DNA of 55,328 bases, taken from contig JAABTP010000001.1 of NCBI GenBank assembly GCA_011389815.1, positions 25,003 to 80,330 on the forward strand, read 5' to 3'. Below the pieces are notes generated by a model that saw nothing but the letters and a program-made list of their open reading frames with translations, ran no database searches and was not told where the DNA came from. Positions 1 through 55,328 of this stretch are shown here, one piece after another (the stretch's first letter is position 1; every line of letters begins with the position of its first letter). The position numbers were made by a program, and so were the translations under genes. This DNA is from Desulfobulbaceae bacterium (lineage in GTDB: Bacteria > Desulfobacterota > Desulfobulbia > Desulfobulbales > Desulfobulbaceae).

Positions 1-1
1 G

Positions 2-1891
2 TCTGGCCAGGTCATTGCCCTGGAAAAGGTCACCTTATTCGGCCTGGTCATTGCTGCGGACCGGCGGGTGAACTACGGACGCATCAGCAAGAAGACAGCA
101 GCGGAAGCCAAGGAGATCTTTATCCGCCAAGCCCTGATCCCCGGCGAACTCAGCGGCAAGTATCCATTTCTTGAGCATAATCTGGCCCTGGCCCGGCAAC
201 AGGAAGAGCTGGAGGAACGCCTGCGCAGGCGGGGCATCATGATTGATGAGCAGGTTTTGTACGAGTTTTACGATCAGCGGCTCGGTGAGGTCTATGACCG
301 CTTCACCCTGAACCGCTTTTTGAGCAGGAAGCGAAAACAGAGCAAGCCCGGTGAGGAAGCGGACGGCTTTCTCAGGATGACAGAGGAGGATCTTTGCCAA
401 AGCCAACCGGAAAGCGATGAGCTGTACCGCTTCCCGAAAACCCTGACCACGCCTCAAGGCGAGCTGCGGCTTTCTTATACCTTCCATCCCGGTCAGGAGG
501 ACGACGGGGTGACTGTGGATATCCCGGTCTCCTGCTGCCCGGCCCTGTCGCCGAATCTCTTTGAGTGGCTGGTGCCCGGCCTGCTGGAAGACAAGGTGGC
601 GGCCCTGCTCAAGGGGCTGCCCAAACGCCTGCGCAAGCTCTTTGTCCCTTTGCCGGACACGGCGGCCCTGCTCATGGACGGTATGGATCTCTACCAAGGT
701 TCCCTGTACCCGGCCTTGGAGCGTCTTCTCCTGCGGCATTTTCAGGTCAGAGTGACACGGGCGGACTGGCAGTTGGAGAATCTCTCCCTCCATCTTCGCA
801 TGCGTTTTCGTCTCTGTGATGAGCAAGGAAAGGCCCTGCATTATACGCGTGATTTCCATGAACTTGCCCGACATTGCGGGCCAATGCAGCAGGCAATCCA
901 AGGAGGGCAGGGGAGTAAGGCCGAAGACCTGCCTGTGAGAAAGGATATCCAGTCCTGGGATTTTAGTGAGGCACCACAGCCCCTGCCGGTTCGGGATCAG
1001 CAGAACCGGGTCACGGGACTCTACTATCCGGCTTTATTCCTGGAACAGGGCAAGGGGCCGGAGCAACTCCTCAGTCTGAAATATATCGCTGATGCGGCCC
1101 AGGCCCGAGCGCAGAATAAGAAGGGCCTGCGCTTCCTCTATACCAGGGAGTTCAGCAAGGAGGTCAAGGTGATCACCAAGGAATGCAAGGCAGCCGTGTC
1201 CGGTCATACAGCCTCCTGGCTTGCCCTGGGCCTCAAGGCCGGGGCCGGAGAAACCAAGACCTTGCTGCTGCACTGTATCCTGGATGATCTCTTTCAGATT
1301 GATGGGGATCTGCCCAGCAAGGCCAGCTTTGAACAGATTGTGCAGGATCTTCGCAGCCAGGGGATAACCCGGCTGGCAAGGGAACAGCTTAATCAGGTGC
1401 TGGATCTGCTGACGGAACGTCGCAAGACCCAGGTCGCTCTGACGCAAAGTAAACAACGGGCCGGGAAGAGCCGGAGTGCGGATCAGGCCCGTTTTGCCGA
1501 GTATGAGGATCTTTTGGCAGGGCTTGTTCCTTCGGATTTCCTTACCCGTCTGTCTCCGGCAGAAGCACTTGACCGGAAGCGGTATCTTCAGGCTCTGGCC
1601 AAGCGGATAGAGCGGGCCGAACATAGTCCCCTTAAAGATACGGACAAGGCCAAACGGGTGCAGCCCTTTGCCGAACATCTGCGTCAGCTGGAAAGAAAAG
1701 AGGCCGAGCAGAAAGCAGGCGGGAGTATTGCCGCTCCCTGCCGGGAGGCGGTTGCCCGGTATCGCCGCATGGTGGAGGAGTTCCGCATATCGGTCTTTGC
1801 CCCGGAGATAGGTACGGCTCTGCCAATTTCGGAAAAGCGGCTCAAGCAGCAATGGCAGGAGGTGGAGGAGAGTTGCAGGAGGGTGGAGTGA
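2..1891 (+). CDS. hrpA: ATP-dependent RNA helicase HrpA, C-terminal part (5' end outside window)
   Basis: The frame is open from the first bases of the window, so this is the C-terminal ~629 residues of a larger protein rather than a gene starting at an internal GTG. The motif DGVTVDIP, the FEWLVPGL and LPKRLRKLFVP blocks and the DWQLENLSLHLRMRFR stretch match the C-terminal DUF3418 region of HrpA DEAH-box helicases, which act on RNA and rescue stalled ribosomes in E. coli. The helicase core lies upstream of the window. It ends in a tail with KRLKQQWQEVEESCRRVE before TGA. A diverged copy of that tail recurs at 3796-3867, showing that a duplication included the gene end. Family identity is confident; the exact full length is unknown. 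Confidence 0.88.
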   Translation, partial: SGQVIALEKVTLFGLVIAADRRVNYGRISKKTAAEAKEIFIRQALIPGELSGKYPFLEHNLALARQQEELEERLRRRGIMIDEQVLYEFYDQRLGEVYDRFTLNRFLSRKRKQSKPGEEADGFLRMTEEDLCQSQPESDELYRFPKTLTTPQGELRLSYTFHPGQEDDGVTVDIPVSCCPALSPNLFEWLVPGLLEDKVAALLKGLPKRLRKLFVPLPDTAALLMDGMDLYQGSLYPALERLLLRHFQVRVTRADWQLENLSLHLRMRFRLCDEQGKALHYTRDFHELARHCGPMQQAIQGGQGSKAEDLPVRKDIQSWDFSEAPQPLPVRDQQNRVTGLYYPALFLEQGKGPEQLLSLKYIADAAQARAQNKKGLRFLYTREFSKEVKVITKECKAAVSGHTASWLALGLKAGAGETKTLLLHCILDDLFQIDGDLPSKASFEQIVQDLRSQGITRLAREQLNQVLDLLTERRKTQVALTQSKQRAGKSRSADQARFAEYEDLLAGLVPSDFLTRLSPAEALDRKRYLQALAKRIERAEHSPLKDTDKAKRVQPFAEHLRQLERKEAEQKAGGSIAAPCREAVARYRRMVEEFRISVFAPEIGTALPISEKRLKQQWQEVEESCRRVE

Positions 1892-1967
1892 TGTTGTCTG
1901 CTTGAAAAAATGTTCAGGAACGTGTAGATGTTGATTTGTTTCTTGAAGTATACTGTCAGCCAATGTT

Positions 1968-3507
1968 CAGCCCGTACATAACCTTATCAACGATTCAATC
2001 CATCATGATTAAAAAACTCGTTGTTTCCAATTTCCGCAGTCTTGGTCCTGACATTCATTTTGAACCGGGTAAACTTTCCTTCTTTATAGGACCGAACGGA
2101 TCGGGAAAGTCAAACATTCTTGATGTGCTTTCCTTTGTCAGGGATTCGGTTATGCAGGGCTTACCTGCCGCTATTACTCAGAGAGGCGGTATTGACACTG
2201 TACGGAGACGCAGTCATGGGCGCCCTTTTGATGTACACATAGAATTGCAGCTTCTTATTGATCAGCAGCATGTAACATATGAATTTATTATTACCGGTGA
2301 TCGTCTTGAAGAGTACAGGGTAAAGACAGAAAAAGCAATTATGTACGGGTCGAACGGCGAGGAAAAAGTGTCATTTGTCAGAAACGGGCACGACTGGGAC
2401 GGGCCGGAAGGGGTGGCACCCTTTATGGATGAACAGTCCCTTGCCCTGACCCCCTTGGGAGGGACGAAACAGTTTAAGCCTTTGGTTGACTTCTTGTCCG
2501 GTCTCACTGTCTATTCTATCTTCCCGGACACTCTTCGGGTTCCGCAGCGTTTTGATTCAAGCCATCCGCTCAAAGAACATGGAGAAAATTGGGTATCCAT
2601 TTTACGGGAACTGGTGAAAGAAAAGTACGCCAAAGATGATATTGTTACAGGATTGAGAAAGCTCACCGGAGATATTGAGGATGTCCGGGTGGCGAGCGCG
2701 GCGGGATATCTGATAGCCGAGTTTAAGCAGCAGGTCAAGGGGCAGAAAGCGAAACGATGGTTTGATGCGGCCCAGCAGTCGGACGGGACATTGAGAGTCG
2801 CCGGACTGTTGACAGCCTTGGTTCAATCCCCCGCTCTTCCGGTGATCGGTGTGGAGGAACCTGAACTGACCGTTCATCCGGGTGCTCTGCCCATGCTTTA
2901 CGATTATCTGCGGCAGGCCAGTGAGGTCTCCCAGGTTTTTGTCACCACGCACAGTCCGATTATTCTTGATGTTGTTGACATTGAGAACGACGTTATTTTT
3001 GTGGTCAACCGGGTTGAAGGGAAGACAGATGTGCAAAAAATAACAGGTCAGCAGCTGGAACCTGTCCGCAAGAGTCTGTTACGATTGGGTGACCTTTTTA
3101 TGTCTGGTGACTTGCAGCTTTCTCTTTTTGATGATACGTCCTGGAGGAAATGATTTTGAGCGGTCAAAAGGGCTACCTGCTTGTGGAAGGACACGGGGAA
3201 GTGGAGGCAGCCCAGAATCTTATTACCCGCCTGAGTCACGATATCGGTCTATACAATATTCCTTGGAGTAAGCCGTTGCGCTGGCCGAACCTGCATCAAT
3301 GGCAGGGGCATAAATCCGGCGGCGTAATGTCAGGGGCCGAGTTCATTCGCACTAAGTCTGATGCGGGAGCACTGTTAATCCTCCGAGATGAGGATGATCA
3401 ATGTCCCAAGGATCTTGCGCCGCAGATTGCACAGCAATTAAGAACACTCAAGCTTCCCTTTCCGACAGCTTACGTGCTGTTGCATCCGGAATATGAGGTG
3501 CTTTTTC
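1968..3507 (+). repeat. Copy A of a ~1.54-kb tandemly duplicated module
   Basis: This stretch matches 4886-6427 closely, beginning in the noncoding leader (cccgtacata versus cccgtgcata) and running through the ATPase gene and the first ~118 codons of the DUF4276 gene. Nucleotide differences are mostly synonymous. Confidence 0.9.
2005..3153 (+). CDS. AAA-family ATPase (RecF/SMC-like, AAA_21 type), copy 1
   Basis: Predicted 382-residue cytosolic ATPase. The start chosen is the ATG of MIKKLVVSNFRSLG because copy 2 begins at the same residue; an in-frame upstream start at 1936 is not conserved. Walker A GPNGSGKS spans residues 29-36. A Walker B-like GVEEPELTVHP sits near 280 and a switch histidine motif TTHSP near 312, the arrangement of OLD/RecF-type ATPases. 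The stop overlaps the next ATG by four bases (ATGA), so the two genes are translationally coupled. Such ATPases paired with TOPRIM-like proteins (OLD, RloAB, PARIS-type pairs) are commonly phage-defence modules; that role here is inference. No good Shine-Dalgarno precedes the ATG. Confidence 0.8.
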   Translation: MIKKLVVSNFRSLGPDIHFEPGKLSFFIGPNGSGKSNILDVLSFVRDSVMQGLPAAITQRGGIDTVRRRSHGRPFDVHIELQLLIDQQHVTYEFIITGDRLEEYRVKTEKAIMYGSNGEEKVSFVRNGHDWDGPEGVAPFMDEQSLALTPLGGTKQFKPLVDFLSGLTVYSIFPDTLRVPQRFDSSHPLKEHGENWVSILRELVKEKYAKDDIVTGLRKLTGDIEDVRVASAAGYLIAEFKQQVKGQKAKRWFDAAQQSDGTLRVAGLLTALVQSPALPVIGVEEPELTVHPGALPMLYDYLRQASEVSQVFVTTHSPIILDVVDIENDVIFVVNRVEGKTDVQKITGQQLEPVRKSLLRLGDLFMSGDLQLSLFDDTSWRK

Positions 3508-3770
3508 TTCCCTGTTTAGAGCGGATGGGGTTTCCAGCTTGGGATCGCGATTCATGGGAAGCTCGACGGGGAATCAAAGAATGGCTTTCTGGACAATTAC
3601 CCAAAGGGCGTTCGTACAAACCCACTGTGCAGCAGTTTGCCATGACCCGGCAGCTTGACTTTCCGACTTTACGTTCGGCAAATGTCCCCAGCTTCGGCAG
3701 CTTGGAAAGAGGACTGCGCTTTCTGTCAGATTATTCAGATCAAGCCGGTAAAGTGTACCCGGCTGAGTAA
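3150..3770 (+). CDS. DUF4276-family TOPRIM-like protein, copy 1 (full length)
   Basis: 206 residues. The N-terminal motif LLVEGHGEVEA (E13, E17) and the acidic cluster RDEDD (D80-D83) are placed like the glutamate and DxD of TOPRIM nuclease domains. The overall pattern fits DUF4276 proteins, which usually accompany AAA ATPases. The ATG lies inside the ATPase stop (ATGA), with GGAGGAA just ahead as ribosome binding site. By analogy with OLD-type systems, the ATPase would control a nuclease activity of this partner. That function is inferred, not shown. This is the intact copy; the second copy (6070-6447) is cut after residue ~118. Confidence 0.75.
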   Translation: MILSGQKGYLLVEGHGEVEAAQNLITRLSHDIGLYNIPWSKPLRWPNLHQWQGHKSGGVMSGAEFIRTKSDAGALLILRDEDDQCPKDLAPQIAQQLRTLKLPFPTAYVLLHPEYEVLFLPCLERMGFPAWDRDSWEARRGIKEWLSGQLPKGRSYKPTVQQFAMTRQLDFPTLRSANVPSFGSLERGLRFLSDYSDQAGKVYPAE

Positions 3771-3795
3771 GTATCTTTCTTGCCATGTCTTAGCC

Positions 3796-3867
3796 ATGCC
3801 GGTCTCCGAGAAACGGCTGAAGGAGCAATGGCAGCAGGTGGATGAGAGTTGCAGGCGGGTGGAGTGA
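3796..3867 (+). pseudogene. Fragment of the hrpA 3' end (duplication scar)
   Basis: 24 codons encode a peptide ending EKRLKEQWQQVDESCRRVE, nearly identical to the last residues of HrpA at 1820-1891, including the stop. It lies just after copy 1 of the ATPase module and before the exported protein, marking the original left boundary of the duplicated unit. It has no ribosome binding site and is unlikely to be expressed. Confidence 0.85.
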
Positions 3868-4009
3868 GGAGGGGGGATTGCTGTTTTGCTCTGCACGCCG
3901 TTTTGCATTGAACCGGCTGTTGCGTCAGTGTAGTTTGTAGAAATATTTTATAATTTATGATGAGTCGATCCCGTAACCTGTATTCGATTGTTTACTAAGG
4001 AGAAAGAGC

Positions 4010-4882
4010 ATGAGCCGTTTCTTTGTCAAGACTATCCTGCTGCTGTTTTTTCTGCATACCCAAATAGTTCCCGCCTCGGCAGAAGAGGTCGAACACAAAG
4101 AGATTGCACGGAAGCTTACAGTGCAGTCATCGGGGCTTGCCGACCATGATGTAGAAATTGTTGGTAAGCCGAAAAAATACACCGGTACAACTGATTATTC
4201 TGTGGGTGATATTGAGAATGGTACACTCATTTATTTGACTGCGCCTGCAACTGCGGGCAGTTGGCTCGGGAAGGAGAAACTTGTATCTTGGACTGGATGT
4301 GACTTTATGTTCGGAAGAACATGCACGGTTAAGATGCTTTCCAATAAAACAGTGACTGTCAAGTATGCCTCCAAGGATCGCAAGGCAGCAGATTCCGGCA
4401 ATCCATTGAAGGATCTTTTTGAAAATCTGAAAAAGTTTGATGAAGAGTATGATGCAAGGCACAGTGAAACATCCGGTTTCTGCAATGCACTGGAGATCGT
4501 TTTAAAAAATCCGGAACAGCTGGATGTGCGGTATATTGTAAGCTCTTATGATCCGATAGGACACTCAGGTAAATATGTGAGTGGTCCTGACGGTACTCGT
4601 ATACCGGAATCAACCTCTGTGATCAGCACAGCCGATGCGTTGCGAGCTGTGGAATGGAGGAAGTATACCGATGCTCCTCTTTATGCGGTCATCATCACTA
4701 AAAAATGCGACGGAAGCACAACGCGGCATGTTCAACCGATCAAGTTGGGCGGCATGATTCAGGAAGATTCGACATCATTCAAGGACATGAAATCAAGAAT
4801 CATTGTTACTGTCACTTCATCTTTGTCGGCTGATGATGAAACGGAAATGCGAATAAACTATCCTGATCTACCGATGAAGTAA
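4010..4882 (+). CDS. Exported protein of unknown function
   Basis: 290 residues with a clear Sec signal peptide (MSRFFVKTILLLFFLHTQ, cleavage likely after PASAEE), so probably periplasmic or outer-membrane associated. AAGGAGAAAGAGC precedes the ATG as a good ribosome binding site. The mature part is mixed alpha/beta with two cysteines in TGCDFMFGRTC. I do not recognise a family. It sits between the hrpA-tail scar and the second ATPase copy; a homologous insert is absent in front of copy 1, so it was either lost there or inserted here. Link to the ATPase module is unproven. Confidence 0.7.
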   Translation: MSRFFVKTILLLFFLHTQIVPASAEEVEHKEIARKLTVQSSGLADHDVEIVGKPKKYTGTTDYSVGDIENGTLIYLTAPATAGSWLGKEKLVSWTGCDFMFGRTCTVKMLSNKTVTVKYASKDRKAADSGNPLKDLFENLKKFDEEYDARHSETSGFCNALEIVLKNPEQLDVRYIVSSYDPIGHSGKYVSGPDGTRIPESTSVISTADALRAVEWRKYTDAPLYAVIITKKCDGSTTRHVQPIKLGGMIQEDSTSFKDMKSRIIVTVTSSLSADDETEMRINYPDLPMK

Positions 4883-4885
4883 CTC

Positions 4886-6427
4886 ACCCCGTGCATAATC
4901 TCATCAACGATTAAACCTATCATGATCAAAAAACTCGTTGTTTCCAATTTCCGCAGTCTTGGGCCTGACATTCATTTTGAACCGGGCAGGCTTTCCTTTT
5001 TTATAGGACTGAACGGGTCAGGAAAGTCAAACATCCTTGATGTGCTCTCATTTGTCAGGGATTCGGTTATGCAGGGCTTACCTGCCGCTATCACCCATAG
5101 AGGGGGAATCGACAGTGTTCGGAGACGCAGTCATGGTCGTCCTTTTGATGTGTATATAGAATTTCAGCTTCTCATTGATCAGCAGCATGTCACGTATGAA
5201 TTTATTATCACAGGAGATCGCCTCGAAGAATATAGAGTAAAGAGGGAAAAGGCCATTATGTACGGGCCGAATGGCGAGGAGAAGGTGTCATTTATCAGAA
5301 ATGGTCACGAATGGGATGGGCCGGAAGGTGTGGCACCCTTTATGGACGAACAGTCCTTGGCCTTGACTGCGTTAGGAGGGACGAAGCAGTTTAAGCCCTT
5401 AGTTGACTTTCTCTCTGGGCTTACAGTTTATTCAATTTTCCCGGATACTCTTCGCATTCCCCAACGTTTTGATTCCAGTCATCCGCTGAAAGAGCATGGA
5501 GAAAACTGGGTGTCTATTTTGCGGGAATTGGTGAAAGAAAAGTACGCTAAAGATGATATTGTTACAGGATTGAGGAAGCTTACCGGGGATATTGAGGATG
5601 TCCGGGTGGCGAGCGCGGCGGGATATCTGATAGCCGAGTTTAAGCAGCAGGTCAAGGGACAGAAGGCGAAACGTTGGTTTGATGCGGCTCAACAGTCGGA
5701 TGGAACGCTCAGGGTTGCAGGATTACTAACGGCCTTGGTACAAACTCCGGCTCTTCCGGTGATCGGGGTTGAAGAACCAGAACTCACTGTGCATCCCGGA
5801 GCCTTGCCCATGCTCTATGACTATTTGCGGCAGGCCAGTGAAGTTTCACAGGTTTTTGTAACTACCCATAGTCCGGTAATCCTTGATGTTGTTGATGTTG
5901 AAAACGATGTTGTTTTTGTCGTCAATAAGGTGGATGGAAAAACAGATGTAAAAAAGATGGCGGATACGCAGCTAGAACCTGTTCGCAAGAGTCTGTTGCG
6001 ATTAGGGGATCTTTTTATGTCAGGTGACTTACAGCTTTCTCTTTTTGACGATGATACCCTCTGCGGAGAATGATTGTGGCTGGCAAAAAGGGATATCTGC
6101 TTGTGGAAGGGCACGGAGAAGTGGAGGCTGCTCAGAATCTTATTACCCGCCTGAGTCACGACATTGGAATATATAATATCCCCTGGAGTAAACCTTTGCG
6201 TTGGACAAATCTGCATCAATGGCAAGGGGGTAAATCAGGAGGAGTAATGGCAGGTGCTGAGTTTATTCGCACAAAGCCGGATGCTGGGGCATTGTTGATT
6301 CTTCGTGACGAAGACGATCAATGTCCCAGGGATCTTGCGCCGCAGATCGCACGGCAATTGCGGACACTCAATCTTCCTTTTCCAAGACCATACGTTCTGC
6401 TACATCCCGAGTATGAGTTGCTCTTTC
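4886..6427 (+). repeat. Copy B of the tandemly duplicated ATPase/DUF4276 module
   Basis: Matches 1968-3507. Homology stops abruptly inside the DUF4276 gene, immediately before the clpB promoter region. Confidence 0.9.
4922..6073 (+). CDS. AAA-family ATPase (RecF/SMC-like), copy 2
   Basis: 383 residues, roughly 94 percent identical by eye to the ATPase at 2005-3153, with many synonymous codon differences. This indicates that the protein sequence has been kept under selection since duplication. Walker A reads GLNGSGKS (proline to leucine relative to copy 1). The VEEPEL and TTHSP motifs are intact. The C-terminal few residues differ (DDDTLCGE versus DDTSWRK). It overlaps the following truncated DUF4276 gene by ATGA. 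Role as in copy 1: probable ATPase of a two-gene defence-like module, inferred. Confidence 0.8.
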   Translation: MIKKLVVSNFRSLGPDIHFEPGRLSFFIGLNGSGKSNILDVLSFVRDSVMQGLPAAITHRGGIDSVRRRSHGRPFDVYIEFQLLIDQQHVTYEFIITGDRLEEYRVKREKAIMYGPNGEEKVSFIRNGHEWDGPEGVAPFMDEQSLALTALGGTKQFKPLVDFLSGLTVYSIFPDTLRIPQRFDSSHPLKEHGENWVSILRELVKEKYAKDDIVTGLRKLTGDIEDVRVASAAGYLIAEFKQQVKGQKAKRWFDAAQQSDGTLRVAGLLTALVQTPALPVIGVEEPELTVHPGALPMLYDYLRQASEVSQVFVTTHSPVILDVVDVENDVVFVVNKVDGKTDVKKMADTQLEPVRKSLLRLGDLFMSGDLQLSLFDDDTLCGE

Positions 6428-6447
6428 GCTTCCATCCTTCTTCTTGA
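6070..6447 (+). pseudogene. Truncated DUF4276 TOPRIM-like gene, copy 2
   Basis: Residues 1-118 follow copy 1 closely, including VEGHGE and RDEDD, then the frame runs into unrelated sequence (FRFHPSS) and stops. About 80 C-terminal residues of the 206-residue copy are missing. The stop codon lies inside the putative -35 box of clpB, so the deletion or insertion end falls exactly at the clpB promoter. It may be nonfunctional, or a short TOPRIM-core protein; the former is more likely. Confidence 0.75.
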
Positions 6448-6471
6448 CAGCTTGCAAATCATTCTTATCTT
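6444..6471 (+). promoter_or_regulatory. Putative sigma-70 promoter of clpB
   Basis: TTGACA (6444-6449), 16-base spacer, TATCTT (6466-6471), about 75 bases ahead of the clpB ATG. No clear heat-shock sigma-32 box is visible. Confidence 0.4.
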
Positions 6472-6545
6472 TTTATATCAGGAATAAAGAAGACAACCCC
6501 TGTCCTCTGTCAAAGGGACGAAAATATAAGAAAAGAGGAGATGCT

Positions 6546-9137
6546 ATGCAGCTTGATAAATTCACCGTTAAATCCCAGGAAGCAATCCAAACCGCGCACA
6601 GTCTGGCCGAGCAGTTCGGCAACCCGGAAATGCAGCCGGAGCACCTGCTCAAGGCCCTGCTGGAGCAGCCCGAAGGCGTGGTGGTGCCGATCCTTCAGAA
6701 GCTCGGTGTCACCCCGGCGGTAGTGCTCAGTGAAACAGATCAGCTGATCGCTAAACTGCCCAAGGTCTCGGGTTCCGGGGCAGGGCAGTCCTATATGTCC
6801 AAGACCTTCACAAAGGTGGTAGATCAGGCGGCCAAGGAAGCCTCTTCCATGCAGGATGAGTATGTCAGTCAGGAGCATCTCTTTCTCGGTATCCTGAAAA
6901 GCGACACCTTGGCTCCGGTTGCTCAGATGCTCCAGCGCATGGGCATCAATCCGGTGACCTTTCTCCAGGCCCTGACCGGTATTCGCGGCAATCAGCGGGT
7001 CACGGATCCCTACCCGGAGGATAAGTACCAGGCCCTGGAAAAATACGCCCGCAACCTTACCGATGTGGCCCGACGCGGCAAGCTGGACCCGGTTATTGGC
7101 CGGGATGAAGAGGTGCGCCGGATCATTCAGGTGCTCAGTCGTCGTACCAAGAACAACCCGGTGCTTATCGGTGAGCCAGGCGTGGGCAAGACCGCCATTG
7201 TCGAGGGGTTGGCCCAGCGCATTGTCAACGGCGATATTCCGGCCACTCTGGAAGGAAAACAGGTCATTGCTCTGGACTTGGGACTGCTCATCGCTGGCGC
7301 AAAATACCGGGGTGAGTTCGAGGATCGGCTCAAGGCCGTGCTCAAGGAGGTAGAGAAGAAAGCAGGAGAGATCATCCTCTTTATTGATGAGATTCATACC
7401 TTGGTGGGTGCCGGAGCATCGGAAGGGTCTATGGATGCCTCCAATATGCTGAAGCCAGCCCTGGCCCGGGGTGAGCTGCATTGCGTGGGCGCAACCACTC
7501 TGGATGAATATCGCAAGTACATTGAAAAGGATGCTGCCCTGGAACGACGTTTCCAACCAGTTATTATTCAGCAACCCAGTGAAGAGGATACCGTGGCAAT
7601 CCTGCGCGGGATTAAGGAGAAGTACGAGGTCCATCACGGGGTGCGGATTCAGGACAGTGCCACTGTGGCTGCGGTCACCTTGTCCAACCGCTACATCTCT
7701 GATCGTTTTCTGCCGGACAAGGCCATTGACCTGATTGATGAGGCCGCCTCTCGACTACGCATTGAAATTGATTCCATGCCTACAGAGATTGATGAGCTGG
7801 ATCGCAGGCGGATCAAGATGGAGATTGAGCAGGAGGCATTAAAGAAGGAAAAAGACAAGGCATCCAAAGAGCAGCTGGATCGGCTGAAAAAAGATCTGGC
7901 CGAACTGAACGAGCAGCTCGACGCCATGAAGGGACAATGGCAGCTGGAAAAAGATGTGATCCAGCGCATCCGCGATATTAAGGCCAGGATTGATGAGGCC
8001 CATGTTGAAGAGCAGCGTGCTGAACGGGCCGGTGAGTTGAGCAAGGTGGCCGAGATCCGCTACGGCAGGATTGTGGAGCTGGAAAAGGAACTGGAGGCGG
8101 AAAACACGAAGCTGGCCGAGATCCAGGCGGACAGCCAGATGCTCAAGGAAGAGGTCGGTGCCGAGGATGTGGCTGCTGTAGTTGCCAAGTGGACCGGTAT
8201 CCCGGTGGATAAGCTCCTGGAAGGGGAAAAGGAGAAGCTGGTGCAGGCGGAGTCCGAGTTAGCGCGGCGGGTGGTGGGCCAAAAAGAGGCCATTACCTCG
8301 GTGGCGAATGCGGTGCGCCGGGCCAGGGCCGGTCTCCAAGACCCGGATCGACCGCTGGGTTCTTTTATCTTCCTCGGCCCCACCGGTGTGGGCAAGACCG
8401 AGCTGGCACGCAGTCTGGCCGACTTCCTCTTTGACTCGGAACAGGCTATGATCCGTATTGATATGTCCGAGTACATGGAGAAGCACTCGGTGGCCCGGCT
8501 GATCGGTGCCCCTCCGGGCTATGTAGGCTATGATGAAGGTGGAATGCTCACTGAGGTGGTTCGACGGAGACCATACTCTGTTGTCTTGCTTGATGAAATT
8601 GAAAAGGCCCATCCGGATGTGTTCAATGTCCTGCTCCAGGCCCTGGATGACGGTCGGATGACCGACGGCAAAGGACGGACTGTATCCTTTAAAAATACCA
8701 TCATTATTATGACCTCAAACCTGGGCAGTCATATCATTATGGAGCAGGGACAAAAAGATCCCGAGGCCATGCGTCAGCAGGTGGATGAACTGATGCATCG
8801 TCAGTTTCGACCGGAGTTCCTGAACCGGGTGGATGAGATTATTACCTTTCATGGTTTGACCCGTGATGATTTACTCCAGATTGTGGATATCCAGATTGCC
8901 AGAATGGCCCAGCGCTTGGCTGACCGCAAGTTCTCTGTCGAGTTGACAGATGCAGCAAAACTTTTTCTTGTCGATATCGGTTATGATCCTGCCTTTGGTG
9001 CCCGCCCTCTGAAGCGAGCCATCCAACGGTATATTGAAGATCCCTTGGCCTTGGAAATTCTGGAAGGACGGTTTAGTGAGGGTGATTCGGTGCGGATTGA
9101 TCGGGGTGAGGAGAACCGGTTGGTGTTTGGAAAATAA
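6546..9137 (+). CDS. clpB: ATP-dependent chaperone ClpB
   Basis: 863 residues, the usual length of this Hsp104-family disaggregase, which works with DnaK to dissolve protein aggregates in the cytosol. The start [13 protein letters not shown] was chosen because AGAGGAG lies five bases ahead and the N-domain begins there; an upstream in-frame start would add a non-homologous 34 residues. Order: Clp N-domain (1-145), AAA1 with Walker A GEPGVGKT near 208, a long charged coiled-coil middle domain (about 400-530), AAA2 with Walker A GPTGVGKT near 611, and the C-terminal Clp small domain. All key motifs ([24 protein letters not shown]) are present. Confidence 0.97.
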
Positions 9138-9315
9138 TAAGCAACAGGCCCATATTTCTTTAACACAGTTTGCACGTTGATATTTCGTTGAGTGCAAGGT
9201 ATCATAGGGTCGTCTTTTTGCAAGGGCTCATTTTTGGCTCTTCAGTCTGGAACAGCATACGATGTCAATAGGTCAGGTGGCTTGCAAAAAGTTTACCTGT
9301 ACGTAAAGATACCTT

Positions 9316-9340
9316 TATCCGGCCCCAGAGGGGCCGGATA
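9316..9340. terminator. Strong hairpin between clpB and kdsB
   Basis: A perfect 11-bp stem (TATCCGGCCCC / GGGGCCGGATA) around an AGA loop, lying 178 bases after clpB. There is no T-tract, so it may be a factor-dependent terminator, an RNA-stability element or a REP-type palindrome. Confidence 0.5.
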
Positions 9341-9346
9341 GGTGCT

Positions 9347-9366
9347 TATATATGAACGCATATATA
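9347..9366 (+). promoter_or_regulatory. Inverted repeat covering the kdsB translation start region
   Basis: TATATATG-AACG-CATATATA is a perfect 8-bp inverted repeat ending two bases before the kdsB ATG, exactly where a Shine-Dalgarno sequence would be expected; none is visible. It could be an operator or a start-masking RNA hairpin. Confidence 0.4.
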
Positions 9367-9368
9367 CA

Positions 9369-10133
9369 ATGAACGAAACACCAGCCAAGGTGGTGGCAAT
9401 TATTCCTGCCCGCTATCACTCCAACCGCTATGAAGGAAAACCACTGGCCTTGATAGCAGGCAAGTCTATGATTCAACATGTGGTTGAAAGGGCCTGGCAG
9501 GCCAAAATACTCTCTCGGGTTGTTGTGGCAACCGATGATGAGCGGATTGCTGAGGTCGTGACAGGATTCGGTGGCGAAGTGGTGATGACCCGCTCAGACC
9601 ATGTTTCCGGCACAGATCGACTGGCAGAAGCAGCAGAACTGCTCCATATTGAAGAGCATAGCGTGGTGGTCAATATTCAGGGCGATCAACCCCTTTTTCC
9701 ACCCGAGGTTATTGAGCAGGTGGCAGATCCTCTGTTGGAAGACCCAGCCCTGCCCATGTCAACCTTGATTTATAAGATTGTCAGACCAGAAGAGATTTCT
9801 GATCCCAATCATGTCAAAACGGTCTTTGATTGCGATAAAAATGCCCTGTATTTTTCCCGGTCTCCGGTTCCTTTTCAGCGCAATCCGGAAGAAAAAGTAC
9901 AGCCAACGTATTATAAACACCTTGGTTTTTATGCCTATCGCAAAGGCTTTCTGCTGACCTTTGTGGCCCTGCCAGAAGGGGAATGGGAACGCTTTGAAAA
10001 GCTGGAACAGTTACGGGCTTTGGAATACGGCTATCGGGTTCGTGTGGTTTTAACTGACCATGATTCCATTGAGGTGGACACGGCCAGGGATGCCCAGCGG
10101 GTGGAAAAAATGATCCAGAGCAACGAAATATAA
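9369..10133 (+). CDS. kdsB: 3-deoxy-manno-octulosonate cytidylyltransferase (CMP-KDO synthetase)
   Basis: 254 residues. Activates KDO with CTP for lipopolysaccharide core synthesis, so the cell has a Gram-negative envelope. The N-terminal nucleotide-binding motif IPARYHSNRYEGKPL, the VVVATDD, SDHVSGTDRLAEA and NIQGDQPL blocks and the C-terminal IEVDTARD are all canonical. The ATG of MNETPAKVVAII fits the family start; a GTG nine codons upstream is possible. It lacks an obvious ribosome binding site and is preceded by an inverted repeat. Followed by mdh after a repeat-bearing 107-base gap. Confidence 0.95.
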   Translation: MNETPAKVVAIIPARYHSNRYEGKPLALIAGKSMIQHVVERAWQAKILSRVVVATDDERIAEVVTGFGGEVVMTRSDHVSGTDRLAEAAELLHIEEHSVVVNIQGDQPLFPPEVIEQVADPLLEDPALPMSTLIYKIVRPEEISDPNHVKTVFDCDKNALYFSRSPVPFQRNPEEKVQPTYYKHLGFYAYRKGFLLTFVALPEGEWERFEKLEQLRALEYGYRVRVVLTDHDSIEVDTARDAQRVEKMIQSNEI

Positions 10134-10134
10134 T

Positions 10135-10214
10135 TGTAGGGGGAGACCTGCGTGTCTGCCCGATAATCGGTTGAGAAAATATGATGTAGGGGCACGGCGC
10201 GCCGTTGCTCTTAC
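10135..10214. repeat. Two REP-like palindromic segments (GTAGGGG type)
   Basis: Two GTAGGGG-starting palindromic segments: a degenerate one at 10136-10162 and a clearer one (gtaggggcacggcgcgccg) at 10186-10214. Related GTAGGGGCGACC elements occur at 43450-43473 and 45039-45067, so this is a dispersed family. Confidence 0.55.
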
Positions 10215-10240
10215 AAGGGTAATGACAACAAGGAAAAGTC

Positions 10241-11167
10241 ATGAAGAAGAAAATTACAATAATCGGTGCTGGCAATGTTGGAGCCACAGCTGCGCATTGG
10301 GCATTGACCCGCAATCTGGGCGATATTGTTTTGTTGGATGTTATGGAAGGCATTCCCCAGGGCAAGGCTTTGGATCTTTGGCAGTCTGGTCCCCTGGATT
10401 CCTATGCCGGCACTGTAACTGGTACCAATGATTATGCAGATTCTGCCAACTCTGATGTGGTGATCATTACTGCGGGTCTGGCCCGGAAGCCGGGAATGTC
10501 CCGTGATGATTTACTGGCTAAAAACGTAGCTATTGTGAAATCCTGCGCAGAAGAGGCAGTGAAGCATTCCCCTGACTGCTTTATGATCGTGGTTACCAAT
10601 CCCATTGACGCCATGGTGCATACCGCTTTTAAGGTCACTGGCCTGGATAAGAGCCGGATTATCGGAATGGCCGGTGTGCTTGACTCAGCTCGTTATCGGA
10701 CTTTTCTTGCCGAGGCCCTGGGGGTTGCGCCTGCTGATGTCAATGCCCTGGTTATGGGAATTCATGGTGATAAGATGCTGCCCATGGTCAGGTTAGCCAA
10801 TGTGGGTGGGGTGCCGATTACAGAGTTACTCCCTGAAGAAAAGATTGCAGAAATTGTTGAGCGAACCCAGCAGGGTGGTATTGAGATTGTTAATCACCTC
10901 AAAACAGGAAGTGCCTTTTATACACCTGGTCTGGCAGCTGTGGAAATGGCTGAGGTTGTGCTCAAGGATAGTAAACGGGTCTTGCCCTGTGCAGCTTATC
11001 TTGAGGGAGAGTTTGGCATCTCCGGGTATTTCCTCGGAGTTCCGGTCGTGTTGGGCGATAAGGGGGTGGAGCGTATTCTTGAGTTTGCCTTAACTGAGGA
11101 AGAAAAAGCTGCTTTACAGGAATCTGTGAATGCTGTGTCCAGGCAGATGGAAGCGACCGGATTATAA
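10241..11167 (+). CDS. mdh: Malate dehydrogenase (LDH-like type)
   Basis: 308 residues. NAD-dependent oxidation of malate to oxaloacetate in central carbon metabolism. The glycine-rich NAD site ITIIGAGNVGATAA is at the N-terminus. The active-site loop reads AGLARKPGMSRDDL, with the arginines expected for malate specificity; VTNPIDAMV, GMAGVLDSARYRTFL and the catalytic histidine in MGIHGDKM follow. AAGGAA lies just ahead of the ATG. The length and motifs are those of the 310-residue LDH-like MDH of anaerobes. It appears to be a single gene, flanked on both sides by dispersed repeats. Confidence 0.95.
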   Translation: MKKKITIIGAGNVGATAAHWALTRNLGDIVLLDVMEGIPQGKALDLWQSGPLDSYAGTVTGTNDYADSANSDVVIITAGLARKPGMSRDDLLAKNVAIVKSCAEEAVKHSPDCFMIVVTNPIDAMVHTAFKVTGLDKSRIIGMAGVLDSARYRTFLAEALGVAPADVNALVMGIHGDKMLPMVRLANVGGVPITELLPEEKIAEIVERTQQGGIEIVNHLKTGSAFYTPGLAAVEMAEVVLKDSKRVLPCAAYLEGEFGISGYFLGVPVVLGDKGVERILEFALTEEEKAALQESVNAVSRQMEATGL

Positions 11168-11214
11168 AGGGGTCGGATGATTCTTTGGAGTTTTCCAATC
11201 AATTTTCATGTGTT

Positions 11215-11285
11215 ATTGTCTCCCTCCCCCAAGAAGGGGAAGGGGTGGAAGCTGTAGAGGCAGCCTGTGTGGCTGCCCGTATCGT
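11215..11285. repeat. Dispersed G/C-rich palindromic repeat after mdh
   Basis: A CCCTCCCCCAAGAAGGGG hairpin-like motif followed by a degenerate tgtagaggcagcctgtgtgg segment. Similar C-run/G-run elements lie at 31860-31889 and near 37450. Confidence 0.4.
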
Positions 11286-11347
11286 CTTAAAAAGGTATGC
11301 CCCTCCTGTGTTGCACAAGTGAAGGACGTAAGGAATAAGGAATAGAG

Positions 11348-13693
11348 TTGCAGGTGGAAAAAACGAGAAAGAAACCCTTGGCGGATCTCTTAGCAGGAGT
11401 GACAAAAAAAGTCTTTTCTCCTCTTGATTTTATGGGCAAGGGGAGTCTGGCTGAACAGGTGCTTGCCTTTGCCTTGGGGGAAGAACCGCCCAGCGGTGTT
11501 CCTGGCTGTACCCAGGAGGATTGGCGTAGTCTGGCTGAGGCCCTCCGCCATGTTGACGTGGAAAAGGTACGGGTGGTGGTGTTGGGTGGTGGAACCGGGC
11601 TTTCCAATGTGGTGGGTGGCGACTCCCGACGTGCGGGTTGGAAGGAAACCCCGTTTACCGGGTTAAAAGAGGTTTTTCCCCATTTGCATTCTATTGTCTG
11701 TGTCACAGATGACGGCGGGTCAACAGGGGAAATGCTTAAGGATTTTCCTCTGATTGGCCTGGGAGATCTGCGTCATGTTTTGCTTTCCTCCATTCGTAGT
11801 ATTAACCTGAAAGAGCAGTATCAGCTTAATGATGAAGGGGCCTTGGCAACCGCAGCAGCCTTGCATGGTTTTTTTAATTTCCGTTTTAATACCCCCCTTG
11901 AGTCAGCAGAACAGCTCTGGGCCGAGACCGGGGTGAGCCCGGAGATGTTTCCCAAAGCCCTGGCAAGATACCTTGTTGATCTGGTCAAAAGACTGTTCAC
12001 AGATGAACGCATGTTCGCTGCCTTGGATCGCCCTCAATGTCTGGGTAACCTTCTCCTTGTTGCTGCTGTCTATCGTAAGCTACCGGCTTTTTTTCGAACA
12101 ACAGAGCTGGCTGCTAATCAAAAGCGGATGCAGACCGCCATCATGGATGGCCTGGCAGATCTTTCCCAGGCTGTTGGTGCCGGCACCCAGGCTGTACTCC
12201 CCTGTACAGCGACTCCGTCTCAATTGCAGATGCTCTATGTGAACGGAGTATTGGTGACCGGGGAAAGTAAGGCTGGTGAAGCCCGACGAGGCTATCCTGT
12301 GGAACGGGCCATGGTTCGTTTTGCAGACGATCCTTTATTACCGGATGCAGTGAGTCAGTGTATTGCTGAGGCTGATATTATTATCCTGGCACCAGGGAGT
12401 CTCTACTCTTCTATTATTCCTATTCTTCAGGTACCAGGATTAGCTGATGTTATCCGCCGAAATGAAAAGGCCCTGAAACTTCTGGTCGCCAATATCTGGG
12501 TACAAAAGGGCGAGACTGATGCCACCAGAGAGGCCCCGGAAAAGCGTTTTTATGTTTCTGACCTGATCCGGGCCTATGGATATAACATTTCCGGCGGGAT
12601 TCATGGTCTGTTTTCCCATGTGCTTACCCTGGATCTGACAGATATCCCAGGCTCGGTTTTGCAGAACTATATTCTGGAGAAAAAAGAACCGATTTACGTT
12701 GACCGTGACAAGGTCAGGGAACTGGGCTTAGAACCGGTCCGGGCCAATATTTTTTCCAGAAATTTTTTGCAACGGCAGCGGGTTATTCAGCATGATCCTG
12801 ATAGTCTCACCCATGTTGTCCGCTGCATGTGGGGGCTGCGGGAAAATGGTTTTCTTGCCCAGCCATCCCTGGCAGCATCCAGTCTGCCACATCAGCAACT
12901 TCCTGTACGCGTTGCCCCGGATAAGCTGATTCCTTGTATTCGTTATGAGCGGATATCCCGGATCATTAAGGGGTTGGAATTCAGATTTTTGACCCTTGAG
13001 GCAGATCTTCCTGAAAGCATGTCTTCCTCGGTGCGCCAAGATATTACGAAAGCTGTTCTTGATATTCTTTGGCGTCATCCTGATATTCACCCGGATCACC
13101 TCCAATATCTGAAAGGAATCTGTTCCGTGGAAACCGGTTCCTGGAAGCGCTGCCAGCAATGGGATAATGTCTTTTCTTTTTACGATCCTGAAGACAGTTG
13201 CATTAAAATTCGTCAGGATCAACTCAGCTCTCCTGAACGTTTGGAGACAGCTTTGTTGATTGCCTTGGGCCAGTCATTATTAGGCAATTATTGCCTGAAA
13301 AAGAGTGTGGAAGAGGTGTTTGTTCAGGAACGCCGGGTTGGTAGCTTGTATCGTCTGGTAATTAAAAAGCACCAGGAGCTGAATGCCTTCCTGTCATCAG
13401 AGGATCTGGACATCTATTTACAGCTCAGCCGGATGTGTCCGACAGAAGGTGAACCACGATGCTATACCAGACTGGTTAATGGCGAAGAAGGTTTTACCCC
13501 GCCTGGTCTTCTCTTTGGCTTAGTTTTTGCATGGTATCTTGATAATCGTTTTGCCTCTAATGTGGAATATAAAATGTCTGTGATGAAAAATACTCTTTCT
13601 GACCTAATTCCAGAGCAATTGAGGCTTCTGCACAGGCGTGAAGAACTGATTCGTTTTTTCAGAGAGCGTATTTTTCGAGATCAGTTTTTCTAA
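11348..13693 (+). CDS. YvcK/CofD-family protein with long C-terminal extension
   Basis: 781 residues, about twice the usual YvcK length. The TTG start is the longest plausible; MGKGSLAEQ at 11432 is an alternative. The nucleotide-binding motif GGGTGLSN (80-87) and VTDDGGSTGEM (119-129) plus GLGDLRHVLLSSI identify a Rossmann-like YvcK/CofD domain, as in gluconeogenesis factor YvcK, which binds UDP-sugars and affects cell-wall metabolism in other bacteria. LAPGSLYSSIIP (near 360) and NIWVQKGETD are also typical. The C-terminal ~300 residues do not resemble YvcK and have no recognised domain. Exact function here is unknown. Confidence 0.8.
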   Translation: MQVEKTRKKPLADLLAGVTKKVFSPLDFMGKGSLAEQVLAFALGEEPPSGVPGCTQEDWRSLAEALRHVDVEKVRVVVLGGGTGLSNVVGGDSRRAGWKETPFTGLKEVFPHLHSIVCVTDDGGSTGEMLKDFPLIGLGDLRHVLLSSIRSINLKEQYQLNDEGALATAAALHGFFNFRFNTPLESAEQLWAETGVSPEMFPKALARYLVDLVKRLFTDERMFAALDRPQCLGNLLLVAAVYRKLPAFFRTTELAANQKRMQTAIMDGLADLSQAVGAGTQAVLPCTATPSQLQMLYVNGVLVTGESKAGEARRGYPVERAMVRFADDPLLPDAVSQCIAEADIIILAPGSLYSSIIPILQVPGLADVIRRNEKALKLLVANIWVQKGETDATREAPEKRFYVSDLIRAYGYNISGGIHGLFSHVLTLDLTDIPGSVLQNYILEKKEPIYVDRDKVRELGLEPVRANIFSRNFLQRQRVIQHDPDSLTHVVRCMWGLRENGFLAQPSLAASSLPHQQLPVRVAPDKLIPCIRYERISRIIKGLEFRFLTLEADLPESMSSSVRQDITKAVLDILWRHPDIHPDHLQYLKGICSVETGSWKRCQQWDNVFSFYDPEDSCIKIRQDQLSSPERLETALLIALGQSLLGNYCLKKSVEEVFVQERRVGSLYRLVIKKHQELNAFLSSEDLDIYLQLSRMCPTEGEPRCYTRLVNGEEGFTPPGLLFGLVFAWYLDNRFASNVEYKMSVMKNTLSDLIPEQLRLLHRREELIRFFRERIFRDQFF

Positions 13694-13773
13694 AAAACTA
13701 TTGTGTGGTATATTGACAAAGGGAAAGGTCTGTCGACACAGCTGATTGCTGATTTTTTTGAGGTATATGCTCT

Positions 13774-14145
13774 ATGCGAAAGATACTGATTATAGATGAT
13801 GATGAACAAATGCGTAATCTGCTTTGTCGGGCTATGGAGTATGCTGGCTTTGAGGTGGAAGCTGCTGCTGACGGACGAAAGGGATTGCGTTTTTTCGAGG
13901 AGGATTCCTATGATCTGGTGATTACAGACTTGATTATGCCAGAGCAGGAAGGGATGGAAACAATAACTTTTCTCCGGAAAAATTATCCAGAGGTAAAGAT
14001 TATTGCCATTTCAGGAGGAGGCCGGATTGGTCCGGAAACGTATCTGCCAGCTGCCTTGGAGCTTGGTGCTGATCGTGCTTTTGCCAAACCCTTTCCCATT
14101 GATGACCTGATCAATGCTGTGAAGAAATTACTTGATGTAAACTGA
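13774..14145 (+). CDS. Single-domain response regulator (CheY-like receiver)
   Basis: 123 residues comprising a receiver domain only. The acidic pocket D8-D10, phospho-acceptor D52 in VITDLIMPEQEG, S80 in AISGGG and K105 in FAKPF are all present, so it should be phosphorylatable. There is no output domain and no adjacent histidine kinase; the partner must be encoded elsewhere. It lies between the YvcK-like gene and the ABC exporter pair with 80- and 133-base gaps, so it is probably its own unit. A DNA-binding role is excluded by size. Confidence 0.92.
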   Translation: MRKILIIDDDEQMRNLLCRAMEYAGFEVEAAADGRKGLRFFEEDSYDLVITDLIMPEQEGMETITFLRKNYPEVKIIAISGGGRIGPETYLPAALELGADRAFAKPFPIDDLINAVKKLLDVN

Positions 14146-14278
14146 TTTGTTACCTATCTTGTTGCTTATTCATGTATTTTTTTTCGCAGCTTCCGTAATG
14201 CATCCCGACAAAGGCGGTGAGCATGATCGTCTATGCCCTGACAACGGCTCATAATGCACTGTTAAAGAGGAAATCCGG

Positions 14279-16207
14279 GTGACAGCAACAGACACAGATT
14301 CAGAACAACTGGAACCCACAGCTCAGGCCAAACCCTCTCTTACCCATCTACTTGCTCTGTTACGGCCCGATTTTGTAACATATCGCTCCCGTTTGCTGCT
14401 CGGCTTTCTTGCTCTGCTGGGGGTGGATTTTCTTCAGCTGACCATCCCACTGTATCTGAAAAATGCCGTTGATCTTCTGAAAAATAACACTGCAAGTTCC
14501 CAGCAACTTCTCCGTCTTGGTGGATTTCTTCTGCTCACAGCTGCCTGTATCCTGGTCTTTCGTTTTGTCTGGCGGATCCTGATTATTGGTTTTTCCCGAC
14601 GAGTGGAAGCAAACCTTCGGGCCCGTTTGTTTGCTCACACCCTTGCTATGGACCGGTCTTTTTTTGACCAACATCCACCGGGCGATATCATGGCCCATGC
14701 CTCCAATGATCTTACAGCGGTCCAAATGGCTTGTGGCATGGGGATTGTTGCGGCAACTGATGCCTTGATTATTTCCGGGGCAGCCTTGCTGTTGATGTTT
14801 TCTATCAGCCCTGTTTTGACGCTTATGGTGCTTCTTCCCATGCCTCTTTTGGGGTTCAGTGCCTGGTTTCTCTCTGGGCGTCTGCATACCCGTTTTGACC
14901 AGGTCCAGCATTCCTTTGGCCTGATTACGGAGTTTGTCCGTAACAGTATGATCTCTATCCGTTTGATCAAAAGCTATACCAGGGAAGAACAACAGCAGAG
15001 CAGGTTTACAGAACTGGGAAAACAATATGTTGCTGCTAATCTCAAGGTCGCTGTGGTCCTGGGCCTGCTTTTTCCTGTAGCAATTCTTGTTGGTAATCTG
15101 GGCATGCTGATAATTCTCTATTACGGGGGCAAGCTGGTGATCAATGGGGCTGTAACCCTTGGAGAGTTTGTTGCTTTTATCCAGTATCTCTATATGTTGA
15201 TCTGGCCCATGATGGCTGTGGGCTGGGTTACCAACATAGCCCAACGGGGTGTTACCTCTCTTGCCAGGATCCATACTTTGCTGACTGCGCAGTCCCAGCT
15301 TGAAAACAGTATTCAGATCCTAGGGGCAACTCCCCGTGGTTGCCCTGGGTCTCCTGAGCCTTCTCGTAACGGACAGGCACAGGGCCCTGCCCCAACAACG
15401 ACTTTATACCGAAAACAAGAGGGAGATGAGGGGAGACATCGTGATTTTTCAGCTCAATTTCATGTAAACCCTGTTATTTCGCTAAGAGGCTTGCATTTTT
15501 CCTATGCCCAGGCCAATACTTCCTCCTTAACAGGGCTTGCGTTGGACTTGAAGCCCGGTATTCTTGGCATTGCAGGGAGGACAGGCTCTGGGAAATCAAC
15601 TATCTGTCGCTTGCTGACCAGGCAGTATCCGCTTCAGGACGGGATGCTTTTCTTTGCTGATCAGGATGTGAACACCATTGCTCCTGCTCTGATTCGGCAG
15701 CAAATTAGCTATGTGAGCCAGAATCCAGTACTTTTTTCAGGTACTATAGCAGAAAATATCAGTCTTGCTGCCCCGGAGGCATCGCAGCAAGAGATTGAGA
15801 ATGTTGCTGAACAAGCAGCCTTTCATGCAGAAATACTTGCCATGGACAAAGGGTATCAGACCAGGGTAGGTGAGCGGGGCCTACGTCTTTCCGGGGGCCA
15901 GAAACAGCGGCTGGCCATTGCCCGGGCACTGTTGGCTGACCGACCGGTTTTGGTTATTGATGATGCCTTATCTGCCCTGGATGTGGAAACAGAGCAGCAG
16001 GTCTTTGCCGGTCTTCGTGCCTTTGCCGCAGACAAGATTGTCCTGATTGTCTCTCATCGTCTCAAACTCTTAGCTGAAACAGATCAGATCCTTCTGCTTG
16101 ATCAGGGGCGGGTTGTGGCTCTGGATGTCCATGAGAATCTGTTGCGCCATCATGATTTTTATCAGGCAATGGCTCAGAAGCAGCAGGGAGGGACAACTGG
16201 TGCATAA
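14279..16207 (+). CDS. Heterodimeric ABC exporter half, MdlA-like (degenerate site)
   Basis: 642 residues with a GTG start after AGAGG. Six-helix transmembrane domain (about 30-320), then an ATPase domain: Walker A GRTGSGKST near 435, signature LSGGQKQR, Walker B VLVIDDALSALD near 560. The catalytic glutamate of Walker B is aspartate (IDDA instead of DEA), as in MdlA/BmrC-type subunits whose ATP site is degenerate. A low-complexity linker (about 350-390) joins the domains. It overlaps the next ABC gene by eight bases, giving a translationally coupled heterodimer. Substrate unknown; the family exports drugs or lipids. Confidence 0.9.
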   Translation: MTATDTDSEQLEPTAQAKPSLTHLLALLRPDFVTYRSRLLLGFLALLGVDFLQLTIPLYLKNAVDLLKNNTASSQQLLRLGGFLLLTAACILVFRFVWRILIIGFSRRVEANLRARLFAHTLAMDRSFFDQHPPGDIMAHASNDLTAVQMACGMGIVAATDALIISGAALLLMFSISPVLTLMVLLPMPLLGFSAWFLSGRLHTRFDQVQHSFGLITEFVRNSMISIRLIKSYTREEQQQSRFTELGKQYVAANLKVAVVLGLLFPVAILVGNLGMLIILYYGGKLVINGAVTLGEFVAFIQYLYMLIWPMMAVGWVTNIAQRGVTSLARIHTLLTAQSQLENSIQILGATPRGCPGSPEPSRNGQAQGPAPTTTLYRKQEGDEGRHRDFSAQFHVNPVISLRGLHFSYAQANTSSLTGLALDLKPGILGIAGRTGSGKSTICRLLTRQYPLQDGMLFFADQDVNTIAPALIRQQISYVSQNPVLFSGTIAENISLAAPEASQQEIENVAEQAAFHAEILAMDKGYQTRVGERGLRLSGGQKQRLAIARALLADRPVLVIDDALSALDVETEQQVFAGLRAFAADKIVLIVSHRLKLLAETDQILLLDQGRVVALDVHENLLRHHDFYQAMAQKQQGGTTGA

Positions 16208-18038
16208 TTTTGGTTATTTTGAAGAGGGCAGAGTTGGAAAGATCTCTGACCTTCAGACCTGGCAACGGATTTCAGGCTATTTCCGTCCTCATACCCTGGG
16301 CCTTATTTCCAGTATTCTGCTTTCCCTGCTGATCACCTTTGCCACCCTTGCACTTCCTCGCCTGATGCAGCTGGGTATTGATAATTTTATTGCTACCAGT
16401 GATCAGGAAGCAGCACTGCGCCTGACCGGGCTGGCCCGTTTGGCTCTTATTTACGGCGGGGCCGTACTCCTGGCCTTTGTGGCTGGTTTTATCCAGGTGG
16501 TTTTGCTGGAATACATTGGTCAGTCCATTATGCATCGCCTGCGTAATAATCTGTATCAGCACCTCCTGGGGCTTGACCTGGCCTTTTTTCATGGGAATCC
16601 TGTGGGACGACTTGTGACCAGGTTGACCAATGATATTCATAATATGCATGAGATGTTTACCTCGGTGATGATGACTCTTTTCAATGATTTTCTGAAGCTA
16701 TTGGGGATTCTGGTGGTACTGGCGTTGATTAACCTCCGCCTTGCACTGGTGATGGGACTTTTTTTGCCCCTTTCCCTGGTCGTGACCCTGCTTTTCTCCC
16801 GCCTTGCCCGTGAGCAATTTCGGGCGGTGCGGAGCCAACTGGCGGTTGTGAATTCTTTTCTTCAGGAGAACATCTCTGCGGTAAATCTGGTCCAACTCTA
16901 TGGAAGAGAGGGGGCAAGCAGAAAGCGTTTTGATCTGTTGAATAATGAATTCATGCAACGAACTCTGGCCCAGGTGCGCCTGTTTGCCTTTTTTATGCCG
17001 TTCACAGAGTTTCTTGCCTCTCTTGCTATGGTGGTGATTCTCTGGTACGGTGGAAGTCTTGTCTTGCATCGTCAACTGACCATAGGGGAATTAGTTGCTT
17101 TTTTTTCCTATATGCGTCTGTTCTTTCAGCCCATGCGTGAGCTTTCCCAAAAGTATTCCATTGTCCAGTCTGCCTTGGCTTCAGCTGAGCGGATTTTTCA
17201 GCTCCTCGATACAGGCAATTCCATCCATTCTCCCACAGATCCTGTTGATATCAGCACAGTGAAAGGTGAAATTCGTTTTGAACAGGTTGTTTTTTCGTAT
17301 CAAAATAAAAAGACTGAGGGAGTCGAGGGGGAAAAAGAGCAGGGTGAGCAGGACGAACAGGCAGTACTTCAGAATATTGATTTGCAGATCAGAGCTGGAG
17401 AAACCCTTGCCCTGGTTGGTTCCACCGGTGCTGGCAAATCCACCCTTATCAGCCTGTTGGTCCGGTTTTATGATCCTACTCAGGGTAGGATTCTTCTTGA
17501 TGGTAATGATCTGCGAACGTGTGCTGTTGATGACCTTCGTCAGCAGGTTGGCCTGGTTTTGCAGGATGTGTTGATCGAACCAGATACTGTGCTGGCAAAT
17601 ATCAGGTTGGAAACAGGAAAGGAGCGGGCCGAGATCGAAACAATGCTTACTGAGACTGGTATGGATGCCTTTGTTCAACGGCTCCCCCAGGGCCTGGATA
17701 CCCGAATAGGAGAGGGTGGAATTGATCTTTCAGCTGGAGAAAAGCAGCTACTGGCCTTTGCCCGGATTTTATGTCGGAACCCGGCTGTGCTTATCCTGGA
17801 TGAAGCCACTTCTTCCGTGGATACAGAGGCGGAAAACCTGCTGGAGCTGGCTGTGGAGGCCAGTTTTGCAGGCCGTACCTCTATTATTATTGCCCATCGT
17901 CTCTCCACTGTGCGACGGGCTGACCGGATTGTGGTTATGGATCAGGGACGGATTGCGGAGCAGGGGAGTCATGAGGAATTGATGGCTCAGGAAGGGCTTT
18001 ATGCCAATCTTATTGCTCTTGATTTGCAGGAGGGGTGA
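16200..18038 (+). CDS. Heterodimeric ABC exporter half, MdlB-like
   Basis: 612 residues from the GTG at 16200, which has AGGGAGGG eight bases ahead and overlaps the end of the first subunit gene. The transmembrane domain is followed by Walker A GSTGAGKST near 405, a noncanonical signature LSAGEKQ near 510 and a canonical Walker B LILDEATSSVD. The pairing of a normal Walker B glutamate with a deviant signature is the mirror image of the first subunit and is typical of MdlB/BmrD. Together they would form one exporter with one active and one degenerate ATP site in the inner membrane. A charged insert (EKEQGEQDEQ) sits before the ATPase domain. Confidence 0.9.
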   Translation: MHNFGYFEEGRVGKISDLQTWQRISGYFRPHTLGLISSILLSLLITFATLALPRLMQLGIDNFIATSDQEAALRLTGLARLALIYGGAVLLAFVAGFIQVVLLEYIGQSIMHRLRNNLYQHLLGLDLAFFHGNPVGRLVTRLTNDIHNMHEMFTSVMMTLFNDFLKLLGILVVLALINLRLALVMGLFLPLSLVVTLLFSRLAREQFRAVRSQLAVVNSFLQENISAVNLVQLYGREGASRKRFDLLNNEFMQRTLAQVRLFAFFMPFTEFLASLAMVVILWYGGSLVLHRQLTIGELVAFFSYMRLFFQPMRELSQKYSIVQSALASAERIFQLLDTGNSIHSPTDPVDISTVKGEIRFEQVVFSYQNKKTEGVEGEKEQGEQDEQAVLQNIDLQIRAGETLALVGSTGAGKSTLISLLVRFYDPTQGRILLDGNDLRTCAVDDLRQQVGLVLQDVLIEPDTVLANIRLETGKERAEIETMLTETGMDAFVQRLPQGLDTRIGEGGIDLSAGEKQLLAFARILCRNPAVLILDEATSSVDTEAENLLELAVEASFAGRTSIIIAHRLSTVRRADRIVVMDQGRIAEQGSHEELMAQEGLYANLIALDLQEG

Positions 18039-18330
18039 AGTGTGTTATCGCTCTGTTTGTGGATTAGCTCTAACTTATTTTTTTAGATTGCAATTACCTG
18101 CAATAAGAGTATGATGCATTTATTCATAATAAATGAAAATTTCTAGCATTTTCTTTTCGTCGTTGTGTCCTTACGGTGAATTTATCCTATTTGGGTCTCT
18201 TTAAAGTTTCCTTTTGATCTATTTCATAGATGATGCTTTATAAGTGTTGAATGATGCGTTGTTGTCCTCTTGTAATCGTCCAATACGTTGGGATGGTTTA
18301 ATGCGATGTCACACTTTCAGGAGAATGAGT

Positions 18331-18597
18331 ATGAAACTTTTTATCGGCAGTCTTCCCTACAATATTACTGAAAACGAAGTAACCGAGCTGTTCGGCTATT
18401 ACGGAACTGTTGTGAGCACAAAGCTTGTCACAGATCAGTTTACTGGCCAGTCAAAGGGCTTTGCATTTGTGGAAATGTCAAACAGAAGTGAAGGTCATAA
18501 GGCAATGGAAGATTTGAACGGGAAAATATATAAGCATCGGCACCTTGTTTGTAACGAGTCTAAGCCTGCGAAGAAGAGGAAGCATCGCTGGCGATAA
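18331..18597 (+). CDS. RRM-domain RNA-binding protein
   Basis: 88 residues consisting of one RNA recognition motif: RNP2 LFIGSL (3-8) and RNP1 KGFAFVEM (42-49), followed by a basic tail KPAKKRKHRWR. The ATG at 18331 was chosen because CAGGAG lies seven bases ahead; an ATG two codons earlier is too close. Small single-RRM proteins of this type occur in cyanobacteria and deltaproteobacteria and are often cold- or stress-induced. It has a long AT-rich leader (18039-18330) in which I see no clear structure. Two tiny genes follow on the same strand. Confidence 0.9.
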   Translation: MKLFIGSLPYNITENEVTELFGYYGTVVSTKLVTDQFTGQSKGFAFVEMSNRSEGHKAMEDLNGKIYKHRHLVCNESKPAKKRKHRWR

Positions 18598-18641
18598 GTA
18601 ATTTTAAAATAAATCATCATACAGGGCAGGAGGTTAAGAAA

Positions 18642-18722
18642 ATGGCTGAAGGCCAACGGGGCAACATTGATAAAGTTGATGGTCCCAAAGGGCTGGCAGC
18701 GAATAATGTCGTTCCCCAGTAA
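18642..18722 (+). CDS. Very small protein (26 aa), unknown
   Basis: Encodes MAEGQRGNIDKVDGPKGLAA plus NNVVPQ, then TAA. An excellent ribosome binding site (CAGGAGGT) lies seven bases upstream, far better than chance. It follows the RRM gene by 44 bases in the same direction. No membrane segment; glycine-rich and hydrophilic. No family recognised; translation is inferred from the ribosome binding site alone. Confidence 0.45.
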   Translation: MAEGQRGNIDKVDGPKGLAANNVVPQ

Positions 18723-18834
18723 TGTTAAAATGAGGGTTGTTGTTACTCTATAGAAGCGAAAACAATTTTTTAGTACAGAATTAAATTATTCGAGTTTCAC
18801 TTTAGAATAGCCGCTTCTCGAACAGGAGATCATC

Positions 18835-18972
18835 TTGGCAAAGAATTACTATTCATTTGATAAGCGTAAAAAAGAGTTAGCAAAGAAAAAAAAGAAAGAA
18901 GAAAAAAGGTTGCGTAAGCTGGAGCGAAAAAAAGGTCAACAGGAAGGAAAGGTAGGGGAAGACGACGAGTAA
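18835..18972 (+). CDS. Small lysine-rich basic protein (45 aa)
   Basis: Starts at TTG with AGGAG six bases ahead, and encodes a peptide beginning (L/M)AKNYYSFDKRKKELAKK, then a highly charged helix (KKKEEKRLRKLERKK) and an acidic end GEDDE. It resembles short lysine-rich proteins often found near RRM or cold-shock genes in deltaproteobacteria, as I remember them. The composition suggests nucleic-acid or ribosome association. Downstream of the RRM gene in the same direction. Confidence 0.6.
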   Translation: MAKNYYSFDKRKKELAKKKKKEEKRLRKLERKKGQQEGKVGEDDE

Positions 18973-19152
18973 TTCTTTTGTTAATAATTGATATTACTAA
19001 CGCAGGCTCATCGTTTGCAACGCAATGATCGTAAAAGTTGAGCCGTTCCTCATGTACAATGAAAGTAACCATTAATTTTCAGGATGCAGGGAGGAACGAC
19101 TCAGGAAAACATGTAGAATAAGTAAGAGGGGGTGCCACGGGCCACGCTCCTT

Positions 19153-19929
19153 TCACTCCTCCTTAAGCGCAGCAACAACCTGCTGTACTTCCCAAGCCCC
19201 AGTGAGTTCAAGAAAGATCTCTTCCAGATCAAGATCCTGCTGCTCTTTACCCGCTGTTTTTCGCAACTCCTCCATTGTTCCGATAATACGCAAGGTACCA
19301 TTGGTGATAATGGCGATACGGTGACAGAGTTCTTCAGCGATTTCCAGAGAATGGGTGGAGAGCAGGATCGTGCTCCCCTGCTCAGCTTTTTTTTTGAAGA
19401 GGTCTTTGACGATACGGGCTGATTTGGGATCCAGGCCCACCATGGGTTCGTCAATAATCATCAGGGGCTGATCAAGCATAAACACTGAAGTCATGATGAG
19501 CTTTTGTCGCATACCATGGGAATAGCTTTCAATGAGGTGATTTTCCCATTTACTGAGATCAAACATCTCCAGATATTGGGGAGCCTTTGCATGAAAACGA
19601 TCTTCTGGCAGGTTATAGAGGCTGGCTACAAATTTAAGGTATTCTCCACCAGTAAGTTTTTCAAAAAGCCAAGGACGGTCCGGGACATAGCCAGTGTCCT
19701 GCTTGCAGATCAGGGGATGTTCAGCAAGAGTGTTGCCGTTGATGGTCACAGAACCGCTGTCTGGTTGCAGCAGACCTGCCAGAATTTTGATGGTAGTGGT
19801 TTTTCCGGCCCCATTAGGCCCAAGAAAACCAAAAATTTCACCAGCCTTGGCCTCCAGGCTAATATCGTTGACTGCGGTGAAATCGGCAAAGGTCTTGCGG
19901 AGCTTGTTTATTTCAAGGATGGTTTTCAT
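19153..19929 (-). CDS. ABC transporter ATP-binding protein (ABC-2 type)
   Basis: 258 residues. Walker A GPNGAGKTT (37-45), a signature of the form YSHGMRQKL and Walker B LMIIDEPMVGLDP mark an ABC-2-type ATPase like CcmA/NatA, which drives export together with a separate membrane subunit. No permease gene is adjacent on either side, so the partner must be elsewhere or the protein is an orphan. It lies 60 bases downstream of the PhoH-family gene on the same strand. Confidence 0.9.
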   Translation of the reverse strand: MKTILEINKLRKTFADFTAVNDISLEAKAGEIFGFLGPNGAGKTTTIKILAGLLQPDSGSVTINGNTLAEHPLICKQDTGYVPDRPWLFEKLTGGEYLKFVASLYNLPEDRFHAKAPQYLEMFDLSKWENHLIESYSHGMRQKLIMTSVFMLDQPLMIIDEPMVGLDPKSARIVKDLFKKKAEQGSTILLSTHSLEIAEELCHRIAIITNGTLRIIGTMEELRKTAGKEQQDLDLEEIFLELTGAWEVQQVVAALKEE

Positions 19930-19989
19930 GGCGGATTGATAACGCAGGATGTGTATCTTTCTTCCACCAGGAGATTTGGTGGGATCAGG

Positions 19990-20973
19990 TTACGTTGCAG
20001 CAGACTGCTTGCCATAGGCCTGAATGATTTTTTGTACCAAGGGATGACGAACAACATCACTATGATCAAAATAGCTGAATCCAATACCATCAATCCCGTG
20101 GAGAATCTTACTTGCCTCTGACAGGCCTGATGCCTGTTTGCCTGGCAGGTCAACCTGAGTGATATCTCCAGTGATGACCGCCTTGGCATCAAAGCCGATT
20201 CGGGTCAGGAACATCTTCATCTGCTCACTGGTGGTGTTCTGGGCCTCATCTAAAATAACAAAACCGTTATTCAGAGTCCTGCCCCGCATAAAGGCCAGTG
20301 GTGCGATTTCGATTACGCTCCGTTCAATCAACTCAGTAACCTTTTCACTGCCCATCATATCATTCAGGGCATCAGTTAAAGGGCGGAGATACGGGTCCAC
20401 CTTTTGGGCCATATCGCCAGGCAGGAAACCCAGCTTTTCTCCAGCCTCCACAGCCGGGCGGGTGAGAATGATGCGCTGGACCTGTTCAGAGGTGAGGGCT
20501 GCTACAGCCATACCCACTGCTAAATAGGTTTTTCCTGTTCCTGCCGGTCCGATACCAAAAACAATATCTTTTTTTCGGATAGATTCGATATAATTTTTTT
20601 GATGAAGGCTTTTCGGGGAAATAACCCGTTTCTGTGCAGTAATGCAGACCTTATCAAGAAAGATTTCAGCTAAAGAGGTTGAAGGAGAGGACTCCAGGAT
20701 TTTGATACCAAAGGCAATGTCCTGACTAAATACAGGGTACCCTTTGCGAACCAGCTCATAGAGTTGGCTAAGAAGGGATACGGCCAATTCAACAGCATGG
20801 CCTTTACCTTTGATACTGAGGCTGTTGCCCCGATCATGGATATGAACCCCAACAGTCTGTTCAACCGTATTAAGGTTATGATTATGCACACCAAACAGAA
20901 CTTGAGCAAAGGCAATGTCGGTAAACTCCAAGTTCTGTTCGGTTTCTCCGGTGAGTTTTTGAGAAGTACGCAA
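19990..20973 (-). CDS. PhoH-family ATPase (YbeZ-like)
   Basis: 327 residues. Walker A GPAGTGKT (142-149), the TRPAVEAGEKLGFLPGD block, Walker B FVILDEAQNTT and VITGDITQVDLP are the conserved PhoH core. An N-terminal KH-like segment (about 15-80) is typical of YbeZ. YbeZ proteins act with the endoribonuclease YbeY in rRNA processing; ybeY is not beside it here, unlike the usual gene order. It starts 15 bases after the DsbA-like gene stop, so they may be cotranscribed. Confidence 0.92.
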   Translation of the reverse strand: MRTSQKLTGETEQNLEFTDIAFAQVLFGVHNHNLNTVEQTVGVHIHDRGNSLSIKGKGHAVELAVSLLSQLYELVRKGYPVFSQDIAFGIKILESSPSTSLAEIFLDKVCITAQKRVISPKSLHQKNYIESIRKKDIVFGIGPAGTGKTYLAVGMAVAALTSEQVQRIILTRPAVEAGEKLGFLPGDMAQKVDPYLRPLTDALNDMMGSEKVTELIERSVIEIAPLAFMRGRTLNNGFVILDEAQNTTSEQMKMFLTRIGFDAKAVITGDITQVDLPGKQASGLSEASKILHGIDGIGFSYFDHSDVVRHPLVQKIIQAYGKQSAAT

Positions 20974-20988
20974 CGCTTACGGTTTGGT

Positions 20989-21849
20989 TTACTTGGTTGT
21001 GGATAATTCCTGATCAATCATCTTCTGGAGAACATCGGTGTCTCGACCTTTGACTTGGCGCCCATTGATAAACAGGGTCGGGGTGCCGCTCACACCGGCC
21101 TGGCCTGCATCAATCATATCCTTTTTCAGTTTATCCTGAGTAGCTGAGCTGGCAAGGTCTTTCTTGAATTTATCCATATCCAGGCCAATATCCTGAGCCG
21201 CCTTTTCAATGGTTGCTTTGTTGAGTTTTTTGCCAAGTGCAAAAAGGGCGTCATGCATCTGCCAGAACTTGCCCTGTTCATGGGCAGCAATAGCAGCAAG
21301 GGCAGCTGGTTTGGCCTGTTTATGCATTTGCAGGGGAAGATGCTTAAAAACAATCTTCACCTTATCTTTGTTGTTTTTCAGGGTTTCATCCATAAGTGGT
21401 TGCACTTTGCTGCAGAACGGGCATTGAAAATCAGAGAACACCACCAAGGTAACAGGAGCATCTTCGTTACCGAGAAACGGTGAGCCAGCAGTGTCAATAT
21501 CCTGAGCAAAGGAAATATCCAGAGCAGTATATTTTTTATTAGTGTCCACTAAAAAGAGCATCTCGCCACGGGGAGCAATATCAAGAGCAATGGTTTCTTT
21601 TGCAACCGGAACAGAGCCTAATTCGGTACCGTCTGCTGTGGAATAAATATGCACTTTGCTGTCATCACCCAGAACAAAGACCAGCTTATTGTCCAATGAT
21701 TGGGCAAAGTCAACTGGCTTAACAGTCATTTGCCACGTAGCCAGCGGTGAGGTGAGCAGAGTGGTTGTGGATTTTGCAGGCGCATTCTGCGCCAAAACCT
21801 GGCTTGATGATAAGAGCAGCAGAGCGCCCAAGGTTAACGTCTTTTTCAT
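20989..21849 (-). CDS. Exported DsbA/thioredoxin-fold protein with N-terminal beta-repeat
   Basis: 286 residues from the ATG at 21849, which follows AAAGGAG. Signal peptide MKKTLTLGALLLLSSSQVLA. Residues ~35-115 form a propeller-like repeat (PVDFAQSLDNKLVFVL, ALDIAPRGEMLFLVD). Residues ~120-286 are a DsbA-like domain with the redox motif C143-P-F-C146 and cis-proline GTPTLF. It should oxidise, reduce or isomerise disulfides in the periplasm. The beta-repeat is shared with the neighbouring gene 21899-22525, where two repeats stand alone without a redox domain. A far-upstream start is open but adds an implausible N-terminus. Confidence 0.88.
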   Translation of the reverse strand: MKKTLTLGALLLLSSSQVLAQNAPAKSTTTLLTSPLATWQMTVKPVDFAQSLDNKLVFVLGDDSKVHIYSTADGTELGSVPVAKETIALDIAPRGEMLFLVDTNKKYTALDISFAQDIDTAGSPFLGNEDAPVTLVVFSDFQCPFCSKVQPLMDETLKNNKDKVKIVFKHLPLQMHKQAKPAALAAIAAHEQGKFWQMHDALFALGKKLNKATIEKAAQDIGLDMDKFKKDLASSATQDKLKKDMIDAGQAGVSGTPTLFINGRQVKGRDTDVLQKMIDQELSTTK

Positions 21850-21898
21850 TTTTTCTCCTTTATTTTGGGTGTTCAAGTAAAAGTGGGTTAGGTTATTT

Positions 21899-22525
21899 TT
21901 ATAGTAAAGGAATTTCGATAGATTTGTAGGTACTGTTTCGGTTGACCAGGCTGAAGGTTCTTTTGCGGGAAGGGATGGTGATGGCAACCGTTCCAGGAAA
22001 AACAGGGACTGTCCGGTATTTTTTCCCCTTAATGGAATAAATATGCACTTTATTGTCGTTTTCCAGGATAAAAGCATATTTCTTGTCAAATGATTGTGCA
22101 ATATCAAGGGGTTGGTTGTCGGTTTTCCAGGTATGCTTGACTGACCAGTTTGCAATGCTCTCGTCTTTTTTCTGATAGATAATTTCTATGGCTGTGTAAC
22201 TTTTATCGCTTCCTATGAGGTAGAGCATGCCGCCACGCGGGGCGATATCCAGAGCAACAGTTGTTGGGGCAACCTTAATTATACCAAGGCGATTGCCATT
22301 GTACGAGTTTGCATAGACGCGCACTTTATTGTCCTGTTCAAGGATAAATATTTTCTCTTTGTCAAAGGAGACTGCAAAATCGCGAGGAGCTGCTGAGGTT
22401 TCCCATTCTTTTTTCTTTGACCAGTCAATAATTTTGCTGACGTTTTCCCCATAGACAGGTGTTGGCAGCTGGGGAGCAAAGAGGAACAAAGAAAGGCAGA
22501 GTGAGAGGGCGATGTTTTTTTTCAT
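21899..22525 (-). CDS. Exported beta-repeat protein, paralogous to the DsbA-like protein N-terminus
   Basis: 208 residues with signal peptide MKKNIALSLCLSLFLFAPQ. Two ~85-residue repeats each contain a PxDxAxSFDKxxxFILExDNKV block, and the first also an ALDIAPRGGMLYL block. These match the N-terminal domain of the thioredoxin-fold protein directly downstream, 49 bases away, so one arose from the other by duplication. It probably folds as a small propeller-like or beta-sandwich unit in the periplasm. Function unknown; partner of the DsbA-like protein is a reasonable guess. Confidence 0.72.
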   Translation of the reverse strand: MKKNIALSLCLSLFLFAPQLPTPVYGENVSKIIDWSKKKEWETSAAPRDFAVSFDKEKIFILEQDNKVRVYANSYNGNRLGIIKVAPTTVALDIAPRGGMLYLIGSDKSYTAIEIIYQKKDESIANWSVKHTWKTDNQPLDIAQSFDKKYAFILENDNKVHIYSIKGKKYRTVPVFPGTVAITIPSRKRTFSLVNRNSTYKSIEIPLL

Positions 22526-22684
22526 TAGGTGCAAATATTAAATATGAAATTTTCAGACTCAATTCAGACTCAAGTATATCAAGTATACTCTTCTTTGTGG
22601 TATTCCGTCAAGGCAAGTAAAAGAGAATTGATGCGGTATATGAGAAAGGGCGGGTTTGGGGTGATTATTGGTGTAGTTCAACAA

Positions 22685-22721
22685 TAAAAAAAGGGAATCA
22701 ACGGAAAATCCGTTAACTCCC
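22685..22721 (-). terminator. Rho-independent terminator of the tRNA cluster
   Basis: On the minus strand the sequence forms a hairpin (GGGAGTTAACGGA / TCCGTTGATTCCC) followed by a run of seven T, immediately after the last tRNA. Confidence 0.85.
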
Positions 22722-22731
22722 TATAATTACT

Positions 22732-22808
22732 TGGCGGGGCCGACGAGACTCGAACTCGCGACCTCCGGCGTGACAGGCCAGCATTCTAACCAGCTGAACT
22801 ACGACCCC
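22732..22808 (-). tRNA. tRNA-Asp (GTC), copy 1, CCA encoded
   Basis: Minus-strand 77 nt beginning GGGGTCGTAGTTCAGCTGG with anticodon GTC in CCTGTCACG, TpsiC GGTTCGA-type arm (GAGTTCGAGTC) and encoded CCA. Second copy at 22955-23031. Confidence 0.95.
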
Positions 22809-22818
22809 TTGAGTAATT

Positions 22819-22894
22819 TGGTGGGCGAAACAGGGCTCGAACCTGTGACCCTCGGCTTGTAAGGCCGATGCTCTCCCAACTGAGCTATTCGCCC
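22819..22894 (-). tRNA. tRNA-Val (TAC), copy 1, CCA encoded
   Basis: Minus-strand 76 nt beginning GGGCGAATAGCTCAG with anticodon TAC in CCTTACAAG, GGTTCGAGCC arm and encoded CCA. Confidence 0.95.
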
Positions 22895-22954
22895 GAAATT
22901 CATTCGGTCATTTAAAAAGGAGTTCGTGGCAGTCCACTCACTCCCTGCAATTAC

Positions 22955-23031
22955 TGGCGGGGCCGACGAGACTCGAACTCGCAACCTCCGGCGTGACAGG
23001 CCGGCATTCTAACCAGCTGAACTACGACCCC
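22955..23031 (-). tRNA. tRNA-Asp (GTC), copy 2
   Basis: 77 nt, nearly identical to 22732-22808; the cloverleaf stems are preserved. Part of a tandem duplication of the Val-Asp pair. Confidence 0.95.
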
Positions 23032-23041
23032 TTGAGTAATT

Positions 23042-23117
23042 TGGTGGGCGAAACAGGGCTCGAACCTGTGACCCCCGGCTTGTAAGGCCGATGCTCTCCC
23101 AGCTGAGCTATTCGCCC
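23042..23117 (-). tRNA. tRNA-Val (TAC), copy 2
   Basis: 76 nt, nearly identical to 22819-22894, first in the minus-strand order Val-Asp-Val-Asp. Confidence 0.95.
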
Positions 23118-23241
23118 CAAATCATTGGAGCGTTTATATCATTTTCTGAAATCTTCGTCAAGTATAAAAAAAGCTTTTAAAATAGCAAAAAAAGAGAAGT
23201 GCCTTTTATCAGGAAGAAAAGATATTTTTTGTTGCTATCTT

Positions 23242-25644
23242 TTATTGGTGTACCGTTGTATTATGGGCAGACAAGGCTACATTCTTTAATATATTTTCCA
23301 GTGGAACGTTTTTAAAAAGCTGTTCTTCCTCTGGGAGTATTAAGGCCTTGGTAAGTACGTCATCGACATGATCAACAAAGGTGATATCCAGGTGATCACG
23401 GATTTTCGCTGGTACTTCTTCCACATCTTTTTCATTTTCAGCAGGTAGAAGAATACGGGTTATATTACCTCGTTTTGCAGCCAGTAATTTTTCTGTTAAG
23501 CCGCCAATGGGGAGCACTCTGCCGCGCAGGGTAACCTCACCTGTCATTGCCAGTTGGCGATCAACAGGGTGTTTTAAGAGCGCAGAAACAATTGAGGTGG
23601 CAATGGTTATCCCGGCAGAGGGACCATCCTTGGGAATAGCTCCTTCTGGAATGTGAACATGTATATCGAGTTTCTGATAAAAATCCACATCCAGGCCAAG
23701 GCGCATTGAGCGGGACCGGACATAGGAAAGGGCAGCTTGGGCCGATTCCTGCATAACATCCCCCAGTTTTCCGGTAACAGTCATTTTGCCGTTCCCAGGC
23801 ATCAAGACAGACTCTATCTGGAGCAACTCTCCTCCGACTTCTGTCCAGGCCAAACCTGTAACCAAGCCAACAGCATCATGTGCTTCGGCAAGTCCGAATC
23901 TGTATTTGGGAACTCCAAGGTATTCGCTCATAGATTGATAAGAAAGCAGGTAGGTCTGTTTGGGTTTTTTATTTTTCAGGCGATCACGGGCCACCTTACG
24001 GCAGACAGCTGCAATAGTCCGCTCCAGATTACGCACACCAGCTTCACGGGTGTAGCGGCGGACAATTTCCAGCACAGCTTCCTTGCTCAGTTGAATATCA
24101 TCCTTTGCAAAGCCACTCAGGTCCAGTTGCTTGGGAAGAAGAAAACGTTCAGCAATCTCAAGCTTATCTTCTTCTGTGTAGCCATTTAAGCGGATGATCT
24201 CCATTCGATCCTGCAAAGGCAAAGGAATACCGTGGAGATTATTGGCTGTGGCGATAAAAAAAACCTGGGATAAGTCGTAATCAAGATCAAGATAATGATC
24301 ATTAAAAGCATAGTTCTGCTCAGGATCCAATACCTCCAACAGTGCAGATGAGGGGTCACCACGAAAATCAACGCTCATTTTATCCACTTCATCAAGGCAA
24401 AAAACCGGGTTTACCACCTCAGCCTTTTGCATGGAATGGATTATCTTACCAGGCATTGCACCGATATAGGTGCGCCGATGTCCTCGAATCTCAGCCTCGT
24501 CACGAACTCCACCCAGGGACAGGCGGATAAACTTACGATTCATAGCACGGGCAATGGATTTACACACTGAGGTTTTCCCCACGCCAGGAGGACCAACCAG
24601 GCAGAGAATAGGGCCTTTGAGTTTGTTAACCTGAGTTTGTACAGCAAGATATTCCAGAATACGTTCTTTGGGCTTTTTCAGACCGTAATGATCCTGGTTC
24701 AGAATGCTTTCAGCTTTTTCAATATCAATGTTTGCCTCATCTTTTTCTACCCAGGGTAAGCTGATAATCGTTTCAAGGTAATTGCGCACCACCGTGGTTT
24801 CCGCTGACATCGGCGGCATAGCGCGAAGCTTGCTTAATTCCCTTTCAGCCTTTTTCCGTACTGATTCAGGGAGATCTTTTTCTTGCAGGGCCTCCTGAAG
24901 TTCTTGAAAATCATCGCCAGCCTGTCCCATTTCGTTCTGAATCTCTTTGACCTTTTCGTTGAGATAATAATGGCGCTGACTCTCATTCATTTTTTTCTTG
25001 ACCCGGATATCAATCTGCTTTTCAAGCTCATGGAGTTCCAGTTCTCGGTATAGGATTTCCAGTACCCGGCGGATTCGATTCGGAACATGAAAAATCTCCA
25101 GGATTTCCTGTTTTGTTGCAGTCCCCAGGCGGAGATGGGAACAAATGAGATCAACCCGCAATGCGGGGTTGTTCAGAGCACGGACCGATTTCAGCACTTC
25201 AACAGGGATGTTTTTTTCAATCTTGGCATAGCGCTCAAAAACCTGTTCCAGTTCACGATTGTATACGGGCAGATCAGCACTGTCAGTATGCTCATTATGA
25301 GCTTCTCGCACCTCGGCATGGAAGAATTCGTCATCTTCTCGGTATGTCTGCACAATCGCTCTGCGTTTGCCTTCAATCAGGGCCTTAATGGTGCCGTCTG
25401 GCAGGCGCAGGAGTTGCATAACAGAGGTGAGAACACCGCATTGGTATAAATCCTTTGGCTTGGGATGCTCAATGCTGGCATCCTGCTGGGTGACCAGAAA
25501 AATCAACGAGCGCTCCTTCATGGCATATTCCAGGGCACGGGCAGATTTTTTTCGTCCCACAACAAGTGGAGCAACCATACCAGGGAAAATTACCACATCT
25601 CTCAGAGGCATGGCTGGATATTTTTGTATGTCAGAATCAAGCAT
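23242..25644 (-). CDS. lon: ATP-dependent protease Lon
   Basis: 800 residues, full length for bacterial LonA. N-terminal substrate-recognition domain (about 10-200), coiled coil, AAA+ module with Walker A GPPGVGKT near 355 and Walker [10 protein letters not shown], and a C-terminal protease domain with the catalytic serine in PKDGPSAG (near 680) and lysine in [11 protein letters not shown]. It degrades damaged and regulatory proteins in the cytosol. Last gene of tig-clpP-clpX-lon, separated from clpX by 111 bases containing a hairpin that may lower read-through. Confidence 0.97.
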
Positions 25645-25698
25645 AATTATAATTAAAGAAAATCAACGGAGGAGAATGGCGAGAAAAGAGGTGTAAAG

Positions 25699-25718
25699 GG
25701 GAGAAGCGGCCTTCTCCC
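25699..25718 (-). terminator. Hairpin between clpX and lon
   Basis: GGGAGAAG-loop-CTTCTCCC, an 8-bp perfect stem with a 4-base loop in the clpX-lon gap. No U-run follows on the minus strand, so it is a possible attenuator or RNA-processing site rather than a full terminator. Confidence 0.4.
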
Positions 25719-25755
25719 TGTTCTTTTTGCACCCAGCTACAGGTCAATGAGTCAA

Positions 25756-27027
25756 TCAGGCGGTTTTTTTATCTTCCGCATCATAAAGGATAACAGGATA
25801 TTCGCCATCAGCAATCACCTGTTCGTTAATCACACATTCAACAGCATGTTCATCCGAAGGAAGCTCATACATCACATCAAGCATGGCTGCTTCCATAACC
25901 GAACGTAAACCGCGTGCGCCAGAGTTGCGGGACATTGCTTTGCGGGCAGCCTCTCGCAATGCCCCCTCAGTAAAGCGTAGGGTAATTTCCTCCAGCTCAA
26001 ATAACTTTATATACTGCTTGGTCAAAGCATTCTTAGGTTCCTTGAGGATGCGAACCAGATCCTCTTCATCCAATTCCTTCATCGGAGCGATAACTGGCAG
26101 CCGCCCCAGCAGTTCAGGAATCAGACCGAATTTGAGCAGGTCTTCCGGTTGCACTTCTGTTAACAGTTCACCCACGCTTTTTTCAGGACCAGTCTCAATC
26201 TCAGCGCCAAAACCGATAGCCTTGGTTCCGGCCCGGCGTTTGATCACCCGATCCAGGCCGACAAAGGCACCACCAACAATGAAAAGAATATTGGTGGTAT
26301 CAATCTTGGTCAGTTCCTGCTGGGGATGTTTTCGCCCGCCCTTGGGAGGAATAGAGGCAATCGTACCCTCAATAATTTTAAGCAGAGCCTGCTGCACACC
26401 CTCGCCGGAAACATCACGGGTTAATGAGGCAGAATCGGATTTTCGGGCGATTTTATCAATTTCGTCAATATAGATAATCCCGTGTTGTGCCCGTTCAATA
26501 TCATCATCTGCTGCCTGAATCAGATTAACAAGGATGTTTTCTGTATCATCACCAACATACCCTGCCTCGGTTAAGGTGGTGGCATCAGCAATGGTAAAGG
26601 GCACATTGAGAACCCTGGCTAAGGTCTGGGCCAGTAAGGTCTTGCCGCTTCCAGTGGGACCAATAAGAATGATATTTGATTTCTGGATTTCCACATCATC
26701 AAGAACCCCTTCCGGCCGGGATTCTGTTCTTTTGTAATGATTATGTACTGCCACTGATAAAACCCGTTTTGCAAAGTCCTGACCAATGACATAGTCATCC
26801 AGATGTGCATGAATTTCTTTTGGTTTCAGTACAGCAGGAGAAGGAGTATCAGTAATGTCACCTTCTTCCTGGCTCTGTTCCTTGACCATGCCGTTACAGA
26901 GCTCTATACATTTATCACAGATATAGGCATCTGGACCAGCGATCAGGTTTTTTACTTCGTTCTGGGTTAGCCCACAAAACGAGCAGACACAGACTTCAGC
27001 AGAGTCGTCTGAAACATCGTCACTCAT
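25756..27027 (-). CDS. clpX: ATP-dependent Clp protease ATP-binding subunit ClpX
   Basis: 423 residues. N-terminal zinc-binding domain with C15-C18 and C37-C40 (CSFC, CDKC), Walker A GPTGSGKT (123-130), Walker [11 protein letters not shown], sensor and pore motifs GYVGDD and [11 protein letters not shown]. It unfolds tagged substrates and feeds them to ClpP. Its ATG overlaps the clpP stop by one base (TAATG), so translation is coupled. Slight extra acidic residues at the N-terminus ([10 protein letters not shown]) precede the zinc finger. Confidence 0.97.
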
Positions 27028-27629
27028 TATGCATCCTCCTTAGCATCCTCACGGCGTTCTAATACTTTGTCAATCAAACCGTACTTAACAGCCTCTGTAG
27101 CACTCATAAAATTATCCCGCTCTGTATCATGCTCAATTTTCTTTATTGATTTGCCGGTATGCTGGGATAAGAGTTTGTTCAGATCGCTCCGCATGCGCAG
27201 AATCTCTTTGGCATGGATGTCGATATCTGTGGCCTGTCCCTGAAATCCCCCCAAGGGCTGGTGGATCATGATACGTGAGTTGGGCAGGGTAAAACGTTTT
27301 CCTGGTGCCCCGGTAGCTAACAGGAAAGCTCCCATAGAGGCGGCTTGTCCCATACAAAGTGTTGCCACATCGCAGTTAATATACTGCATGGTGTCGTAAA
27401 TAGCCATTCCGGCTGTGACTACTCCCCCTGGTGAATTGATATAAAAAGTAATATCTTTGTCAGGATCCTCAGCTTCAAGGAACAGCAGCTGAGCCACGAT
27501 AACACTGGCAATTTCATCACTCACTGGGGTACCGAGAAAAACTATCCGTTCCCTGAGCAGGCGCGAATAGATATCAAAAGCCCGCTCACCACGAGGGCTT
27601 TGTTCAACAACCATTGGAACCAAGTTCAT
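27027..27629 (-). CDS. clpP: ATP-dependent Clp protease proteolytic subunit ClpP
   Basis: 200 residues. Catalytic triad visible as S98 ([11 protein letters not shown]), H123 ([10 protein letters not shown]) and D172 (ERDNFMS). It forms the tetradecameric chamber used with ClpX. The start [10 protein letters not shown] follows GAGGAG. Between tig (80 bases upstream) and clpX (overlapping), in the standard operon order. Confidence 0.97.
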
Positions 27630-27709
27630 ACTCTCTCCTCCTCAAAAGAAAAAACCGAACAGAACGGGTGTCTGTCCGGATTTCTTGTGCATATAAAAAA
27701 AAACTTCAG

Positions 27710-29044
27710 TTACGCGTCCTGAGGTGTTTCTGACTTGCTGGCTTCTTCGGTCTCTTCTGCATGGACAAGGTCAGCTGCCTTTCGCAGAAAATTCAGGACT
27801 TTTTCGTTGAGCAGCTCTGCCATAAAGGGCATCAGCTCTTCACGGCGTTTGAAGTAGCTCTTCACCTCTTTAACCGACATGTTATACTGTTCCGCAATGC
27901 GGTTATACCCTTGCTCAATATCTTTGTCGTCTAAGGTGATCTTTTCAAGCTCGGCAACTTTTTTCAGGATAAAATCGCCACGAACCCGTTTTTCAGCGCT
28001 TTCGCGATGATGTTCAACCAGTTGTTCCTTGTTGATTCCAGCAGATTCCAAGGTCTGACCAGCTTTTTTGAGATTTTCTTCTGTCTGCTTGATCTTCTCC
28101 TGAATCTCATAAGCAACAGTTCGTTGCGGAAGAGGGAATTCATGGTTGAGTTCGAGCAACTTATGCATGATACGGTCATTCAGATCGCCAACAAAAGCGG
28201 CCTCTTTTTCTTGTTTCAACTCAGCGGTGATAGCTGTGCGCAGCTCAGTCAACGACGCATATTTTTGATCAATATCTTTGGCAAATTCATCATCCAGTTC
28301 AGGTTTGATCCGTTCCTTGATGTCTTTTACATCGACCTTGAACTCAATGGTTTTGCCTGCCATGACAGGGTTCTGGAAATCAGCTGGGAAATCAGTTTCG
28401 TACAGTATGGATTCGCCTTTTTTTACGCCGAGCAGTCGTTCTTCAAAATCTTTTCCTAAATAACCGGTCCCCATATCAACGGAAAAATTCTCGTTGCGTA
28501 CTTCCTTTAGAGCTGTTTCGTTATGGAATCCTTGGAAATCAATGGTGACGATATCGTCCATAACGATTTCATGGTCATTTTCTGCGGTGCGAAGGACAGC
28601 TTTGCTCCGTCGCAGGGACTCAAGTTTTTCATCAACTTCAGCCTCGGTCACATCACAGTTGGGTTTTTCAATTTCCAGGCCTTTATAGTTTTGAAGGTCA
28701 AATTCAGGCTTGACTTCAACCATGGCAACGTAGCGAAAGCTCCCGTCATCAGAAAAGATGGTTTCCTGAATTTCGGGATGAACAATGACATCGACTTTTT
28801 TTTCTTCAATCGCGTCAAAATAGGTGTCTTGCACCATTTTTTCTGCGACTTCCGGCTCAACCTTATCTTTAAAGCTTTTCTTAAGCATGGATATGGGGGC
28901 TTTACCCCGCCGAAAGCCTTTCAGGTTCACTTCTTTTCTCAGCTCAGTATATTTTTTATCAAGCTCTTTCTGTACATCCTCAGCAGGCAGGGTAACGGTT
29001 ACCTTCCGGGCCAGCTCGCTTACTTCTTCAATCGCAACATCCAT
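27710..29044 (-). CDS. tig: Trigger factor
   Basis: 444 residues. N-terminal ribosome-binding domain with the signature GFRRGKAPISML (near 44-55), central FKBP-type peptidyl-prolyl isomerase domain (about 150-245, TIDFQGF), and a helical C-terminal chaperone domain ending in an acidic tail. It binds nascent chains at the ribosome exit tunnel. First protein gene of the tig-clpP-clpX-lon run, 108 bases downstream of tRNA-Leu. Confidence 0.96.
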   Translation of the reverse strand: MDVAIEEVSELARKVTVTLPAEDVQKELDKKYTELRKEVNLKGFRRGKAPISMLKKSFKDKVEPEVAEKMVQDTYFDAIEEKKVDVIVHPEIQETIFSDDGSFRYVAMVEVKPEFDLQNYKGLEIEKPNCDVTEAEVDEKLESLRRSKAVLRTAENDHEIVMDDIVTIDFQGFHNETALKEVRNENFSVDMGTGYLGKDFEERLLGVKKGESILYETDFPADFQNPVMAGKTIEFKVDVKDIKERIKPELDDEFAKDIDQKYASLTELRTAITAELKQEKEAAFVGDLNDRIMHKLLELNHEFPLPQRTVAYEIQEKIKQTEENLKKAGQTLESAGINKEQLVEHHRESAEKRVRGDFILKKVAELEKITLDDKDIEQGYNRIAEQYNMSVKEVKSYFKRREELMPFMAELLNEKVLNFLRKAADLVHAEETEEASKSETPQDA

Positions 29045-29152
29045 CGAATCAAGTTCCTTTTATCCTTTGTGCCTGCTTTGGGCAGTTTTATTTTGTCGCG
29101 GCATGAACGTTCACTGTAGTCTACAGGGTCTTCTAGCCATTAAGTCTAAATA

Positions 29153-29239
29153 TGGTGCGAAAGGGGGGAGTCGAACCCCCACGCACATAGTGCGCTGGAT
29201 TCTAAATCCAGTGCGTCTACCAGTTCCGCCACTCTCGCA
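29153..29239 (-). tRNA. tRNA-Leu (TAG), CCA encoded
   Basis: 87 nt on the minus strand, TGCGAGAGTGGCGGAACTGG start, anticodon TAG within ATTTAGAATCC, a long variable arm as in class II tRNAs, GGTTCGACTCC arm and CCA end. Immediately upstream of tig. Confidence 0.95.
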
Positions 29240-29479
29240 TGCAGTAAGTTTATAGTAATAATCAATGCAAGGCGCTTCGTCAAGGGAGGCTTGTATAAAA
29301 AAGAACAGCTTAGTTTGTTTTTCTCATTTTTTCAGTTTGCTGGCCGCAACTTTGTTGGAAGATAAAAGCAGGCTTCCCCTTGAGTCTTCATTAGAGTATA
29401 TTGTCTGATAACGCCCTTTCCTGGCTCAATGGGCCGGGGTAAGAAAAAATAAAAAAATTGTTATTGGATTATTGTTGAT

Positions 29480-29851
29480 ATGTATGATATTTTTATAAAA
29501 AATCATTTTTCCGGTGGCCATCACTTACGTAATTATCCTGGTAACTGTGAAAAACCTCATGGTCATAACTGGAAGGTTAAAGTTTCTGTGCGGGTTCATG
29601 AATTGGATGAGTTGGGGATGGGGATCGATTTTAAAGTATTAAAAGATAAAGTTAACAGTGTGGTTGATGGACTGGATCATTGTGATCTGAATGAACATCC
29701 GGCGTTTCAGGATCGTAACCCTTCCTCTGAGCATATTGCAGCCTTTCTTTTTGACCAGATTGGAGAAAAGCTACAGACAGATCAATACGTTCTCTATTCA
29801 GTGGAAGTTCGGGAGACTGATACCAGCGGTGTGATTTATTACGGTGCCTGA
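29480..29851 (+). CDS. queD: 6-carboxy-5,6,7,8-tetrahydropterin synthase QueD
   Basis: 123 residues. Zinc histidines H15, H27, H29 and catalytic C23 in the pattern GGHHLRNYPGNCEKPHGHNW; DHCDLNE and VEVRET complete the active site. It converts dihydroneopterin triphosphate to carboxytetrahydropterin, the second step of queuosine precursor synthesis. Its end overlaps the queE start by eight bases. An AT-rich leader precedes it; I do not see a convincing preQ1 riboswitch there. Confidence 0.94.
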   Translation: MYDIFIKNHFSGGHHLRNYPGNCEKPHGHNWKVKVSVRVHELDELGMGIDFKVLKDKVNSVVDGLDHCDLNEHPAFQDRNPSSEHIAAFLFDQIGEKLQTDQYVLYSVEVRETDTSGVIYYGA

Positions 29852-30518
29852 TTTTACTACGTTACTCGTTTCAGAGCTTTTTTATTCTATCCAGGGCGAA
29901 TCAACCAGGGCAGGGCTTCCTTGCGCCTTTCTTCGTTTATCTGGTTGTAATTTACGTTGTTCGTATTGTGATTCTCGCTATACCTGGGATGAAGCGGGCA
30001 GGGTGATGCACCTTGACCAGGTTCATGCCTGGCTTACAGATTTTCCAGGCGCTCTAGTGGAAATCACCGGTGGTGAACCGCTTTTGCAAGAGGCCGTGTA
30101 TCCTCTCATGCATCAACTTCTTGGAGTGAAACGGGAAGTTCTTCTGGAGACTGGAGGTGGGGTAGCTATTGAGCGGGTTCCGACGGAAGTCGGTATCATT
30201 CTTGATGTGAAGACACCAGATTCCAGGATGGCGGAGCAGAATGATTGGGAGAACCTGACCCTGTTGAAGCAACGTCAGCAGGCAGGGAGTCGTGATGAGG
30301 TGAAATTTGTTCTTTCATCTCTCAAAGATGTTGACTGGGCTTTGGATATTGTGCATCAGTATAGGCTGACAGAATTGGTGCCGGTTCTTTTTTCTCCGGT
30401 TATTGATCAACTTTCTCCGGCGTTGCTTGCAGATGTAATTTTGCAAGAGCAGCTACCAATTAGATTGCAGATGCAACTACACACCCGTATCTGGCCAGAT
30501 ATCGCTAGAGGTGTGTAG
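29844..30518 (+). CDS. queE: 7-carboxy-7-deazaguanine synthase QueE (radical SAM)
   Basis: 224 residues with GTG start overlapping queD. The CxxxCxxC cluster site is C35-C39-C42 (SGCNLRCSYC), preceded by the family motif ELFYSIQGEST, followed by VEITGGEPLLQ. It forms the deazaguanine ring from the QueD product; queC and queF are not in the window. Confidence 0.94.
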   Translation: MPDFTTLLVSELFYSIQGESTRAGLPCAFLRLSGCNLRCSYCDSRYTWDEAGRVMHLDQVHAWLTDFPGALVEITGGEPLLQEAVYPLMHQLLGVKREVLLETGGGVAIERVPTEVGIILDVKTPDSRMAEQNDWENLTLLKQRQQAGSRDEVKFVLSSLKDVDWALDIVHQYRLTELVPVLFSPVIDQLSPALLADVILQEQLPIRLQMQLHTRIWPDIARGV

Positions 30519-30578
30519 ACGATAGCAGTTTGTTTTGTTTAATTATATTCTTTAAACCTTTTCTTGCTGTATTAAAAT

Positions 30579-31856
30579 ATGTCTGATATTGATTCAACCA
30601 GATTAGCTGTTATTGGCCTTGGTTATGTTGGTTTACCGTTGGCTGTAGAGTTCAGTAAAAAATTCCCTTGTATTGGTTTTGACCTGAACGAAGAACGAAT
30701 CGCTGAGTTGCAACAGGGAATAGATGTTACTCGTGAGGTCAGAGCTGAAGAGTTGGGCCAGGCAAAGGGCCTCTCTTTTACCACCCGCATAGAGGATCTC
30801 CAGGACTGTAATGTCTTTGTTGTTTCTGTGCCCACACCTGTTGATGACAGCAGACGGCCTGACCTGCGTCCTTTGGAAGGGGCTTCACATACTGTTGCTC
30901 AGGTGCTGAAACCTGATGATGTGGTGATCTATGAGTCAACCGTCTATCCCGGAGCCACGGAAGAGGTCTGTGTTCCTCTTTTAGAGAAGGCATCAGGCTT
31001 AGTGTATAATCAGGATTTTTTTGTAGGCTACAGCCCTGAGCGGGTCAACCCTGGTGATCGTGAGCACCGGTTGCCCACAATCGTCAAGGTGACGTCTGGC
31101 TCCACTCCGAAAATTGCGGATTTTGTCGATGCGCTGTATCAGACCATTATCACGGCAGGTACTTTTCAGGCCAGCAGTATTCAGGTTGCTGAGGCAGCCA
31201 AGGTCATTGAGAATACCCAGCGTGATGTTAATATCGCCCTGATTAATGAGTTGGCTTTGATTTTTAATCGCCTGGACATTAATACGCTGGAGGTATTGGA
31301 AGCTGCTGGCACCAAGTGGAATTTCCTGCCCTTTCGGCCTGGCCTGGTTGGTGGTCATTGTATTGGGGTTGATCCCTATTATCTGACGCATAAGGCCCAG
31401 CAGGTGGGCTATCATCCTGAGATGATCCTTGCTGGACGGCGTCTCAATGATGGCATGGGTCGCTATATTGCTTCGGAAGTGGTTAAGTTGATGCTTACGC
31501 AGCGTATTCAGGTGGCTGATGCCAAAATTCTTGTTCTGGGCTTGAGCTTTAAAGAAAATTGCCCAGATCTTCGCAATACACGGGTCACTGATATCATTGA
31601 TGAACTCAGTTCGTATGGGGCCTGTGTTGAGGTGTACGATCCTTGGGTTGATCCCGATGAAGCACAACAGTATTACGGGGTCACCATGACCAGAACTCTG
31701 GTTGAAAACAGCTATGATGCTCTGATCTTGGCTGTTGCTCACCAGGATTTTCTCCAATTTGATGAGGAAGAAATAGAGCGGATTACCTGTTCGCGTTTTG
31801 TGGTTTATGATGTCAAAAATGCCCTGGCAAAGGGGCTGGCTCATGGGACCTTATAA
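30579..31856 (+). CDS. UDP-N-acetylhexosamine (nucleotide-sugar) 6-dehydrogenase, TviB/WbpO-like
   Basis: 425 residues. N-terminal NAD site [12 protein letters not shown], central region with the catalytic C261 in [12 protein letters not shown], and C-terminal UDP-binding domain with [16 protein letters not shown]. The sequence is nearer to VipA/TviB/WbpO enzymes, which oxidise UDP-GalNAc or UDP-GlcNAc to uronic acids for O-antigen or capsule, than to UDP-glucose dehydrogenases. No polysaccharide cluster surrounds it, so its exact substrate is open. Confidence 0.9.
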
Positions 31857-31859
31857 ATC

Positions 31860-31889
31860 CCCCCCCCTCCCCCAAAGAGAGGGAGGAGT
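31860..31889. repeat. C-run/G-run palindromic repeat
   Basis: A run of C followed by CCTCCCCCAAAGAGAGGGAGG can form a short hairpin. Similar motifs lie after mdh and near 37450; possibly a transcription end signal. Confidence 0.4.
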
Positions 31890-31906
31890 AACAGGCTAAC
31901 ATTGTA

Positions 31907-33049
31907 ATGTCCTACGGAGATCCGGCAAAATATATCACCCAGCTTTATGTCACTGAAGAGTGCCAACAGGATACCTATGCTCAGGAAATTATTCAACGGA
32001 GCAAATTACCGGTCAGGGTTATTGGAGATCGGCAACATCCTGATATATCCGGGACCTATCCAGAAAATCTGACCCAAGGCAAACACCACCTTCTGCTCTG
32101 TCGAAATCGGGGGAAGTTTTTTAAGCCTTGTCCTGCAACATGGGAATATACCTGCTGCGAATATCAGGTTCTGAATATCGGCATGGGCTGCCCTATGGAC
32201 TGCGTGTACTGTATCCTCCAGGCCTATCTCAATAATCCCTGGATCAGTTTTTTTGTTAATATTAATGAACTCTTTACTGAGCTGGATGCGGCCTTTGCTG
32301 CGAAACCGCAAACCTTTCTTCGAATCGGGACAGGTGAATTTACAGATAGCCTGGCTTTGGATAGCCTGACCCATTTCAGTCCGTTGTTGGTTAAGTATAT
32401 GCGGGATAAGCAGAATGCTGTGCTGGAGCTGAAATCAAAATCCGTGGTAATTGATAATCTGGAAGGATTGGAACATGGTGGTCGTACCATTGTGGCCTGG
32501 TCTCTCAACAGTCCTTTGATTATGGAGCAGGAAGAGATCCGGACAGCCAGTCTGGAAGAACGCCTGGCTGCTGCTGTCCGTTGTGCTGAATGGGGCTATA
32601 GACTTGCCTTTCATTTTGATCCGATTATCTGGCATAAGGGTTGGCAGGAAGGCTACCGGACAACCATTCAACGACTGTTTGCAAAAGTGCCTGCTGATTG
32701 CATTGCCTGGATCAGTCTGGGAGCCCTGCGTTACCTGCCTGCCCTGCAGCCTATTGCTGCGGAACGTTTCCCGCAGTCGAATTTCTTTTATGAGGAATTT
32801 GTTGAAGGTCTGGACGGTAAATCTCGCTACTTCAGGAGCCAGCGGGTGGAGATGTATAAGCTAATAGTTGATGAGCTGGCCCGCTTTGCTGATCCTCGTA
32901 CCTGTATCTATTTCTGCATGGAAAGCGAGAATATCTGGAAGGAGGTGTTTGGCTACACCCCCACAGAACGAGGCAGTTTACCAGCCATGTTGGATCGCTC
33001 GGTGTGCGATATGCAGGAACAACCTCATGCTGTTGCTCTCAACCTATAA
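31907..33049 (+). CDS. Radical SAM protein, spore photoproduct lyase family
   Basis: 380 residues. The radical SAM cysteines are C95-C99-C102 in GMGCPMDCVYCILQAYL, matching SplB-like proteins, which repair the spore photoproduct in Bacillus. The rest (FLRIGTGEFTDSLALD, ELKSKS, AFHFDPIIWHKGW) is the conserved barrel. This organism shows no other sign of sporulation, so a DNA-repair or unknown radical SAM role is likely. Its 3' end overlaps the convergent gene at 33039-33563 by 11 bases. Confidence 0.88.
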   Translation: MSYGDPAKYITQLYVTEECQQDTYAQEIIQRSKLPVRVIGDRQHPDISGTYPENLTQGKHHLLLCRNRGKFFKPCPATWEYTCCEYQVLNIGMGCPMDCVYCILQAYLNNPWISFFVNINELFTELDAAFAAKPQTFLRIGTGEFTDSLALDSLTHFSPLLVKYMRDKQNAVLELKSKSVVIDNLEGLEHGGRTIVAWSLNSPLIMEQEEIRTASLEERLAAAVRCAEWGYRLAFHFDPIIWHKGWQEGYRTTIQRLFAKVPADCIAWISLGALRYLPALQPIAAERFPQSNFFYEEFVEGLDGKSRYFRSQRVEMYKLIVDELARFADPRTCIYFCMESENIWKEVFGYTPTERGSLPAMLDRSVCDMQEQPHAVALNL

Positions 33050-33563
33050 GGTCATCAATTCGGATATCGGGATTACGTTCCTGGATAACACGTCCAAAAA
33101 GGTCCCATAGGTATTCCAGGCAGTGTGATGCCTCCCTGCCTGGATTTTTCCATTGGAACCGTGACCGTTGGGGAGAATAGGGATCCCCGATTTCAATGAT
33201 AAACAGGATTTCTCTGCTCATGGTACAGAACGGTGACTGCGAAGGCTGGATAACAGGAAGAGTGATTGAGGAAAGTGCTTCCAGCACCTTCTGATATCCT
33301 TTTCTGTTCATCAGACAATCCGTTTTTCGTTTCTCTCTGATGACGCAGGCATTAAAGACAGTTTCCTGTTCACTCCCGTCAGTAATGGGCATGGATACTG
33401 CTATTGTCCGGGTAAAAATAATGCCATCTTCTCTGACCCTTACAGTTATCGACATCCTGCGGGGCCATTCGTCTTCAAAAGAGAGCACACGGTAGCGTTC
33501 GCCTGCCTTCTTTATACGTTTCTCCCACCCCTTGGGTAAAGTGGTCGATTTTCTTGTGGACAT
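33039..33563 (-). CDS. Hypothetical protein
   Basis: 174 residues, no recognised domain, no signal peptide or membrane helix. Basic N-terminus (STRKSTTLPKGWEKRIKKAG), a beta-rich middle (MSITVRVREDGIIFTRTIAVSM) and a C-terminal aromatic helix (CLEYLWDLFGRVIQERN). It lies 15 bases downstream of the methyltransferase gene and is probably cotranscribed with it. The 3' end overlaps the convergent radical SAM gene. Function unknown. Confidence 0.6.
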   Translation of the reverse strand: MSTRKSTTLPKGWEKRIKKAGERYRVLSFEDEWPRRMSITVRVREDGIIFTRTIAVSMPITDGSEQETVFNACVIREKRKTDCLMNRKGYQKVLEALSSITLPVIQPSQSPFCTMSREILFIIEIGDPYSPQRSRFQWKNPGREASHCLEYLWDLFGRVIQERNPDIRIDDLIG

Positions 33564-33578
33564 GCCTGGTGGTGGCCC

Positions 33579-34178
33579 TTACCTCTTTCGCATCAGGCAG
33601 TGCCAGAACCTCAGTGGCTGAGGTTGCTTTGGGGAGGTCTTGAGCACGGATTCCAGAGACAGGATCTCAAAAGCGGGTTCCACTGCAGAGCATATCTCTG
33701 TGGCTGACAGTCTGGGAGGTCCCTTTCCTTCCTGTGACATTTGGTCTTTGTTGCCGATCAGACTCAACCAGAAGCCGCCCGGTTTCAGATGAATTGCAGC
33801 CTGGCGGACAAAGCTCCTGCGCTCCTCTTCTCCCTCTGTACAATGAAAACAGCCTCGGTCAAAGAGCAGGTCGTACTGGCCTGCCGGGGTACAGGTCAGG
33901 AAATCAGTCTTTATCAGGCGACACAGCACCCCATGTTCCGAGCACCGTTTTTCCGCCAGGGCAACAGCCTTTTCCGAAATATCCATCGCTGTCACCTCCA
34001 CACCCTGTTCTGCCAGCCAGACAGCATTGGTTCCGGTGCCGCAACCAATATCCAGGGCCTTGTTCGGCGTTTTGGGCCAGCTGGTGATCATGTTGATCAG
34101 AGCTGTCTCTGGCATGCCGCTGTCCCAGGGGAGGTCATCTTCGTTGTAGCGTTTGTCCCATTCTTTTTGTTCTGTCAT
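33579..34178 (-). CDS. Class I SAM-dependent methyltransferase
   Basis: 199 residues. Motif I LDIGCGTGTNAVWLAE (42-57), acidic end of strand 2 TAMDISEKAV, and DLLFDRGCFHC as motif IV region. The layout (WDKRYNEDDLPWDSGMPE at the start) resembles TehB/thiopurine-type small-molecule methyltransferases. Substrate unknown. It starts the two-gene unit with the hypothetical at 33039-33563. Confidence 0.88.
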   Translation of the reverse strand: MTEQKEWDKRYNEDDLPWDSGMPETALINMITSWPKTPNKALDIGCGTGTNAVWLAEQGVEVTAMDISEKAVALAEKRCSEHGVLCRLIKTDFLTCTPAGQYDLLFDRGCFHCTEGEEERRSFVRQAAIHLKPGGFWLSLIGNKDQMSQEGKGPPRLSATEICSAVEPAFEILSLESVLKTSPKQPQPLRFWHCLMRKR

Positions 34179-34270
34179 GGTACTCCTTTTTTTTACTGGT
34201 ACATATTTTCCAGGCTGGGGTTTAGGTACCAGCCATAGAGTTATTTCTCTTTCTGCCTCAGAAGACCTCC

Positions 34271-35383
34271 CTACTCAAAGGCGTGAAAGGTCTGCATGAA
34301 GCGGCGGTCAATCCAGTCCTTAATAAAAAAGGCCAGTCGTCCACCAAGGACAATAGACCACTTGCTCAGGATACCTGTGCCATCCCCCAGATTGAAGATA
34401 AGCAGGTATTGCCCTCCTGGTTCAAAGGGGCGTAAGGGTTCCCCGCTGAGCGAGGCCATCAGGTTATGTTTGAGCACAGGATTCTGGCGGACAGCATAGA
34501 CTCCCACCTTGTCCAGAGGTGTTTCCTCATAATCAATACAATCACCACCGCCAAAGATGCCTTCATACTTGGTACTTTGAAGATAGCGATTCACCAGCAT
34601 CCCGCCCTGAGGGCCAGTGGGAAGGCCAGATCCAGCAATAATCTTATTTGGTTTTACCCCAACTGCAACAAAGATGATATCAAAATCATGGGTTGTACCT
34701 TCAGTATCTGTCAGCTGACCTGTTTCTATATTTTTGATGCGGCTGTTTTTTAGAACCTTTATTGAGCGGGAAATAAGAGAATCTGTGGCCCGTTGACGAA
34801 CCTTTGTTGGGTGAGAGGGCAGGAGGGAACGGCCTGCAAACACCGTAATTTCTGGTTCCTGCATATCAGGCTTTTGGCCAAGCCGCCAGATATTACCTGC
34901 TATTTCAACTGCGGATGGGCCACCACCCACCACTGCGATCTTGATTTTTTTTTGCGTGCCTAGTTCTAAGATCCGTTTTTTCGCCCTGTAGAGTCGTTCA
35001 ATGGGTTTTACCAGGAAAACATCATCAAGTGGTCCTTGAACCAAGGTGTCTGGAACCTGGCTGCCAAGATTACAGGAAAGAACATCAAAGGGGATAATTT
35101 CTCCAGAACTCAGTGTTATGGTATGTTCAACAGGCTGAATGTCAGTCACCTTAGCCTGTTTGAAAACCCCGCCTTTTTTCTCCACTATATGACGGGTGGC
35201 AAAACGGATTTTTTCAGGAGTATAGATGCCGCCCAGCATTCCTGGTCCCATACCTGAATAATAATGATGGATATCCGGGGCAACAACAGTGACCTCAAAG
35301 CCCTTGGTCACAAATTCATCCAAATGGACCAAGGTCAGCATATGGGCATGACCACCGCCAGCAATCACCAGTTTTTTGCTCAT
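34271..35383 (-). CDS. FAD-dependent pyridine nucleotide-disulfide-type oxidoreductase (NDH-2/SQR-like)
   Basis: 370 residues. FAD-binding GGGHAHM at the N-terminus, second Rossmann motif VVGGGPSAVEIAG near 155, and FGGGDCIDYEETPLDKVGVYAVRQ near the C-terminus, which binds FAD. The C-terminal segment resembles NADH dehydrogenase II or sulfide:quinone reductase-like flavoproteins, also found fused to SelD. No CxxC redox pair is visible. It may feed electrons to the quinone pool. It lies 30 bases downstream of the rhodanese/ferritin fusion on the same strand, so the two may act together in sulfur or oxidative-stress metabolism (inference). Confidence 0.85.
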   Translation of the reverse strand: MSKKLVIAGGGHAHMLTLVHLDEFVTKGFEVTVVAPDIHHYYSGMGPGMLGGIYTPEKIRFATRHIVEKKGGVFKQAKVTDIQPVEHTITLSSGEIIPFDVLSCNLGSQVPDTLVQGPLDDVFLVKPIERLYRAKKRILELGTQKKIKIAVVGGGPSAVEIAGNIWRLGQKPDMQEPEITVFAGRSLLPSHPTKVRQRATDSLISRSIKVLKNSRIKNIETGQLTDTEGTTHDFDIIFVAVGVKPNKIIAGSGLPTGPQGGMLVNRYLQSTKYEGIFGGGDCIDYEETPLDKVGVYAVRQNPVLKHNLMASLSGEPLRPFEPGGQYLLIFNLGDGTGILSKWSIVLGGRLAFFIKDWIDRRFMQTFHAFE

Positions 35384-35413
35384 GAAATGTCCTTGTTTAA
35401 CGTCTTTTTGCGT

Positions 35414-36247
35414 TTATGCAGTTTCGTCCAACAGGTCGCCCAGCAGTTTGAGATGCGTTCGTTCTTCTTCAGCAATACGGAGAAGAGCCTGGCTTGCTTC
35501 TTTCCAGGGGCAGTTATCAGCAGCTCGGAGATAGAGGTCAAGGGCCTGGGCTTCAATCCCCATTGCCAGGGAAATAACTTCGGCAGCAACAGAAAAATTT
35601 GTCGGATAAAGGGTAAGGTATTCTTCTGTTGTCAGTCCGCCTTCCATTGCCTGGGTTTCGGTGCGGCGCTCAAAGGCATCTCTGTTCAGCGGCGATGCAG
35701 CGATTTTTTCATATTCAGAATAAATTTGATCCTGATGTTTCTTCTCTATTGCGCTGAGCTTATTAAACAGGGCCTGTACTTCCTCCTGACTGATCCGTTC
35801 CTGCACTGAGGTATAAAAGTCCTGAAGTCCGGCCTCCAGAGCATAGGCAACCAGCAGCACATCCTCGGTTTTTTCTTTGCCTGAAAACAGGTACAGGCCG
35901 GTTTCCGCAGTTCCGACAGCAGTATTGCTGTCCCAGGCCTTGATGCCACCTGTCATATTGATGACTTCGGTAAATCCTTTACCTGCCAACATCTGTGCAG
36001 CAACCCGGCTGCGTCCGCCAATGGCGCAGTAGACCAGGGTGGGTTTTTCAGGGTCCAGTTCCTGGCTCCGTTCTGCCAGCTCCGCTACTGGTATGAGCTT
36101 GGCTCCGGGAATATGCCCGTTGTTATATTCACCAGGTTGGCGAACATCAACGATATTGTACTGATCCGGGGAAAGATCTTTGAGATATTTTTTACTTTCT
36201 GGTGCATTGAGTGATTGTACCGGGGTGAGGAATTGTTTCCAGCGCAT
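35414..36247 (-). CDS. Rhodanese fused to ferritin-like (rubrerythrin-type) domain
   Basis: 277 residues. Rhodanese domain (about 10-110) with catalytic C74 in VYCAIGGRSR, then a ferritin-like four-helix domain (about 120-277) with EXXH-type metal ligands EKKHQ and EEERTHLKLL. Rhodaneses transfer sulfane sulfur; ferritin-like domains use di-iron chemistry for peroxide reduction or sensing. The fusion is known from anaerobic deltaproteobacteria. Probably cytosolic and linked to sulfur handling or oxidative defence. Confidence 0.88.
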   Translation of the reverse strand: MRWKQFLTPVQSLNAPESKKYLKDLSPDQYNIVDVRQPGEYNNGHIPGAKLIPVAELAERSQELDPEKPTLVYCAIGGRSRVAAQMLAGKGFTEVINMTGGIKAWDSNTAVGTAETGLYLFSGKEKTEDVLLVAYALEAGLQDFYTSVQERISQEEVQALFNKLSAIEKKHQDQIYSEYEKIAASPLNRDAFERRTETQAMEGGLTTEEYLTLYPTNFSVAAEVISLAMGIEAQALDLYLRAADNCPWKEASQALLRIAEEERTHLKLLGDLLDETA

Positions 36248-36592
36248 ATGTTACCATTTTTTAAGGATGAGAAGGACGAATGGTTGCACAAAGCACAAGC
36301 TATGCGTTGTGTAAATCGTTGTGCAAATTTCTTGAAATGAAGTGGGCTTGCCTGCTGGAAATGCTGGGGGAGAAAAAAACAGCAGGATATGCTACCCCCT
36401 CCTTCATGAATAAATCCAGTTAACTGTAACGATATTTAATCCTATAACCCGATACAGGCTTTGTCAAGGTTATCTTTATTTCTTTGTTGCGATAACTTTC
36501 ATTCTTCCATTCTTCCGTTCTTTCATTGGCCCTCTGGAACCTCATGGTAACAGAAGGCCTTGTCGTTATGGACTTTATCTTTTTACGTGCAT
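36248..36592. other. 345-base intergenic region
   Basis: No gene or RNA is visible. The segment near 36480-36530 is pyrimidine-rich low complexity (ttctttcatt-like repeats). It lies downstream of the CAP gene on the minus strand. Confidence 0.5.
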
Positions 36593-37249
36593 TTAATACG
36601 GTCTCTTACCAGCCATATTGCCCGCAGGTGAGTAGCTGCATACCCATATCTGGGATTTATCATCACAGACTGATCTGGCACAGCCTACCTCGGTTGTCTC
36701 TTTCCAGACCACCTGGGTGTAATGGCCGCAGACACCAGAGCAACTATTATCAGAGTACTCGTAGTATTTGATTTCATTGCCCCAACTATTGGTCACTTCT
36801 TCCGGGCTGGTATCTTGTAACTCTTTCTGCCCGTCAGACCAGATAAGCGGGCTGGCCTTGAACAGGTTTTCACCGTAGCCATTATGACTGTGGTGGAATC
36901 CACAACCATCCTCCTTCAGTGTATCAGCCCAGTCCTGTGCCACATTAACCAGTTTTTCTGACCATGTGAGTTGCGGGACACCGACCTGGGAACGCCAATG
37001 ATTATGGGCCGCTGTCATGGCAGTTGGATCAACAGGGGCTTTTTCATTGGGCTGTTCTTCATTGTTTGGCCTGTTCTGGCCAGGCTCCTGTTCTTGTGAA
37101 GATTCACTGGCTGGACCAGGCTGGATCTCAGAACCTGTTAGAGGTCTTTGGGCTTGCGTTGTAGCGCATCCTGCCAGGATGACAGCAAAAAGGATAATGG
37201 TTAATGTCGTCTGTCTTTTGTGTTGGTGTAGATCTCCTTGTGTTTTCAT
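36593..37249 (-). CDS. CAP/SCP-domain lipoprotein
   Basis: 218 residues from the ATG at 37249, preceded by AGGAGGAG. Signal peptide with lipobox LAGC, so lipid-anchored in the envelope. After a Q/E/P-rich linker the CAP domain runs from ~85 to the end: HNHWRSQVGVPQLTW, CGFHHSHNGYGENL, GHYTQVVWKETTEVGCA and WVCSYSPAGN, all classic CAP signatures. CAP proteins bind lipids or act outside the cell; in bacteria the role is mostly unknown. The gene is preceded by a GEMM-like RNA leader also found in front of the neighbouring lipoprotein. Confidence 0.9.
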   Translation of the reverse strand: MKTQGDLHQHKRQTTLTIILFAVILAGCATTQAQRPLTGSEIQPGPASESSQEQEPGQNRPNNEEQPNEKAPVDPTAMTAAHNHWRSQVGVPQLTWSEKLVNVAQDWADTLKEDGCGFHHSHNGYGENLFKASPLIWSDGQKELQDTSPEEVTNSWGNEIKYYEYSDNSCSGVCGHYTQVVWKETTEVGCARSVCDDKSQIWVCSYSPAGNMAGKRPY

Positions 37250-37269
37250 GAGACTCCTCCTGGTATTGC

Positions 37270-37383
37270 AGAAGCAGGCGGCCCGGCTGTCTCCCCTCTG
37301 GAGACCCGTGGCTTTCCGACACCGCCTCACGACGGCTGTGGCTGTGTTCAAGTTTCCCGAGCCGAACACCAGAGTTCGGCTCT
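37270..37383 (-). promoter_or_regulatory. GEMM-like (cyclic dinucleotide) riboswitch leader with upstream hairpin, copy 1
   Basis: On the minus strand: a 9-bp hairpin (GAGCCGAAC / GTTCGGCTC, 37359-37382), then GCCACAGCCGTC, a GTGA tetraloop, GGCGGTGTCGGAAAGCC, ACGGGTCTCC, a short hairpin and GACAGCCGGGCCGCC. The GAAAGCC-ACGGGTCT and GACAGCCGGG blocks are hallmarks of GEMM (c-di-GMP-I/cGAMP) riboswitches. The P2/P3 strands pair. The stretch before P2 reads GCCACAGCC rather than the usual GGCAAACC, so the ligand could differ. Confidence 0.75.
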
Positions 37384-37486
37384 GACCAGAATGCTTTGTA
37401 CCCGCTATTAAAGAGCTTTGTTCGTTTTTCTCATCTCTTCTCTCTTTTTCCTCTCCCTTGATAAGGGGAAGGGCTGGGGATGGAAA

Positions 37487-38404
37487 TCAAAGACGGGCCA
37501 CAGCGACCCATTGCTGCCGTCCATTGCCAAAGGGAGGATAACTCGCTCTGGTCGGTGTCCGTTTATGCCAGTCAGTTACAGAAGCCGGTGTTTTTCCCTT
37601 TCTGCCGTATCCGTGAAAGAGTTCATAATGCACTACCTGTCCGGATGCATCTTTATGGACATTAACGACGATCCCAAGGTGAGCAATGCCTTTTTGAGGG
37701 TTGAGCAGTTCCTCTACAGAGAATTCTCTGTATTGAGATCCGTTTTTTCCAAAAAAGAGCACAGCTCCTGGCTGAAGCAGGTCAGTGCTGTCAACAGCAT
37801 TTTTGACCAGCTGCAATTTTCCCTGCTCATGATACCAACGAGCAATATCTCTGGAGTCACGGTATTTTTCAAGAGAGGGGAATTTCTTTGCCGGGCATTG
37901 GTCTTTCAGCCCCTGTACAACACGGTGAAAAATGCCAGAGCAGTCTGTTAAGGGTTGGGTAGCGTATAAGAGTGATTTCTTTTCCAGTGTATTAACAACT
38001 TCATGGAGTGGACCGGAGACATCATTCAGCCAGCATTGTGTTGACTGTTCTCCATAAGTGGTTTCTGGATAAGTGCTTTCCGGCAGAGTCGTTGTTAGTG
38101 ACTCTACCATGACCCGTGGTTCTGATATGGTGGTGGGTTGTTCAAAAGGGATGGCCCAGACAAGATCTTTTATGGCAGGATCTGTGACCTGTTCCATGAG
38201 TGGAGTACCAGAATGTTCTCCGATGGTAAGGGTTTTTTCCTCCTGAAGTGCGATTTCGGTTTGGCTGTTTGGCAGGTTCTCGTACTGTACCTGCAGATCA
38301 GTCAGCTTCTCACTCCCGCAGCCTGTAAGGGCGATAGCAGCAAGAAAGGCACCTGTAAATGCGATCAGTCCTCTGTGTTCATAAAAATCTCCTGTGGTTT
38401 TCAT
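37487..38404 (-). CDS. NlpC/P60-like lipoprotein (putative cell-wall hydrolase)
   Basis: 305 residues from the ATG at 38404 after AGGAGGAC. Lipobox TGC gives an envelope lipoprotein. The sequence PLTDCSGIFHRVVQG carries the DCSG motif of NlpC/P60 cysteine peptidases, and GIAHLGIVVNVH supplies the histidine strand (AHLGIV). PGAVLFFGKNG matches the strand before it. It probably cleaves peptidoglycan peptides. The family is divergent, so catalytic activity is not certain. The leader carries the second GEMM-like element. Confidence 0.75.
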   Translation of the reverse strand: MKTTGDFYEHRGLIAFTGAFLAAIALTGCGSEKLTDLQVQYENLPNSQTEIALQEEKTLTIGEHSGTPLMEQVTDPAIKDLVWAIPFEQPTTISEPRVMVESLTTTLPESTYPETTYGEQSTQCWLNDVSGPLHEVVNTLEKKSLLYATQPLTDCSGIFHRVVQGLKDQCPAKKFPSLEKYRDSRDIARWYHEQGKLQLVKNAVDSTDLLQPGAVLFFGKNGSQYREFSVEELLNPQKGIAHLGIVVNVHKDASGQVVHYELFHGYGRKGKTPASVTDWHKRTPTRASYPPFGNGRQQWVAVARL

Positions 38405-38421
38405 GGTGTCCTCCTGGTATT

Positions 38422-38536
38422 GCAGAAGCAGGCGGCCCGGCTGTCTCCCCTCTGGAGACCCGTGGCTTTCCGACACCGCCTCACGACGGCTGTGGCTTGG
38501 TTCAAGTTTCCTGAGCTGAACACCAGAGTTCAGCTC
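38422..38536 (-). promoter_or_regulatory. GEMM-like riboswitch leader with upstream hairpin, copy 2
   Basis: Nearly identical to copy 1 over the aptamer. The upstream hairpin is GAGCTGAAC / GTTCAGCTC (38513-38536), differing from copy 1 at paired positions (C-G to T-A), a compensatory change that supports a conserved RNA fold. Confidence 0.75.
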
Positions 38537-38540
38537 TGAC

Positions 38541-39021
38541 CAGAATGCTTTGTACCCGCTGTTAAAGAGCAGTATTGCTTTACTTATAAAAAGCATAATG
38601 CATGCCAAAGACAGGGATATGGATCGTGTTTCTCGATTTTGTGCTATTTCTGCTGTTTGTATCTGATTAGCAAGGAGTAGTTATTCTTTACTGTGAATCT
38701 ATATCCTTTTTAGTCTTGAAGGGTATATATTTTTTTTGCAAAAGTTGATTAAAGGCTGACAAAAAATGTCAGTCAAGAGCAAACGAGGGCATGCCTGGAT
38801 ATTTTGTAAACAGTTTGGCTTGATTTTTATTCATAATTGAACAATTATGATCTTGTGGCTGTATAATTTTTTTACAGTGCTTCATCTTATGTTGCATATA
38901 AAGCCAGTGAGGAGGGCACGGTGGAAAACAAGGAAAGTTATACAAGGGGGGCAGCGTTCTAAAGGCTTTGCTTTTTTGTCAGGTAAGCAATCAGTCGGGC
39001 CTGCATTGAGCAGCAGCAGAA
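38541..39021. other. 480-base intergenic region
   Basis: Upstream of the NlpC/P60-like gene and downstream of the phosphate-binding/OmpA gene. AT-rich. A small hairpin CTGACA-A5-TGTCAG (38756-38772) is visible; no gene is supported. Confidence 0.5.
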
Positions 39022-40458
39022 TTACCGCCGAATCCAAATCTCAACCCGGCGATTCTTTTCCCGCCCAAGAGCTGTTTCATTAGACGCAACAGGTGCCTCT
39101 TCACCAGCACACACAATCTCATGGACCCGTATCCCGCGGGAGGTAAATTCTCTCTGTACACTCTTTGCCCGCTCACAGGACAGCTTATGATTTTGCCAGT
39201 AATCCCCCTTGTTGTCTGCAAAACCTGCCAGGATAATCTGAGGTAGTTTGTTCTCCCAAAGAAAATCCACAATTCTATGCTCCAGATCATAAAAGGCCTT
39301 GCTGTCCAGCTCATTTTGTGCGTTTTTGAAGCGGATATTACTGGAAAGCCGCTCCGCACGTTGAATAGCATTCAGATATCTCTCAAGGACAGCTCGATTC
39401 TGTGATTGGTCGAAGTCTCCAGGATTTCCTCCTTGTGTCGAAACCGTGAGTTCCACAAAATGATGTTTTTTAACATACTCCTGTCCTTCTTTTTGCAAGG
39501 CAAAAGAAACAAAGCGGCGGGTATATTGGTTATCCGGATTGGCAGGTGTATAAAAATGCAGACGACGTGTCAGCGGATAATCCTCTGTGGAAACAGTAAA
39601 GACATTTGGCCGGATCGCCATGCCGCCGTCAGAGACACCAAGCACTTTATTGGAAGCTACATAGGGCAGGCCTGTATATCCGATGCCATTGACATCCCGA
39701 TCCACAGCCTGCGAGAGTTCTGTGTTGGCATCAAAACGTGCTGCTGAGCTGCTTAAGGAACATTTTTTGCCAAAGACAAGGCTTTTAAAGGTGTCATGAG
39801 TGCCAGATGCCTCATCTCGTGCATAGAGATTGATCTTTCCTGGCGTACCGTTCAGTTCACTCCAGTCTGTGATTTTGCCACAGAAGATATCCCGAAGCGT
39901 GTCAACATCAATATTCGAGGCCACTGGATTGGCTGCATTAACAATAACAGCCACCCCATCCAGAGCCAGGACATGCTCTGAGGCAAGGCCTGTCATATCA
40001 CCGAGAAAGGAAAGCTTTTTGACCTCTTTCTCTTTGATTTTTCTGGAAGCCATGCCTATGTCACATTGTCCTTGCTCAAGCCCTTGGAATCCCGTTGTTG
40101 AACCATGCGCCTTGATCTCTATAACCTGCACCAGATTCTGTTCTGGAAAGGTTCCCTCAATATTCATCTCTGTATTGGCTGCAAGATTCACCTGTTCCAC
40201 AGAGACCGCCCCCATCTTGATTAAAAAGGCCTTTGCCAGATCAGGAGCAAGTTTAGCACCAATGGTATTTGAACCATGAAGACGGAGTATAGTTTTCTTG
40301 GTTTGTGTGGCTGCACTACAGGCATCCAAGGTTATACCCCAAAACACGACAACTGCCAATCCTGCCAATATTGCAGTATATACTGTGTGTATTGCACATA
40401 GGTTTCGATTTTGTTGCTGTAAGGGGATTACGCCTTCTGTTCCCAATCTTTTTAACAT
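39022..40458 (-). CDS. PstS-like substrate-binding protein fused to OmpA C-terminal domain
   Basis: 478 residues from the ATG at 40458, which follows TAAGGAAG. An N-terminal hydrophobic segment (AILAGLAVVVFWGITLDAC) exports the protein. Residues ~60-340 form a phosphate-binding-type periplasmic domain (LHGSNTIGAKLAPDLAKAFL, GSTTGFQGLEQGQCDIGMASR, DEASGTHDTFKSLVFG). The last ~120 residues are an OmpA-like peptidoglycan-binding domain (ILAGFADNKGDY, LSCERAKSVQREF, GREKNRRVEIWI). It would be tethered to the cell wall and bind phosphate or another anion. No pst transporter genes are nearby, so a sensing or storage role is possible. Confidence 0.87.
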   Translation of the reverse strand: MLKRLGTEGVIPLQQQNRNLCAIHTVYTAILAGLAVVVFWGITLDACSAATQTKKTILRLHGSNTIGAKLAPDLAKAFLIKMGAVSVEQVNLAANTEMNIEGTFPEQNLVQVIEIKAHGSTTGFQGLEQGQCDIGMASRKIKEKEVKKLSFLGDMTGLASEHVLALDGVAVIVNAANPVASNIDVDTLRDIFCGKITDWSELNGTPGKINLYARDEASGTHDTFKSLVFGKKCSLSSSAARFDANTELSQAVDRDVNGIGYTGLPYVASNKVLGVSDGGMAIRPNVFTVSTEDYPLTRRLHFYTPANPDNQYTRRFVSFALQKEGQEYVKKHHFVELTVSTQGGNPGDFDQSQNRAVLERYLNAIQRAERLSSNIRFKNAQNELDSKAFYDLEHRIVDFLWENKLPQIILAGFADNKGDYWQNHKLSCERAKSVQREFTSRGIRVHEIVCAGEEAPVASNETALGREKNRRVEIWIRR

Positions 40459-40507
40459 ACTCTTCCTTATGCTATCGTATTCAATAAATTGAAGTGCCGG
40501 GTGACTC

Positions 40508-40843
40508 TCATGGAGTCGAGCCAGCAGGAGCAGGTTCACTCTTCATAGAATCCAGCTCAGTGCCTGCTACTACTCTCAGTTGAGATCCCTCTTCTTTTTT
40601 CACCTGCTGATAGAATGCACAGTCCAGGCAGGCAATACTTCTGAGTTTATAGAGTACCTGCTCTGTGTTAGTATATATATTCCCCGTTATAATCCAGCAA
40701 CAACGCCCTCCATTTATACCATTATGCACACCGTCAACTCGTTGCTCGACCGCAACAGGACAGATACCCTCAGCAGTGTTTGAACCGCCTGGCTCACGAC
40801 CACAGTTTGTAAACTCCCAGCAATTTACATTTCTTCTCGACAT
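40508..40843 (-). CDS. Two-CW domain cysteine-rich protein
   Basis: 111 residues. NVNCWEFTNCGREPGG and NGGRCCWIITG are the paired CW blocks, with SIACLDCAFYQQVKKEEG as the third cysteine group, as in two-CW proteins of deltaproteobacteria, which often accompany signalling genes. The cysteines probably bind metal. It lies 49 bases upstream of the PstS/OmpA fusion gene on the same strand, suggesting cotranscription. Confidence 0.75.
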   Translation of the reverse strand: MSRRNVNCWEFTNCGREPGGSNTAEGICPVAVEQRVDGVHNGINGGRCCWIITGNIYTNTEQVLYKLRSIACLDCAFYQQVKKEEGSQLRVVAGTELDSMKSEPAPAGSTP

Positions 40844-40968
40844 TTCTTCACCTCAATCATAACTCACTTTATTCCTTATCTATCTTAAGGGTTTATAACA
40901 CCTCTCTGTTAGCCTCTTGTTAGCATTCTGTTATTTCCTTTGGATAAAGAGAGCAAGAGGAGGAGGTG

Positions 40969-41061
40969 ATGTTGCCTGAAAAAGACTCAGGCCAGACCGT
41001 GACCGATACTGATGATAACAGGCCCGAGCAGATCCGCTCTTCAGGAGAGGATGACGCATGA
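40969..41061 (+). CDS. Possible small protein (30 aa)
   Basis: An open frame MLPEKDSGQTVTDTDDNRPE plus ten residues with a very strong ribosome binding site (GAGGAGGAGG), although the spacing to the ATG is only two bases (five to the next TTG). Acidic, no domain. Possibly the start of a truncated gene. Weakly supported. Confidence 0.25.
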   Translation: MLPEKDSGQTVTDTDDNRPEQIRSSGEDDA

Positions 41062-41075
41062 GTTACTGTCCAACG

Positions 41076-41408
41076 TCATCCATCAGGCGTGTCTGATGGC
41101 GCCGCCTGCATGGAATTGTTCTGCGATTCCTCTTGCCTGATTCTTTGTTGCTTTCGATTCAAGGAGATGATGCCCAAAGGCAACAGGATGCCGTAGGGAA
41201 TCCACATGTACCATCGGTATGAATTGGGCAAGGCAAACAACAGCCCAAGAAAAATGAAGATCGCGACCCAGCACACGACTGCTGACTTGGTCATGAATGC
41301 ACGCTCTCGCGGACCGTTGGTGTTCTTGATGCTCCAATAGGTTCCGATCATCCCTCCAGCAATTCCGGCAATTCCGCCAATGATTCCTCCTATGATCCCT
41401 GGATGCAT
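41076..41408 (-). CDS. Small inner-membrane protein
   Basis: 110 residues from the ATG at 41408, preceded by AAGGAG. Two to three hydrophobic segments (GIIGGIIGGIAGIAGGMIGTY, VVCWVAIFIFLGLLFAL, WYMWIPYGILLPLGII) and a basic hydrophilic tail. No family recognised. It follows the DUF2892-like gene by 80 bases on the same strand. Confidence 0.6.
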   Translation of the reverse strand: MHPGIIGGIIGGIAGIAGGMIGTYWSIKNTNGPRERAFMTKSAVVCWVAIFIFLGLLFALPNSYRWYMWIPYGILLPLGIISLNRKQQRIRQEESQNNSMQAAPSDTPDG

Positions 41409-41488
41409 AATTTCAATCTCCTTTTGAGAATGTTGCTCATCAGCAGCACGGCTTTTTGCGGCGGCTACATTAGCCTTGCCAGGCAAGA

Positions 41489-41671
41489 TTATTTCTTGCA
41501 AGTTGAAAGACCAAAGGGTAAGTAAGCTGGGCACCAACCTATTGCTGCTGTAAAAATTGGAAGAGCACCGATTGCTCCCCACCATGATTGAAAATAGAAG
41601 CCAACGGCAATAATTCCAATTCCAAGAATTACTCGTACAATACGATCTGATTTTCCTACATTACATTTCAT
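41489..41671 (-). CDS. DUF2892-family small membrane protein
   Basis: 60 residues. MKCNVGKSDRIVRVILGIG followed by two hydrophobic segments and GWCPAYLPFGLSTC fits DUF2892 (YgaP-like membrane tail) proteins, which in other genomes are linked to rhodaneses and sulfur metabolism. AAAAGGAG lies ahead of the ATG. Function unknown. Confidence 0.8.
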   Translation of the reverse strand: MKCNVGKSDRIVRVILGIGIIAVGFYFQSWWGAIGALPIFTAAIGWCPAYLPFGLSTCKK

Positions 41672-41793
41672 TTGATTCTCCTTTTATGCGAGATTTAAAT
41701 TTTCGTTAAGCATTGGCGTTGCGTTCAATTGCGCTAACAGCGCTTAATAAGCGGACACTTTCCATGCTATTGACGTATTCCGATATTAACTGG

Positions 41794-41871
41794 TACCCAA
41801 ACTCTGCTTGGGTATCCGGGAAATGAAGCGGAGCTTCAGAAAAAGCAGTTCCCAAGCCGGAGCTCGGGAAC
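41794..41871. repeat. Three-hairpin palindromic element
   Basis: TACCCAA-N7-TTGGGTA (41794-41814), TGAAGC-GGA-GCTTCA (41824-41838) and GTTCCC-N12-GGGAAC (41848-41871) in a row. An open frame across it (41706-41903) is not a plausible gene. Confidence 0.6.
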
Positions 41872-41929
41872 CAGATAAAGGGTGTATGAAATGCACCCTG
41901 CAAGGCTCTGGTTAAACTCTTGACCGGGA

Positions 41930-42994
41930 TCAGGCCCCGCTCTCCACCTTGAGCACGTCCACCAGTCTTCCGCCGTAATCATTACGGATCATCTCCATCA
42001 GCTTGCTGTACTTCTGCACGGTCAGATCCAGGCTGGTCAGGCCGGAGCCAGTAAAGCCGGGCAGAGTACAGGGGCTGTTGCTGCTCACCCGGACAGGCTC
42101 GCCCTGTTCCCCGTTCTCGCGCATATCCAGCAGATTGAAGAAGAGCAGTCCTTCGTGCAGATCCTGAACAACCTGAATACGCACCATCTCTTCCGCAGCC
42201 AGATTGCCACCGTCCACTGTGACATAAGGCGTATTGGCGCTATTGGTTAGGATGCCGTCGCCATTGCCCAGGGTGATGCTGAGCGGAGTGCGCAGTTTGC
42301 GGCCAAAAGTACCGGTGCGGACCGTACCGTGCTCGGTGTACTGGGTGCTGATGGATACTGTGTACTCATTGTTCCACGGGTTAGGCTGGGCCGGGATGTC
42401 AGGCACCAGCAGGATTTCACTGTTAGAGATGGAGGCAAAGGTGGTCTGCTTGGTCTGACCACTCCGGGTGCCCTGGAGAACGCAGGAGCAGTCCGGGTCA
42501 TCTTCGTTAAAAAAGAGATTATTGCCGGTCAGGTGCAGCACGCCGTCCGGGTTGAGCACATCGGTCAGCTTGAGTTTGGTGTCTTCTGCCGAGGTGATCA
42601 GCGGCTGTTTTTTGCTCATGGGCAGCCGTTCCAGCCGGGCCTCTTTGCGCACCTTTTCCACAAAGGGCCGGGTGGCATAGATGTTGACATTGATCAGATC
42701 CTCGTCATCAGGCAGGGGAGAATCCGGGCTGTCCAGCCTGCCGCTGATGGTGAGATGAAAGCTGAAGGCATCTTCCAAAGTTACCCGGTTGCCGTTGATC
42801 AGCTGTGTCTGAACCCACTCCATCATCAGGGGGGCAAGAGAGCGAACCAGCTCTGCGTTGTAGTTGGGATTCAGGGCCGAGATGTCAGCAGCCATTTCAT
42901 CGTAGCCAGGAGTATTATGGGGCACAACCTGGGCGCGGTGGGATCGGGGGGTGGTCAGGGCGTTTTCTACTGGTTTCCATTGAACGTTTGACAT
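41930..42994 (-). CDS. HU-like DNA-binding / DUF4469 protein, paralogue A
   Basis: 354 residues, related along its whole length to the protein at 52634-53713. The N-terminal ~120 residues resemble HU/IHF-like DNA-binding domains of DUF4469 proteins (NPNYNAELVRSLAPLM, GNRVTLEDAFSFHLTISGRL). The middle has an Ig-like or DUF4469-type strand-rich segment (VLHLTGNNLFFNEDDPDCSC, VLQGTRSGQ). The C-terminus is YGGRLVDVLKVESGA. A good ribosome binding site (AAAGGAGG) precedes the ATG. Likely nucleoid- or DNA-associated, but the target is unknown. A 23-bp tandem repeat array lies upstream of its promoter. Confidence 0.75.
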   Translation of the reverse strand: MSNVQWKPVENALTTPRSHRAQVVPHNTPGYDEMAADISALNPNYNAELVRSLAPLMMEWVQTQLINGNRVTLEDAFSFHLTISGRLDSPDSPLPDDEDLINVNIYATRPFVEKVRKEARLERLPMSKKQPLITSAEDTKLKLTDVLNPDGVLHLTGNNLFFNEDDPDCSCVLQGTRSGQTKQTTFASISNSEILLVPDIPAQPNPWNNEYTVSISTQYTEHGTVRTGTFGRKLRTPLSITLGNGDGILTNSANTPYVTVDGGNLAAEEMVRIQVVQDLHEGLLFFNLLDMRENGEQGEPVRVSSNSPCTLPGFTGSGLTSLDLTVQKYSKLMEMIRNDYGGRLVDVLKVESGA

Positions 42995-43049
42995 GAGGAT
43001 CCTCCTTTAAAGTGATGGGTAAATGAGGTGGGACAGAGCTATTTGTGGC

Positions 43050-43078
43050 AGATTACGGTACTCTTTCAGCTTTGTCAA
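43050..43078 (-). promoter_or_regulatory. Predicted promoter of DUF4469 paralogue A
   Basis: Minus strand TTGACA (43073-43078), 17-base spacer, TAATCT (43050-43055), 56 bases from the start codon. Paralogue B has TTGACA-N17-TACTCT at the equivalent place. Confidence 0.5.
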
Positions 43079-43143
43079 TGGAATTATTGTCTATTCTCTG
43101 GAAATGGGGAGAAAAAGGAGGAGGGTGCGGTGATTCCCGGCAG

Positions 43144-43258
43144 GAGGATGCAGGCATGCTTATGGGGAGGATACTACTATGCTCCTGAAGAGGATACTAC
43201 TATGCTCTTGAGGAGGATACTACTATGCTCTTGAAGAGGATGCAGGTGTGCTCTTAGG
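43144..43258. repeat. Tandem array of five 23-bp repeats
   Basis: Five consecutive 23-base units (43144, 43167, 43190, 43213, 43236), core GAGGATACTACTATGCTC; three central units are nearly identical and the outer ones diverged. 65 bases upstream of the -35 box of the DUF4469 gene. 23 is not a multiple of three, so it is not protein coding. Confidence 0.9.
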
Positions 43259-43407
43259 AAGGATGCTAGTCACGATGTGTGACATCTGCTTGTTTTGGTG
43301 CTTGTAATGCCAGTTCAAATTTCACAACTTTTAAAACGTGTTTTCATGTCGTTTTTTTACTTGCTTAATCCGGTGAATCTGTTAAGCTTTAAGAAACAGG
43401 CGGGGTT

Positions 43408-43473
43408 TGAGTACCTACCCTATGAAGAGGGTATTACAACCCACAAGGGCGACCAGCCGGTCGCCCCTACGGT
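43408..43473. repeat. Dispersed palindromic element, copy 1
   Basis: GAGTACCTACCCTATGAAGA followed by AGGGCGACCAGCCGGTCGCC and CCTAC; the second half is a long palindrome. A sister copy is at 45004-45067, with a partial one at 44397-44417. Confidence 0.75.
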
Positions 43474-43612
43474 GTTCACCGTTAACCAAACACAAAACCT
43501 TGTGTTGCCCTCAACAATTCCATGCGGTATATATTAAATAGGCAGCAAGGTACCTTGGGATAAGCTGGGCAGCCCGGCATCAACTCTGGTATATTCATTC
43601 AAACTTCTGATA

Positions 43613-44050
43613 ATGTCACGAAAAGACACATATCATGATGTTGTAAAACACCTGCTTACACAAGAAGGGTGGACAGTCACTCATGATCCCTACATATTCG
43701 GAACTGACCCTAGGCTGATAGCCGACCTGGGAGCGGAGAGAGTGATAGCGGCTGAACGTAGATGTGAAAAGATTGTTGTCGAGATCAAGAGCTTTTTACG
43801 TACATCCCAAGTTGTCGATCTGGAGGATGCTGTCGGCAAGTACAGTGTGTATAATATTTTTCTGAAACAGCAGGAACCAGACAGGACACTATGGCTGGCA
43901 GTTCCACTTCACGCAGCTGAGAACATACTCAGTCGGGAGGTGGGACGGGTCACGCTCGAAACAATGAAGATTCCTGTCATCGTCTATTCATTAACCGGGG
44001 AGGAGCCTCTGATATGGAAACTTCCGAAGAGTTCTACAGAGAGTGCGTAA
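43613..44050 (+). CDS. xisH: XisH-like protein (PD-(D/E)XK-type fold expected)
   Basis: 145 residues. MSRKDTYHDVVKHLLTQEGW, a central DLGAERVIAAE and VVEIKSFLRTSQVVDLEDA match XisH, first described as an fdxN element excision controlling factor in cyanobacteria. The D...ExK pattern suggests a nuclease-like fold. It overlaps xisI by 37 bases, the usual pairing. Outside cyanobacteria the pair is common in toxin-antitoxin-like or defence-like surroundings; its action here is not known. Confidence 0.88.
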   Translation: MSRKDTYHDVVKHLLTQEGWTVTHDPYIFGTDPRLIADLGAERVIAAERRCEKIVVEIKSFLRTSQVVDLEDAVGKYSVYNIFLKQQEPDRTLWLAVPLHAAENILSREVGRVTLETMKIPVIVYSLTGEEPLIWKLPKSSTESA

Positions 44051-44358
44051 AGAAATTTCTGGCATCATACGAATCTCTGAAAACAGATGATTCGCATATA
44101 GAACTTGTCTTTGATGATGAACGGATGCGGTATATGGTCGTCTGGGTCGGATGGCGAAAACACAGACGGATTCACGAATGCGCCATCCATATTGATATAT
44201 ACAACGGAGACGTAGTCATTCAGCGGAATGACACAGAAGATATGCCGGACGAAGAACTGGTAAAAATGGGTATTCCAAAATCACGCATACGCTCAGAGAT
44301 TATTCCTCCGGAAGCCCGGTTCTGTTTTGAAGAAGGAGGGTGTGAAACAGTGGATTGA
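44014..44358 (+). CDS. xisI: XisI-like protein
   Basis: 114 residues. YMVVWVGWRKHRRIHECAIH, IDIYNGDVVIQRNDTED and GIPKSRI are the conserved XisI core; it ends soon after the IPPEAR block. It is encoded with xisH and translationally coupled to it. Proposed partner of XisH; function undetermined. Confidence 0.88.
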   Translation: METSEEFYRECVKKFLASYESLKTDDSHIELVFDDERMRYMVVWVGWRKHRRIHECAIHIDIYNGDVVIQRNDTEDMPDEELVKMGIPKSRIRSEIIPPEARFCFEEGGCETVD

Positions 44359-44396
44359 GTTTGTTCCCGCCATAACCCACGTGCGCTTTCCCTCAG

Positions 44397-44417
44397 TTTG
44401 AGTACCTACCCTATGAT
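44397..44417. repeat. Partial copy of the GAGTACC palindromic element
   Basis: gagtacctaccctatg repeats the first part of the 43408 element, just after xisI. Confidence 0.6.
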
Positions 44418-44537
44418 TTGAAACCTCTTGCCCTGTCCCAGCGCATCAGGTAGCATAAAGGAAAGCGTCAGGCGACCAGTCTCCCCGCATTCAGCTTGAG
44501 CACACCCCTGAAGACTATTTCCCAAGGAGGCCCGAAC

Positions 44538-44771
44538 ATGTTAGCTTTACGTCAGGTTCATGCGAACAGGAATCATGAGCTTCTGATTCGCCTTCCACCG
44601 GAGTTTGCTGCCTACAGAGAAGTGGAAATTATTATCCTGCCCGTAGAACCCAGCAATAACAGCAAAACGCTCTCCACAAAGGAATTTATTAAACGTTTCG
44701 CAGGCTCCATCCCGGATTTCCCAGAACCGGAATCTCCCGGTCCATTGCAGGAACGTGAGGAATGGACGTGA
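44538..44771 (+). CDS. Antitoxin-like protein (VapB-type position)
   Basis: 77 residues from the ATG at 44538, preceded by AAGGAGG. MLALRQVHANRNHELLIRLP looks like the first strand of small antitoxins, and TKEFIKRFAGSIPDFP is a toxin-binding tail. It overlaps a broken vapC start by four bases (GTGA). DNA binding is not evident. With its toxin lost, it may be a leftover or may act on another PIN toxin. Confidence 0.65.
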   Translation: MLALRQVHANRNHELLIRLPPEFAAYREVEIIILPVEPSNNSKTLSTKEFIKRFAGSIPDFPEPESPGPLQEREEWT

Positions 44772-44827
44772 ACTACCTTCTGGATACGAATGTCTGTATA
44801 GGTTTTTTTAAGAGAATGATCTTCTGA
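44768..44827 (+). pseudogene. Truncated vapC (PIN-domain toxin) start
   Basis: 19 codons read MNYLLDTNVCIGFFKRMIF (start GTG) and then a stop. MNYLLDTNVCI is the classic VapC start with the first catalytic aspartate. The rest of the ~130-residue toxin is gone, replaced by hairpin-rich sequence. Confidence 0.8.
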
Positions 44828-44873
44828 TTGCTGCTGTGGCCAAAGCTTGCACCACCGCAACAGGACAAGAATA

Positions 44874-44965
44874 CTCAGGGTGTTACCCTGAGCTGAATAG
44901 ATATAGCCCCTTCGGGGCAATGCCCTGAAAGGGCAATATATAACCAGGCCGGGGTAACACCCCGG
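44874..44965. repeat. Cluster of four perfect hairpins
   Basis: CTCAGGGT-GTT-ACCCTGAG (44874-44892), GCCCC-TTC-GGGGC (44906-44918), TGCCC-TGAAA-GGGCA (44921-44935), CCGGGGT-AAC-ACCCCGG (44949-44965). The outer two share a GGGTGTTACCC-like core. A REP/RAYT-type mobile palindromic unit is likely. Confidence 0.75.
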
Positions 44966-45003
44966 ACTCTTTATTGAGTATTCGATATAGAATAATTGAT
45001 ATC

Positions 45004-45067
45004 TGAGTGCCTGCCCTGAGAAGAGGGCGCAAAGACCCGTAGGGGCGACCGGTCGGTCGCCCCTGCA
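45004..45067. repeat. Dispersed palindromic element, copy 2
   Basis: GAGTGCCTGCCCTGAGAAGA then GTAGGGGCGACCGGTCGGTC and GCCCC, matching 43408-43473. The core GGGGCGACCGGTCGGTCGCC is almost a perfect palindrome. Confidence 0.75.
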
Positions 45068-45070
45068 TGT

Positions 45071-45506
45071 TATCCTGCCACCAAAGTAGACATACGCTCT
45101 GATCTCACCCCGTAGATCATTCCTTCTCATTCAATTCACAACATGCCTGCCCCCCCTGTATCCAACGACAGATCGGGTATACCTACATCCTCAAAACAGG
45201 TGCTGTCAGATATATCCAAATCAGAGAAAGATCACCTAACATGATTTCCAGAGCCAGGAAATTGACCGTTGTGGTCATGGCCTTGCACAGGAAGTACGGA
45301 TGAGCTGCACCTTACAGCTCACACTAACAAAAAATTCACCCATCTCTATTCATTTTGTTATAAAAAACAAACCCTTTTCTCATTAAACCATAATCTTCCC
45401 TCTTTATTGTCTGGGTGCCTGGACAAAATGGCACCTTAGCGGCTGTTGCCTGTCCGATAAATGGTAAGGCTTCAGCCTGACATCTCATTTTTAGGAGGGA
45501 AAAACA
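45071..45506. other. 436-base intergenic region
   Basis: No supported gene. A short open frame at 45144 lacks a ribosome binding site. The end holds the ribosome binding site AGGAGGG of the PHP-domain gene. Confidence 0.5.
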
Positions 45507-46415
45507 ATGGAAGACGTATCGAAGAAGCTGGGCAAAATTGCCCTGGCTGGATCATGTATGATTGCCGGACTGGGGCTTGCCGCATCAGGAGCAATAGCTG
45601 CATCGTCCATCGACACCTGGAACATTTACTACGGTCACCTGCATAACCACACCACAGTTTCTGACGGAAGCGGTTCACCGGATCAGGCCTACAGTACAGC
45701 CAAGGCTGCGGGGCTGGACTTTTTCAGCACCGCTGATCATGCGGAGTCTACAACAGACAGTGAGTATACTACGGTAAAAAATACAGCGGATACGTACAAC
45801 GAAGACGGCATATTCACAGCATTCTGGGCCTTTGAGTGGTCAAGCGGCACCCACGGTCATGTCACCATAGTTTATGCTGATGATATCTGTCGGGCAACAG
45901 AATCAGCAACAAATACCTTCAGCGAATTAATGGCCTGGCTCTCAACCCGTGAAACTGTTGCTATCTTCAACCATCCAGGCCGTGAGTCCCAGGCCTTTGA
46001 GCATTATGATGGTGCAGTGAGTGACAAATTCGTTGGTATGGAACTGTGGAACAAGCAGGACTTCTTTGATGTCTACTACTATAACGATGGCTTCCATACC
46101 AATGATGGCGGTATGGGCCATTATGACGAAGCCTTGCTTCGTGGTTGGAGCATCGGTGCAGGCGGTGCTGAGGATAATCACGGCACAGACTTTGGAACCG
46201 ATTCCACCTATGCCATGGCTATTCTGGCAGACAATCAGACACGTACTGATCTGTACAGTGCCATGAAGGCCCGTCGGTTCTATTCTACTGCTGATAAAAA
46301 CCTTTTGCTATGGACGGCCAGGTTATGGGTTCAGAGATTGAAGGCGGCAGCAACAGCGTCACCATCAAGGCAAACGATGGAGGGAACGAGATCGTTGATA
46401 CTGTTGAACTCCTGA
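45507..46415 (+). CDS. Exported PHP-domain metallohydrolase, N-terminal part (frameshifted)
   Basis: 302 residues as read, with TTAGGAGGG before the ATG. Signal peptide (KIALAGSCMIAGLGLAASGA) then a PHP domain: YYGHLHNHTTVSDGSGSP, FFSTADHAE, IFNHPGRES and GAEDNHGTD carry the metal-binding His/Asp, as in CehA/McbA-type enzymes. After KNLLL the frame enters unrelated residues (WTARLWVQRL) and ends. The true continuation lies in the -1 frame from 46310. One extra T in the TTTT run at 46303-46306 would fuse the two into a ~442-residue protein. Confidence 0.8.
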   Translation: MEDVSKKLGKIALAGSCMIAGLGLAASGAIAASSIDTWNIYYGHLHNHTTVSDGSGSPDQAYSTAKAAGLDFFSTADHAESTTDSEYTTVKNTADTYNEDGIFTAFWAFEWSSGTHGHVTIVYADDICRATESATNTFSELMAWLSTRETVAIFNHPGRESQAFEHYDGAVSDKFVGMELWNKQDFFDVYYYNDGFHTNDGGMGHYDEALLRGWSIGAGGAEDNHGTDFGTDSTYAMAILADNQTRTDLYSAMKARRFYSTADKNLLLWTARLWVQRLKAAATASPSRQTMEGTRSLILLNS

Positions 46416-46834
46416 AGAATGGCGTCGTAATCAACACCTGGTATCCGAACTCCTCTGCCCCGGTTATTACCGACACGGTAACCAGTGCTGATGGCGATTA
46501 CTTCTATTGCCGTATTATGCAGGCGGACGGTGATGAGGCCATTTCCTCTCCAATTTACATTGCTGGCGGCGCGCCTGTTGATAACGATGGGGATAGCTAC
46601 TACTCAGATGTGGATTGTAACGATAATGATGATCTTATCTATCCAGGTGCAACCGAATCCTGCACAGATGGTATAGATAACGACTGTGACCAGACCGTAG
46701 ACTGCAACGACTCTGACTGTAGCTCTGCTCCGAGCTGCCAGGTCGATTGCTCAGTATACACCAATAAAGGTACCTGTGATAAGGAATCATATTGTTATTG
46801 GGATAAGTCAAGCAAGACCTGTCTAGGTCATTAA
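46310..46834 (+). CDS. C-terminal part of the PHP-domain protein: beta domain plus MopE-like metal-binding motif
   Basis: 174 residues beginning MDGQVMGSEIEGGSNSVTIK, which continues the PHP protein, followed by a strand-rich domain, then DNDGDSYYSDVDCNDNDDLI and GIDNDCDQTVDCNDSDC, the acidic Cys-rich calcium/metal-binding motif of MopE-like proteins, and a Cys-rich end. The start has no ribosome binding site, supporting a frameshift within one gene rather than a separate gene. A secreted metal-binding enzyme is the likely product of the unshifted gene. Confidence 0.6.
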   Translation: MDGQVMGSEIEGGSNSVTIKANDGGNEIVDTVELLKNGVVINTWYPNSSAPVITDTVTSADGDYFYCRIMQADGDEAISSPIYIAGGAPVDNDGDSYYSDVDCNDNDDLIYPGATESCTDGIDNDCDQTVDCNDSDCSSAPSCQVDCSVYTNKGTCDKESYCYWDKSSKTCLGH

Positions 46835-46933
46835 TAAAGTTAGCATTATACAAATACGCTTTGCTTGTTCTGAGCAAAGGTTAGAGGCTGTTACGCTTAT
46901 ATTCAACCCATCTCCGATATAAGCAAAACGGTG

Positions 46934-46959
46934 GGGCGGGCCATTGGTCCGCCCTTTTT
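46934..46959. terminator. Rho-independent terminator between PHP gene and hsp20 A
   Basis: GGGCGGGCC-ATT-GGTCCGCCC (9 bp with one G-U) followed by TTTTT. A-rich sequence on the other side makes it probably bidirectional between the two convergent genes. Confidence 0.9.
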
Positions 46960-46984
46960 GTCTTTTCAAACAGCTTGCGGCTTG

Positions 46985-47662
46985 TTAGTTGGATTGTATC
47001 TCTATCTCTTTCACCGTAGGTTTTGGCATATCCTTTCTCGGCATAGTCACGGTCAACACACCCTGGTTAAAGTCTGCCTTGATATGATCCTGATCAGTGT
47101 CTTGCGGAAGCGGGAGTACACGCTGAAACGAGCCGTAATAGCGTTCCTGCCGATAGAAGTCTTGCTGCTTTTCCTCCTTTTCCTGCTTTTTCTCTCCGCT
47201 GATAGTCATCACGTTATTGGCAACTTCGATCTTAATATCGTCTTTCTTGGCACCGGGTACCTCAACAGTGATGGTATATTCCTTATCATTTGCAGCGAGA
47301 TCTGTCATGGGTCGGAATATTCCCCCGGAAGTTTGGAAAAAGGGTCGGCCCATATCAAACGCAGAAAATCCGAAATCGCGGAAGGTCTGATCAAAGAGCC
47401 GATTAATATTGCGGTGAAAATCCCTTAGCGGACCAGCAAGTTCATCCTGATCTTTCTTGCTGTCGTTCCCTTGTATCGGCACGTTGTTACTGCTCTTCTC
47501 CCCTGCCTCCTGGTTCGGTTTACTGCTCTTCAGCTTCTGGGTCATTACATCGGGTGAGTCAGCCGAACTTGCTGCATAACTCATCGGTGTAATTGGCAAG
47601 ATGAGATGAAGTGCTATAATTCCTGTAAATACCAATCCCTTTGTCTGCATTCGGCCATTCAT
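46985..47662 (-). CDS. Hsp20-family small heat-shock protein A, with signal peptide
   Basis: 225 residues from the ATG at 47662 after TGGAGG. A hydrophobic N-terminus (GLVFTGIIALHLILPITPMSYA) looks like a cleavable signal, so this Hsp20 is predicted to be exported. The alpha-crystallin domain runs from ~115: YTITVEVPGAKKDDIKIEV, YGSFQRVLPLP, GVLTVTMPRK. A Q/K-rich linker precedes it. Small heat-shock proteins hold unfolded proteins without ATP; a periplasmic one is unusual. First of three hsp20 genes in a row (48831 back to 46985). Confidence 0.9.
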   Translation of the reverse strand: MNGRMQTKGLVFTGIIALHLILPITPMSYAASSADSPDVMTQKLKSSKPNQEAGEKSSNNVPIQGNDSKKDQDELAGPLRDFHRNINRLFDQTFRDFGFSAFDMGRPFFQTSGGIFRPMTDLAANDKEYTITVEVPGAKKDDIKIEVANNVMTISGEKKQEKEEKQQDFYRQERYYGSFQRVLPLPQDTDQDHIKADFNQGVLTVTMPRKDMPKPTVKEIEIQSN

Positions 47663-47769
47663 TGCTGAACCTCCAGAATAAAAACGAATTAAAATCAAAG
47701 AAAAATAAGGGAGGTAAGGAACTCGTAAGTCCCTTACCAATGCCTCCTGTGCGCAAGCACTGTTATATA

Positions 47770-48327
47770 TTAAACGGTTTTGATGGCGATCTGCCGGACA
47801 TCAGCTTTTGGTAAGGCCTTTCTCGGCATGGTTATATTAAGCACACCTTGTTTAAAGGTTGCCTTAATACCGTCTTGATCCGCATCTTCCGGCAGAGAGA
47901 GTATGCGCTGGAACGAACCGTAAAAACGTTCCTGCCTATAATAACTTTTCTCCTTCTCCTCTTTTTCCTGTTTCTTTTCCCCGCGAATGATCATGGTATT
48001 CTTCTCAACTTCAATCTTGAGATTCTTTTCATCTACGCCGGGTATCTCCACGTTAACGATATATTCGTTCTCGCTTGCGCTCAGATCCAAGGTCGGTTTA
48101 AGCATACCGTTGGCCATGTTCGAGAGGCGGGGTGGACCCATTCCGAATTCTCGGAACATCTGCTCAAATCGCTGATCCATTTCATTATGCAACTGACTGA
48201 ACAGCTGGGGAAAAGCCCCTATACCCTCCTGTGCGGTTTTTTGTTGCACCGGCACCGTGGCACCGGTGTTCTCTTCCTCTTTTCTGAACCAATTCCAGGG
48301 AACCCATTTTTTGATATCCATATCCAT
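47770..48327 (-). CDS. Hsp20-family small heat-shock protein B
   Basis: 185 residues from the ATG at 48327. Alpha-crystallin domain with YIVNVEIPGVDEKNLKIEV, YGSFQRILSLP and GVLNITMPRK. It is closest to Hsp20 A, so a duplication followed by gain of a signal in A is likely. No signal peptide. 66 bases downstream of hsp20 C. Confidence 0.93.
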   Translation of the reverse strand: MDMDIKKWVPWNWFRKEEENTGATVPVQQKTAQEGIGAFPQLFSQLHNEMDQRFEQMFREFGMGPPRLSNMANGMLKPTLDLSASENEYIVNVEIPGVDEKNLKIEVEKNTMIIRGEKKQEKEEKEKSYYRQERFYGSFQRILSLPEDADQDGIKATFKQGVLNITMPRKALPKADVRQIAIKTV

Positions 48328-48393
48328 AACACACCTCGTCATATCCTTGGTTAACGAAAAAAGCACCCACTTTCAGTTCATATCTACAACAGA

Positions 48394-48831
48394 TCAGTTG
48401 ACTTTCACTTCAATCTGCTTGGGCTTGGCCTGCTCCATTTTAGCCAGTGTCAAGCTGAGTACGCCATTTTTGCAGGCCGCTTCCACCTTATCCACATCCA
48501 CATCCTGGGGCAGGGTGAAGTTTCTGATAAAAGTGCCGTATCTGCATTCGGTTCTGTGAACCTTCTTGTCCGTTGTGTCGTTCTTCTTTTCTCCCTTAAT
48601 GGTCAGGATGCGATCATCAATGGAGACCTCCACATCATCTTTTTCCACACCGGGGAGTTCGACTTTTAAAACAAAGTCATTTTCTGATTCAAGTATATCA
48701 ACAACAGGTGCCCATTCTCTTGTTTCAACAGCTCCGTTTCCATCTGCAGTTGATTTCTTCCTTGCAGGCATTGTGTAATTATTAAACAATGCCTCCATCT
48801 CACGGAAAGGATCCCAAATACTTACGTTCAT
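48394..48831 (-). CDS. Hsp20-family small heat-shock protein C
   Basis: 145 residues, the typical bacterial length. AGGAGGG precedes the ATG. Alpha-crystallin domain with FVLKVELPGVEKDDVEVSI, YGTFIRNFTLP and GVLSLTLAK. First gene of the minus-strand hsp20 run, behind a TTGACA-N17-TACATT promoter. Cytosolic holdase. Confidence 0.95.
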   Translation of the reverse strand: MNVSIWDPFREMEALFNNYTMPARKKSTADGNGAVETREWAPVVDILESENDFVLKVELPGVEKDDVEVSIDDRILTIKGEKKNDTTDKKVHRTECRYGTFIRNFTLPQDVDVDKVEAACKNGVLSLTLAKMEQAKPKQIEVKVN

Positions 48832-48923
48832 AATGCCCTCCTTGTTTGTTTAATGATAAATAATGCTTTGCATGAGTTTTCTTTATCATCACTATTGATG
48901 ATCTAGTGTTATTGTTTAATCAA

Positions 48924-48952
48924 AATGTAAGTTCAAGTATTGTTTATGTCAA
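48924..48952 (-). promoter_or_regulatory. Putative promoter of the hsp20 cluster
   Basis: Minus strand TTGACA (48947-48952), 17-base spacer, TACATT (48924-48929). An inverted repeat ATCATCA-CTAT-TGATGAT (48885-48902) lies between it and hsp20 C and could be an operator. It is not the CIRCE element. Confidence 0.5.
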
Positions 48953-49571
48953 GAGATGTTGTTTATTTTTTGATTATGCAATAACATAAAATTCAATGTA
49001 TCTTGTATGTAAAGTCTATTCGTTTCCGTTTCTGATTGAATAAATAAGTACGGTGAATAGTCTCGTCAAGGGGGAATGAAGAAAAAAATACATAATGGAA
49101 CCATGACAGGTCATATGGTAAATGATATGAGGTTTTTTAGGAAGGATATGGAACAAGGTGAAAAAGGAGGGGAAACGAGTGGAACCGATGTCAGAGATAC
49201 TATGGCAAAGCAGAGCACTATCTATATGCTGCTTTATCTGGATTGGTTACAGGTCGGAATTGCGGGTTTGTAGGTAAAAAAAACGGGCAGGTCGAAAGCG
49301 CCAGGCTAAACCGGCACAGAGTAGGGGAAGATTTCAGCCACGTCTGTTTCTATACGCACTGTCGGGCCACCGAAACTCTTTCTTTTCGGTCCGACTTTTC
49401 TCAGTTTTAAGCTCTTTAAATCGTACTCTGGACGAAGTTCATCATCCGATTCTGTTTTATCCCTCTTCATAATATCTTCGTTCCCTTCGTGTTGCTTCTG
49501 AACAAGCCCTTAATCTTGAATATGATGTGCGCCGGGATTCACCGTTCAGTTCAGTAGGTCGGGAATCATTG
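48953..49571. other. Intergenic region before the DUF3368 gene
   Basis: About 620 bases. A possible 65-codon frame at 49076 has a G-rich stretch one base from its ATG and no recognisable product, so I do not call it. The right end holds a repeat shared with 50612-50700. Confidence 0.4.
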
Positions 49572-49644
49572 TTATCGCATACAATGGTTGCAAAGGGGTA
49601 AGGTGCCAAAATCAGGGATGGTGATTGCGTAGCGTACTTTTCGG
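49562..49644. repeat. Left direct repeat flanking the UPF0175/DUF3368 pair
   Basis: caatggttgc...aaatcagggatggtgattgc resembles 50612-50700 (caatggtgg...aaatcagggatggggattg) with small gaps. It overlaps the 3' end of the DUF3368 gene, supplying its unusual tail. Confidence 0.6.
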
Positions 49645-50156
49645 TTGGTGCGGGAGCGTATCCTGTACGGTCTGTGGCGATTTACTCCTCCAATCTGGCG
49701 CAAAAAGCTGTGATAAACAGATTGACTGTACCAGCGTCCTTTCCGAATCATCTCATCAAGTATCGGTCGAACAGATGGGATAAATCCCTGCTGTTTAGCC
49801 ATCAACAAGACGGTCAATGTGCCGATAACATGAAGCCCCTGTTGTTTGGCGACCTGATATCCAGTCCGCTCATCAAGAATTAGGACGTCAGCCCGAAGTT
49901 CTTTCGCAAGGGTGATGGCTTCGGCTTCCCCGCGATCAAGGTCATGACACAGAAACCCCACATACAGCGTGCCCTGCACATCCCTCATCTCACACCACGG
50001 CTGGTCGATATCTTTATATCCCGGATATCTGTTTGATTTCAATTCATGCTCAACCTCTCTTGGAATCATGACCCTGCCGAAGAGAGCACCCAGAAGCGGG
50101 ATATGCCCGACCGTTGCGAGCGAAATGATCGGTGTGCTGTTGGAGACGACAATCAT
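49572..50156 (-). CDS. DUF3368 PIN-like toxin with abnormal C-terminal extension
   Basis: 194 residues. MIVVSNSTPIISLATVGHIP, the acidic DLDRGEAEAITLAKEL and DVLILDERTGYQVA are DUF3368 (PIN-like ribonuclease) motifs with aspartates/glutamates for metal. Usual members end near residue 155; here ~35 extra basic residues (RTNRKVRYAITIPDF...) derive from the flanking repeat, so the natural stop was lost. It overlaps the UPF0175 antitoxin by four bases (ATGA). It may still be active. Confidence 0.82.
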   Translation of the reverse strand: MIVVSNSTPIISLATVGHIPLLGALFGRVMIPREVEHELKSNRYPGYKDIDQPWCEMRDVQGTLYVGFLCHDLDRGEAEAITLAKELRADVLILDERTGYQVAKQQGLHVIGTLTVLLMAKQQGFIPSVRPILDEMIRKGRWYSQSVYHSFLRQIGGVNRHRPYRIRSRTNRKVRYAITIPDFGTLPLCNHCMR

Positions 50157-50443
50157 CGCCCCTGCTCCTCCTGAAGAGACGGGGTATGTTGCGCACTCTT
50201 GATCATCTCCGCAATCAGGGTGTCATCATAATCAAAAATCGGTTCATGTGCCGCCTGGAGCTGCTGAATAAATTCCATGCGCGTATATCCGGCCAATTCA
50301 GCTGCTTTGCCCAGGCTGAGTTTATGCCGACGATAGAGCCGCAGGGCATGATGGAAGAGCATATCCTTGGCAAACTGCTCTTTCTCTTCTTTCAGCGAAA
50401 GCAATATTGAATCATCAAGTTGTAATCGTATTTCAGTAAGCAT
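50153..50443 (-). CDS. UPF0175-family antitoxin
   Basis: 96 residues. LYRRHKLSLGKAAELAGYTRMEF is the helix-turn-helix core of UPF0175, whose members pair with DUF3368 PIN toxins. The N-terminal part is a short strand followed by an acidic helix. Cotranscribed and coupled with the toxin. Confidence 0.88.
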   Translation of the reverse strand: MLTEIRLQLDDSILLSLKEEKEQFAKDMLFHHALRLYRRHKLSLGKAAELAGYTRMEFIQQLQAAHEPIFDYDDTLIAEMIKSAQHTPSLQEEQGR

Positions 50444-50611
50444 CGTGTTCCTGCCTCATATCCTGAAGTAAGTATTGTGCAACGGTGAACAGGGCACAGC
50501 GTTATGATCCTTCCTCATCATAAGGTCATCATGGGAGGATGATGGGAAATATGCAAGTTCTTTCTTGAGAAATATTTATCCTCCGGGTAAGAGAACACCG
50601 TCTCATGCCAG

Positions 50612-50700
50612 GGTACCCTTGTCATCACAGGCAATGGTGGTAAGGGTTAGGGGGCCGAAATGCCGAAATCAGGGATGGGGATTGTTTGCGTAAGCGTCCT
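50612..50700. repeat. Right direct repeat flanking the UPF0175/DUF3368 pair
   Basis: Imperfect copy of 49562-49644. Together they bracket the toxin-antitoxin module (about 1.05 kb apart). Confidence 0.6.
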
Positions 50701-50805
50701 TCAGGTACTTACCAGTCACATGCAGGGTGCGTTTCATGTATCATGCCTTCATGAATACGGAATTGCACTCTATGGCTATCCCTTTGGTGCGTAGAAATTA
50801 GATCG

Positions 50806-51603
50806 TTAATAATCTTCGCAATCTCTAGCAAATGCCTGAGCTTCAGAATACATTATAAAAAAATCTGATGAACATCCTGCGCTTCCACAGGACCAACTAA
50901 ATTCTAGCCAAATAGGATTTCTCCCTGCTATATTTACTTCATAAATTTCTAATCCGAAACTAGCGAAAGTCGGCTCGCACTTTACTTTTCTAGAAACGGC
51001 TAACAAACTTTTTGAATCATGCAAGAGAGGCCCCATCTCCCGAGACAGAATATTTGTATCAATCGTGACTCCGGTTACTCCCATCCTAGGACCGTGAAGA
51101 ATAATTCGCCATGGGACAGGTTCTGGTGTCTTTTTTAGCTGATGATGAGTTATCTTTCCGTTGACTGTTATAACTACCTTTCCTTCCCGATAATATGCTC
51201 CTTTTTCTTTCTCCCAATCAGGGGCTTCTCGTATCCCATCAAACTCCCATGAAATAGGGCTATTTTTCCCCGTCCCAGCATCCCATGCGAGTACGTTATA
51301 TGATTCGAAATTAGGAATTGTAAAAAGTGTTAACAAATCAATAAACTCAATATATTCCGCTCTAGGATCACCTACCCTGATAGTTGTTTCTACTCTTCCA
51401 GTATTTATAACAGCGTTATCTCCAGAGCTTTGAATAACATTTCCAGAGTTTCCGGTAACGTTTACAGACTGTGACGGCTTATTCGCTGCTCTAGTTTTCG
51501 AGATATTCTCTGTCGTATCATTTAAAGGCCAAAACTGAATAACAGCAAATGCCAAGCCAACGATTGAAGCAATGCTCCCAAGAACGGCAAGTTGCTTTCC
51601 CAT
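50806..51603 (-). CDS. Membrane-anchored protein of unknown function
   Basis: 265 residues with one N-terminal transmembrane or uncleaved signal segment (LAVLGSIASIVGLAFAVIQF). It is followed by a linker with the repeat-like NVTGNSGNVIQSSGDNAVIN and a globular strand-rich part with several cysteines (KVKCEPT, SWSCGSAGCSS). I recognise no family. The NSGNVIQSSGDNA-type linker is also seen in bacterial membrane proteins of unknown role. It stands alone in an accessory region next to the DUF4469 remnant. Confidence 0.55.
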   Translation of the reverse strand: MGKQLAVLGSIASIVGLAFAVIQFWPLNDTTENISKTRAANKPSQSVNVTGNSGNVIQSSGDNAVINTGRVETTIRVGDPRAEYIEFIDLLTLFTIPNFESYNVLAWDAGTGKNSPISWEFDGIREAPDWEKEKGAYYREGKVVITVNGKITHHQLKKTPEPVPWRIILHGPRMGVTGVTIDTNILSREMGPLLHDSKSLLAVSRKVKCEPTFASFGLEIYEVNIAGRNPIWLEFSWSCGSAGCSSDFFIMYSEAQAFARDCEDY

Positions 51604-51741
51604 AGATGTTGATCCTACTTTTGATGATTAATCGCTATTGCTTATATATTGAGACAAAAAGCGAGAAACCTTCCCCTCATCACCTTTCCACTCTTATTCT
51701 GATCTTGAGAACAAGAAGAGGAAAAGCTCCCACCACCTTTC

Positions 51742-51862
51742 TTAATCCCCCACCCTCACATCCAGCACATCCGCCAACCGTCCGTAATACTGATCCCGAA
51801 CCAGATTCACTAGGGCGGCATAGTCGGCCACATTAACCGTAAGGCTGCCGGACAGTATACTT
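51742..51862 (-). pseudogene. 3' remnant of a DUF4469-type gene
   Basis: About 38 codons plus stop encode NVADYAALVNLVRDQYYGRL then ADVLDVRVGD, almost the end of the DUF4469 protein at 52634-53713 (NDYAALLDLVRDQYYGRL, ADVLDVRVGA). The rest of the gene is missing; higA begins where the homology stops. Confidence 0.9.
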
Positions 51863-51872
51863 TGCACCGCAA

Positions 51873-52289
51873 TCAGACAAACGTTGCCGCAGCCACATGG
51901 AACCGGCGGGACAGTGCCTTTACATGATCCACTGTGAGCGACCGGGTTCCGGCCAGGATGTCGGTCAGCAGGGATTCGTCGCCTATCTCCGGGAGATCTG
52001 CGGCAGTCAGGCCATGTTCGTCCATCAGGAAGCGGAGAATATCCGCACCGGATGCATCAGGCGTTGCAAAGTGCTGCTCTTCGTAGGCAAAAAGCAGCAT
52101 ACCCAAAGTGTCTGTCAGATCATATAAGGGATGATTTTCGTCCTCTCCGACAATATCCAGCAGACTGTTCAGGGCTTCCGCAGCCTGTTCATACTGCTGC
52201 TCATCCCGAATCGGGAAAAAGGGAATAAGCGTATGCAGATTCCCCCATGCCGCTGTAAGCGGTTGTACAGCAAGAGTCATTGTTTCCAC
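51873..52289 (-). CDS. higA: HigA-like antitoxin
   Basis: 138 residues. C-terminal helix-turn-helix region (HGLTAADLPEIGDESLLTDI, LSRRFHVAAATFV) as in HigA; the N-terminal ~90 residues are the helical part (PIRDEQQYEQAAEALNSLLD) found in the longer HigA/YgjM type. It neutralises HigB and probably represses the pair. Overlaps higB by 13 bases, toxin first. Confidence 0.85.
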   Translation of the reverse strand: METMTLAVQPLTAAWGNLHTLIPFFPIRDEQQYEQAAEALNSLLDIVGEDENHPLYDLTDTLGMLLFAYEEQHFATPDASGADILRFLMDEHGLTAADLPEIGDESLLTDILAGTRSLTVDHVKALSRRFHVAAATFV

Positions 52290-52564
52290 CTCCCACGGTC
52301 GTATTCGGCATGCGTCAGCACCTGCCGGACATACGCTTTCTGCCGGTTGAAATGAAGTGCCGCAACCAGTCGATATTTATTGCCCCCGATGTTGAACACG
52401 TAAAGGTCTCCGACTTTATCCGCACTTGGAAAAACTTTGCGCAGGGCAGCAAAGCTGACGAACCGGTTTGACTTCATGATCTTGAACCACGCATCCAAAG
52501 CTGTCTTGCTGTCAGGATGTTGCCCGGAAAATTCAAGCAAAGGTTTACGGGAAATTACATGCAT
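52277..52564 (-). CDS. higB: HigB-like toxin (mRNA interferase)
   Basis: 95 residues from the ATG at 52564 (an upstream frame start adds eight residues). MHVISRKPLLEFSGQHPDS, VFNIGGNKYRLVAALHF and KAYVRQVLTHAEYDRGRW are canonical HigB blocks with the basic and aromatic residues of this RelE-fold, ribosome-dependent RNase. It precedes higA in the normal higBA order. Flanked by DUF4469 3'-end copies. Confidence 0.92.
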   Translation of the reverse strand: MHVISRKPLLEFSGQHPDSKTALDAWFKIMKSNRFVSFAALRKVFPSADKVGDLYVFNIGGNKYRLVAALHFNRQKAYVRQVLTHAEYDRGRWKQ

Positions 52565-52633
52565 ATTCTCATGGTACCTGAATTCCATAATTCAGGCAAA
52601 CAGTTCCGAGCTGCGGAAGATATACCCGCTTCC

Positions 52634-53713
52634 TCACGCCCCAACCCTCACATCCAGCACATCCGCCAGCCGTCCGTAATACTGATCCCGCACCAAGTCC
52701 AGCAAGGCGGCATAGTCATTCACCCGGACGCTCAGGCTGGTGACCGCTGATTCGGCAAAGCCCGGTAGGGTGTATTCGCCGTGCCCCGTGACGGTCACGG
52801 TCTCACCAGCAGGGCCGTCCTCGGTCATGCCGAGCAGGCTGAGGAGCAGGACGCTGTTTCTGATGTCGAAGACCGCCTGAATGCGCAACATTTCATCCGC
52901 GCTTACCGTACCGCCGGTTACGCTGACCAGAGGGCTGGTCGCATTGTTGGTCAGGATGCCGAACTCAGAGAACTCGGGTTGCCCGAAACCGGTCAGCAGC
53001 AGGGGCGAGCGCAGTCTGCGGCGGTAGGTGCCAACACGAGGGCTGCCGTGGCCAGTGGGCCGGGTCGAGACAGTGAGCGTGTATTCGTTATTGAACGGCT
53101 CATCCTGAGCAGGGATATCCGGGACCAGGACAATACTGGAATCCGAGATCGGTCCGAACTGGTACTGCACGGCCTGACCGCTTCGGGTACCCTCAAGCAC
53201 GCATTCACACCCCTCGGCCTCCGGGTCAAAGGCCAGGTTGGTACCGGTGAGATGAAGCACCCCCTTGCTGTACAGCACATCGGCCAGATGGAGGCGGGTA
53301 TCCTCGACACTGTCGATCACCGGCACCTTTTCAATCATGGGCAGTTTCTCGAAATGGGCCTGCTGCCTGATCTCCTTGAGAAAAGGATTGAGCACCCGAA
53401 CGCTGACATGCAGGCACTCGTCCACTGGCGGTAGCGGGTCATCCGGCGATTCCAATCTGCCGGTAAAGGAGAAGCCAAAAGAGATCATGCCATTGATGGT
53501 AACTTGCTCGCCGTTGAGCATTTTTTTCAGAACGACCTGATCCAGCAGGGCCAGTGCGGTTTTGGCATCTTCCACGCTGTAGTTTGGGTTTTCTTCGTTC
53601 ATTGCGATTGCCAGATCATCTGTCCCGGCTGAGTCGCGGGGCACGAAGCGAATTTTCCAGGACGGGGGAACAGTAAGATAATTGGGTTCGACACGCCATG
53701 GGATTGATTGCAT
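52634..53713 (-). CDS. HU-like DNA-binding / DUF4469 protein, paralogue B
   Basis: 359 residues, similar along its length to the protein at 41930-42994: NEENPNYSVEDAKTALALLD, MISFGFSFTGRLESPDDPLP, VLHLTGTNLAFDPEAEGCEC, VPDIPAQDEPFNNEYTLTVS and YYGRLADVLDVRVGA. The same architecture applies: HU-like N-terminal domain then DUF4469-type beta domain. The last ~40 residues recur as the remnant at 51742. A tandem repeat with 23-bp periodicity lies upstream of its promoter, as for paralogue A. DNA-structuring role inferred. Confidence 0.75.
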   Translation of the reverse strand: MQSIPWRVEPNYLTVPPSWKIRFVPRDSAGTDDLAIAMNEENPNYSVEDAKTALALLDQVVLKKMLNGEQVTINGMISFGFSFTGRLESPDDPLPPVDECLHVSVRVLNPFLKEIRQQAHFEKLPMIEKVPVIDSVEDTRLHLADVLYSKGVLHLTGTNLAFDPEAEGCECVLEGTRSGQAVQYQFGPISDSSIVLVPDIPAQDEPFNNEYTLTVSTRPTGHGSPRVGTYRRRLRSPLLLTGFGQPEFSEFGILTNNATSPLVSVTGGTVSADEMLRIQAVFDIRNSVLLLSLLGMTEDGPAGETVTVTGHGEYTLPGFAESAVTSLSVRVNDYAALLDLVRDQYYGRLADVLDVRVGA

Positions 53714-53771
53714 AAGAGACTCCTATGTTGAGGTGGGATGTTGCGCCGAGAGGAGAATGGCGACTTTGCGC

Positions 53772-53800
53772 AGAGTAATTCCAGCCTGTTGCCTTGTCAA
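53772..53800 (-). promoter_or_regulatory. Predicted promoter of DUF4469 paralogue B
   Basis: Minus strand TTGACA (53795-53800), 17-base spacer, TACTCT (53772-53777), 59 bases from the start codon; same geometry as paralogue A (56 bases). Confidence 0.5.
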
Positions 53801-53842
53801 GAAGTTTTTTAGAGCGGCGGGATGGTGAGCAGGCAGGAGAAG

Positions 53843-54003
53843 GATACCCGATACGATTTTTCCTTGCTACGCAATGCGAATTCGTCGTGATACCCGATGC
53901 GATTTTTTTGTTATACTCAATACGAACCTGTCGTTATACACTATGTGATTCTGCCGTATCGAGTATGACGAACCTGTCGTTATATGTATAACGATGCTTG
54001 AGA
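53843..54003. repeat. Tandem array with 23/46-bp periodicity
   Basis: Three 46-base units (53843, 53889, 53935) and a partial fourth, each made of two related 23-base halves. Units 1 and 2 start GATACCCGAT; units 2 and 3 end CGAACCTGTCGT. 43 bases upstream of the -35 box of paralogue B. The end encodes the C-terminus of the HExxH protein. Confidence 0.85.
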
Positions 54004-54666
54004 CGATCTCACTTCATGAATGGATTGTTCGTAATCACCCCTTACACGGGTAAAACCATACTCAGTTGCAAACCAATCCGCAAATATCTCGGATTTTTCT
54101 CCTGACCTGTCCTTGTGTCTGTCCACATGATGCCCCAGCTCATGAACAAACACATCCCTTACATAGAATGTTCTCAATGATTCTTTTGTGAACGTCCTCA
54201 ACCATTGATTATCTTTTTGCGAATATAATGCACCTGCTCGTTCGTATTCCCTTTGAATATGGGGAGCTGGTAATGATTGTGAAGAAACAACCATTTGATC
54301 CTTGGGGTACGGAAAGAGAAAAATGCAATGTGCATAGTACATTCCAAAGCAAAAAAGATTGCCACGGGAAACCTTCAACTGTTTGTTTGAGCCGGATAGA
54401 AGAACAACTCCCTTTAATCCGGTAAAAAAAGAAGATGGCAAGGAATTGATAGCCGTTGCAATGTCATTGGCTGAAACCGGCATCAAAAACTTTTCATGGG
54501 TTTTTTCCTGTTTAAGGACAAGCTCATTTGAGGCATTCAATTCATCATAATATTTCTCAAAATAGGCATGTTCAGCTGCATGAACATAAGGATCAAAGGG
54601 AGTACAGTTTGTCCGTTTTGATGCAGGCCAAGAGCCGATGCGATGACCTCTATATCCTAATGGCAC
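53980..54666 (-). CDS. Putative zinc metallopeptidase-like protein (HExxH)
   Basis: 228 residues from a GTG with no strong ribosome binding site. The motif RDVFVHELGHHVDRHKD (HELGH) followed by EIFADWFATEYGF is the zincin pattern, with a glutamate as likely third ligand, somewhat like ImmA/IrrE-type peptidases. No signal peptide. The last residues (SSQASLYI) come from the tandem repeat, so the C-terminus may be truncated or changed. Adjacent to the transposase at the window edge. Confidence 0.6.
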   Translation of the reverse strand: MPLGYRGHRIGSWPASKRTNCTPFDPYVHAAEHAYFEKYYDELNASNELVLKQEKTHEKFLMPVSANDIATAINSLPSSFFTGLKGVVLLSGSNKQLKVSRGNLFCFGMYYAHCIFLFPYPKDQMVVSSQSLPAPHIQREYERAGALYSQKDNQWLRTFTKESLRTFYVRDVFVHELGHHVDRHKDRSGEKSEIFADWFATEYGFTRVRGDYEQSIHEVRSSQASLYI

Positions 54667-54813
54667 GACTTTAAGGCTTGGCCTTTATGAACGAGTTGTA
54701 TTTATTGAGAATTCAGAAAATTAATTTAGCCACAGATGTCATAACATATTGACACGGCTATTGATTTCTTGTAATAATGAAATTTTCACATCAATAAGCT
54801 ACAGAGAGACATA

Positions 54814-55328
54814 TGACATTTTCAAAACCAATCAAAAAAATCGGTCACCAAATTAACAAGCTAAAAGCCCGCTTCTGTCAATCAGATGAATTGCCTTTCA
54901 GTGATATACTTTCCACCCCTTACATCTGCAAGGTTGTAGAAGAGGAAACCCCTGAATTTCGTAGTCGGGTTTTTACTCCTATTGTGACTTTACAAGCCTT
55001 TATTTCTCAGGTGTTAAGCCAGGATCACTCTTGTCGGGATGCGGTAGCCCGCGTATTGGCGGACAGAATCGCTCAGGATGAAACGCCTTGTTCTGAGAAT
55101 ACGAGTCCATATTGTCGAGCCAGAATGCGTCTCCCGGAAAAGCTGATCACGAGATTGCTGAGAAAGACCGGCCGGGATTTACATGACCAATCGGAAGAGT
55201 GTTGGAAGTGGAAAGGCCGTTCTGTTAAATTGGTCGATGGCACAACGGTTTCTATGCCTGATACCGCTGAAAACCAAGATGCCTTTCCTCATGTTCCCGG
55301 TCAAAAAGAGGGGTTGGGTTTTCCGATT
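54814..55328 (+). mobile_element. IS4-family-type transposase, 5' part (runs off window)
   Basis: 171 codons open to the window end, starting MTFSKPIKKIGHQINKLKAR. FTPIVTLQAFISQVLSQDHS, AVARVLADRIAQ and VKLVDGTTVSMPDT match IS4-family transposases; the last block carries the first DDE aspartate. The left terminal repeat probably lies in 54720-54780 (TGTCATAACATATTGACA there is a partial palindrome). Intactness cannot be judged. Confidence 0.85.

Follow-up and report, generated by a model that had tools for sequence, protein, structure and literature searches.

Two nearly identical leaders on the minus strand of the window, the 55,328-nt stretch of DNA analysed here, precede two lipoprotein genes and carry an odd stretch ahead of P2, where the base that specifies the ligand of GEMM RNAs would be expected. 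What might these RNAs sense, and how might they act on the genes behind them? The original prediction described the pair as GEMM-like, and a covariance-model search bears this out. When examined with cmscan against Rfam 15, both leaders matched the c-di-GMP-I aptamer (RF01051) over the full model (positions 1-87), twin A at 38428..38506 (49.9 bits, E 7.9e-07) and twin B at 37274..37352 (49.6 bits, E 9.6e-07), well above the gathering score of 35. The two aptamers differ at only 2 of 79 bases.

Twin A lies before the gene for a 305-aa lipoprotein (37487..38404, minus strand), and twin B lies before the gene for a 218-aa lipoprotein (36593..37249, minus strand). Both products have a lipobox-like N-terminus by eye. 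The CAP domain proposed for the 218-aa product was recovered as PF00188 (E 3.9e-25). The NlpC/P60 identity proposed for the 305-aa product found no support in Pfam, NCBIfam or PDB sequence searches. Neither Pfam nor NCBIfam listed an NlpC/P60 family at E values of 10 or less, in searches where the HMMER filters drop most weak matches. This protein carries a DCSG motif and later His residues that are invariant in six aligned sequences. Its predicted fold (mean pLDDT 50, low confidence) is weakly like the Tse1/Tae1 peptidoglycan amidases, with a best Foldseek E of 0.074 (prob 0.72) and 0 matches at E <=0.001. Since no profile matches and the fold is too poor to decide, the NlpC/P60 assignment was dropped, and the protein can be called at most cysteine peptidase-like or amidase-like.

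The host is a Candidatus Electrothrix, an electric "cable bacterium", whose genome holds 21 RF01051 matches over the cut-off. All eight Electrothrix genomes, including this one, carry such aptamers (21, 27, 18, 21, 10, 9, 21 and 19; 146 in total). RF01051 is present in 41 of 73 genomes of the family, where stricter filters gave 0-9 aptamers per genome outside the genus and one exception with 25. When named genomes were scanned with a pattern derived from the host's own copies, 33 stretches were recovered, all of them in Candidatus Electrothrix, Candidatus Electronema or Desulfobulbaceae UBA5173. No report of c-di-GMP riboswitches in cable bacteria was found in one open-access library, judged by title among the matches listed. 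With 9-27 switches per genome, the genus offers a regulon that is testable on RNA alone, which matters for organisms without pure culture.

Proposed regulatory strands around the aptamer

Most leaders in the host genome share a layout. The strand CUUUCYGG lies 5' of the aptamer, a complementary CCRGAAAG follows it and abuts the aptamer, and directly behind the aptamer, on its 3' side, comes the Shine-Dalgarno (SD) sequence, CCRGGAGG or a variant of it. Because both partners are complementary to the 5' strand, this strand can pair either with its neighbor, forming a hairpin termed P0, or with the SD.

The twins possess all of these elements, again on the minus strand. In twin A, the proposed anti-SD strand UUCUGGU (38539..38545) lies 5' of the aptamer and can form seven pairs with ACCAGGA (38412-38418), which belongs to an SD region at 38410..38418 that includes AGGAGG at 38410-38415. 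The P0 hairpin spans 38513..38536, with stem strands at 38528-38536 and 38513-38521, and the lower P0 3' strand AGGAA (38508..38512) pairs with UUCU of the anti-SD strand. Farther upstream, AGCGGGU (38554..38560) complements the 3' edge of the aptamer, GCCUGCU (38427-38433), C92 included. The resulting seven-pair helix, termed PX, would occlude C92. Twin B repeats this arrangement, with a proposed anti-SD strand UUCUGGU at 37385..37391, an SD region at 37256..37264 (AGGAGG at 37256-37261; paired part 37258-37264), a P0 hairpin at 37359..37382, and the PX strand AGCGGGU at 37400..37406 with its partner at 37273-37279. Apart from a few single changes, the twin leaders are distinguished by one compensated P0 pair, which is U-A in twin A (GAGCUGAAC/GUUCAGCUC) and C-G in twin B (GAGCCGAAC/GUUCGGCUC). 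Among ten leaders of the twin type, 7 of 13 P0 pairs show changes on both sides, and the anti-SD strand varies in step with its partner, as it does in the genus set.

In neither twin does a terminator-like site separate the aptamer from the start codon, and transcription termination was therefore rejected for both. Likewise, no promoter was found for them: the region has 3 promoter-like sites where 2.5 are expected, none of them before a twin leader on its strand.

The platform analyses used 127 oriented sites of the 146 in the genus. The 19 sites of one genome (G007) were left out because its match list looks almost identical to the one from another genome (G002). Strands change in step from copy to copy in this set, for example CUUUCCGAUA with UAUCGGAAGG in L003, CUUUCUGGUA with UAUCAGGAGG in L012, CUCUGCUUUCUGGC with GCCGGAGGGUAGAG in L152, and UUUCCUGAU with AUCAGGGAG in L176, which is a leader of the twin type. 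Matched partner strands were compared with shuffled ones in four greedy non-redundant sets (n=38, 46, 65 and 86). Ungapped helices were used; earlier tests with bulged duplexes had been noisy. The anti-SD:SD helix gave z values of -4.4 to -6.2 and P0 gave -5.1 to -7.0, with 0 of 20000 shuffles reaching the observed value in each of the four sets, and P1 gave -3.4 to -3.8 (1-13 of 20000). By comparison, control values were -1.6, -0.8 and -2.1 for a reversed 5' strand (-2.1 in the largest set), -1.1, -0.9 and -0.3 for a window farther upstream, and +0.7, +0.9 and +0.7 for a coding window.

Because the pattern was first spotted in the host genome, the comparison was repeated with held-out leaders, taken from other genomes and dissimilar to all of the host's own (n=19, 45 and 66). 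Covariation persisted for anti-SD:SD (z -3.5, -4.9 and -5.6; 4, 0 and 0 of 10000 shuffles) and for P0 (z -3.1, -6.1 and -6.3; 13, 0 and 0 of 10000), and was weak for P1 (z -1.6, -2.5 and -2.5; 571, 87 and 75 of 10000). Within single genomes (G000-G006), 69, 7, 37, 6, 1172, 1200 and 256 of 5000 shuffles reached the observed value, meaning that no signal emerges from G004 or G005 alone.

Long complementarity is also common. At least nine contiguous pairs can form between the SD and the 5' leader in 65 of 116 SD-bearing sites, compared with 6.4 when leaders are shuffled and 7 when a distant window is used. Sites that fall short of seven pairs number 18 of 116 when the most stable helix is considered and 13 when the longest run is considered. 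By our rule, 11 of the 127 sites have no SD-like run. Three leaders (L013, L130 and L169) form a separate type that has no recognisable SD near the 3' end of the aptamer. PX pairing scores -10.27 with own leaders versus -8.45 (sd 0.20) with shuffled leaders. Despite this advantage, its covariation is weak (z -1.5, -2.8 and -2.9; 1302, 57 and 41 of 20000 in three sets), and PX was rejected as a general helix and kept only as a possible helper.

Predicted direction of the switch

The paired elements compete for the same bases in most copies. The P0 3' strand and the P1 5' strand share at least two bases in 119 of 127 sites, the P0 5' strand and the best anti-SD helix share at least four bases in 85, and both overlaps are present in 84. 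The twins fall outside those 85, with top-scoring helices that used other bases.

Folding was modelled for 110 of the 127 sites, the other 17 having been dropped for a start codon too near or too far or for want of a closing pair. When the aptamer and P1 were enforced, SD pairing with the 5' region rose from 0.32 to 0.74, versus 0.31 to 0.56 with the leader of another site and 0.19 to 0.32 with a shuffled leader. This pairing increased by more than 0.2 in 73 of 110 sites with their own leaders versus 35 of 110 with shuffled leaders. Mean SD exposure is low in both folds (0.31 free and 0.17 enforced); it is lower by more than 0.1 in the enforced fold at 58 sites and higher at 3. In the twins, the SD pairs more with the 5' region once the fold is enforced (0.23 to 0.61 and 0.03 to 0.59). 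Their SD exposure barely moves (0.28 to 0.20 and 0.31 to 0.31), since the SD is already paired with other bases in the free fold. Twin P1 is weak, and the enforced fold shows its closing pair only.

Due to the strands shared by P0, P1 and anti-SD, and to the rise in SD pairing in the enforced fold, ligand binding is predicted to turn these genes OFF. Without ligand, the strand upstream of the aptamer, CUUUCUGG or, in the twins, UUCUGG, would be held in P0 by the GGAAA(G) that follows, and in about half of the copies, twins included, an AGCRGGU strand could hold the 3' edge of the aptamer. The SD would then be available. On binding, c-di-GMP would fold the aptamer and close P1, drawing the P0 3' strand into P1 and opening P0. 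The freed 5' strand would pair with the SD just beyond P1, and translation of the envelope lipoprotein would stop. If the twins behave like the rest of the set, and if the strand exchange is suitably timed, they are probably c-di-GMP-I switches that control translation through a platform that surrounds the aptamer instead of following it. Our confidence in this reading is slightly reduced by the shuffled-leader control and by the mixed platforms of relatives. Expression platforms have been reviewed (PMC10907184), and no 5' anti-SD platform for c-di-GMP riboswitches was found in the open-access literature, judged by title among the matches listed.

The same aptamers might instead be ON switches, in which c-di-GMP breaks a ground state that hides the SD, much as ligand binding to the aptamer of terminator-type relatives would keep their repressive hairpin from forming. 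Among 20 sites sampled from three other Desulfobulbaceae genomes (G072, G053 and G022), 16 pair the aptamer 3' strand with a terminator under a strict rule, and the remaining four (L237, L238, L241 and L243) look similar by eye, with the T run or the stem broken. A terminator built with this strand implies that the ligand switches expression ON, as has been described for pilM, a cGAMP switch (PMC9262584). Moreover, the free fold of the twins already pairs the SD with other bases, and PX could pair with the aptamer 3' edge. However, the anti-SD:SD helix is nested outside P1 and would be favoured, rather than broken, when the aptamer closes: of the 110 modelled sites, none lost more than 0.2 of this pairing, and it rose in 71. 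The strand common to P0 and anti-SD:SD in 85 of 127 sites also fits an OFF switch. We therefore consider ON control of the twins unlikely.

Ligand-contact bases, their variants and the putative regulon

The ligand contacts of the Vc2 RNA are G20, A47 and C92 (PMC4744006; PMC3764141), and its highly conserved positions include G20, C22, A23, A25, C44, G45, A47-A49 and C92 (PMC3764141). Read against the RF01051 alignment, all three contacts are retained in both twins, at 38496, 38469 and 38432 in twin A and at 37342, 37315 and 37278 in twin B (minus strand; counted from the alignment). The listed conserved positions are kept as well, the GNRA tetraloop is GUGA, and C44 is present. The odd stretch before P2 that drew attention to this locus, GCCACAGCC, is real. 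Once placed in register it reads G20 C21 C22 A23 C24 A25 onward, and the ligand-contact G20 is thus unchanged. Its departure from GGCAAACC consists of a compensated flip of pair 21-46 to C-G, plus A24 to C. Positions 21, 24 and 46 are absent from the highly conserved positions of PMC3764141.

These features are shared across the genus. Among the 127 sites, G20 is present in 124, A47 and A48 in 127 each, and C92 in 120; pair 21-46 is C-G in 126, C24 occurs in 122, and a GUGA or GCGA tetraloop and C44 are each found in 126. The flipped pair is also frequent outside the genus, being present in all 20 sites sampled from the three other genomes and, by our reading, in 16 of 23 further sites of the family.

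Rfam also holds a separate model for c-di-GMP-I-GGC RNAs (RF03167), which is not the reported match of the twins. Two other leaders of the host genome, L001 and L002, do match it (62.4 and 63.3 bits versus a cut-off of 59) and keep A47. GEMM-Ib cGAMP riboswitches carry an A at position 20, a mark that is absent from the twins, both of which have G20.

The original prediction held that a changed ligand preference was possible. On this reading, the flipped pair and A24C would shift recognition to cGAMP or c-di-AMP. The altered core is near-universal in the set, cGAMP-type GEMM RNAs exist in Geobacter (PMC6456294), and a GGDEF protein with a Hypr residue is encoded in all 8 genomes. However, G20A is the change that enables cGAMP binding in this class, and G20A/C92U the one tied to c-di-AMP (PMC6274999, PMC7288161). 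Because the twins are canonical at all three contacts, the flip is frequent in relatives, and positions 21, 24 and 46 are outside the conserved list, a new ligand for the twins is unsupported and highly improbable. Judged by their sequence, the twin leaders are ordinary c-di-GMP-I aptamers and members of RF01051 in an unusual setting.

The same idea does fit two other leader groups represented in the host genome. A20 is present in 3 of 127 sites, L009 (host genome), L139 and L206, which precede similar products. U92 is present in L007 (host genome), L141, L156, L184 and L199, whose products again resemble one another, as well as in L160 and L168. The small secreted proteins encoded behind L007 and L009 are related to each other (37% over 54 aa, pair E 2e-12). 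By inference, a natural aptamer with G20 and U92 would be a candidate for cGAMP binding; alternatively, U92 may do no more than tune PX.

A possible source of cGAMP can be named. The host genome has 10 GGDEF and 4 EAL matches, and the selectivity residue can be read by motif in six of the ten GGDEF loci: it is Asp in five and Thr in L214, where GGDEF is intact. Proteins of this Thr type (L214/L220, G000:C222:56504-57775; L221-L227) carry GHHAGT, are apparently membrane-bound, and are encoded in 8 of 8 Electrothrix genomes. In Hypr proteins, the cGAMP synthases, this residue is Ser or Thr (PMC9140294), and it goes only with GGDE[F/Y] (PMC6456294). We tentatively suggest, as a possibility that is more doubtful than the OFF switch itself, that two cyclic-dinucleotide circuits use one riboswitch family, one in which c-di-GMP acts OFF via the 5' anti-SD strand, with a sign opposite to that of the terminator-type relatives, on genes whose recognisable products are envelope or secreted proteins, and another in which the A20 and U92 groups, each by its own base change, have moved to cGAMP fed by the Thr-type Hypr GGDEF. 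Together, these leader groups and the Thr-type protein make cGAMP signalling in cable bacteria directly testable.

Nine leader products other than the CAP lipoprotein were tested, and four reach a Pfam cut-off, representing RHS repeats (two), fn3 and PEP-CTERM; five do not. In the fn3 example (L145) the anti-SD helix is weak, and for the PEP-CTERM product (L122) the frame was taken to begin 70 bases past the aptamer. Many leaders precede short frames. Some of these (for example L115, L128, L163 and L168) have an N-terminus in common with longer proteins (L185 and L161), and such N-termini are possibly duplicated leader-plus-signal pieces, some of them decayed. Three leaders (L019, L172 and L200) have, by eye, a small inverted repeat of the GTATCC...GGATAC type just past the start codon. 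Elsewhere in the window, tRNA-Asp and tRNA-Val genes alternate twice in a row (22732-23117), and tandem repeats with units of 23 and 46 bases occupy 43144-43268 and 53843-53957.

That the whole collection is a set of decaying repeats, in which copies of leader DNA have spread through the genome and most no longer function, would suit the many copies that precede frames of 20-100 aa with related N-termini and the host copy L004, which by eye has no start codon at the usual place, but it is very unlikely because compensated changes in P0 and anti-SD:SD and the presence of A47 and A48 in 127 of 127 sites point to selection, and because leader-bearing orthologs occur in six of six other genomes examined for the 305-aa gene and in two of six for the CAP gene, which was sought only with its leader.

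Comparison with relatives and known systems

Arrays of c-di-GMP-I aptamers have been described before. As in the Bc3-5 triple-tandem c-di-GMP riboswitch (PMC4759541), several such aptamers lie near one another at this locus. Unlike the tandem arrangement presented in that work, each twin has its own gene. A triple array does exist as a separate locus in another Electrothrix genome, where L131, L132 and L134 (G002:C1 about 4928718-4929063) follow one another at a spacing of about 130 bases and, by eye, terminator-like sequences separate them.

The Geobacter GEMM-Ib switches for cGAMP share the aptamer fold and belong to a related second-messenger system. In contrast to these RNAs, the twins have G20, and the 127 sites include A20 only in the three leaders named above. 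The GEMM-Ib representative upstream of pilM is a transcriptional ON switch (PMC9262584).

The twins also resemble Vc2 of Vibrio cholerae, a GEMM-Ia representative of RF01051. They share with it a full-length match, G20, A47, C92, the GUGA tetraloop and C44. They differ from it in the C-G pair at 21-46, in A24 to C and A43 to U, and in a proposed regulatory strand that lies 5' of the aptamer and pairs with an SD 3' of it.

Among their own relatives, the terminator-type switches of Desulfobulbaceae have the same C-G pair at 21-46 (20 of 20 sites) and very similar P2 and P3. Those RNAs, with a terminator that uses the aptamer 3' strand, are predicted to be transcriptional ON switches, whereas the cable-bacteria set is predicted to consist of translational OFF switches. 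Platforms elsewhere in the family are mixed: in some of the 23 further sites, L084 and L103 among them, the aptamer is followed by an SD with no evident terminator. The 5' anti-SD layout can be seen by eye in four Electronema leaders and in one from UBA5173, all found with the strict pattern. Given the terminators of the sampled relatives and the 5' anti-SD strands of these five leaders, the rewiring seems to be a feature of the cable bacteria and to accompany a predicted change of sign, as judged from a sample rather than a survey. If true, a 5' regulatory strand with a predicted sign opposite to that of the sampled relatives would represent a natural rewiring of an expression platform in which the sensor has been kept.
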